The notes under the pieces: model-generated
Seen by the model: the letters and a program-made list of their open reading frames with translations, nothing else
Database searches by the model: none
Told to the model about the DNA's origin: nothing
Origin: Candidatus Poseidoniaceae archaeon
GTDB taxonomy: Archaea; Thermoplasmatota; Poseidoniia; Poseidoniales; Poseidoniaceae
Reading direction: 5' to 3'
Length of the DNA stretch: 37,348 nucleotides
Assembly (NCBI GenBank): GCA_024958795.1
Contig: JANXHP010000068.1
Span: forward strand, 1 to 37,348
Shown: in pieces, positions 1 to 37,348 of the stretch
Layout: each line of letters starts with the position of its first letter
Numbering within the stretch: position 1 is the first letter of the stretch
Program-made: the position numbers and the translations under genes

Positions 1-2
1 AA

Positions 3-278
3 AATTATGCTATTTCTATCACACCTCCATCTGACCACACTTATGTGAACTGGAGAGTTAGTGCTGAGTATGAAAATGGTGATAAGGAAAATTTCCCTCA
101 AGGAGATTGGTTCAAAACATGGTCATCTTGTTGGTTTAATGAAAATACTTGGGGTGGGATAGATTCGAGTGAAGATGGTTGTAAGACCGTTGAAGGTGAG
201 AGTATTCTTCCAGGATTTGTATTACCAACTGTTGTTGGATCTATTGTAATGGCAATCGCTTATACACGACGTGATTAA
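3..278 (+). CDS. C-terminal part of a surface protein with a PGF-type C-terminal anchor (partial)
   Basis: The reading frame is open to the left edge of the window, so only the C-terminus is present; the GTG at 45 listed in the ORF track is internal. The visible part is acidic and rich in Trp and Asn, as in secreted beta-rich domains of this group. It ends with a Pro-Gly-Phe motif, a hydrophobic stretch of about 15 residues and a basic end (YTRRD). That layout (short motif, membrane segment, Arg cluster) matches the PGF-CTERM type of signal that archaeosortase A processes in other archaea. The function of the body of the protein cannot be told from this fragment. Its stop codon overlaps the end of the next gene, on the opposite strand, by 4 bases. 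Confidence 0.7.
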   Translation, partial: NYAISITPPSDHTYVNWRVSAEYENGDKENFPQGDWFKTWSSCWFNENTWGGIDSSEDGCKTVEGESILPGFVLPTVVGSIVMAIAYTRRD

Positions 279-673
279 TTGAAATGTTCAACTAAGCGCT
301 CAACAAAGCGACGTTGTTCATAATCCCAATTTTGCATAATTACAGTAACACTTGTCTTGTCTTTTGATAAAGTTCCTTCAACAAATCCAACTTGAGTTAA
401 ATCACTATCCACTAGGGGCAAGTTATCTCCATTACATTGTATGAGGAGTCCTTTGTCAGTCATAGTTGCACTACCGAAGGAAAATGTAATCTGTTTATCA
501 GATGCCTCAGTCTTGACTTTGCCTGCTTTCAAAAATCGTGCAAGAGCATCTAATAATGAGTTGGCATCCACATCGGATTCTATCGCCCCAGAGCCATAAG
601 CAGAAAGAAATTCTAGCTCTGTTGAATTTTGTTCTATTAGATGGTCCAATCCGCGACCAACTTTTTCCGTCAC
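275..673 (-). CDS. Conserved-looking hypothetical protein, 132 aa
   Basis: I do not recognise a family. I chose the GTG start at 673 because it lies 7 bases after a GAGGTGA ribosome binding site, which itself sits right after the stop of the upstream gene; the 146-residue version in the ORF track would overlap that gene by 32 bases. The product is a soluble mixed alpha/beta protein, with a helical first 45 residues, then several short predicted strands and a charged last helix rich in Arg and Glu. It has no signal peptide or membrane segment. Tight spacing suggests co-transcription with the SAP-domain membrane protein upstream, so a helper role is possible but unproven. Confidence 0.65.
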   Translation of the reverse strand: MTEKVGRGLDHLIEQNSTELEFLSAYGSGAIESDVDANSLLDALARFLKAGKVKTEASDKQITFSFGSATMTDKGLLIQCNGDNLPLVDSDLTQVGFVEGTLSKDKTSVTVIMQNWDYEQRRFVERLVEHFN

Positions 674-683
674 AATAATCACC

Positions 684-2846
684 TCATAATGGACCTTGAA
701 TAAGGTTCCAGCCAATCACTCGTCCATCGCTTGCATCTGCAACTAAAGAAATATGATTTGACCATTGTTCTGAATCCCATTGTCGTGATAAGTCAACTGT
801 ATTTGCACCACTTGAACTATCAACGAAATTATTGATGAATGTGTTTAGACCACTATCTGGAACCAATACCAAATATCCAACTCTTGTCTCTGGATGATAA
901 TCTCCTCCAGTAGTGAAGAATTTATCATTTCCAACTAATTGTGGGAATCGAGTATTATCCATCAATCGGGCTTCCATCATGCTAATATTCAAAGCGCCTG
1001 GGATTGAATTTCGATTGTGAGATACTTCTTCATCATATGCTCCTTTGTCAAGATAATTACAATTTTCTTCATTAGCCTGACCGCTTATTGAAAATTTCAC
1101 CCACCCAGCTGTATTGTCAGTAGCAACCCATGAAACATTCCAAGTCGTTACACCATTTTCTCTTTCATCTATTGCTCGCCAAATGTATCCACCATCGTTC
1201 AACGCTGCTGTTGCACCAGAAACTTCACCTGAAAAATAACCTAAACATTGTATTGATTGCTCTAAATTATATCCTCTAATATTAGATTCATCCGGCATGT
1301 GAATTTCAGATTCTCCCCACTTTACAAGGTCATCACTGTCTGGTTTGAATTCATTTGCTTGTGGGCGATTGTCATAGTTTTTACCCAAATCTAGTAGTTT
1401 TACTCCCCTGGTCATGCTGATACGGTCAAAGGTATGATGGATTTCTAATTCTCCATCTGGTAATACATAATCTCCTAATAATTTCGAGGTTGCAGAACAA
1501 CCTGCACGGTTAGAATCACTTCCTGAAATTACTACATCAACAGTTTGCTTTGCAGCCCATGGAATATCTTCTCCAACCCAAAGAGTCATTGAAGCTGAAC
1601 CAAGACAATATGATTCTAAGTCATGATGTGTTGCTGTTATTTTCCACATCGATTCAGAACCTATTTTTTCAATTCCGATTACCCTCCAATCCCATCCTAG
1701 ATTTGAACCAGTCGCATCATTATCAATCAAATCATTAGCAAATAATTCTTTGACTTCAACTGGTTGTGAAAGTAGAGAGAATCCAGGTGCTATTGTTTCA
1801 AGTCCACCGAACAAAGAACCTATTCCGTATGACATTGCATTTCCTTGGTAAGCAGAATCTAGGGTTAGGCTCCACTGAACTTGATTTGCAACCGAGGATT
1901 GTTCCCTTAATTCTGTCCAACTAGTTGTGGTTAATTCTGAAGAACCACTGGCACTAGCAAATGATTCAGAACAGGCAGTTGAACCAGGTATTGGAGAACG
2001 TAGATGACGTTGAACTGTGAATTTGTCAAAATCAAAAGAATTGGTTGCCTCAACTGCTAGCCAATCTCCACCTTGTCCTCCACGCACTGATACTGCGCCC
2101 AATCTATCCATAGAACTCTGTGAATGAAGTTCACCCCCACCACCATCGGTAATAGAAGTTTGACCCATTCCCAAATATTCAAGACGGATTTTACAAATGT
2201 CATCTTCATTCTCAATGTTATCCAAAACGAGATCTAAGAATCCTTCAGTAGCAATGAATTCCCCTTCAGAAATTGAATATTTCATTTCATCACCATATTT
2301 CAGAGGGTCACCTGTAAACGGGTCAAGTTGGTTATTGATGTACCACCATCCACCTGCTGCCAACATCATTGCAGTCAATAATACAGCAGCAACTTGCGGA
2401 CGTTTGACAATATCAACAAGAGTTGCTGGATTATCACTTAGTTTTGACTTGCGAGGAATTGGTGCTACTGGAACTATTTCTTCTTCCTCGTCTTCATCGA
2501 GAATTACTGCGTCAAGGATTTCACCATCAATGAATTCTTCTTCTAATAATTCTACATCTTCCAATAATGATTCGTCATCCTCAGAATCATCTTCCTTAGG
2601 CGCGGAGTCATCTTCATCTTCCAAAGACATCACAAATTCTTCTTCACTAATTTCTGGTTCTTTTTTCTTAGAAGGTTTTGCTTTAGAGGTCTTCTTTACA
2701 CTCAATCCAACTTCACTTCTATCAAGTCCAAACTCTAGCAATCTATTGACCAAAACACTCTTCTTTCCCGATGTTGCTAAATCATTCAAAACGCATAAGG
2801 CCTTCAATTTGGCAACTGTCAAAGAGGATGTCTCTTCTACCACCAT
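684..2846 (-). CDS. Membrane-anchored protein with N-terminal SAP domain, acidic linker and large external domain
   Basis: From the start used here (720 aa), residues about 8-40 form a SAP-type helix-extension-helix motif (LTVAKLKALCVLNDL, then GKKSVLVNRLLEFG), a fold known for binding DNA or RNA. A Lys/Ser segment and a very acidic linker (residues about 65-125) follow. A single membrane helix lies at about 151-170, and about 550 residues rich in Ser, Trp and Asp with paired Cys lie after it, presumably outside the cell. The topology puts the SAP domain in the cytoplasm, so the protein could link chromosome to envelope; that is inference. I chose ATG 2846 because it has GGAG six bases upstream; ATG 2873 (nine residues longer, after GAAAGGG) is also possible. 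A TATA-like box lies at 2905-2912. Confidence 0.75.
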   Translation of the reverse strand: MVVEETSSLTVAKLKALCVLNDLATSGKKSVLVNRLLEFGLDRSEVGLSVKKTSKAKPSKKKEPEISEEEFVMSLEDEDDSAPKEDDSEDDESLLEDVELLEEEFIDGEILDAVILDEDEEEEIVPVAPIPRKSKLSDNPATLVDIVKRPQVAAVLLTAMMLAAGGWWYINNQLDPFTGDPLKYGDEMKYSISEGEFIATEGFLDLVLDNIENEDDICKIRLEYLGMGQTSITDGGGGELHSQSSMDRLGAVSVRGGQGGDWLAVEATNSFDFDKFTVQRHLRSPIPGSTACSESFASASGSSELTTTSWTELREQSSVANQVQWSLTLDSAYQGNAMSYGIGSLFGGLETIAPGFSLLSQPVEVKELFANDLIDNDATGSNLGWDWRVIGIEKIGSESMWKITATHHDLESYCLGSASMTLWVGEDIPWAAKQTVDVVISGSDSNRAGCSATSKLLGDYVLPDGELEIHHTFDRISMTRGVKLLDLGKNYDNRPQANEFKPDSDDLVKWGESEIHMPDESNIRGYNLEQSIQCLGYFSGEVSGATAALNDGGYIWRAIDERENGVTTWNVSWVATDNTAGWVKFSISGQANEENCNYLDKGAYDEEVSHNRNSIPGALNISMMEARLMDNTRFPQLVGNDKFFTTGGDYHPETRVGYLVLVPDSGLNTFINNFVDSSSGANTVDLSRQWDSEQWSNHISLVADASDGRVIGWNLIQGPL

Positions 2847-2904
2847 AGTGAACTCCAAACCAATGGCGCGCATTAATCCCTTTCAAGTCCTGCGCTTGTT
2901 GGGT

Positions 2905-2912
2905 CAATAAAA
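2905..2912 (-). promoter_or_regulatory. Probable TATA box for the SAP-domain membrane protein
   Basis: The minus strand reads TTTTATTG here, about 60 bases before the chosen start codon and about 36 before the alternative one. An archaeal start site some 25 bases further on would give a short leader carrying the GGAG site. Confidence 0.4.
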
Positions 2913-2974
2913 CGGCCATTAACCAATGATTACAAAATCGTCAAGTTTGATTCAACGAATGTATTTGATGTGCT

Positions 2975-4051
2975 TCACTCTTCATATGCAGAGTATGAAC
3001 CATCTTCTGCCTTAACATATACAGATTGATCGTATGACCCATCAGCTAAGATTTTGAAATAATAACCATTATCGGTTTCTTCATATCTTTCACTGACTGC
3101 TGCTTCAGTCACTTCTTCAACAATTGGTTCACTTTCTACTACTTCTGCAGGTGGTCCACTCGGAGGTCCAGAAGCCGGTGCGCTAGTTGGCCCACTCGGA
3201 GGTCCAGAAGCCGGTGCACTAGTTGGTCCACTTGGTGGCCCACTCGTTGGTCCGCCTGTCGGCCCTTGAGGAGGTGCACCAGCAGGACCTGCCGCAATTT
3301 TATCCTTGGAAATTTCAGACAATACTTTGGATTCTGTCGTTTCATTACCGCCTTCTAACATTGTGCGTACTGTTGCACCATACTTTTGAGCGCCAATAAA
3401 AGCAAAGGCTGAGAGGAATAAGGAACACATACCAAGCACTCCTGCGAATACTTGGTTCGGCCACATTTTTCCGTCAACATTCATATCTGAATTAGCATCT
3501 CCAAGGTTGTCACCATTTGCATTTACATATTGAACTATCATGCAATAATTTGCTGGATCCACATCAAATTCAAATTCATAAGTTCCTCCTGCACTCGGTG
3601 TTGTTTTTGTCACCTTGTAATGATGAGTATGGCCACTACCATTTCTTGCGATTGGAGTATATTCTCCAAGATTACTTTGACAATCATCTGTTTGGATTAG
3701 ATATGCGCCGAGTAAAACACCAGCCTTTGCTGGAGGATTTATTACATCTACAGAAAGAGTAACTGGTACATCTGTAATGTCATCCCCTGGAATCGGTAGA
3801 CCCCAAATATATCCGACATCTTTCTCTGCTGAATTAGTAAAATTATCATAATCAGCTCCAAATGGCATAGGGAATAATGCAAAACCGAACATAATTGCTG
3901 CGATTCCAAGATACATGAATACATTCCAACGTGCCTTTGTTAATGCCGCCTTACGGCCTTCCAATGACATGTCTTCTAGTTGCTCATCCATGTCCTCATC
4001 AACAATAATATCGTTGGTAGGTTCCACCGGTTCATCTTCGGTCATATTCAT
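2975..4051 (-). CDS. Two-helix membrane protein with a Gly/Pro/Ser repeat tail
   Basis: The family is unknown to me. From ATG 4051 (358 aa) the layout is an acidic cytoplasmic N-terminus (residues 1-40), a membrane helix at about 43-64, an external domain of about 130 residues with two Cys (TDDCQ and NYCMI), and a second helix at about 201-225. A cytoplasmic linker with a Gly-Pro-Pro/Ala-Ser repeat (residues about 258-300) and an acidic C-terminus rich in Tyr and Gly follow. The final 30 residues (short aromatic strands around DGSY repeats) look like a small folded module. The ORF track starts at a TTG; two ATGs at 4051 and 4045 are better, and 4051 is used. It is divergent from rimK and may share its AT-rich promoter region. 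Confidence 0.7.
   Translation of the reverse strand: MNMTEDEPVEPTNDIIVDEDMDEQLEDMSLEGRKAALTKARWNVFMYLGIAAIMFGFALFPMPFGADYDNFTNSAEKDVGYIWGLPIPGDDITDVPVTLSVDVINPPAKAGVLLGAYLIQTDDCQSNLGEYTPIARNGSGHTHHYKVTKTTPSAGGTYEFEFDVDPANYCMIVQYVNANGDNLGDANSDMNVDGKMWPNQVFAGVLGMCSLFLSAFAFIGAQKYGATVRTMLEGGNETTESKVLSEISKDKIAAGPAGAPPQGPTGGPTSGPPSGPTSAPASGPPSGPTSAPASGPPSGPPAEVVESEPIVEEVTEAAVSERYEETDNGYYFKILADGSYDQSVYVKAEDGSYSAYEE
3153..3224 (-). repeat. 36-bp tandem repeat inside a coding region (two close copies, more decayed)
   Basis: Two near-identical 36-base units (3153-3188 and 3189-3224) encode a 12-residue Ser-Gly-Pro/Ala repeat; the following 40 bases are a decayed continuation. The unit length is a multiple of three, so copy-number change keeps the frame. 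Confidence 0.8.
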
Positions 4052-4078
4052 CGCCACATTACCCAAGCACTTGAAAGG

Positions 4079-4103
4079 AACGGAATAATTGAATAATATT
4101 GAT
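4079..4103. promoter_or_regulatory. AT-rich divergent promoter region between the membrane protein and rimK
   Basis: The 92 bases between the two start codons hold an AT-rich core (AATAATTGAATAATATTGAT) that could serve as a TATA element in both directions. The distance to either start codon (about 30-45 bases) fits archaeal promoters with short leaders. Confidence 0.4.
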
Positions 4104-4143
4104 AGGCGATGAACTCAATAATGAGAGTGATTCACGAGCGAAT

Positions 4144-5343
4144 ATGGGTCTTCGTGTTGCTGTGCTGTCGCGTGGGCCGCGTTTATACAGTACGAGAAGG
4201 TTGGTTGAGGAAGCAAAAAAACGTGACATTGACGTTGAAGTAGTGGACCCGATGAAGTTCTCTCTTTTTGTTGCTGATGGTGACATTAATGTCACACACA
4301 AAGGTGAGCCATTCATGTTTGATGCAATAATTCCTCGAATTGGTCATTCTATTACCAAGCATGGTGTTGCAGTGTTAAGACAATTAGAACAATTAGATGT
4401 CTGGACTGCAAATACTGGTCAAGGAATATTGCAAAGTCGAGATAAACTACACGCTAGCCAAATACTTGCACGAAACAGAATTCCAATTCCAAGAACAACA
4501 TATGTGAGAGATACACTAGATATTGAGAATGCTGTTGAATCAGTAGGCGGTTTACCAGTCGTAATCAAAGTCACTTCTGGAACACAAGGTCAAGGAGTAT
4601 TCTTACGACATACATTACATGAAGCAACAAATCTAGTTCAAGGATTGCTGATGACTGGACGTTCAATTCTAATTCAAGAATATATTGCAGAATCGCATGG
4701 CAAGGATATCCGAGCCCTTGTTGTTGGCGACAAGGTGGTTGCGAGTATGCGAAGAAAAGCTAGAGGCAGGGAATTTAGAAGTAATTATCACCTTAATGGA
4801 ACTGTAGAAAGTGTTGACCTTCCTGAAGATTTTGCAGAGGTTGCTCGTCGAGCTGCCCGCGTATTAGGCCTACATATCGCTGGAGTGGATCTACTTGAAT
4901 CCGACCAAGGGCCACTGGTATTGGAAGTGAATTCTTCACCTGGACTTGAAGGAATTGAGAAAGCGAGTGGAATAAATGTGGCTGGTGAAATAATTGATTT
5001 TGTCATATCGGAGGCATCATTCTCAGAAGTTGATTTAGACCAATTGATGCGTACAGTTCCTGGGCAAGGCGTACTATCTCTTCAAATTAGAAATCATCCA
5101 AACCTTGTTGGTGAGCGATTAAGTGATCTATTCAAAACAGGTGAAATCGTTCCAGTATTTGCATTATCAAGAGATAATTCTCTGATTTGGAATCCAGATT
5201 CAGAATTGCAGTTACGATATGCTGATATTCTAATTTGCTATGGTGAACTTACTGAACTTCGCTCTTCTCTAAGACAGGCAATAGGTGAAATTCCTAATAA
5301 TTTGACACCTGAAGAACAAGAGTCCAAAATAGGTGTCGAATAA
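4144..5343 (+). CDS. rimK: RimK-family ATP-grasp ligase with C-terminal RCK_C/TrkA_C-like domain
   Basis: RimK-type enzymes use ATP to add amino acids, often glutamate, to a carboxyl end of a protein or cofactor; the substrate here is not known. The ATG at 4144 gives MGLRVAVLSRG, matching the usual RimK start; the 15-residue longer TTG version is unlikely. The ATP-grasp core spans about residues 90-285, with the Gly-rich ATP loop (SGTQGQGVFL) and the metal-binding end (LVLEVNSSPGLEGIE). The last about 90 residues (IRNHPNLVGERLSDLF ... YADILICYGE) resemble the RCK_C/TrkA_C ligand-binding domain of potassium channels and regulators, an addition absent from E. coli RimK. Related archaeal enzymes act in lysine/arginine carrier-protein, F420 or methanopterin glutamylation, so the exact role stays open. 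Confidence 0.85.
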   Translation: MGLRVAVLSRGPRLYSTRRLVEEAKKRDIDVEVVDPMKFSLFVADGDINVTHKGEPFMFDAIIPRIGHSITKHGVAVLRQLEQLDVWTANTGQGILQSRDKLHASQILARNRIPIPRTTYVRDTLDIENAVESVGGLPVVIKVTSGTQGQGVFLRHTLHEATNLVQGLLMTGRSILIQEYIAESHGKDIRALVVGDKVVASMRRKARGREFRSNYHLNGTVESVDLPEDFAEVARRAARVLGLHIAGVDLLESDQGPLVLEVNSSPGLEGIEKASGINVAGEIIDFVISEASFSEVDLDQLMRTVPGQGVLSLQIRNHPNLVGERLSDLFKTGEIVPVFALSRDNSLIWNPDSELQLRYADILICYGELTELRSSLRQAIGEIPNNLTPEEQESKIGVE

Positions 5344-5508
5344 TTACCACTTTCTGCAATATTTTGCAAGCAATTGCCGATGTCTTAATACAGCGTTGCC
5401 AAAATTATCCGTCAAACTGTATAGTGAAATTTGGCGTATACGCGCGGTGGCTTCTTATGATAGGTCACTGTCCTCTTTCATGCTCTTAGGAGCAATTGGG
5501 ATGTACGG

Positions 5509-5520
5509 CCGCTTCGGCGG
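5509..5520 (+). other. CCGC-TTCG-GCGG tetraloop hairpin before or in the start of xerA
   Basis: A perfect 4-bp stem closed by a UUCG tetraloop with a C-G closing pair, a very stable RNA hairpin. It lies between the two candidate xerA starts (5501 and 5558), so it is either in the leader or codes for Arg-Phe-Gly-Gly. Confidence 0.45.
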
Positions 5521-5557
5521 TAGGCGATTAACGCCAAAAAAACGCGGAGGAAGAGAG

Positions 5558-6631
5558 ATGCGGTCACGCAAAGCACTGAAACCAAGCCAACTTAGGCTGG
5601 ATGCTGAATCGTTAAGCCTTCCAAACCGATTAATTCACTTGCAAGACCTTGATTGGGTTAGTTGTTATCAACAACAATTGCGTACTGAAAATAAATCTGA
5701 AAACACTCGCCGAAATTATATGTGTCATCTTAGAAGTTTGATAGAAACTACATTATCTGGAGAAAATGTACTATCACAACAAGATTATGATTCTATGACC
5801 ATAATTGAATTGGCATCAAGAATGGAACCGCTAAATGGCCGAATTGACCGTTGGGTTCATGCTCAAGCCGACCTAAAACCTACAACTTTCAATGCCAAAC
5901 TCGCTGCAGCAAAACATTTGTTGAAGTGGCTTGGACAAATATGGCCAGACCATATTGGAAGAGTAAAGACTGGCAAGAGATTACCTAGAGTCTTATCTCG
6001 AAGTGAATTGTCAATGGTATTAGAAGCCTCACGATTAAGTGAAAATGCTGTGGCTTCATTGGTTGTTGCCATGTTGTTAGATACAGGCCTAAGGGTAAGT
6101 GAGATTTGTAATTTAGATATTAGTGATATCGATTTTGCAGATGGTTCAGCCCGAGTAATTGAAGGAAAGGGCGATAAAGACAGACTCGTATTATTTACAG
6201 ATAGAACATTGGATAGAATCAAAGCTTGGTTACCGATAAGAAATGAAAGGGCTGCTAAAACTGAATTAGCATTCTTACTCAACACTCGCTGTAGAAGATT
6301 GCAACCTCGTGGAGTCCAGAGGCTGATGGACAACTTAGCCATTGAAGCAACTATTCCGAAAGGAAAACTAACACCCCATGTATTGAGACATAACTTTGCT
6401 ACTGGATTACTTGAAAGAGGGGCAGACTTGGTCACCATTCAACGGTTGTTGGGTCATTCCAGTATAGCGACTACTAGGAATTATCTCGACATTTCAGATC
6501 AAACACTGCGCGAAGTTTACCATCGTGCTCAAGCATCTCGCAAAACTATTGAAGAGGAAGCAGCACAACAACAACATGATGTTGAAGAATTAATTGAAAC
6601 AACACCATCTACCAGTGCAATAGGTATTTGA
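5558..6631 (+). CDS. xerA: XerA-type tyrosine recombinase
   Basis: The protein is a site-specific recombinase of the XerC/D family. In archaea XerA resolves chromosome dimers at a dif site; integrases of mobile elements share the fold. All catalytic residues are visible, numbered from ATG 5558: Arg179 (TGLRVSEI), Lys204 (EGKGDKDR), His274 and Arg277 (HVLRHNF), His300 (LLGHSS) and the nucleophile Tyr309 (TTRNYLD). The N-terminal SAM-like core-binding domain covers about residues 30-130. At 357 aa it is slightly longer than most XerA. I chose 5558 because GGAGG lies six bases upstream; ATG 5501 with AGGAG is an alternative that adds an Arg/Gly-rich N-terminus. No phage genes lie nearby, which favours a housekeeping role. 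It ends one base from a small convergent gene. Confidence 0.88.
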   Translation: MRSRKALKPSQLRLDAESLSLPNRLIHLQDLDWVSCYQQQLRTENKSENTRRNYMCHLRSLIETTLSGENVLSQQDYDSMTIIELASRMEPLNGRIDRWVHAQADLKPTTFNAKLAAAKHLLKWLGQIWPDHIGRVKTGKRLPRVLSRSELSMVLEASRLSENAVASLVVAMLLDTGLRVSEICNLDISDIDFADGSARVIEGKGDKDRLVLFTDRTLDRIKAWLPIRNERAAKTELAFLLNTRCRRLQPRGVQRLMDNLAIEATIPKGKLTPHVLRHNFATGLLERGADLVTIQRLLGHSSIATTRNYLDISDQTLREVYHRAQASRKTIEEEAAQQQHDVEELIETTPSTSAIGI

Positions 6632-6632
6632 T

Positions 6633-6815
6633 TCAATTACTCTTTTGTTTCCGCTTAGAAATTGATTCTGGGCCACACCATTCTCTACGTGGAAGGACTT
6701 CTTGGCCCACATGACCAACGATTGGACAATATTTTCCTGACCGACAACGCGAACAGTTTTCCTTTGAAGGTAACTCAACCGTTTTGCGAAGTCTTCCGTA
6801 CTTGCGCCTCGGCAT
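6633..6815 (-). CDS. Small Cys-containing basic protein, possible zinc-binding, 60 aa
   Basis: A 60-residue basic protein with Cys21, Cys24, Cys30, His35 and Cys47, a pattern that could hold one zinc ion (CSRC, then KYC and EWC). It begins with MPRRKYGRLR, a strongly basic tail like those of small nucleic-acid-binding proteins. The start is ATG 6815, and a TATA-like AATAAAC lies about 35 bases upstream on the minus strand. The end falls one base from the xerA stop, so the gene exactly fills the space between xerA and the HhH protein, which supports it being real. An overlapping 62-residue frame (6590-6778) runs into xerA and looks like a shadow. The function is unknown. Confidence 0.55.
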   Translation of the reverse strand: MPRRKYGRLRKTVELPSKENCSRCRSGKYCPIVGHVGQEVLPRREWCGPESISKRKQKSN

Positions 6816-6870
6816 GACTAGAGAACTAAGCCAACCGGCTTTTGTTTATTGTGATGTCAAACCAAGTAAT

Positions 6871-7317
6871 TCAACGGTTTTTCAAACGCTTCATCCAACC
6901 CATTTGGTTTACGCTCTTTGGAACTTTAATCGTTCCACCCTTTCGGACAGTTTCATTGACAACTTCTCTCACTTTACCAGATGTGGATTTCGCAGCCTTA
7001 CTGATTTTCTTAGGAGTTTTCTTTGCAGTTGTTGCTGCTTTCTTAGCCTTAGCAGGTGCCTTCTTAGCAGCAGCCTTAGTCTTAGTAGCGGTTTTCTTAG
7101 CAGCAGTTTTCACCTTAGTTGCAGTTATTGCTGCAGAAATAGCTTTGCTAGCAACCGCTGCGCTCAAGCCTGCTTTTTGTAGAGATGCTGTAGATGATTT
7201 TGCTAACTTGGCAACGCTATCAACCTTGGCAGATACTAATTTTTTTGCAGACGCTGCACTGACATTAGGAAGTGCAGATAATTTACCCGTTTTTGAATCC
7301 GTTCCCTTAGCAGCCAT
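6871..7317 (-). CDS. Helix-hairpin-helix protein with histone-H1-like Lys/Ala tail
   Basis: From ATG 7317 (148 aa; AGGTGA four bases upstream) residues about 10-62 form a helix-hairpin-helix-like domain (ALPNVSAASAKKLV, then VDSVAKLAK and LQKAGLSAAVASKAI), a fold that binds DNA backbones without sequence preference. Residues about 65-115 are a Lys/Ala/Pro/Thr tail (KTAAKKTATKTKAAAKK) typical of eukaryotic H1 tails and bacterial H1-like proteins, followed by a short ordered end (MGWMKRLKNR). This suggests an abundant chromatin or RNA-packing protein in the cytoplasm; that is inference from composition. The ORF track adds 18 residues from an upstream start that I reject. A long frame on the plus strand (6842-7366) is its antisense shadow. 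Confidence 0.78.
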   Translation of the reverse strand: MAAKGTDSKTGKLSALPNVSAASAKKLVSAKVDSVAKLAKSSTASLQKAGLSAAVASKAISAAITATKVKTAAKKTATKTKAAAKKAPAKAKKAATTAKKTPKKISKAAKSTSGKVREVVNETVRKGGTIKVPKSVNQMGWMKRLKNR

Positions 7318-7364
7318 GCACTCACCTATACCTACGGAAAACAGCGCTCCCACTTCAATTCTTT

Positions 7365-7383
7365 GATACAAATAATAATCATC
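7365..7383. promoter_or_regulatory. AT-rich divergent promoter region
   Basis: The sequence ACAAATAATAATC lies midway between the HhH/H1-like gene (minus) and the 310-aa gene (plus), about 50 bases from each start codon. It can serve as a TATA box in either direction. Confidence 0.4.
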
Positions 7384-7415
7384 AACCGTTGAATTGATTG
7401 CCTATAAGCCAGCAC

Positions 7416-8348
7416 ATGGAACTTATGAGGGAGGCTCTTGGTGCTGAATCAAGCATACTTTTTGCACAAGTAAAAAAGGCCAACTCCGACCACAAAGTCG
7501 AACCAGAAACTAATCTTTTACGAAGTAAACATTTCCATATCGGCAAGCCTGTATATCTCGGAAATGTTGCAACCCGGCTACTTTCGCAGTTATCTCAACC
7601 GGATACTCCTTTTTTCGCCCAACCTCCTTCATTTAACGAGCAAATTTGGCGATTCACATGTAAGAGTAGTTCTTTGTCAATTTCAGTTGAATCAATTTCA
7701 TATTGGGGATTCGGGTTATTCAATTCAGGATATCTAAATCGAATTGAAATCACAGGCCCTATACAAGAACGAGCAAGGGTCTTCTATGATTTAGTGGCTG
7801 CATTATCTCATAACCCCTGGGAGTTTAAGCATCAACGCCATGCTAGAAAAGTGATGCAAAAAGATTCTATTTCAATAGAGAAGAATGAAAAGTCTTGGCG
7901 CTATTTATTGCAGGTAGCATCTTCTCATCTGGAAGAACAAATTGCTATCATGGCAGAGCGGGCAAAACTTGTTGAGAAGCGTGTTGCATCGAATAATGAC
8001 GTCGATGATTCAGATCAGCAAATGACCCAGGCTTCTCTTCAAAGTGCCTTACATGATTTGGAAGTTGCAAGGTCTGCACATGCAGATGATAATTCTCCAG
8101 CAGTTGAACGAGCGTTGGCTAGAGTTGAAGCCTCATTGATTAATGCTGACCCATCAACGCAACTCGAATTGGATAAAGAAGCGCAACATGAGAGTCAAAT
8201 AGATGGACATGTATTGCAATTGGGTGACTCAGATATTGATGAAAAAGTGGACATTGTGGACTTGTCAGAAGATGATGAGGAGGATGAGGAATTATCTGCA
8301 GAAGATGTAAACCTTGTTGATTATTCTCAAATAAATGAAGAGGAATAA
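7416..8348 (+). CDS. Hypothetical soluble protein with acidic C-terminus, 310 aa
   Basis: I recognise no family. The ORF track begins at a TTG (7398); ATG 7416 is preferred, with ATG 7425 also possible. Residues 1-150 look like a folded alpha/beta domain with several aromatic strands (SYWGFGLFNSGYL), then a helical region at about 155-245 with heptad-like Leu/Ala spacing. The last 50 residues are a disordered acidic tail (SEDDEEDEELSAED). There is no signal peptide or membrane segment. The gene is divergent from the HhH/H1-like gene and is followed 69 bases later by Sec61beta. An acidic tail next to a very basic protein gene invites the idea of a chaperone for that protein, but nothing in the sequence proves it. 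Confidence 0.7.
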   Translation: MELMREALGAESSILFAQVKKANSDHKVEPETNLLRSKHFHIGKPVYLGNVATRLLSQLSQPDTPFFAQPPSFNEQIWRFTCKSSSLSISVESISYWGFGLFNSGYLNRIEITGPIQERARVFYDLVAALSHNPWEFKHQRHARKVMQKDSISIEKNEKSWRYLLQVASSHLEEQIAIMAERAKLVEKRVASNNDVDDSDQQMTQASLQSALHDLEVARSAHADDNSPAVERALARVEASLINADPSTQLELDKEAQHESQIDGHVLQLGDSDIDEKVDIVDLSEDDEEDEELSAEDVNLVDYSQINEEE

Positions 8349-8417
8349 TCGCTTTCCGTCAAATTCCTTTGCGGGTCGCGTTGATAAGGGGGAGGCATCT
8401 CGCCCACATCGGTTGCA

Positions 8418-8612
8418 ATGGCTGCAAAGAAGAAGTCCGATGGCAGTGGAATCCAGCAAGCTGCTGGTTTAATCCGTTATTTCGATGAAGAATCAGAACA
8501 TGCATGGAAGATTACCAAGGGTCAAGTATACTTTGCTTGTATCTCAATCTCTGTATTCTTTTACCTTGTAAATCAAGGCGTAGCACAAGCAATTTGGAAT
8601 ATTTTTGCTTGA
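8418..8612 (+). CDS. secG: Preprotein translocase subunit Sec61beta (SecG-type)
   Basis: The 64-residue product matches the small tail-anchored Sec61beta subunit of the archaeal SecYEbeta channel: a basic N-terminus with AAKKKS, the conserved amphipathic AGLIRYFDEE segment at residues about 16-25, and one C-terminal membrane helix at about 38-60. It helps the channel insert or export proteins and is not essential in many archaea. Length and order of parts fit the family. ATG 8418 is the only sensible start; a purine-rich GGGGGAGG lies too far upstream (about 25 bases) to be a normal binding site, so the message may have a short leader. It stands alone between two unknown genes. Confidence 0.88.
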   Translation: MAAKKKSDGSGIQQAAGLIRYFDEESEHAWKITKGQVYFACISISVFFYLVNQGVAQAIWNIFA

Positions 8613-8639
8613 TTGAATCATTGCTTTTGCAATTGATAA

Positions 8640-9032
8640 TCACAAAGGTTTGATCAATACTATTTTTCCTTCTTTAGAAGCCATTGCCTGAGCGACTTGA
8701 ATTGCAGTTTTCATGCCCGATGTTGCACCGATAGTTTTCGGCTCACCCTCTTCATGTATAATCAATCGATGAGTCAAGTTGTAAAGAACACCTTCTTCGA
8801 TTCTTTGGAATATCCATTGCTCATTTTCTATGGTTACCATCGCAGGAATACCTGAAAGAGGCCCCATCGCTTTACCAATTGTAGTGGTCCTAGATGAGAG
8901 ACCCTGTAAATCTCTAAACGGTTTCCAAGTTCTTCTTCTCGTTGGCTGTTGTACTCGCCGACTTCTATCTACGCCTTCTCTAAATGCTCTCGTCATCTTA
9001 GGGTCCCATCCCTTGGAGTTGGTGAACTCCAT
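8640..9032 (-). CDS. Hypothetical basic protein, 130 aa
   Basis: I do not recognise the family. Residues 1-45 are basic and likely flexible (SRRVQQPTRRRTWKPF). Residues about 58-130 look like a compact alpha/beta domain ending in an Ala-rich helix (MKTAIQVAQAMASKEG) and a last strand. There is no signal or membrane segment. The ATG at 9032 lies about 25 bases from a TATA-like CTTATTAGT, so the message is probably leaderless, which supports this start. It converges on Sec61beta with a 27-base gap. Confidence 0.65.
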   Translation of the reverse strand: MEFTNSKGWDPKMTRAFREGVDRSRRVQQPTRRRTWKPFRDLQGLSSRTTTIGKAMGPLSGIPAMVTIENEQWIFQRIEEGVLYNLTHRLIIHEEGEPKTIGATSGMKTAIQVAQAMASKEGKIVLIKPL

Positions 9033-9052
9033 TCACAAAGCCAATCTGTTAC

Positions 9053-9061
9053 ACTAATAAG
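9053..9061 (-). promoter_or_regulatory. Probable TATA box giving a leaderless message
   Basis: The minus strand reads CTTATTAGT about 25 bases before ATG 9032. That is the spacing expected when transcription starts at the start codon itself. Confidence 0.45.
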
Positions 9062-9128
9062 AAGCGCGATGACAAACAAGCCGCGAATGGCGATTATTAT
9101 ACCATTGTTATCTATTTCAAATGCATAA

Positions 9129-10499
9129 TTATCCATTACTTGGATATTGTTTTCGCATTTGAAACAACAATACAGAACTCAATAGAAGAGGAATAATTGG
9201 CATCAAAATCCACATCACAAATAATTGAATATCTGGTTGTTGCAATAATCTTGGTACAATAATTAGAGAGAATAGTAAAACAAAAGCAAGAGAATAATAC
9301 AATTGTTTTGAATTAGAATTTCTTACATCCTCTTCAACTAACCACGGGATTACTAATGTTAATGCCAAAGAAAACCAAATAGCTGGTAAAATAATTAACA
9401 CATAAGGAGTAAATGCTGCAACAAATAATGGTGACATGCTCATTGATAATCGCACCCACCAAAGTTCTGGCCGCGGTGTAGCATCAAATCCAATGGTTGG
9501 CAAAAACATAGATGCAACACAAATTACTATCACTGAAAATATTAACCAAACTGTCATTAACTCTTCTCCATTACCAGAAATAATATCCAAAGATTGAGCA
9601 AAAATAATAGACATTATTGCTAACAAAATAAATGCAGATAATGAAGTTATTATCAATGATTTTGTCCTACCATCTCCAGCACCTAATTTAGAATCTAATC
9701 GCTTGGCAGGCTCTAATATTGTTGCAAAACTGATTGCCATGTGTAAAAATATTGAGATGAGAATAAGATGAGAATAATTCTCTAAATCCAACCAGAAGGC
9801 TGTATCCACACTTTTTACGGCATCAATTTTCATAAAAAGATAAATTGTAACTGGAAATATTACAACAAGTTTGTATTTTGCCTTTGTTGCTAAATTAGCA
9901 AGTCCTGAATCAATTGATGTTATAGTGCTAGCAGCAAATAATTCTGCAGCAACGATGAGAATTGCAATTGCTAATAATGCATACCAAAATGGACTTATGC
10001 TATCTGTAGGCCATGTTGATTGGGTTGTTATTGAGTCCGCATTTAGATATGAACTATCTGGGAAAAAAATAGTAAATGAAAATAATGCAACCAAAGCAAC
10101 AAAACTCATCACTCTATGTCTAACTAAAGTCTTAATGAATTGAGGGCTTTGCGAAATACTTGGTAATCTGTCTACAAATAATGAAAATAACAACAATACC
10201 ATCAAGACCAATTCTGATAGTCCATCGCCTCTTAAAAATGTCATCCATGGACCACCATTTATCGGATTTGAACCTGCGTTATATTTGGCGATATCTGAAT
10301 GGGTAAGATCGTTGGAAAGTACAGCGATAAGACGGTCCAATATCATTAATGTGAGGAGAAATAATGGCAACAGATTATGTAATCGTTTCATCCATTTGCC
10401 TTTCTCAATACTCATTTTTTCAATTGTTGAAGCCATTGGCCAAGCGATGAGAGAAATGGCCAATAGAGGCACAAGCCAAGGTACATCATCTCCCAACAT
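9129..10499 (-). CDS. Polytopic membrane protein, about 11-12 helices
   Basis: The 456-residue product is almost all membrane helices with short loops. I count about eleven or twelve hydrophobic segments spread from residue 5 to the C-terminus, with a basic end (FQMRKQYPSNG). I see no signature of a known transporter or respiratory family. ATG 10499 is preferred over the GTG four codons earlier. It is transcribed away from the NSUN-type methyltransferase, and only 60 bases separate the two start codons. One conserved-looking loop is ATPRPELWWVR; charged residues inside helices are few. A transporter or a membrane scaffold are both possible. Confidence 0.7.
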   Translation of the reverse strand: MLGDDVPWLVPLLAISLIAWPMASTIEKMSIEKGKWMKRLHNLLPLFLLTLMILDRLIAVLSNDLTHSDIAKYNAGSNPINGGPWMTFLRGDGLSELVLMVLLLFSLFVDRLPSISQSPQFIKTLVRHRVMSFVALVALFSFTIFFPDSSYLNADSITTQSTWPTDSISPFWYALLAIAILIVAAELFAASTITSIDSGLANLATKAKYKLVVIFPVTIYLFMKIDAVKSVDTAFWLDLENYSHLILISIFLHMAISFATILEPAKRLDSKLGAGDGRTKSLIITSLSAFILLAIMSIIFAQSLDIISGNGEELMTVWLIFSVIVICVASMFLPTIGFDATPRPELWWVRLSMSMSPLFVAAFTPYVLIILPAIWFSLALTLVIPWLVEEDVRNSNSKQLYYSLAFVLLFSLIIVPRLLQQPDIQLFVMWILMPIIPLLLSSVLLFQMRKQYPSNG

Positions 10500-10559
10500 T
10501 GTATGTGGCACAAGTGTTCAGCCCTTGAGCATGGCGGAAACTATGAGGGCGGATAAGCG

Positions 10560-12371
10560 ATGGCAGTGTTGATGGGGACTGACCGTTGGCATGATGAGGA
10601 GCTCCTCGATGCGGCAAAAGAATCTGCATTAGCAGGTCTTGCAGAAAGTCTTGGATATGACATGAATGAGTGGTTAGAGGTTGCAACAACTGCTCTTCCA
10701 GAAACATTGCGAATTACTTCAAATCGAAATGATAGAGAATGGACCATACAACAAATTCGTAATCTCGGTGCAACTCAACTTTCATGGCTCGGTTCAAATA
10801 ATGCTTTCCAAATGCCATTTGAGCGAGGTAAAGCGAGTGATAGAAAATCAAAACATATGATGACAATCTTACATGATTCTGGTCGTATAACAAGGCAAGA
10901 AGCGGCTAGCATGCTACCTGTAGCATTATTACAACCACAACCAGAACAATTGGTATTAGATATGTGTGCAGCACCTGGTTCAAAAGCTACACAAATTGCT
11001 GAAGCGATTGCACCAAGTGGTATTGTAGTTGCAAATGAACCAGTTTCTGGTCGCCTCAATATGTTGGTTAGTAATCGTGGACGACTAGCACTGAATAATA
11101 TTCTAATTTCACAGCATGATGGTCGACATTTGGGGCGAATACCTCCTCCTGGGTTTGACATGATTATAGCAGATGTACCTTGTACCGGAAATGCTACTAC
11201 ACGTAAAAACCGAAACCTATGGTGGAGATGGACTCCAAAAAATGGCAGAGCACTATTCAAATTACAAGTGGACATCGTTGCAAGAGGTGCAAGTTTGTTA
11301 GTTCCTGGTGGAAAATTAATGCTTTCAACTTGCAGTATTGATCCTGTTGAAAACGAGGCTGTAGTTGCTGAATTACTACGGCAATTACCATATCTGCAAT
11401 TGGTTCCAATTGATGAAAATTTTGTTCCAGGATTAACTTTGCAGAAGGGATTGAGCGATTGGGACATATTAGATGAACAAGGAAAGGTTGTCACTTTTGA
11501 TGGCTCATTACCTGAGTTGCCTCTTCTAAAACCGGTCCACCTTTCTCCACAGAAGCGAGTAGAATTATCCAAAAGTATTGAGTTAGAAGAAGGATTTGAT
11601 GTTGTAAAGGAACTTGAAATTGAATCTCTATTACCGCTTTGTCGTAGATTACGACATCAGGATAATGATACGGGTGGCTTCTTTGTTGCAATGTTAATGC
11701 ACAAACAAGAAGCCACTCCACAAGGTATCGCTCGTACTTTCATTCACAAACGCGCTCTTCCCTCTGAATCCACATGGCAACCAAAATTGTTAGACCATCC
11801 TAAACCGGACCGACATTCAATTTTCCCTGCTGCTGAAGAGATAATTGATGAAGCGGTATCAAGATACAAATTGAATGACCCTGGATGGTCGTGGTGGCAT
11901 AGAGGGAAGAGAACAAATATTGCTCCGAAAATGGCGCTGGAGAGAATTTTCATGCAACAGTGTCCGAATAAAAAGGGAAATATTTGGCCACAAGGGACAT
12001 TCCACCCAATGAAAATTATTCATGTTGGTCTTCCTGTTTTCACTGAGAAGAAAGGCACATGGCGTACTAGGCAAGAATCAATTCCTGCAATACAACAGCA
12101 TATGGGCGATGTATTACTCAACATTTCACAACAGACTCTCGGTCGATTGTTACAAGGGTGGGCTCCGTTAATTGAAGAATTTACTGAAGAATTGAAAATT
12201 GAGGCACCAGAACCTGGACCCCTACTATTTGGATGTGAAATTGATGCAGTTGATCATGTGGTTTCTGCATGGTCTGGTGCAAGAATAACAATGATGATAG
12301 ACAATAACGGTAAGGATATATTACGAATGAAATTAGGATTGCCTTTCATTTTTGAAAGTGAAGAAGAATGA
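10560..12371 (+). CDS. NSUN/RsmB-type RNA cytosine-C5 methyltransferase with long C-terminal extension
   Basis: This enzyme class moves a methyl group from S-adenosylmethionine to C5 of cytosine in tRNA or rRNA. Motif I (DMCAAPGSKATQ, residues about 134-145) binds the cofactor; motif IV carries Cys208 (DVPCTG) and motif VI the catalytic Cys258 (STCSIDPVENEA). The TRKN segment after motif IV resembles the Trm4/NSUN2 branch, which favours tRNA as substrate. An N-terminal helical domain spans residues 1-95. About 300 residues follow the catalytic core, more than in RsmB; they probably form an RNA-binding module but show no motif I know. ATG 10560 is chosen with GAGG upstream. The stop codon overlaps the ribosome binding site of the next gene, so the two are co-transcribed. 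Confidence 0.88.
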   Translation: MAVLMGTDRWHDEELLDAAKESALAGLAESLGYDMNEWLEVATTALPETLRITSNRNDREWTIQQIRNLGATQLSWLGSNNAFQMPFERGKASDRKSKHMMTILHDSGRITRQEAASMLPVALLQPQPEQLVLDMCAAPGSKATQIAEAIAPSGIVVANEPVSGRLNMLVSNRGRLALNNILISQHDGRHLGRIPPPGFDMIIADVPCTGNATTRKNRNLWWRWTPKNGRALFKLQVDIVARGASLLVPGGKLMLSTCSIDPVENEAVVAELLRQLPYLQLVPIDENFVPGLTLQKGLSDWDILDEQGKVVTFDGSLPELPLLKPVHLSPQKRVELSKSIELEEGFDVVKELEIESLLPLCRRLRHQDNDTGGFFVAMLMHKQEATPQGIARTFIHKRALPSESTWQPKLLDHPKPDRHSIFPAAEEIIDEAVSRYKLNDPGWSWWHRGKRTNIAPKMALERIFMQQCPNKKGNIWPQGTFHPMKIIHVGLPVFTEKKGTWRTRQESIPAIQQHMGDVLLNISQQTLGRLLQGWAPLIEEFTEELKIEAPEPGPLLFGCEIDAVDHVVSAWSGARITMMIDNNGKDILRMKLGLPFIFESEEE

Positions 12372-12380
12372 GGTTTGATT

Positions 12381-13637
12381 ATGACAACAGCAAACTTCAA
12401 CAATAATTTTCATACATTGCTTATTGCAATAACTTTCACCATGTTACTACTTTCTCCTATTGTTGTATCATCTGTTTCTGCACAAGAAGAATCAATAGAA
12501 ACTATTTGGGCTTCGAGTGCAATTCCTCCACCTATTGCAAAGGATGTTGTATTGGTGGAACAATTCATTGAAGATACTCCTAATGCAGACGATAACGCAC
12601 AACTGGATTTATGGAGACTATATCAGGAAAGAGATGATGTCCTTCCTCTTAGTTGGTGGAAGTGGTCTGATGAAACCGATTCTGATTGGCCAGATGATGA
12701 TGCAAAGGCAAGAGCTGGCCAACTTGGAATGCAACAACAATCTCAAGACCAAGCCCTATATGTTTTGAATTCCAATATTGAACAATATCAGAATGTTGAT
12801 GAAGCAATAGAACAAGCAAAGAACTTCTCTATTGAAGAAACCGTTGTTGAGTTATCTGGTGATATCGTATTGACGATTAATCAAAAGGGGGAATATGAAA
12901 TCAAAATACAAGCTATTTTTGAACCACTATTCAATTTGAGTGATGATACAATGTTGTATATTTTTATCAGTGAAGATAATGCTGAAGATGTACATGAAAG
13001 GCAGGTAAAGAATTTGATTCGTGATATGAAACCAGAAGTTGGTTTTTCTGTAAAGGCAAATAATGTCACAAATACAACATGGATAATACCAAAGGAGCAT
13101 TTAATCGCCGCAGGTGTCGATTTGGAAGAAAAACCAATGGGTTGGCATATTACTTTGGCATTCTTCGGTAGTGTTGAAGGAGATGACGATACAACACGCC
13201 TTCTGGCACTGTACAATTCTCCTCTTCCGAATGAATGGTCGAACCCACAGTCATCCGATTTCTTAATGCCAATAATGCTAATTTTATTGACTACCGTCAT
13301 CGCATATATCGTTTATTCCAATTCCTCTGTTAGAGAAAAAGGGATGCCTAAAATTGACGTAGGTTGGAAGAAATCTACTAGCCCCAAAATATTAATTTCA
13401 ATAACAACAGGAAATCAAAAAGTATCAATTACAAATCTTAAAATCGACCCACCATGGAAAGGTCGTGGTGGATTTAAACAATTGGAAATAAATGCAAATA
13501 GCAAACATGAACTCAACATTTCATTCAAACAAAGACATGATGAAGATTTGAGTTTTTCTTTGGCCATGATGATTGATGAATTAGGTGGTTGGACACAACA
13601 CTTACGGCTATCCCCACCACAGTTAGAGCAAGAATAA
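12381..13637 (+). CDS. Exported single-pass membrane protein, 418 aa
   Basis: ATG 12381 is chosen because TGAGG, overlapping the upstream stop codon, lies seven bases before it. Residues 1-35 form a signal peptide (TLLIAITFTMLLLSP, then SSVSAQ as cleavage region). The acidic external part (about 36-295) has predicted helices with many Gln and Asp, then a beta-rich segment near 155-270. A membrane helix lies at about 299-320 and a basic cytoplasmic beta-rich domain of about 95 residues follows. I know no family for it. Translation is probably coupled to the methyltransferase upstream, but a functional link is not obvious. Confidence 0.72.
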   Translation: MTTANFNNNFHTLLIAITFTMLLLSPIVVSSVSAQEESIETIWASSAIPPPIAKDVVLVEQFIEDTPNADDNAQLDLWRLYQERDDVLPLSWWKWSDETDSDWPDDDAKARAGQLGMQQQSQDQALYVLNSNIEQYQNVDEAIEQAKNFSIEETVVELSGDIVLTINQKGEYEIKIQAIFEPLFNLSDDTMLYIFISEDNAEDVHERQVKNLIRDMKPEVGFSVKANNVTNTTWIIPKEHLIAAGVDLEEKPMGWHITLAFFGSVEGDDDTTRLLALYNSPLPNEWSNPQSSDFLMPIMLILLTTVIAYIVYSNSSVREKGMPKIDVGWKKSTSPKILISITTGNQKVSITNLKIDPPWKGRGGFKQLEINANSKHELNISFKQRHDEDLSFSLAMMIDELGGWTQHLRLSPPQLEQE

Positions 13638-13689
13638 TTATTACGAAGTGTTGAAAACAATGAAAAATGAGCGAGGGGTTGTGAGCCAA

Positions 13690-14145
13690 ATGGAACTTGA
13701 TGATACCGACCGAGCAATTATTGCTGCATTATTACAAGATGCACGTGCCTCTCAAAGAGAATTAGCAAGAACTGTTGGAGTTGCACAAGGAACTATCACA
13801 AACCGATTGAAGCGGCTTGAAAAGAGTGGAGTGATTAAGGGATATTCAGTTGTTCTAGACCCGGAGAGCGTTGGCTGGGGCATGACTATCATGGCCGGTT
13901 TGAGAATAGAAAAAGGCAAGATGATTTCTGTTCAAAAAATAATTTCTTCTGACCCGAGAGTATTCGCAGTATACGATGTAACCGGCGATTGGGATTCCAT
14001 GGTATTGGCGAGAGTAAGGAATCGTGCTGACTTAGATGACCTAACCAAGACGGTTTTTACTCTTGAGGGGGTAACGAGATCATTTACACATGTAGTTCTA
14101 AACACTGTCAAAGAAGACAGTTTGCCAAAACCTGCTACTGAATAA
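13690..14145 (+). CDS. Lrp/AsnC-family transcriptional regulator
   Basis: From ATG 13690 the protein has 151 residues, the normal size for this family. The winged-helix DNA-binding domain lies at about residues 4-50 (helix-turn-helix around SQRELARTVGVAQGTITNRL). The C-terminal RAM/effector domain spans about 65-140, with the usual GDWDSMVLARV strand. Such proteins bind amino acids and form dimers to octamers that repress or activate metabolic genes. The track start (GTG 13648) adds 14 residues unlike the family. A TATA-like ATAATTATTA lies just before it. It ends in an 11-base convergent overlap with the Toprim gene. The effector and targets cannot be told. Confidence 0.88.
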   Translation: MELDDTDRAIIAALLQDARASQRELARTVGVAQGTITNRLKRLEKSGVIKGYSVVLDPESVGWGMTIMAGLRIEKGKMISVQKIISSDPRVFAVYDVTGDWDSMVLARVRNRADLDDLTKTVFTLEGVTRSFTHVVLNTVKEDSLPKPATE

Positions 14146-14554
14146 ATTCATCAAGACCTAATGAACTCAAAGATTCAACATATTTCGTTTCTGGCTTGAG
14201 TGCTCTTGAAAGAACCTTTCTTGTCTCTTGGCTAATTTTTACATCTAAAGATTGCAATTTTTCAACTAACTTTCTTTGTAAACGACCACCGGTTCTATCC
14301 CAATCCATCAATAGTTCAATTGCTGCACCTCCTTGTTCATTTCTCGTGCCATAAGTCTCGTATAGATACGTGCAAAAACGGTCCAAATCCCAGCCTCTAT
14401 TCAACTGTTCAATCGTTCCCTTAAAACCAAGCTTTCTTAACGCTGCAGTATCTTTTTTCCCCTCAACAATTATTGGTATACCAAGCAAATTATCTTCCAA
14501 TAATTCTGACAGCGCTTGTGCTGCTAATTTGAACCTAAACTGAACATCACTCAT
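14135..14554 (-). CDS. Small stand-alone Toprim-domain protein
   Basis: The 139-residue product is a single Toprim domain: the catalytic Glu motif (IIVEGKKDTAAL, residues about 28-39) and the acidic DxD-type motif (LLMDWDRTGG, about 80-89). Stand-alone archaeal Toprim proteins resemble the nuclease domains of RNase M5 and primase DnaG; they may act on structured RNA or DNA. ATG 14554 is preferred over 14566 since GGTGA from the end of the upstream gene lies five bases before it. The start is just downstream of the DUF167 stop, so the two form a translationally coupled pair. Confidence 0.78.
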   Translation of the reverse strand: MSDVQFRFKLAAQALSELLEDNLLGIPIIVEGKKDTAALRKLGFKGTIEQLNRGWDLDRFCTYLYETYGTRNEQGGAAIELLMDWDRTGGRLQRKLVEKLQSLDVKISQETRKVLSRALKPETKYVESLSSLGLDEFIQ

Positions 14555-14555
14555 A

Positions 14556-14882
14556 CTATTCACCATCTTGAGTTAAGGCATCATTTAATCGCGTTAACAA
14601 CTCTTCTAATGTAATGGATTTGACACTTACTCTCTTAGCCCTAGAGGTTTGACCTGATACGATTTCTAAATCAGATTTTGTTAGCGCTAATGTTTTTGCC
14701 AATACATGCAAAACCGCTTCATTTGCCTTACCTTTTTGAGCTTCTGCCTTGACTGCAACTGTTAATTTTGAACGCCATTGATTGATTCCTACAATACCTT
14801 GACGACTAGAACCGGGTTGTACTTCAATGTCCAACAATACTCGGCCATCAAGAGTGGTTTGGACGCATCCGGATATCTCCAT
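14556..14882 (-). CDS. DUF167/YggU-family protein
   Basis: The 108-residue product shows the family core: a Pro-Gly-Ser/Ala segment (VQPGSSRQGIVG), the strand SKLTVAVKAEAQKGKANEA and the C-terminal SGQTSRAKRV. DUF167 proteins occur in all domains and have no settled function. Residues 1-20 are a family-typical lead. ATG 14882 is used; the TTG nine codons earlier in the ORF track is unlikely. A TATA-like TATTTTCACAAT lies about 45 bases upstream. It is the first gene of a two-gene unit with the Toprim protein. Confidence 0.82.
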   Translation of the reverse strand: MEISGCVQTTLDGRVLLDIEVQPGSSRQGIVGINQWRSKLTVAVKAEAQKGKANEAVLHVLAKTLALTKSDLEIVSGQTSRAKRVSVKSITLEELLTRLNDALTQDGE

Positions 14883-15121
14883 CAAACATAGCGTAATTGT
14901 GCTAGTCAAAGAACCCTTGTTATTGTGAAAATAATCTCAATATTTCTCTAACCAATTTTGATTCTGGCAGACCTCAGTTCTCACATTACTCAAGCATTAA
15001 TATCTTAGTAATATATTCCAAATAATGAGGTGCTGGATGCGATTAATCAACAATGGAAATCAATAAAGTCTTATGTTGGCCTCAACAAATGCTTAAGGTC
15101 GGTATCGGCGGGGGTTAGAAT

Positions 15122-15128
15122 AAGGTGG
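15122..15128 (+). promoter_or_regulatory. Ribosome binding site of coxB, at the end of a 250-base control region
   Basis: AAGGTGG lies four bases before ATG 15133 and fixes the coxB start. The region from 14883 holds no gene I can support. It has AT-rich patches (AATATATTCC near 15020, AATAAAG near 15065) that may be the TATA element of the oxidase operon. Confidence 0.6.
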
Positions 15129-15132
15129 TACA

Positions 15133-16116
15133 ATGATTGCTGAAGATACAGTTTTCTCCTTGCTATATGATAAGTTCATGTTTTGGTCAGACATAGTAGG
15201 AATACTCACCTTTGGTGTGTTATTATACGCAGTTTACCGCTATCGCGATGGAGTTGAACCCGATACTACTGAAAAGGACCATATTGAGGTTGGTTCGTTT
15301 CCCGTTGATAGACATAATACTCGTTTAGAAATCGCATTTTATGTAGTCCCTACAATACTAGTTGTTTGGCTTACAATTCTAGCAACATCTTCGAGTTCTA
15401 TCGTATGGGTGATTCCTCCTCAAGATGAGGCTTTTGATGTTGAAGTAGTTGGAAAGCAATGGTTTTGGGAATTTGATTATGTTGAAGAGTTAACTTGGGA
15501 AGATGATCCAAGAATAACCCATGTCAATGTGGAATGGTTTTCTTCATCGCTTACTATTGATACGCTTGGTTCCGCTGCAGTAAATGCCACTGTTAACCAA
15601 GATGGGGTTTTGACAGATTATGCAATTGACTCTGCATCTGATTCCACTAGCATTGTTCTTGCACATAATTCTTCCATCTATCAAAGTGTCAAAGTAACCG
15701 ATGCTGATGGACACCTATTACACACTTGGGAACATTTACCTGTCGGCCATCAATTTTCATCAGCTGCTGATGAACATTTAGTGGTTCCATGTGATGAAGA
15801 CATTGTCCTAACCTTATTCTCAAGACCGCATGACGAATCCAATCCGGCTTATGCTGGAGTTCAACATGCATTTTGGCTACCACAATGGGGAGCAAAAGAA
15901 GATCTTGTCCCTGGATTAGAAGGTGGAACTGTAATGACTTTTGAACCTGATAGAATCGGAACATTTGATATTCGGTGTGCTGAATATTGTGGATTAAGCC
16001 ATGCTAAGATGGTAGGATATATCGACATTGTCGCCAGAGATGGCGCTGATTGTGATAAAGATGTTGGAATAAAACTGTTAGATGAATCCGATGGTTCAAG
16101 CGGAGGTGAACACTGA
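15133..16116 (+). CDS. coxB: Cytochrome c oxidase subunit II (CuA subunit) with an extra internal segment
   Basis: Subunit II takes electrons from a soluble donor at its CuA centre and passes them to haem a. Two membrane helices lie at about residues 18-36 and 66-90, followed by the aromatic electron-entry strand GKQWFWEFDY. The CuA ligands are all present: His245 (VQHAFWLP), Cys282, Glu284, Cys286, His290 and Met293 (CAEYCGLSHAKM). About 95 residues with no clear counterpart lie between the aromatic strand and the strand leading to His245, making the external domain larger than usual. It overlaps coxA by one base (TGATG), so the two are translationally coupled. No haem c motif is fused at the C-terminus. 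Confidence 0.93.
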   Translation: MIAEDTVFSLLYDKFMFWSDIVGILTFGVLLYAVYRYRDGVEPDTTEKDHIEVGSFPVDRHNTRLEIAFYVVPTILVVWLTILATSSSSIVWVIPPQDEAFDVEVVGKQWFWEFDYVEELTWEDDPRITHVNVEWFSSSLTIDTLGSAAVNATVNQDGVLTDYAIDSASDSTSIVLAHNSSIYQSVKVTDADGHLLHTWEHLPVGHQFSSAADEHLVVPCDEDIVLTLFSRPHDESNPAYAGVQHAFWLPQWGAKEDLVPGLEGGTVMTFEPDRIGTFDIRCAEYCGLSHAKMVGYIDIVARDGADCDKDVGIKLLDESDGSSGGEH

Positions 16117-18410
16117 TGCGAACAAGAGCAATAGCAATTCTAAGTATTATCTTAATTTCATTAGTTGCAATCCCAACCTATACTGCTATGCCAGGCGGAA
16201 TAGGTAGTGCAGCAGAAAATGGATGTACCTGCCACGGCGGTTCATCTTCAAATACGCAAGTCTTGGTAGATGGACTTCCAGGAGTCTTCAATGCAAGTGA
16301 AACATATTCTTTCACTGTAACAGTTGTCAATGATGATTTGACAAGAGCTGATGATGATAATGGCCGAATGGGTGGATTTAGAATCAGTTCCAATGGTGGA
16401 ACTATTTCTTCAATCCCTGAAACAGTATCTCATGAAATGGACGGAGCATTAACTCACACTGTAGAATCAAACACTGTTCGTCAGTGGACATTTGAATGGA
16501 CTGCTCCTGCTGATTCAGAAGCTGTTGTTGATTTCACCATTTATGGAAATGCAGTAAATGGTGGCGATGGCTCTGGTGGAGATGAATGGAATGAATTCAC
16601 ACTGACAAGTATGGGTGTTGATGCGGGTGCAGTAGCACCTACTGCTCGCTCTCTAGTCGTTCTAGTAACTTCTATTGGACTATCTCTCTCTCTAATTATA
16701 GTTGGATTGATGTGGGTCTTTTACAACCGCTCACCTGAAACTTTCACAATTGCCAATTTCATTAATTACATTACGCCATGGCTAACAACAACTGATCACA
16801 AGCAAGTTGGAATTCTCTACTTCTTGTTTGGTTTCTTCTTCTTCCTTGTCGGTGGAGTATTGGCGCTTCTATTCCGTATTCAACTGGCTCTACCAGAAAA
16901 CAATTTCTTGACTGAGGCAGAATACAATTCATTCTTTACCTTACACGGTACAACAATGATCTTCTTAGCGGCAATGCCTATGATTGCAGGATTCATGAAT
17001 TATGTTTTGCCTCTACAAATCGGAGCAAAGGATTTGGCATTCCCTAGAATCAATGCGCTGGCATTATGGATGCTTGTATTCTCATCACCGCTAATCTATA
17101 CCGGTATTTGGACTGGCGATGCTGCTGATATTACTTGGGTAATGTACCCACCATATTCTTCACTGACCGCTGGTGCTCTTGGAGAATCAATGTCACAATA
17201 TGGTTCCAGTATTGGAACTACTGCTTTCATAGCAGGTATGGCTATGCTTGGTGCTTCTTCTACACTCAGTGGTGTTAACTTCATCACAACCGTATTCACA
17301 ATGCGTGCAAAGGGCGTTGGATGGATGAAGATGCCTCTTTTCACTTGGTCGGTATTCGTATCTGTTTTCATGCTCTATATGTCGCTCCCTGCATTCATTA
17401 TCGGAGTGTTTTTCCTATTATTTGATCATACGATTGGTTCTGTTTTCTTCACTAGTGGAGGAGACCCTCTATTATTCCAGCACTTATTCTGGTTCTTCGG
17501 ACATCCCGAAGTTTACGTTGTCATCGTACCTGCATTCGGAATTGTTTCCGAAGTATTAGCGACTTCAGCAAGAAGGTCTATTTTCGGCTACAAATCAATG
17601 GTTTTCGCTATGGCCGGAATTGGAGTTGTTGGTTTCATCGTTTGGGGACACCACATGCTAACATCGGGTATGGATCCAATGTGGAGAGGTATTTTCATGA
17701 TCACAACAATGGCTGTTGCGATACCTACTGGAGCAAAGATATTCAATTGGCTAGCAACGCTTTGGGGTGGTTCTTTAGTGATGAAGGTACACACTTTGTG
17801 GTCTCTAGGGTTCCTAATTACATTTACACTCGGCGGTATTTCTGGTATGTTCTTACCTATTTCAGGTCTTGATACCCACTTCCACGAGTCATACTACGTA
17901 GTTGCTCACTTCCACTATGTATTCATCGGCGGCACTGTCTTTGCACTATTCTCCGGTTTGTATTATTGGTTCCCTAAGGTTACTGGTAGGAAATTAGATG
18001 AATCACTCGGAATGTGGCATTTCTTAATTGGATTCGCCTCATATAACGCTGCTTTCTGGCCAATGCACGCTCTTGGAATAATGGGTATGCCTCGTAGAAC
18101 TCATTCCTATACTCTAGAGAGTGGATTTGCCGAATATAATATGGTAGTTTCTATCTTTGCCTTTATCTTTGGAATGAGCCAATTGATCCTAGTTTGGAAT
18201 ATCGTTCGTTCTTCCAGGAATGGAGAGCCTGCTGGAAAGGATCCGTGGGGCGGCTGGTCTCTTGAATGGTCAACAACTTCACCACCACCTACACCTTCAT
18301 TCCACGATGACCCTGTACAAGGGGATATGAACATCGAATTTGGACATCATTCTGAAACTAGTATCGGTGACAGATTGTGGACTGGTAAGAAAAAGGAGGT
18401 GGACGCATGA
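16116..18410 (+). CDS. coxA: Cytochrome c oxidase subunit I fused to an exported N-terminal domain with a CxCH motif
   Basis: The C-terminal about 540 residues are a haem-copper oxidase subunit I. Haem and CuB ligands are present: His277 (LHGTTMIF), His463 with cross-linked Tyr467 (GHPEVY), His512/His513 (WGHHM), His598 and His600 (VAHFHY). D-channel Asp306 and K-channel Lys541 mark it as A1-type, a proton pump. Ahead of this come a signal-like helix (residues 5-23), GCTCHGG with Cys37, Cys39 and His40, and a beta-rich domain to about 170 resembling reeler-like/anchor domains that follow such Cys/His motifs. A membrane helix at 182-203 joins the parts. CxCH is one residue short of the haem c motif CxxCH, so haem or copper binding there is uncertain. 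It overlaps coxC by four bases. Confidence 0.93.
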   Translation: MRTRAIAILSIILISLVAIPTYTAMPGGIGSAAENGCTCHGGSSSNTQVLVDGLPGVFNASETYSFTVTVVNDDLTRADDDNGRMGGFRISSNGGTISSIPETVSHEMDGALTHTVESNTVRQWTFEWTAPADSEAVVDFTIYGNAVNGGDGSGGDEWNEFTLTSMGVDAGAVAPTARSLVVLVTSIGLSLSLIIVGLMWVFYNRSPETFTIANFINYITPWLTTTDHKQVGILYFLFGFFFFLVGGVLALLFRIQLALPENNFLTEAEYNSFFTLHGTTMIFLAAMPMIAGFMNYVLPLQIGAKDLAFPRINALALWMLVFSSPLIYTGIWTGDAADITWVMYPPYSSLTAGALGESMSQYGSSIGTTAFIAGMAMLGASSTLSGVNFITTVFTMRAKGVGWMKMPLFTWSVFVSVFMLYMSLPAFIIGVFFLLFDHTIGSVFFTSGGDPLLFQHLFWFFGHPEVYVVIVPAFGIVSEVLATSARRSIFGYKSMVFAMAGIGVVGFIVWGHHMLTSGMDPMWRGIFMITTMAVAIPTGAKIFNWLATLWGGSLVMKVHTLWSLGFLITFTLGGISGMFLPISGLDTHFHESYYVVAHFHYVFIGGTVFALFSGLYYWFPKVTGRKLDESLGMWHFLIGFASYNAAFWPMHALGIMGMPRRTHSYTLESGFAEYNMVVSIFAFIFGMSQLILVWNIVRSSRNGEPAGKDPWGGWSLEWSTTSPPPTPSFHDDPVQGDMNIEFGHHSETSIGDRLWTGKKKEVDA
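18393..18401 (+). promoter_or_regulatory. Near-perfect Shine-Dalgarno for coxC
   Basis: AAGGAGGTG lies inside the end of coxA, five bases before the coxC ATG, which itself overlaps the coxA stop (ATGA). It shows that this archaeon uses Shine-Dalgarno initiation for internal operon genes. Confidence 0.75.
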
Positions 18411-19765
18411 GTGGTCATGGAGCTGATGTGAAAAATACAATTTGGATGCGCGCTGTATTATTTGCTGGTGGATTCCTTACTTTCGGAATTATCGCTTTCA
18501 GTATTCTCAGTGTTGCAATAGCTGGACCTGCACATGATGAATACATGGCAGCCGTAGATGAATATCATCACGCTGAGGATGCTTGGAAAGAATCTGTTGC
18601 AGATGGTCACTCAATTGATGGTGACCATCATGATGAATTGTATGTAGCTATGGAAGAAGCGCATCATCATGAAGAGGAAGCGCATTTATCTTACCTTAAT
18701 TGGAGAGTATCTGGAAATACAATATTAGTAATGTGTATTATTTTCGCTTCATTCATTGGAATTGGTGGTATTGTTAATTCATTACAACCAGATGCAGAAC
18801 ATAGTGATGATGAACATGAACATCATGGTTCTGCTTCACCGATTATTTTCACCTTTGGTGTCATGTTATTCATGATAGGATTCCCTGGCTTTGCAAATAC
18901 TGTAACTGAGATTCTTACTGGAACAAATGCAGTACTTGGAGAAATGGCAATAGGTGTTATCGGACTACTTGTTATCATGTTAGGAGTTGCAAATTGGTGG
19001 AGAGAAGACTTACCATTCAATGGTTATGGAGAACAAATTGCAACATCACATCCATTCGAAGGAGAACATATTCGTAAGGCTGGTGTTTGGGTCTTCATCA
19101 TGTCTGAAATCATGATTTTCGCAACCTTCTTCTCATCATACCTACGTATGCGTACTGGATGGTGTACGAAGTGGGCATTTGACAATGATATGTGTGATGC
19201 TGATGCAACTGGATATGATATCTTGACCGCTTCTGATTACTTGAGACCTGGTGGAGCTGTAGGCACTGGTGACTTCTGGACAATGCTACCTGGAGGTATT
19301 AACACATTTGCGCTAATTATCTCATCTTATACCATTGTCATTGCTCTAAAGACTGCAAAGGCACATGATTGGAGTCGGCCAGACAATTTCATGACCAAGT
19401 ATATTCCAAAACCGGTAATGAAATTTGTTTTCCCTGACCAAAAGAGAACTGTTAGAAATTTCTTGTTCGCAACCCTATTACTCGGTTCACTGTTTATCAT
19501 ATTAAAACTGGTTGAATGGTCACACTTGGTTGCTGAAGGATTTACAGTGAGTACATCCCAAGCAGGTTCAATCTTCTATATCGCTACAGGAGCACACGGA
19601 TTGCACGTCTTCATTGGACTGCTCATTATGCTCTATCTTGTATTCAAGGCTGACACAGTTGGCTATGATGAAGAAAACGCACAAGGAATCGAGTACTTTG
19701 GATTGTACTGGCACTTTGTCGATTTAGCTTGGGTAATAATTTTCCCAGCATTCTATTTGTATTGA
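18407..19765 (+). CDS. coxC: Cytochrome c oxidase subunit III with a long His-rich N-terminal extension
   Basis: The last about 240 residues carry the normal subunit III core: HPFEGEHIRKAGVW, the helix with SEIMIFATFF, the helix ending KLVEWSH, ATGAHGLHVFIG and the final YWHFVDLAWVIIFP. Subunit III stabilises subunit I and guides oxygen and protons. The first about 205 residues are extra: four more hydrophobic helices (about 15-40, 103-124, 144-165, 175-195) and two His/Glu/Asp-rich loops (residues about 43-93 and 131-140, including HHHEEEAH and DDEHEHHG). Those loops could bind copper or zinc on the membrane surface and help load the oxidase; this is inference. At 452 aa it is far longer than the usual 200-270. 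Confidence 0.88.
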   Translation: MSGHGADVKNTIWMRAVLFAGGFLTFGIIAFSILSVAIAGPAHDEYMAAVDEYHHAEDAWKESVADGHSIDGDHHDELYVAMEEAHHHEEEAHLSYLNWRVSGNTILVMCIIFASFIGIGGIVNSLQPDAEHSDDEHEHHGSASPIIFTFGVMLFMIGFPGFANTVTEILTGTNAVLGEMAIGVIGLLVIMLGVANWWREDLPFNGYGEQIATSHPFEGEHIRKAGVWVFIMSEIMIFATFFSSYLRMRTGWCTKWAFDNDMCDADATGYDILTASDYLRPGGAVGTGDFWTMLPGGINTFALIISSYTIVIALKTAKAHDWSRPDNFMTKYIPKPVMKFVFPDQKRTVRNFLFATLLLGSLFIILKLVEWSHLVAEGFTVSTSQAGSIFYIATGAHGLHVFIGLLIMLYLVFKADTVGYDEENAQGIEYFGLYWHFVDLAWVIIFPAFYLY

Positions 19766-19776
19766 GGTGAAATAAT

Positions 19777-20166
19777 ATGGGAGATCATGAAGTAGTTGGA
19801 CTAGAAAAGTGGCTTAAAGATAAAACAGGAATGGATATCTATTTCTGGAATTTCATCGTTTTGATGTTTTTCACATTCTTTGAAATCGGAGCAGTATTCT
19901 TTGACAAAATACCAGGAACTGATATTGACATTTCATTGATGATGGTATGGGGTATTCTAATCGTGGTTGGAATTATCAAGGGCTACGGAATTGGTGCATA
20001 TTTTATGCATTTGAAAGGCGACCCTGCAATCTATTTTAGAACAGCAATGTTCCCTGTATTATTCGTATTACTGATGATATTCGGTATCGGTTTGTCAAAC
20101 CCAGATGGTGTTGATGGCCTTCCTTCATGGTGTACTCCTAACTGGGATTACGCTACTCGTCGCTGA
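19777..20166 (+). CDS. coxD: Cytochrome c oxidase subunit IV-type protein
   Basis: The 129-residue product has three membrane helices (about 23-42, 51-72, 88-106) and the subunit IV signature near the end of helix two (GAYFMHLKGD). This small subunit stabilises prokaryotic aa3/caa3 oxidases and has no catalytic residues. The start ATG 19777 has GAGGTG eight bases upstream, and only 11 bases separate it from coxC, so it is the fourth gene of the oxidase operon. Its tail (GLPSWCTPNWDYATRR) holds one Cys. Confidence 0.82.
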   Translation: MGDHEVVGLEKWLKDKTGMDIYFWNFIVLMFFTFFEIGAVFFDKIPGTDIDISLMMVWGILIVVGIIKGYGIGAYFMHLKGDPAIYFRTAMFPVLFVLLMIFGIGLSNPDGVDGLPSWCTPNWDYATRR

Positions 20167-20216
20167 AGAAGTGATATTGAACAACTGTTATCAACGGGCG
20201 TCAAACCCCTTTGATT

Positions 20217-21557
20217 ATGATGAGGAGAGTGTTTATTGCGATTGCTTTAGTCGTATGTTTACTGATTTCTTCAATACCTACCGCTTCGGCATACAAAGGA
20301 CATGTTTTAGGGCGAACTGCGGTAGATGATTTTACATTGATAGATCAGAATTCTGAAAATCGCTCACTTTATTCCATACAAGGTGACCTATTAGTTGTCT
20401 CATTTATTTTTACAAGATGTGATTCTGTTTGTCCTATAATTACTCAAAACCTAAATTCGGTTCAGCAAGGACTTTCAGCAAATATTGCTGATGATGTGGG
20501 CTTTGTTTCAATTACAGTAGACCCTGCTTATGATACACCTGAAAGGCTTCATGACTACTCATTACTGCATGGTATAGACTGGCCACTTCTAAGTGGAACT
20601 GAAGAGGAGTTGCAAGTAATATGGGACACTTTTGGAGTTGTGGTATCAAAAGAAGTAATCGATGCTCATGCATCTATGAATTCCAGTGAAGGAATAGAAA
20701 ATCAAGTTTCAATTCTTTATCCGAATAATACTACGATGTTACTAGATGGACATAATCAAATGTTACCTTCCGAAAATGCAACTGGTTGGAATTTAACTGA
20801 ATCAACATTGAATATGCACAATGTATCTCTAAATTATTCTGTACATGAAACATGGGGTCATTCCATCAACGGAATCAACGATGTCGATGCTCCTTCCGAT
20901 TATTCTTGGTGGTGGTCACTATACCAATGGAATGAAACTAATTCTACTTGGCAAGAAAGTCAAGTAGGAATTGATTCGTTAATGTTAGGCCAAGATGCTG
21001 CCCACATCGCTTGGGCTGCATCAAATTCTAATCTTTCTTACCTTCCAATTCCAGGCAGTAAAATGATCTGTCATGATGTGGGAAATAACATGACTACAAA
21101 TCATACCCAGCAAGTTAACTGTGAAAATGCTGGCATGGTGTGGATGAATCAAATTAATCAACATAATTCCAATGAAAGTGAAATTGCTGTATGTGATGGT
21201 AATGGTTGGGAGATGGGCGAGGGTACTGGCAAGCATTGTATGTGTGATGATGGATACCAATGGGCAGAAGGTGACAAATTGTCATGTGTTGGTACAACTC
21301 CAGCTGACCAATTTGAAGTTGGCCATTCGACAATAACCTACATCTTAGACAATGAGCGGAAACCACGTATTGCATGGACTGGAGATGATTGGCATGTTGC
21401 AGATTTCATCTCAGATGTTGAAGAATTATACGCTTCAGAAAATGATTTACCAGCAAGTCCAGGCCTACCTGGATTTAGTTTTACCATGGCAGCCTCAGCA
21501 CTTGGCTTAACAGCAATTGCCATAAATGTCCGTTGCTCCGATGAGGATGAAGAGTGA
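20217..21557 (+). CDS. SCO1/SenC-type copper protein with a large insertion and PGF-like C-terminal anchor
   Basis: Sco proteins deliver copper to, or reduce, the CuA site of subunit II, which fits the position right after the oxidase genes. From ATG 20217 the signal peptide covers residues 1-25. The copper ligands are Cys68 and Cys72 (TRCDSVCP) and the distant His370 (VGHSTITYILD). A thioredoxin-like fold normally has about 80-90 residues between them; here nearly 300 do. The insertion (about residues 150-365) is rich in Trp and Asn, with possible glycosylation sites and an EGF-like Cys cluster (HCMCDDGYQW). The C-terminus reads LPGFSF followed by a hydrophobic helix, Arg and an acidic end, like a PGF-CTERM anchor. 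A TTG two codons earlier is the track start. Confidence 0.85.
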   Translation: MMRRVFIAIALVVCLLISSIPTASAYKGHVLGRTAVDDFTLIDQNSENRSLYSIQGDLLVVSFIFTRCDSVCPIITQNLNSVQQGLSANIADDVGFVSITVDPAYDTPERLHDYSLLHGIDWPLLSGTEEELQVIWDTFGVVVSKEVIDAHASMNSSEGIENQVSILYPNNTTMLLDGHNQMLPSENATGWNLTESTLNMHNVSLNYSVHETWGHSINGINDVDAPSDYSWWWSLYQWNETNSTWQESQVGIDSLMLGQDAAHIAWAASNSNLSYLPIPGSKMICHDVGNNMTTNHTQQVNCENAGMVWMNQINQHNSNESEIAVCDGNGWEMGEGTGKHCMCDDGYQWAEGDKLSCVGTTPADQFEVGHSTITYILDNERKPRIAWTGDDWHVADFISDVEELYASENDLPASPGLPGFSFTMAASALGLTAIAINVRCSDEDEE

Positions 21558-21629
21558 CCAATCTGACCTTCGCCGGCCAACATTTTGCGCCGAAAAGGGG
21601 ATGAAAGGGAGGCTCTTCGCACAACCACT

Positions 21630-21713
21630 GCAGACGTCGCATAGCCTGGTATCGCGCCGGATTTGAAATCCGGTGCCCTTTGTGGCACGGGAGTTCGAAT
21701 CTCTCCGTCTGCG
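21630..21713 (+). tRNA. tRNA-Ser (anticodon TGA)
   Basis: The gene folds as a class II tRNA: acceptor stem GCAGACG/CGTCTGC, anticodon stem CCGGA/TCCGG with loop TTTGAAA (anticodon TGA), long variable arm TGCC-CTTTGT-GGCA, and T arm GGGAG-TTCGAAT-CTCTC with one G-T pair. The discriminator base is G, as usual for serine, and only CC of the CCA end is encoded. The D stem is weak: two G-C pairs and then an A opposite C. No intron is seen. Confidence 0.95.
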
Positions 21714-21715
21714 CC

Positions 21716-21722
21716 TCTTTTT
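21716..21722 (+). terminator. T-rich stretch after tRNA-Ser
   Basis: TCTTTTT directly follows the tRNA 3' end. Short T tracts like this end transcription for many archaeal RNA genes. Confidence 0.45.
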
Positions 21723-21796
21723 CACCATTTAGATGTCGTCATTTTGCAGCATATTGGAAGGAAGGGTTCTCAAACTGAAGCCACTCTGCAAGCAAT

Positions 21797-23311
21797 ATGC
21801 GCAGAGGTCTTGTTGCCCTATCTCTTTTCGCCCTCATGGTCTTGGCTGGCTGTTTGTCTCCAACCACTGCTGAATGGGGAGTGGGTGATGGTGAAGTGAA
21901 AGTTGAATTCACAACTGACTCTGCATCTGCTACAAGTTCCCTAGGCGATGAAAAAGAAACCTTTGATGAATTATCACCAGTTGGTTGTAATGCTGAAACT
22001 GACGCAAAAACTCTTGATAATGGAGGACTGCCAATAACATTTACTGGATATATGGCTGCAAGTCATTTTTATACATCTCATAATGAATTATATGGCGCTT
22101 CCGACCTTGACCTTGCGGTTACTGCTTCTGTTGCAATTAAGTCAATGACTATGAATGAGGCTGCAGTTGTTGATGGTGAGCAAATACCAAGAGTGCAAGT
22201 TAAAAATTGGATTTTGCCATTATACCCTAATACTGGTGCTGGAAATGTTGATCTCGATGAAATTGATATGGATTCTGATTCAAGATGGTTTGTGTTGGGA
22301 TTAATACCAACCTCTGAAAACATCCTCAAAGGAATGGAAGCACTTGGTGAATGGCATCAACCTGTGCAAATAGAAGGTTATCTTTTGGACACAAACAATA
22401 CAATGTCTGCTGGGTATTTCTCCTCTTGGCATGAAATAAATGATAACTGTGAAATGAAAATTGGACAACAAAATATTGAATCAGTCTATTTGATGGTTAC
22501 TTCAATCAAATTACAGGATGCGGTTGTTACTTCAAGTGGAGATTCTTCAGATGAATGGGTATTAGGCGATGTGCCATATCTTGGCCGTGGAGGTTTCATC
22601 ACATTCTTCCTAATCTTTGGAATTGGTGGTGCTGTTGTAATGTTCATGTTCTCCAAGATTGCTGTATCAAAAAGTGCTGCACATTCAATGGAAATTTTAG
22701 TAGGAAAGAAAGCGATGGCTGCAGTTTCTAAAGTTAAAAGCGACATTAAGAGAGCAAAATCAGAAGGTATGACTACTTCAAGGCAACGAAATGCTGAAGC
22801 GCGTAAAGATGCTTCTACAGAGGCTAAAAAAGAAGGAAAGAAACCTGCGAAGAAGGGAACTAAAGATTCAGTTGACCTAGTTGGATTCGATTTAGATAGC
22901 GCTTTACAATCTGGTTCCAGCGAGTCGACAACTGCCGAATTTGGTTCTAAAGGCTCCAGTGTGGTGGCAACTTCTGAAGCACAAAGTATTGCGTCTCAAA
23001 GTTCTTCAAGTTCAAGGAAAGCATCACCACAAAAAAGCACTACTTCCGCTTCTTCAGCAAATGTTGCTGCACCGACTACAACTCGGTCGTCAGTCGTCTC
23101 CAATACCGAACCAGCACCGAGTAAGCGCTCACACTTTTCATCAGCTGTTTCTGGAAGTTCTACACATCGTGAAGAACCTAAAAAGAAAGTTGTCAAGAAA
23201 CGTGCAGCAAAGAAAGCCCAACAACCTATAGAAAAACCATGGGGAGAAAAAGAAGAAGAAATTAGCACTAATTTTGAAGAAGAGGAAGAGTTCTCTGACT
23301 TCTCCTTTTGA
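21797..23311 (+). CDS. Lipoprotein-like membrane protein with long basic Ser/Lys cytoplasmic tail
   Basis: The first 19 residues are a lipoprotein-type signal (ALMVLAGC, lipobox Cys19). Residues about 30-260 are an external beta-rich domain with two further Cys. A membrane helix lies at about 264-290, and the last about 210 residues are a low-complexity cytoplasmic tail rich in Ser, Lys and Ala (RKDASTEAKKEGKKPAKK), ending with acidic EEEEEFSDFSF. The tail resembles nucleic-acid-binding or scaffold tails. No catalytic motif is seen. ATG 21797 has no clear ribosome binding site, so the message may be leaderless. I know no family. The gene stands between tRNA-Ser and the convergent lipid kinase, with which it is exactly adjacent. 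Confidence 0.7.
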   Translation: MRRGLVALSLFALMVLAGCLSPTTAEWGVGDGEVKVEFTTDSASATSSLGDEKETFDELSPVGCNAETDAKTLDNGGLPITFTGYMAASHFYTSHNELYGASDLDLAVTASVAIKSMTMNEAAVVDGEQIPRVQVKNWILPLYPNTGAGNVDLDEIDMDSDSRWFVLGLIPTSENILKGMEALGEWHQPVQIEGYLLDTNNTMSAGYFSSWHEINDNCEMKIGQQNIESVYLMVTSIKLQDAVVTSSGDSSDEWVLGDVPYLGRGGFITFFLIFGIGGAVVMFMFSKIAVSKSAAHSMEILVGKKAMAAVSKVKSDIKRAKSEGMTTSRQRNAEARKDASTEAKKEGKKPAKKGTKDSVDLVGFDLDSALQSGSSESTTAEFGSKGSSVVATSEAQSIASQSSSSSRKASPQKSTTSASSANVAAPTTTRSSVVSNTEPAPSKRSHFSSAVSGSSTHREEPKKKVVKKRAAKKAQQPIEKPWGEKEEEISTNFEEEEEFSDFSF

Positions 23312-24373
23312 TTAGGACTGTTGCCAATCTACTTGATTTGCGCCTCTAACGGTTATTTGATCCAAATGCCATTCTAGTTTTGCAGGCAATTGAATCACTG
23401 GTTCACCATCAATATTGAGATAACTGATTATTTTTGATGAAGTATCAATAGGTTTTCCATCTGGTGAAACACATCTGAGATTCAATTTATTAGCAGGCTT
23501 TTGAGTAATACCCCATTTTCCAATATGCTTTCCTTTTTTGATTGGACCCATAAGAGATAACATGGCCAATCTACTCAATCGTGGTGCAAATATTAGCAAA
23601 CCATTTTCCTTAACTGGATTCATTCCAGGATTTATTTGATAACCACCTCCAAAGGTTTCTGCTGCTGTTACTGATAACAAAGTAAAGTCTCTAATCTCGG
23701 GTTCTCCGTCATCAACTGTAACTTCGACTTTTCTTCTCTTCCATAATGGAATTGTTGTTACACCAAGATATGTATATTTCTTTGAACCCTTTATCCATTT
23801 TGCTCTCCTCAACTTTGCTCTGCCAATATCAGAAGTGATACCACAATCTGCTTCTAAGAACGCCCACCTAACGACATTGCCATCACGCGTAGGCATTCCA
23901 TCCCATACATTAGATTCTGGAGCAGGATAGTCTCCTTCCTTTTGACAAGGGATTCCTTCTATCCTCCATGCTCCACAACGTCTATCTGTTCCATTTGTTA
24001 GAATTTCAATAGCCTTGTCTAAATCAAATCGTGGAATATTATGTGCAATACAATAATCATTTCCTGAACCATATGGTAACTGTCCTAAGACGATATCTGA
24101 GCCTCTTAGAGCACCAGCTATTTCATGAACAATACCATCACCTCCTACCGCTACAATAAGTGGGGGTTTACTTTCGCTCTCCCCACCTTGTTGTGAAGAT
24201 TCCCAGCGCTGTCTAATCTCATATGCAATTTGTCCACCATGTCCAACATTTTCAGTAATGTATGCCTGAACTTCATTTCCTGCAGCACTGATTTTTGATT
24301 GTATTTTTGGCCACATTTTTCCACAACGAAAATCCCTACTGGCCGGATTGACAATACAATGTACTAATCCCAT
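23312..24373 (-). CDS. Diacylglycerol/sphingosine-kinase-family lipid kinase
   Basis: The family transfers phosphate from ATP to the hydroxyl of a lipid such as diacylglycerol; in archaea the true substrate is unknown and may be an isoprenoid lipid. From ATG 24373 (353 aa) the ATP-binding motifs are GGDGIVHE (residues about 77-84) and PYGSGNDYC (about 100-108), after the family-typical start LVHCIVNPASR. The C-terminal beta-sandwich domain ends with YLNIDGEPV, the usual end motif. ATG 24424 and TTG 24433 are alternative starts; 24424 lies about 25 bases from a TATA-like TATCATATG and would suit a leaderless message. An extra loop near residues 145-175 holds Cys and Pro. It is divergent from ribD. 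Confidence 0.83.
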   Translation of the reverse strand: MGLVHCIVNPASRDFRCGKMWPKIQSKISAAGNEVQAYITENVGHGGQIAYEIRQRWESSQQGGESESKPPLIVAVGGDGIVHEIAGALRGSDIVLGQLPYGSGNDYCIAHNIPRFDLDKAIEILTNGTDRRCGAWRIEGIPCQKEGDYPAPESNVWDGMPTRDGNVVRWAFLEADCGITSDIGRAKLRRAKWIKGSKKYTYLGVTTIPLWKRRKVEVTVDDGEPEIRDFTLLSVTAAETFGGGYQINPGMNPVKENGLLIFAPRLSRLAMLSLMGPIKKGKHIGKWGITQKPANKLNLRCVSPDGKPIDTSSKIISYLNIDGEPVIQLPAKLEWHLDQITVRGANQVDWQQS

Positions 24374-24374
24374 A

Positions 24375-24392
24375 GTTAAGGCACGACTTAAC
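24375..24392 (-). other. Inverted repeat GTTAAG-N6-CTTAAC just before a lipid-kinase start codon
   Basis: A perfect 6-bp inverted repeat with a 6-base spacer ends one base before ATG 24373. If translation starts at 24424 it merely codes for Leu-Ser-Arg-Ala-Leu-Thr. It could be a start-site hairpin or an operator; neither is shown. Confidence 0.3.
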
Positions 24393-24475
24393 ACATGGAT
24401 GAACCCTTTCCCGTTTTCAACCATATTAGGCAATGACTCTTCATATGATAGAGGTTGGCAGACAATAGGGGCGCA

Positions 24476-25489
24476 ATGATGTGGAGTGATGATGATATCA
24501 AATTCATGTCTGCTGCATTAGACGTAGCAATTCGCGGAAAAGGTAGAGTTTCTCCCAACCCACTAGTCGGATGTGTATTGGTCAAGGATGGTCAAATTAT
24601 TGCTGAAGGTTGGCATGACCACCTTGGCGGATTACACGCTGAACAAATGGCAATCCACGATGCTGAGACAAAGGGTGAATCACCTAATGGTGCAACTGCT
24701 TATGTTACCTTAGAGCCTTGTAACCACTTTGGCAGAACGCCTCCCTGTACTGAAGCGTTAATGTGGGCAGGAGTGAAATCGGTAATCGTGGCTCATGCTG
24801 ACCCAAATCCAACTGTTAGAGGTCAAGGAATTACTGTTCTTCAACAGGCAGGAATTACTGTAAAATCTGGGCTTCTCAAAGGTCAAGCGGCTGACCAGAT
24901 GAGGGCTTTCCTACACTGGTGCAAATATCGTAAACCAATCGTAACCGTCAAAATGGCTGTTGATTGTAATGGTAGTGTTGATGATAGAAGTAAAAATGCT
25001 GGACGTTTTACCTCTGAGAAATGTTTAGATTTGGTTCACCAAATGAGAGCGGAAAGCGATGCAATTTTGGTCGGAGTTGAGACTATTGTACGAGATGACC
25101 CCTCACTTTTAGTGTCAAGAGTTGAAGCTTCTAAACAACCTTTACGAATCGTAATAGATCCTAATGCTAGAATACCTACTCAAAGTCAAGTTCTAAACGA
25201 TGGAACAGAAACTCTTGTTTTACAGGATGATTTCAGAGATTTAGTCAACATATTGAACCGTTTAGGAGATATGGAAATTCAAACAGTGATGGTTGAAGGA
25301 GGACCGAAAACCGTCAAACATTTTCTCAATGAAAAATTAGTTGATGAGTTTTACCTGATTCAATCTACTGTTGAACATCAGACGCCATATGATAGCGGAA
25401 TTAATTCTCAAATCCTTAGCGATGCAGGGTTAATTCGTGCCGATGACCAAACATGGGGCGATGAAACCGTTCAATATTGGAATCGTTGA
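24476..25489 (+). CDS. ribD: Bifunctional riboflavin biosynthesis protein RibD (deaminase/reductase)
   Basis: RibD carries out two successive steps from the GTP-derived pyrimidine towards riboflavin: removal of an amino group, then NADPH-dependent reduction of the ribose chain. From ATG 24476 (337 aa) the N-terminal zinc deaminase domain has His54 (GLHAEQM), Cys82 and Cys91 (PCNHFGRTPPC). The C-terminal reductase domain (about residues 136-337) has KMAVDCNGS, SDAILVGVETIVRDDPSL and the late VEGGPKTVKHF. Most archaea have only a separate reductase and a different route, so this two-domain bacterial form suggests gene transfer. ATG 24479 is an equally possible start; GGGG lies just upstream. 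No other riboflavin gene is in the window. Confidence 0.92.
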   Translation: MMWSDDDIKFMSAALDVAIRGKGRVSPNPLVGCVLVKDGQIIAEGWHDHLGGLHAEQMAIHDAETKGESPNGATAYVTLEPCNHFGRTPPCTEALMWAGVKSVIVAHADPNPTVRGQGITVLQQAGITVKSGLLKGQAADQMRAFLHWCKYRKPIVTVKMAVDCNGSVDDRSKNAGRFTSEKCLDLVHQMRAESDAILVGVETIVRDDPSLLVSRVEASKQPLRIVIDPNARIPTQSQVLNDGTETLVLQDDFRDLVNILNRLGDMEIQTVMVEGGPKTVKHFLNEKLVDEFYLIQSTVEHQTPYDSGINSQILSDAGLIRADDQTWGDETVQYWNR

Positions 25490-25494
25490 ATTAC

Positions 25495-25503
25495 TTTTTA
25501 TTG
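25495..25503 (+). promoter_or_regulatory. Probable TATA box of the giant surface-protein gene
   Basis: TTTTTATTG lies about 45 bases before ATG 25545, leaving a leader of about 20 bases without a clear ribosome binding site. Confidence 0.4.
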
Positions 25504-25544
25504 TTTGACGAACGGTTCAATTAGGCTTTGCTCATCGCATAACC

Positions 25545-28500
25545 ATGTCAGCGAAGAGAATTCTGGTAATTTCTATTCTGGCATTATTTTGTTTTTCACC
25601 GATGCAGGGTCCATTAACTTCTCATCTGCAGCCAGATGAGGGGGTTTTTGAAACAGGTCCTATTTCTTTTGAGATATTGATGATGGGTAATAGTTACACA
25701 TCGGCTAATTCGCTTGACGCCCTTGTTGACGGAGTGATGAATGATGCATCAAAACCAGCCAATGTCACAAGTTTAACCGGAGGTGGAATGCGTCTTTCTC
25801 AGCATTCTAACAATGTAGGAACATCAAGTCATCAATGGAACACTACACTCAATAATGGCGCATGGGATTGGGTAATTCTTCAAGATCAAAGTCAGATACC
25901 TGGTTTTACTCGCAGCCAACAAGAATGGATTGATAGCAAGAATGGAGCAGTACAACTTGCACAAACTATCGATGATAATGGTGCTGATTCCGTTCTAATG
26001 ATGACTTGGGGTCGTCGTGATGGTGATAGCATGAACACTCAAAGATTCCCTGATTTCTCAACAATGCAAGATGAACTTGAGGCAGGATATTTGGATTACC
26101 GCGATAATATGTCCTCGCATGGAGATGTATGGATTGCTCCTGTTGGACTTGCATTTGAGCACATCCATGACCAAATAGTTGCAGATGGTGGAACTCCAAC
26201 TAATTCTGGAAATTTATTCTATGACCTTTACAGCAGTGATGGTAGTCATCCTTCGCTTTCTGGCTCTTATCTAGCAGCAGTGGTAATCTATGCAACAATT
26301 ACTGGTGATAATCCAGTGGGACTTTCCCACTCAACCAGTCTTTCTAATTCAATAGTTCTTGAACTACAGCAAGCAGCTTCTGCAACAGTATTCAATGAGA
26401 CCTCACACCTTGATTACCCTTGGCAATTACAAAATCAACTACCTCCGATCAATCTCTCTGCAATACCTGATGGCACTATGGCATTCGATTGGATACAACA
26501 ATCGGGTACTGATGATTCCGATTTTATTATCAATGATGTTGTATTATCACCTACAGGAGATATCTTCGCACTTGGTACTGCTTCAGGTGATGAAAATACC
26601 GACCACACAATTGGTGGATGTAATTTACCAGAGTTTTTGTTCCTCTTTGTAGTGAAATTTAATTCAAACGGAGTTTGTGATTGGACAGCAAATATTACCG
26701 GTGATGATGCAGAATACAATACCGGCTGGAGTGGGGGTGACATCTCTCTTGATGGCCAAGGTAATGTGTACATTACAGGTATTATAGCGAGTCCAAAAAC
26801 TGGCCAAGGAACTGGGTATTATTTCGAATCATCAAGTAAGGCAGGAAAAATAGAAATGAGCAATTGTAATGGTGATTGCACAATCGGTTTTGTTGCCAAA
26901 CTCGACCCCACAAGTGGATGGGATTGGATTAAGGAAGGAGGCGTATCTAATTATGGCCATGGTTTCCATTCTATTGACACATTCCAAAATGGTTCAAGCA
27001 TTATCACGGGAGAATATGGTAACGACATCCTACTCACTAATGAAATAGGAATTGGAATGGGGGTTACGTTTTCAGATAGCCGTTCGGGCACTGTTTCCAA
27101 AAATATTGTTGTCGCAATGATCGACACAAATGGTGGATGGCAATGGGCCTCATTCCTTGGTTCAAGCAGTAATGATGCTGCATATGATGTAGATATTTAT
27201 GACAATAATAATGCGTATATTTCTGGTACTGTTACCTCTCAGAGCTCCCCCGTCATGTTTGGTAACCATTCGGTTGAATCAAGTCAAGGAATTCGAATGG
27301 CATTTGTGTCAAAGATTAATCAAAATGGAGAATGGCAATGGGTAAAAACTTGGGATTCTGCTACTTCAACATCGCATGGATTAGCAGTTGCTTCTGATTC
27401 GATTGGAAATGTTTTCTTTGCAGGTACCACTTATGGTACAAATAAGGTAAATGGCACTGCATATTCTTCTGGTGGAAACCAAAATTCATTTATTGCAAAA
27501 CTCGATAGTAATGGTACATGGCTTTGGATTGAAGAAGTAGAATGCTCATGTGCGAATAGTATTGAATCTATTGCAATTGATGTACACGACAATGCCATTG
27601 TTGCTGGCACTCATTCTGCACAAATTCAAATTGATTCAATTCAAGTTGCAAATGCTGCAGGTGGTGCAGACATATATTTGGCTAAAATCAACTCTACTGG
27701 CTCATGGCAATATGCACTAAGTGCAGGTAGTTCAGCATCTGGTGATTCTGCGGGAGGCGTGTTTAGCGACCGTGCAGGAAATGGATATCTTTCTGGAACA
27801 TTAGATAGCGGTTCTGTAAGGTTTGGCACAATCAATAAACAAAATAGTAATGGTGATAATTGGTTTATCGCCAAATTAACAAGCGATTATGATGGAGACG
27901 GTGAACCAGATACCAAGGATGATGATGATGATGGCGACTATATCATTGACATCTATGATAAGTGTCAATATTCTGCAAATGGTTTCGAATCAATAGCAGC
28001 ATTTGACCATGATTCTGACGGTTGCAGAGACTCTGATGAAGATGATGATGACGATGATGACGGGCTCAATGATTCAATTGATGATTGTCCTAAGGGCATG
28101 ACTGGATGGAGTTCCTCTAACTTGACCGACCTTGACTCAGATGGATGTATGGATGCACTTGAGGATTATGATGACGATGCTGATGGCTATGAAGATTATG
28201 AAGATTATTGCCAAAGAATCCCTGGAAATTCCACTATGGAATACGAAAAAGGTTGTCCCGATTCCGATGGTGATGGCCGTCCAGACATCCTAGATCCTTT
28301 TCCAGATGACTCATCGGAATGGTCAGACAAAGATGGTGATGGAGTTGGCGATAACTCGGATGCATTCCCATTGGATACAACACAGCAATCTGATGCAGAT
28401 GGTGATGGCTATGGCGATGAAGAATATGGAAACGGTGGAGATTCTTGTCCAATGACATTTGGTAACTCTACAATTGACAGAAAAGGCTGTATAGATAGTG

Positions 28501-29849
28501 ATGGGGATGGCTGGAGTGATTTTGGAGATGATTTCCCTAACGACCCTGCTATTCACTTAGATACTGATGGAGATACAATTCCAGATTATTTGGACGACTT
28601 CCCATTTGACCCTACTCAATGGAGTGATTCTGATGGCGATGGTTATGGTGACAATGCCAACGGTAACCTCGGCGATGTATTCCCTAACGACCCTAGTCGC
28701 CACTTTGATTCAGACCGTGATGGAGTAGATGATTTAACCGATGACTTCCCATTTGACCCGACTCAATGGGTTGACAATGATGGTGACGGAATGGGTGATA
28801 ATCCGATGGGTATTGGTGCTGATCATTTCCCTAATGACCCGACACAGTGGGGAGATATTGATGGAGATGGATATGGTGATAACCAATCTGGAAACAATCC
28901 TGATGCTTTCCCAATTGATGCTACACAGTGGTCTGATTTTGATGGCGATGGTTATGGAGATAATCCAGTAGGAAGATTGTATGACTTGTTCCCTAGTGAT
29001 GGCACACAGTGGGAAGATGCTGATGGTGATGGATTAGGTGACAATTTAACTGGAGATAATGCAGACCCATATCTCAATGATTTTGATAATGATGGATATC
29101 CAGATAATATTGACATCTTACCTAAATTATATTCTCCTGGTGACCATGATAATGATGGATGCTTTGACGATGTTGATGTATTCCCTACAAATGCCAATGA
29201 ATGTTTTGATTTTGATGGAGATGGAGATGGAGATAATGCTGATTCTGATGATGATAATGATGGATGGGCTGATACTGATGAAAGAAGATTAGGTACTAAT
29301 CCTTTTGATGCAAATGAAGTACCGGTTGATAGTTTTGAAATTGTAATTCCTGGAACTGCAATCGGTTTGGGTGCATGGGATTTGATTGGAATGTTTGGAG
29401 GTATTCCATTATTCAGTTGGATTGGTTATGGGTTTGCTACAAGGAATGGACGTTGTGAACGTTATGTTCAAGAATTGAATGCAGCGACAACTCGTAAGGA
29501 ATTAGAAGATATTGCAATACGTTCAGAATATTCATTGATGCTGAGAATGCTTGGACCACATCAAGGAATAAAATTAGAACGCTTACGCGCAGAATTAGAT
29601 GATGAACTTGAAAGAGAAGAATACTCAGTTGTTCAAGGATTTGACCAAACAAATCTAGTTGAAGTAAATGAGGAATTGAATGCAGATAGCGACGCAAAGA
29701 TACTTCCAGAACTTAATGCAGGAAATGTTCCTGACTCTTCACTTGTAGCTGAGAAGGTTGATGACAATGGATTTGAATGGATTGAATTTGAAGGTGAAAA
29801 CTGGTACAGAATAATAGATTCAAACGATGAATGGATTATTTTTGAATAA
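25545..29849 (+). CDS. Giant exported protein: SGNH-like hydrolase domain, propeller-like repeats, thrombospondin-3 Ca-binding repeats, membrane anchor
   Basis: This 1434-residue protein has five parts. A signal peptide covers about 1-25. Residues about 40-270 resemble an SGNH/GDSL esterase: the block I motif with catalytic-type Ser (MMGNSYTSANSL), a middle block (WVILQDQSQ) and a late Asp-x-x-His motif (SDGSHPSLSGSYL). Residues about 315-775 carry repeats of about 60-70 residues (GNVYITG, WxWxxxxG) like SBBP-type beta propellers. Residues about 779-1252 are thrombospondin type 3 repeats with DxDGDGxxD calcium loops. A membrane helix (about 1270-1296) and a cytoplasmic tail of about 140 residues with a coiled stretch follow. 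It probably acts at the cell surface on acetylated or esterified polysaccharide; the substrate is inferred, not seen. Confidence 0.85.
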   Translation: MSAKRILVISILALFCFSPMQGPLTSHLQPDEGVFETGPISFEILMMGNSYTSANSLDALVDGVMNDASKPANVTSLTGGGMRLSQHSNNVGTSSHQWNTTLNNGAWDWVILQDQSQIPGFTRSQQEWIDSKNGAVQLAQTIDDNGADSVLMMTWGRRDGDSMNTQRFPDFSTMQDELEAGYLDYRDNMSSHGDVWIAPVGLAFEHIHDQIVADGGTPTNSGNLFYDLYSSDGSHPSLSGSYLAAVVIYATITGDNPVGLSHSTSLSNSIVLELQQAASATVFNETSHLDYPWQLQNQLPPINLSAIPDGTMAFDWIQQSGTDDSDFIINDVVLSPTGDIFALGTASGDENTDHTIGGCNLPEFLFLFVVKFNSNGVCDWTANITGDDAEYNTGWSGGDISLDGQGNVYITGIIASPKTGQGTGYYFESSSKAGKIEMSNCNGDCTIGFVAKLDPTSGWDWIKEGGVSNYGHGFHSIDTFQNGSSIITGEYGNDILLTNEIGIGMGVTFSDSRSGTVSKNIVVAMIDTNGGWQWASFLGSSSNDAAYDVDIYDNNNAYISGTVTSQSSPVMFGNHSVESSQGIRMAFVSKINQNGEWQWVKTWDSATSTSHGLAVASDSIGNVFFAGTTYGTNKVNGTAYSSGGNQNSFIAKLDSNGTWLWIEEVECSCANSIESIAIDVHDNAIVAGTHSAQIQIDSIQVANAAGGADIYLAKINSTGSWQYALSAGSSASGDSAGGVFSDRAGNGYLSGTLDSGSVRFGTINKQNSNGDNWFIAKLTSDYDGDGEPDTKDDDDDGDYIIDIYDKCQYSANGFESIAAFDHDSDGCRDSDEDDDDDDDGLNDSIDDCPKGMTGWSSSNLTDLDSDGCMDALEDYDDDADGYEDYEDYCQRIPGNSTMEYEKGCPDSDGDGRPDILDPFPDDSSEWSDKDGDGVGDNSDAFPLDTTQQSDADGDGYGDEEYGNGGDSCPMTFGNSTIDRKGCIDSDGDGWSDFGDDFPNDPAIHLDTDGDTIPDYLDDFPFDPTQWSDSDGDGYGDNANGNLGDVFPNDPSRHFDSDRDGVDDLTDDFPFDPTQWVDNDGDGMGDNPMGIGADHFPNDPTQWGDIDGDGYGDNQSGNNPDAFPIDATQWSDFDGDGYGDNPVGRLYDLFPSDGTQWEDADGDGLGDNLTGDNADPYLNDFDNDGYPDNIDILPKLYSPGDHDNDGCFDDVDVFPTNANECFDFDGDGDGDNADSDDDNDGWADTDERRLGTNPFDANEVPVDSFEIVIPGTAIGLGAWDLIGMFGGIPLFSWIGYGFATRNGRCERYVQELNAATTRKELEDIAIRSEYSLMLRMLGPHQGIKLERLRAELDDELEREEYSVVQGFDQTNLVEVNEELNADSDAKILPELNAGNVPDSSLVAEKVDDNGFEWIEFEGENWYRIIDSNDEWIIFE
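28257..29103 (+). repeat. Degenerate tandem repeat coding for thrombospondin-3-type calcium loops
   Basis: About eight units of roughly 105-111 bases, each reading DGDGxGDN ... DxFPxDxTQWxD. The DNA copies are diverged at third positions, so the repeat is old and kept by selection on the protein rather than by recent expansion. Confidence 0.75.
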
Positions 29850-29879
29850 TAATTTGATTTATAATAATTCATTGAGTAT

Positions 29880-29951
29880 GGGCGATGCAGTCTTTGTTCT
29901 GGACTGAGGAAAATCAATAGTTACCGAAGGAAGATCAAAGACGCATTGCCC
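29880..29951. other. 72-base long hairpin with a tRNA-like end, next to tRNA-Arg
   Basis: Bases 29880-29896 pair with 29936-29951 to form 16 base pairs (one G-T pair, one bulged A) around a loop of 39 bases. In the minus orientation, the sense of tRNA-Arg, it begins GGGCAATGC and ends TGCATCGCCC then A, the same 3' end as tRNA-Arg. A TATA-like TTTATAAT at 29859-29866 would also allow plus-strand transcription. The loop holds GAGG and CCGA segments that could form tandem G-A pairs as in a kink turn. It may be a small RNA, a processed trailer or a decayed repeat of the tRNA end; the strand is not settled. Confidence 0.45.
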
Positions 29952-29988
29952 ACTTTACTGTATAATGATGAATCAAAGTGGGCGATGC
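29943..29988. repeat. 14-bp inverted repeat linking the tRNA-Arg 3' end to its trailer
   Basis: Bases 29943-29956 (GCATTGCCCACTTT) are complementary to 29975-29988 (AAAGTGGGCGATGC) with one G-T pair and an 18-base loop. The second arm includes the last 10 bases of tRNA-Arg, and the first arm is also used by the neighbouring 16-bp hairpin, so the two stems exclude each other. Confidence 0.7.
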
Positions 29989-30052
29989 AGGATTCGAACC
30001 CGCGTCGACGGGTTCGAAGCCCATCAGGATATCCAGGCTACCCTAACCGCCC
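29979..30052 (-). tRNA. tRNA-Arg (anticodon TCG)
   Basis: On the minus strand the acceptor stem GGGCGGT/ATCGCCC, D stem GGG/CCT, anticodon stem ATGGG/CCCGT with loop CTTCGAA (anticodon TCG) and T arm GCGGG-TTCGAAT-CCTGC all form. The discriminator base is A and CCA is not encoded. No intron is seen. It reads CGA and, by wobble, other CGN codons. Confidence 0.95.
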
Positions 30053-30108
30053 TTATTCCGCTCCAACAGCCCACCCTTTTTGAATAAGTTGGATGCACAG
30101 GGAAGAAT

Positions 30109-30525
30109 ATGGGCCGCTCACTTCCATGTATTCCTATGGGCTGTTCAGCATGTTGTAGAGAGACAACAATGCCTCTTACCAAGGCAGAGTCTGCAAGATT
30201 GGCACGAAGAACTGGGATGGCTGTTGAAAAATTCACATGGAAGAATGAACAAGGAATACTAACTCTACTCAATGATGAAAAGACTCGGGCTTGTGTTTTT
30301 CTGCTTACTGATTCTTCTAATACAAATGCAGAAGGAATGTGTTCAGTATATGATGCAAGGCCTAAAGGGTGCAAAATATATCCATCTGTTTTATCTGAAA
30401 ATGATGTTGCAATACTAGATGATGGTTGTCCGCATAAGGAACAATTTCCACCACCAAGTGATGATGATGCTGCAACATTACTCAATTTAGAGGAACGTAT
30501 TCTGCGTGAATCACGAGACGACTAA
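30109..30525 (+). CDS. YkgJ/UPF0153-type Cys-rich metal-binding protein
   Basis: The 138-residue product shows the pattern of YkgJ-family proteins: CSACC at residues 12-16, then Cys62, Cys78 and Cys88 in the CSVYDARPKGCKIYP block, and Cys107. Family members are thought to hold zinc or an iron-sulphur cluster; no reaction is established. ATG 30109 has GGGAAG just upstream. The last 44 bases overlap the end of the convergent tRNA methyltransferase gene, an unusually long shared end. The C-terminal 20 residues are acidic and probably extend beyond the family core. It lies just after the tRNA-Arg gene, transcribed the other way. Confidence 0.82.
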   Translation: MGRSLPCIPMGCSACCRETTMPLTKAESARLARRTGMAVEKFTWKNEQGILTLLNDEKTRACVFLLTDSSNTNAEGMCSVYDARPKGCKIYPSVLSENDVAILDDGCPHKEQFPPPSDDDAATLLNLEERILRESRDD

Positions 30526-31636
30526 GGCTGCCATGAACGTGTTCAACCCATCGGCTTTTTATTTGCCAGCCGCTTAATTTCATCAATTGTTGTAATGATT
30601 TCCATTCACCATGCAATAATTCAATTGGAGAATTATCTTCTAGCGATGTATTGATCTGAGATGGGATTGAATTAATTGGAACTATCAATACCAAATTTGC
30701 CTCAATAGATGCTACTTGATGGGCGCTGGTCAGTGTTTTTGTCAATAACTCTTCATGATCTAATGACCCCTGAGAATTTCTTCCATATGGTGGGTCCAAT
30801 ACAAATCCCTTAACTTGACCAATCCATGATTTGTCAATGCTGGCTGCGATATTTGTTGCATCACCTCGTACTATTTTTGCCGAGGATTTAGTAATATTTT
30901 GCTGCTCGATTAACCAGTTGAGATTTTGATTAGCTCCTTCTACCATCTGTGAATTAAGGTCAAGACCCAATGCTTGACGATTGGTTGCTGCTGCTTCCAT
31001 GATGAATCCCCCTGTTCCTGTCATCGCATCGATTACTGGACCATTACCAATAGGTCCTGCTGCAAGATTTACCGCTAATAGTGCCAAACGAGGAGAAAGG
31101 CTAACCGGTTTGAAAAAAGGACGCTGCGTTGCTTTTCTATTTGCAACACCATCGGAACCGGATTCATCTCCAACCACCCACCCACAGGCAATTTGGGATG
31201 AACTTCCATCTATTGTAATTGAAAAACGATGGTCTGGGTTTGACAAATCTATTTGCCATCCCATCCCACTCATTATTCCGCCAATCTTACCAGCGATTTG
31301 GCTTGAACTAAATTGTGATAATTTCCCTTCTATTCGCAGAGGAACCACTGCCATCTTTCCTTCTCGATGATTATTTTGCAAATAACTTTCAACTTTCTCC
31401 AATAATATTGATTCATCATTTTGCCAATTGTGAATGAATCCATTTAGCAAGATTGATTGGCAGCCACTTGAGATTGATAAAATGTCAAACGCTTCACTAT
31501 GGCTCAATTCCCCCTCCAAAATAGATAGTCGATTTGACTTATTTGATATTTGGTTATGGCTTGGTAGCAAAGCTGCTAACTCTGCTTTAGCAAGAGCTGG
31601 ATGCCATCCGCGAAGGACTGCAATATGCTGCGCCAT
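30482..31636 (-). CDS. TrmG10/Trm11-type tRNA guanine-N2 methyltransferase
   Basis: Enzymes of this type methylate the exocyclic amine of G10 in tRNA, using S-adenosylmethionine. From ATG 31636 (384 aa) the N-terminal about 165 residues fit a THUMP-type RNA-binding region. The cofactor motif DAMTGTGGFIMEAA lies near residue 200, an acidic GLDLN near 226, and the catalytic DPPYGRNS near 283, typical of N-methyltransferases acting on bases. A late motif (KSRWVEHVHGSLSR) is conserved in this branch. The GTG two codons earlier is the track start. It is divergent from fen and overlaps the YkgJ-like gene by 44 bases at its 3' end. Trm14-like m2G6 activity is the main alternative. Confidence 0.83.
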   Translation of the reverse strand: MAQHIAVLRGWHPALAKAELAALLPSHNQISNKSNRLSILEGELSHSEAFDILSISSGCQSILLNGFIHNWQNDESILLEKVESYLQNNHREGKMAVVPLRIEGKLSQFSSSQIAGKIGGIMSGMGWQIDLSNPDHRFSITIDGSSSQIACGWVVGDESGSDGVANRKATQRPFFKPVSLSPRLALLAVNLAAGPIGNGPVIDAMTGTGGFIMEAAATNRQALGLDLNSQMVEGANQNLNWLIEQQNITKSSAKIVRGDATNIAASIDKSWIGQVKGFVLDPPYGRNSQGSLDHEELLTKTLTSAHQVASIEANLVLIVPINSIPSQINTSLEDNSPIELLHGEWKSLQQLMKLSGWQIKSRWVEHVHGSLSRLVIHAEYVPLN

Positions 31637-31713
31637 ATTCACTGCTCATCGCTAATCCTTCTTGATGCTCTCGTAGGCGAATGGCTACATACTGTCGCCT
31701 TATTTGTCAACAT

Positions 31714-32742
31714 ATGGGCTGTAACCTGAAGGACATCGCGCCTAAGGAACCGATAGAACTTGCAAGCCTATCTGGTAAGCGTGTCGGTATTGATGCCTTT
31801 CTTACAGCATTTCAATTTCTCACCACAATGCGAGACCTTTCACCGCAAGGAGATGGTGGGCCATTACGAAGTAAAGACGGCAAAGTAGTTTCCCATTTGA
31901 TGGGTTTTCTTAATCGCACATGCACATTGCTATCTCATGGAATCAAACCAATCTATGTCTTTGATGGGCGCCCTCCTGAATTGAAAGCAGATGAAATTGC
32001 TACAAGAAGAAAAAGAAGAGTGGAGGCTGAGAAGATCCACAAAGAAGCATTAGTTGCTGGTGACTTTAAGTTAGCACAAAAGATGGCACAGCGAATAATG
32101 CATTTCAGCCCTGAGATGGTGGATGAGACAAAGAAATTATTGGATTTATTAGGTGTTCCTTGGGTTGATGCAAAGGCAGAAGGTGAGGCTCAGGCAGCGG
32201 TAATGGCTGCAAATGGTCAACTCGATGTTGTGGCTACACAAGATTGGGATGCGGTTCTTTATGGAACTCCATTCTTGGTAAGAAATCTGATGAATCATGG
32301 AAGTAAAAGTTACGGTAAAGTCGTTTCTGCTGAAAAAATAATGCTTGAAAATGTGTTAAAGGAAAATCAACTAACAAGAGAGCAATTGGTTGACTTAGCG
32401 ATAATGATTGGAACTGATTTCCACCCAGGAATAAGAGGTATTGGTCCAAAGACTGGTTTGAAATTGATTAAAGAATTCAATACTATTGAAGCAATATGTG
32501 CTGCCAAGGACAAAGAAGTACCACAACGGCTTGATGAAATTAGAGAGATATTCCATAACCATCCGGTCAATCAAGTCGCTGATGAAGACCTACAACCGGG
32601 AGAAATTGATATTGCTGGTCTCAATAAATTCCTCATGGAAGAAAGACAATTTAGTCAAAGAAGAATGGATAATGCATTTGACAAATTAAGAGAAGGTGGT
32701 TTGATTAGAGATGGTGGCCAAACATCTCTTTTCTCTTTCTAA
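31714..32742 (+). CDS. fen: Flap endonuclease 1 (FEN1)
   Basis: FEN1 cuts 5' flaps made during Okazaki fragment maturation and long-patch base excision repair. ATG 31714 gives MGCNLKDI with the family-conserved Gly2 that becomes the mature N-terminus; the track start 11 codons earlier would mask it. The 342-residue length is normal. Metal-binding acids are visible: Asp27 (GIDAF), VFDGRPPELK, AEGEAQAA, and ATQDWDA, then GTDFHPGIRGIGPKTG as the helix-two-turn-helix that grips duplex DNA. The last residues GQTSLFSF are a PCNA-interacting motif, so the enzyme should act with the sliding clamp. Its stop overlaps the convergent CoA-transferase gene by four bases. Confidence 0.95.
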   Translation: MGCNLKDIAPKEPIELASLSGKRVGIDAFLTAFQFLTTMRDLSPQGDGGPLRSKDGKVVSHLMGFLNRTCTLLSHGIKPIYVFDGRPPELKADEIATRRKRRVEAEKIHKEALVAGDFKLAQKMAQRIMHFSPEMVDETKKLLDLLGVPWVDAKAEGEAQAAVMAANGQLDVVATQDWDAVLYGTPFLVRNLMNHGSKSYGKVVSAEKIMLENVLKENQLTREQLVDLAIMIGTDFHPGIRGIGPKTGLKLIKEFNTIEAICAAKDKEVPQRLDEIREIFHNHPVNQVADEDLQPGEIDIAGLNKFLMEERQFSQRRMDNAFDKLREGGLIRDGGQTSLFSF

Positions 32743-33773
32743 TCATCGCTCATAAATCTGAGTGGATTCGCAAGAACATCAACTCCTGCAAATTGTGTAA
32801 TAGTTCCTCTTGCTATTGATTGTGGGTCATTAAGTGCTTCTTCAATCGTGTTAACTGGAGCGCTTGGAATGCCTTCAAGTAATTCTTCGAGTTTTACTCT
32901 AGTAAAAGGTCTACAAGCATTTTGAACGAGTTTTTCTATCTGTTCTCGCTCAGCGATTCTGCCTGCATTTGTATCCCATTGAGGCTTTGTTGGAATCTCC
33001 AATATCTCTGCCATCTTTTGCCATTGTGGATCACTACCAACTGCAATTACAAACCAACCATCTTCAACTTCAAATGCTCTATATGGGACTAAGTTTGGAT
33101 GAGCAGAGCCCATTCTATGTGGTGACTTACCGCTTTCAAGATAATTATGTGCTTGATTAACAAGTGCTGCGATTGCACAATCCCATAAAGAAATTTCAAT
33201 ATTTTTTGCAACGCCAGTTCTTTCCCGATGTAATAATGCGGCCAATATTGCTGAAACTGCATTTAATCCCGTAATGACATCAATTAATGCCACTCCGACT
33301 TTGTTAGGTGGACCATCCGCTTCACCAGTAACACTCATCAATCCACTTTGTGCTTGCATTGCCAAGTCATATCCGGGATCATCTTTGCGAGGGCCTGTTG
33401 CCCCATAACCAGACATTGAACACAAGATAACATCTTTTGGCATTGGACCTAGTAAGCGTTGAAGTGTCCCTGGTTTGAAATTTTCAACTACTACATCACT
33501 ATCTTCAATCAATCCTCTAATTCGCTCTCTTTCATTTTTCAAATTAGCAGTAATCACTTGTTTGCCTCTATTAGCAGATAAATAGTAGGCTGCAACATCT
33601 TCACCGTCAAAACCTGTAGCGAATGGAGGACCCCAATTTCGAGTATCATCTCCCCAAGGTGCTTCGACTTTAGTTACCTCAGCTCCAAAATCGGATAGAT
33701 ACTGAGTCGCTAATGGACCTGCTAGTATACGTGACAAATCTAGAACTTTGACTCCGCTTAGAATCTCTTGCAT
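32739..33773 (-). CDS. Class III (CaiB/BaiF-type) CoA-transferase, short at the C-terminus
   Basis: The family moves CoA between carboxylic acids through an aspartyl-CoA-type intermediate. Recognisable blocks are VLDLSRILAGPLATQYLSDFGAEVTKVE (residues about 10-37), a NLK-rich strand, VVENFKPGT, SGYGATGP, and DPGYDLAMQAQSG holding the likely catalytic Asp, then IDVITGLNA and EISLWDCA. The usual family length is near 400; this one stops at 344 after NPLRFM, before the normal LGEHT-type end segment. That part may be dispensable or lost. In related archaea and bacteria such enzymes act on branched acids, carnitine-like or bile acids; the substrate here is unknown. ATG 33773 is used, with an AT-rich TATA-like AATTTAG about 30 bases upstream. 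Confidence 0.87.
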   Translation of the reverse strand: MQEILSGVKVLDLSRILAGPLATQYLSDFGAEVTKVEAPWGDDTRNWGPPFATGFDGEDVAAYYLSANRGKQVITANLKNERERIRGLIEDSDVVVENFKPGTLQRLLGPMPKDVILCSMSGYGATGPRKDDPGYDLAMQAQSGLMSVTGEADGPPNKVGVALIDVITGLNAVSAILAALLHRERTGVAKNIEISLWDCAIAALVNQAHNYLESGKSPHRMGSAHPNLVPYRAFEVEDGWFVIAVGSDPQWQKMAEILEIPTKPQWDTNAGRIAEREQIEKLVQNACRPFTRVKLEELLEGIPSAPVNTIEEALNDPQSIARGTITQFAGVDVLANPLRFMSDD

Positions 33774-33885
33774 GCTACGCCCTGTAACTACTAAATTATG
33801 AAAGAAATGGTTGGGAAGTTAGCAAGCCCTCAGCCCTGATAACTTCGATTTCACTCAAGCGCACTTGAATGTATATTGATACTGA

Positions 33886-33900
33886 AAAGAATTATTCTTT
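33886..33900 (-). terminator. Small hairpin with T-run after the Hc1-like gene
   Basis: On the minus strand AAAGAAT-A-ATTCTTTTC forms an inverted repeat ending in a short T-run, starting two bases after the stop codon. A second hairpin (TCAAG-TGCG-CTTGA) lies about 35 bases further. These fit an end of transcription. Confidence 0.4.
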
Positions 33901-33902
33901 AC

Positions 33903-34082
33903 TCAGTTGTTCTTGTCGTTTTGAACTTGAACACGGACACCTTGTGCGTCTGCTTTGATAGCTTGCATAGCCTTTCGCACACGTGTACCTGCTGCACTGT
34001 TGCCCTTGTCGTGCTTTGCAGCATCAACAAGTGCGGAATTCAAATCGTCAATCATCTTCTGAACATTGGCCTCTACGGACAT
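33903..34082 (-). CDS. Hc1/histone-H1-like small DNA-binding protein, 59 aa
   Basis: This gene is too short for the ORF track; I translated it from the minus strand. The 59 residues begin MSVEANVQKM and contain KGNSAAGTRVRKAMQ at about 26-40, which matches the KGNKAA-x-RVR core of the bacterial Hc1 (histone H1-like) N-terminal domain in Chlamydiae and Bacteroidetes. The whole chain should form two long helices as a hairpin. The Lys/Ala tail of Chlamydia Hc1 is absent; the chain ends VQNDKNN. It likely binds or bridges DNA; the activity is inferred from likeness. GGTG lies five bases before ATG 34082, a TATA-like AGATAAAG about 25 bases further, and a terminator-like hairpin follows. The opposite-strand 122-aa ORF (33876-34244) is its shadow. 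Confidence 0.85.
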   Translation of the reverse strand: MSVEANVQKMIDDLNSALVDAAKHDKGNSAAGTRVRKAMQAIKADAQGVRVQVQNDKNN

Positions 34083-34106
34083 AATTACACCGCTGCGTCT
34101 TCGGTC

Positions 34107-34127
34107 TTTATCTATTGCGCCGGCGCA
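34107..34127 (-). promoter_or_regulatory. Promoter of the Hc1-like gene with an adjoining 12-bp palindrome
   Basis: AGATAAAG (minus strand, 34107-34114) is a good TATA box about 25-30 bases before ATG 34082. Directly upstream lies the perfect GC-rich palindrome TGCGCCGGCGCA (34116-34127), which covers the BRE position and could be an operator. Confidence 0.5.
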
Positions 34128-34224
34128 GTTTGGACAATTTTCGGCTTAAACGCAGTACTGCGAAGACTTTACGGAAAATCAACAAAATATATTTTGAGCA
34201 CAATATTTTCTTCGTTTTTGAGAG

Positions 34225-34235
34225 ATTATTATACA
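34225..34235 (+). promoter_or_regulatory. TATA box of aceE
   Basis: ATTATTATACA lies about 55 bases before ATG 34285, in an AT-rich tract, giving a leader of about 30 bases that holds AGGGAG eight bases before the start codon. Confidence 0.5.
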
Positions 34236-34284
34236 ATCAATTGAAAACCCCCATGCTAAAGGGCTGTTTAAGGGAGATGCGTGG

Positions 34285-36960
34285 ATGAGATTTGGTATTC
34301 GCGACACATTACCCGACCCCGACCCTGTGGTTACACAAGAATGGGTTGAGTCAATCCTTGCAGTTGCTGAAAGATTGGGTGATGAAGAAGCCCGTCGCCT
34401 ACTACTTGCAACAGTTGATGCTGCTCAAGATGCTGGAGTCGATATTGATTTGGTCAATACTCCTTATCTGAATACAATTCATCCCTCAATGCAAGGTACA
34501 TATCCAGGCGATTTAGCAATGGAAGTAAAAATACATCAAGTCATTCAATGGAATGCGATGATGATGGTTACTCGCGCTAACAAAGCCAATGATGGAATCG
34601 GAGGGCATATCTCTACATACGCTTCCACAAGCCATGCTTGGGAAGTATGTTTCAACCATTTCTTTAGAGGCAAAGATGGCGATGGTTCGGGAGATCATCT
34701 CTATTGGCAAGGTCATGCTTCACCAGGAATCTATGCTCGCTCTTGGTTAGAAGGTCGATTAACTGAAGAACATATGGATTTGTTTAGACAAGAAGTTGGT
34801 GGCTCTGGATTATCATCCTACCCACATCCGCGACTAATGCCTGAATATTGGGAATTTCCTTCCGTAAGTATGGGATTAGGCGCGATGACCGCAATTCATC
34901 AAGCGAGATTCAATCGTTATCTAGAGGATAGAGGGCTTTGTTCAACCGCCGCTTCTCGCGTATGGTATACAATGGGTGATGGAGAATCTGACGAGCCTGA
35001 ATCATTGTCACAATTATCTCTAGCAGGTAGAGAGGAACTTGACAACATCACTATGACAATGAATTGTAATTTACAACGACTTGATGGACCAGTGCGTGGA
35101 AATTCAAAAATTGTTCAAGAATTAGAAGGCCGCTTTAGAGGTGCTGGATGGAATGTTATCAAGGTCCTATGGGGCAGTTCTTGGGATGCTTTATTTGAAG
35201 CGGATAGCAAAGGATTAATCGCTAAAAGAATGGGCCAATTAGTCGATGGTGATGAGCAAAGAATCATGACTTCAACTGGTGAAATAATCCGCGATGAACT
35301 ATTCAATAGTGATGAATTGAAAGCCCTTGTTTCCCATCTTAATGATGAACAATTAGAAGATTTGTGTGCCGACTTAGGTGGGCATGATTTCCTAAAGATG
35401 CACGCAGCATATGCTACTGCAACTGCACACAAAGGCCAGCCTACAGTTGTGATAATGCGCACGACCAAAGGACATGGCATTGGACCATCCTTTGCAGGAA
35501 AGAATTCTACACATGGTAAGAAAAAGGCAGACATGGATTCAATCAAATGGATGAGAGATGATATTGAATTAGATTTCACTGATAAGCAATTAGAATCTTA
35601 TCCTTATATTCTTCCAAAGAATGTACCAGAGATTGTTGATTATGTTAAAGCACGGCGCGCTGCTTTGGATGGTTTTGTTCCGAAAAGAATTAACTATCCT
35701 TCAACATTGACTTTACCGGCAAATGAAACTTATTCTGCCTTTGATGAAGGTACTAAAGGAAAATCTGAAGTTTCTACTACAATGGCTTTTGTTAGATTGA
35801 TGAGATCTCTAATGAAATCAAAAGAAATCGGTAGTCTAATAGTTCCAATTATTCCAGATGAGGCAAGAACTTTTGGAATGGACCCATTGTTTTCTGAATT
35901 CGGTATTTATCATCCTGAAGGCCAATTATACAAACCAGTAGATCACAAAGTTTTGATGAAATACAAGGAATCAGCAAAAGGTCAAATCTTTGAGGAAGGA
36001 ATTAATGAGGCTGGTGCAACTTCTACTTTTATCGCTTCAGCGACCTCTTATGCAACACATAATTGCCCAACGATTCCATTCTACACATTTTACTCAATGT
36101 TTGGATTCCAACGAGTTGCTGATTTAATTTGGTCAGCAGCAGACCAACGCGCTCGTGGTTTCTTGATGGGAGCGACTTCAGGAAGAACTACGCTAAATGG
36201 TGAAGGATTACAACATCAGGATGGGCATTCTCTTCTAATGGCTCATACTAATTCTGCAGTTCGAGCATGGGACCCAGCATTTGCTTACGAGTTGGCAACA
36301 ATTATCAAACATGGAATTGATGAAATGTATGGTCAAAACAAAGACTTGCTATACTATATCGCAATCTACAACGAAAATCATCCAATGCCCCCTAAGCCTG
36401 AAGGTGTGGATGAAGGAATTATTCGTGGATTGTATCGTTTGCGTGGAGCACCGCAAGGTGATGACAGCCCAGTAGTACGTTTAGTTGCTTCAGGACCGAT
36501 AATGCTACAGGCTTTTGAAGCTGTAGAATTATTGGAAACTTTTGGCATTAGAAGTGAGATTTGGTCTGCTACTTCATATGGTGAATTAAGACGCGAAGGT
36601 TTGGAAGTAAATCGCTGGAATATACAAAATCCGGACAAGAAAGAAAAGCAGCCTTGGGTTCAACAACATCTTGGAAGTGGAGTATATCCTACAATTGCTG
36701 TTTCAGATAATATGGCAGCAGTTCCAGATATGATTCGTCAATGGGTTGGTGGAGATTATACTGTTTTAGGAACTGATGGTTTTGGCAGATCTGATACAAG
36801 ACCTGCCCTACGCCGCTTCTTTGAAATCGATGCAGTTGCTATTACATTAGCTGCACTTTCTTCACTTGTTAGAGATGGTTCATTGGATGCGGAAGTCTAT
36901 GTAAATGCTGAGAAACAATTTGCGATTTCGAATGAGAGAAATGATATCGCAGACTTTTGA
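34285..36960 (+). CDS. aceE: Pyruvate dehydrogenase E1 component, homodimeric type
   Basis: AceE decarboxylates pyruvate with thiamine diphosphate and hands the acetyl group to the lipoyl arm of E2. The 891-residue length matches bacterial AceE. Visible blocks are the N-terminal DGIGGHISTYASTS, HLYWQGHASPGIYAR, the cofactor motif (MGDGESDEPES, near residue 230, ending at CNLQRLDGPVRGNSKIVQ), the middle domain with YSMFGFQRVADLIWSAADQ and GRTTLNGEGLQHQDGHS, and the C-terminal GTDGFGRSDTRPALRRFFE. Most archaea use ferredoxin-dependent pyruvate oxidoreductase or a two-chain E1, so this form points to acquisition from bacteria. ATG 34285 has GGGAG upstream. E2 and E3 genes are not in the window. 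It is divergent from the Hc1-like gene. Confidence 0.95.
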   Translation: MRFGIRDTLPDPDPVVTQEWVESILAVAERLGDEEARRLLLATVDAAQDAGVDIDLVNTPYLNTIHPSMQGTYPGDLAMEVKIHQVIQWNAMMMVTRANKANDGIGGHISTYASTSHAWEVCFNHFFRGKDGDGSGDHLYWQGHASPGIYARSWLEGRLTEEHMDLFRQEVGGSGLSSYPHPRLMPEYWEFPSVSMGLGAMTAIHQARFNRYLEDRGLCSTAASRVWYTMGDGESDEPESLSQLSLAGREELDNITMTMNCNLQRLDGPVRGNSKIVQELEGRFRGAGWNVIKVLWGSSWDALFEADSKGLIAKRMGQLVDGDEQRIMTSTGEIIRDELFNSDELKALVSHLNDEQLEDLCADLGGHDFLKMHAAYATATAHKGQPTVVIMRTTKGHGIGPSFAGKNSTHGKKKADMDSIKWMRDDIELDFTDKQLESYPYILPKNVPEIVDYVKARRAALDGFVPKRINYPSTLTLPANETYSAFDEGTKGKSEVSTTMAFVRLMRSLMKSKEIGSLIVPIIPDEARTFGMDPLFSEFGIYHPEGQLYKPVDHKVLMKYKESAKGQIFEEGINEAGATSTFIASATSYATHNCPTIPFYTFYSMFGFQRVADLIWSAADQRARGFLMGATSGRTTLNGEGLQHQDGHSLLMAHTNSAVRAWDPAFAYELATIIKHGIDEMYGQNKDLLYYIAIYNENHPMPPKPEGVDEGIIRGLYRLRGAPQGDDSPVVRLVASGPIMLQAFEAVELLETFGIRSEIWSATSYGELRREGLEVNRWNIQNPDKKEKQPWVQQHLGSGVYPTIAVSDNMAAVPDMIRQWVGGDYTVLGTDGFGRSDTRPALRRFFEIDAVAITLAALSSLVRDGSLDAEVYVNAEKQFAISNERNDIADF

Positions 36961-36970
36961 TTTCTCTAAA

Positions 36971-36988
36971 CAGGCAACTGAAAGCCTG
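36971..36988 (+). terminator. Weak hairpin after aceE
   Basis: CAGGC-AACTGAAA-GCCTG is a 5-bp stem eleven bases after the aceE stop. It lacks a T-run, so a role as terminator is only possible. Confidence 0.25.
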
Positions 36989-37048
36989 AGCAGACCGTAC
37001 CGTTTGCAGCGACCCACTGCAAGCCCATTGCATTCTCATATGATTGTT

Positions 37049-37348
37049 CTAGAACATCGACCAATCTGTTGCTACAACGTACCACACAATTCCTAAAATC
37101 AAAAAAGCAGGAGCAGCAGCTATTCCTACCAGAGATCCCTTCCACATTGCTTTGTTTTTGATACGAATACCATAAATCAAAATCGTGATCCAAGATAAAA
37201 ATGACACTATGTGCAATAACCCAATAGCATCACCTGAATTAAAAAGAACATCACCTGAATCAGAACGAATTCTATATGGATCAAACAATATCCCTGAGCC
37301 CCATGCCATGATAATGAAAAGATTGGGAATTCCAAAACCAATCCAAAA
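37049..37348 (-). CDS. C-terminal part of a polytopic membrane protein (partial)
   Basis: The frame is open to the right edge of the window on the minus strand, so the ATG at 37309 in the ORF track is probably internal. The visible 99 residues hold three hydrophobic segments (around GIPNLFIIMAWGSGIL, GLLHIVSFLSWITILIYG and GIAAAPAFLILGIVWYVV), separated by a polar Asp/Ser-rich loop and a basic loop (IRIKNKAMWKG). The last residues are TDWSMF. No family can be named from this fragment. It converges on aceE with about 88 bases between them. Confidence 0.6.
   Translation of the reverse strand, partial: FWIGFGIPNLFIIMAWGSGILFDPYRIRSDSGDVLFNSGDAIGLLHIVSFLSWITILIYGIRIKNKAMWKGSLVGIAAAPAFLILGIVWYVVATDWSMF

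Follow-up and report, generated by a model that had tools for sequence, protein, structure and literature searches.

The 3' ends of tRNA genes are classical docking sites for mobile DNA. Repeated DNA with copies of such an end is represented by the rtT repeats of the E. coli tyrT operon, where tandem units downstream of the tRNA each hold a copy of its 3' end. Integron attC sites consist of an arm-loop-arm palindrome beside a repeated short core and form arrays, a layout resembled by the units described here. In archaea, the casposase of Aciduliprofundum boonei recognises TCAAATC (T-loop sequence) beside the tRNA-Pro 3' end and duplicates 14-15 bp (PMC6614799). Charybdis elements integrate beside tRNAs in Poseidoniales hosts (PMC12324425).

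The stretch of DNA analysed (the window; 37,348 nucleotides) was contig C118 of an 86.8% complete genome of Marine Group II (Candidatus Poseidoniaceae). This host group is among the most abundant archaea of the surface ocean. As stated in the original prediction, TGGGCGATGCAG occurred twice (29879-29890 and 29979-29990) at a spacing of exactly 100 bp, and the right copy was the antisense 3' end of tRNA-Arg(TCG), because this gene occupies the position on the minus strand (Table 1). The 11-base core GGGCGATGCAG of the repeat had no further mismatch-free occurrence in the window. Both alternative pairings that had been claimed were recovered. The left hairpin (29879-29952, folded as 29870-29962) reached -35.3 kcal/mol on the plus strand (z -6.2) and -27.2 kcal/mol on the minus strand (z -4.3), and its fold energy was equalled by 0 of 200 shuffles; on the right, 29943-29956 paired with 29975-29988 (14 nt, complementarity 93%). 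In the left flank of the tRNA gene, shuffles reached a match equal to the direct tRNA-end copy in 0 of 5000 cases and one equal to the inverted copy in 38 of 5000. From the evidence given below, the feature is probably a decayed unit of a family of very small insertion elements, mostly without genes, whose target in Poseidoniales is the 3' end of tRNA genes.

Table 1. Features of the tRNA-Arg(TCG) locus in the window.
Feature	Position	Strand	Evidence or detail
tRNA-Arg(TCG), host tRNA gene	29978..30052	-	ARAGORN and Rfam tRNA, 53.1 bits
X, tRNA 3' end (CTGCATCGCCCA)	29979..29990	-	exact repeat
AT-rich spacer	29954..29978	none	ends CTTT/AAAG extend the X/X' palindrome
X', inverted copy of tRNA 3' end (GCATTGCCCAC on +)	29943..29953		inverted repeat 93%; 10/11 complementary
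Palindromic core, type II	29890..29942		arms GTCTTTG/CAAAGAC; GGACTGA..GAAGGAA on +
Distal direct copy of X	29879..29890	-	exact, 12/12
Spacer of a further unit, probable remnant (ATAATAATTCATTGAGTA)	29859..29878		alignment; inspection of L013
Convergent neighbour outside the element, Asp/Gly-rich repeat protein of 1434 aa	25545..29849	+	

The spacer ends CTTT/AAAG (29953-29956, 29975-29978) lengthened the X/X' palindrome and showed compensatory differences in relatives. The first base of the core (29890) overlapped the distal X copy, and the putative spacer remnant matched spacers in the array of a relative (G025). The type II core was kept in the units of three relatives, and a related core was present in a tRNA-Ala array of G047.

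Among 62 genomes of the genus, the neighbouring gene adjoined tRNA-Arg only in a small clade. The tract from this gene to tRNA-Arg held a single unit resembling that of the window in G033 and G047. At the same tRNA, a tandem pair of units with different cores plus a remnant was present in G025, a single unit of the second core in G034, an unrelated hairpin in G007 and a remnant only, without the unit, in G024; in the remaining genus members whose flanks were read, tRNA-Arg was present without a unit. No clean empty counterpart of the window's locus was found, which counts against a mobile element. Spacer and core types were combined differently among genomes, and therefore units have been shuffled; their junction arms (CTTT/AAAG, TTCAC/GTGAA, CTTG/CAAG, CTCTC/GAGAG) were self-complementary in every pair. 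The window's unit type was also present in AH-273-O19 (L040; record title without "MAG").

Behind the same tRNA-Arg, at 20-50 nt from its 3' end, other members of the genus had another conserved motif (roughly TACCC..GGGTACTCC), seen in L016, L017, L018, L022, L024, L029, L031 and L033-L035. Homologues of the neighbouring 1434-aa gene came from Candidatus Poseidoniaceae. Relatives of the repeat protein ended beside tRNA-Glu(CTC) (L046:5503 onward, compared with L044, L048 and L052), and in L046 the antisense tRNA-Glu was interrupted after GTGCTCGTACCGGGAT, as if DNA had been inserted there or the contig rearranged. A relative of the Poseidoniaceae repeat protein was also encoded on a contig titled Deltaproteobacteria (L058, AH-558-G13), possibly mixed material.

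Searches were based on a model of the window-type unit (R1) and a 42-position covariance model of the commoner core (R2). R2 matched in 13 of the 170 genomes of the family and in 16 of the 318 genomes of the order (Poseidoniales), covering six genera and two families, with up to 14 core copies per genome. About 50 of the 64 examined cores adjoined a tRNA gene, directly 3' of it. All 41 tested tRNA-adjacent cores lay on the 3' side (none 5') at +13 to +176, in both orientations. The unit order was tRNA 3' end (X), AT-rich spacer, inverted X, palindromic core and direct X; the second direct copy was usually present, not in every unit, and the tRNA stayed intact at occupied sites. The end copies matched the respective adjoining tRNA (Leu, Gln, Pro, Val, Ser, Arg, Ile, Ala, Met, Trp, Tyr, Lys, Gly, Glu or Thr), with an inverted copy of the own tRNA of up to 23/23 nt in the second family (L224). 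Direct copies had a variable start in the T-arm, ended at the tRNA 3' end or slightly past it and were ~12 to 28 nt long, several of them 12-16 bp and others 20-28 bp. Unit size was ~90-370 bp, as a rule without genes.

About a dozen cores, mostly from genus g10, lay between protein genes, often some 10-60 nt from a stop codon, and most had no significant copies at their flanks; their position counts against the mobile-element reading. Cores of sister species occupied apparently orthologous places between protein genes (L172/L188 from G164 and G163, L206/L209, L186/L217), and one of these was tandemly duplicated (106 bp) in G163 only.

With R1, a further array of several tandem units was found behind tRNA-Ala in G047, sharing the core words TTCCTTCG and TTCAGTCC with the window-type unit. 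The 3' flanks of other tRNAs in this genome held copies of the own end (Trp, Tyr, Met, Gln, Val and others), and the Met, Gln, Glu and Arg(gcg) units were exact or near-exact tandem duplicates, where the two tRNA-Met arrays, both close to contig ends, may represent a single locus present twice in the assembly. In a direct-copy test against a mismatched-tRNA null (~0.1%), 8 of 30 tRNAs passed in G047 and 1 of the 33 examined in the window's genome (G000), namely tRNA-Arg(TCG). The window's own core scored 2.4 bits with R2 and was not recognised, a further point against a mobile element. The tRNA-Ala core that bridges both core types belonged to the R2 training set. The window core is a second type, and its tie to the family rests on R1, the shared words and the identical anatomy and tRNA-Ala array, not on R2. 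R1 matches in L067 and L068 (E 0.04-0.06) and an R2 match inside an ORF (L166) were taken as chance; the R2 match L184:6-46 was a junction hairpin rather than a core.

At a dozen tRNA loci, filled sites differed from empty ones by 94-1653 bp. Relative to G000, the extra DNA measured 94-1653 bp in G047 (Gly, Val, Trp, Ala, Glu, Arg(gcg), Met, Gln) and 146-265 bp in G025 (Arg(tct), Trp, Leu, Ile, Gln); at Arg(tct) and Ile, the native flank picked up at the first base past the tRNA end. The 1.65 kb insertion at tRNA-Ala of G047 (L085:5263-6950, C4) is a unit with cargo: a 372-aa ATP-grasp gene lay between two tRNA-Ala 3' ends, accompanied by an orphan 25-nt tRNA end. The idea of an integration scar at the tRNA gene is thus supported by filled and empty sites at many tRNAs, tandem units and a patchy distribution, and the proposed comparison of sites with and without the segment yielded both states at other tRNAs of the family. 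Local duplication with palindrome-forming replication errors behind tRNA genes would need no mobility; palindromes promote slippage, and exact tandem duplicates were present in G047. Since one core family recurs in six genera, at many different tRNAs as well as in gaps between protein genes, this origin is very improbable.

The original prediction had also proposed an RNA, either a trailer switch controlling tRNA maturation or a small RNA mimicking the tRNA end. Such a functional RNA, in the trailer or antisense to it, would adopt a fold like the tRNA acceptor/T-arm, be cut by RNase P and RNase Z and regulate or protect tRNA 3' ends. It would agree with the strongly folding hairpin, the tRNA-like 3' end that terminates the unit, the position of all tested tRNA-adjacent units 3' of the tRNA and the covarying stems. 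In the main core family (62 distinct cores), double changes occurred in 7 of 8 stem pairs, with 68 double-changed cells against 11.6 in shuffles and 2 G-U cells among 496; fitting the core alignment to the model biases it towards pairing generally, but not towards Watson-Crick over G-U pairs. In the type II units (the kind present in the window; n = 6, too small a number for a verdict), 92% of cells were paired and double changes numbered 5 against 1.7 in shuffles, with a few G-U cells. The compensatory changes sought by the covariation check were present in the main core family, but they were almost only Watson-Crick, which speaks against RNA. Mismatches between X and X' (tRNA end and inverted copy) comprised 23 G-U, 16 A-C and 46 transversions, with little strand bias. 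Covariation and mismatch pattern together suggest, rather than prove, DNA symmetry or symmetric decay instead of a one-strand RNA helix, and a DNA palindrome is favoured over an RNA switch because covariation in the core arms is nearly all Watson-Crick. Neither the trailer switch nor the tRNA-end mimic found support, since this tRNA lacks a unit in most relatives, the arms are almost free of G-U pairs and the mismatches show little strand bias. With cores in either orientation and further copies behind protein genes, and with the unit lacking from most same-genus genomes that have the same tRNA, a functional RNA is quite unlikely. At gathering and lax Rfam thresholds, tRNA alone was above threshold, with rsmX and others far below; on related arrays, again only tRNAs exceeded it. 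Riboswitch, H/ACA, C/D, hammerhead and kink-turn readings of the hairpin, compared by eye only, found no support.

The family is read as mini-elements with a specific target site that are mobilised in trans. A trans-acting recombinase or integrase would place each unit at the T-arm/acceptor end, duplication of the tRNA 3' end would preserve tRNA function, and the repeated tRNA ends would then permit tandem gain and loss; the core palindrome would be a candidate protein-binding DNA site. An integrase gene of its own is absent from the element because the units are too short to encode one. Tyrosine recombinases (PF00589) numbered mostly one per genome, in carriers and non-carriers alike, which counts against a mobile element; this shared enzyme, located at 5333-6631 in the window, is probably the Xer-type recombinase of the chromosome. 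G025 yielded none, and G034 had a second tyrosine recombinase of 313 aa (L153, G034:C1:846-1361), perhaps from a plasmid or island, and no relatives of L153 were found in viral contigs. HUH (Y1) transposase (PF01797) was detected in 0 of 16 carrier genomes, Cas1 (PF01867; Cas1-solo) in 0 of 16 genomes, many of them incomplete, and reverse transcriptase (PF00078) in none of the carriers searched; three strict core patterns sought in viral contigs gave no match. The absence of an enzyme weighs little, because most carrier genomes are only 57-88% complete.

To our knowledge, no integration chemistry explains an inverted copy of the target; that ordinary integration leaves it unaccounted for counts against the mobile-element reading. 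Gene-free mobile DNA might capture two copies of the adjoining tRNA at each insertion, one direct and one inverted, by a target-guided or fold-back-templated process, and colonise many tRNA genes of one genome; this is considered rather unlikely. A more specific form of trans mobilisation would treat the units as mini-islands moved by the tyrosine integrase of a helper (for example a Charybdis-type element that carries an integrase, or another satellite), with an attachment site from the tRNA T-loop to the 3' end. The direct copies run from a variable point in the T-arm to the tRNA 3' end, like those of tRNA islands (PMC4383910), and Charybdis elements insert beside tRNAs in Poseidoniales (PMC12324425); however, most carriers searched had no second integrase, viral contigs lacked the strict core patterns, and both the two orientations and the inverted copy are atypical, so that this form is doubtful. 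A casposase-like (Cas1-type) enzyme could insert repeatedly at one tRNA end with target duplication and thereby build arrays, comparable to CRISPR adaptation. Although several direct copies measure 12-16 bp, against the 14-15 bp duplicated by the A. boonei casposase (PMC6614799), others cover 20-28 bp of the tRNA, terminal inverted repeats were not seen and Cas1 was found in 0 of 16 genomes, which makes this enzyme a most unlikely agent. By analogy, Charybdis or a casposase could be suggested as helper for the trans-mobilised mini-elements favoured here.

Together with the units of relatives, the 100-base gene-free unit behind tRNA-Arg points to a small undescribed DNA family inserting at tRNA ends. 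No description of this tRNA-end unit family was found in open-licence papers; it may be named elsewhere. The inverted copy of the target is its most interesting point, and the family provides a testable case for the tolerance of tRNA genes to serial insertions.

The rtT repeats belong to one locus, whereas the present units occur at many tRNAs and have an inverted copy and a conserved core. REP/BIME palindromes with RAYT transposases are likewise dispersed and intergenic, but here the Y1 transposase was seen in 0 of 16 carriers and the flanks are copies of the host tRNA end. Compared with integron attC sites, the repeat is the host tRNA end and the loop is conserved rather than the arms, which vary (e.g. 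GCGTGCGC/GCGCACGC, compared with attC boxes GTTRRRY/RYYYAAC); an integron integrase was not found within the PF00589 search. Charybdis elements share the host order, and some integrate beside tRNAs, but they are ~4.6 kb with around 10 genes, and no link to the unit core was seen. Casposons are archaeal, target tRNA 3' ends and duplicate the target; the units differ in lacking Cas1, polymerase and terminal inverted repeats, and their repeat length varies (~12 to 28 nt), in contrast to a fixed duplication of 14-15 bp. tRNA genomic islands (Islander type, tyrosine integrase) share insertion at the tRNA 3' end, a regenerated tRNA, a displaced fragment at the far end and tandem arrays, and a regenerated tRNA, displaced fragment and precise empty site were found at other tRNAs of the family. 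In contrast to these islands, the units are ~90-370 bp long, gene-free as a rule and without integrase, and add an inverted tRNA-end copy and a palindromic core in either orientation. Mostly gene-free units of ~100 bp at tRNAs of some fifteen amino acids, with inverted target copies, would imply an insertion or copying mechanism unseen in known tRNA islands.
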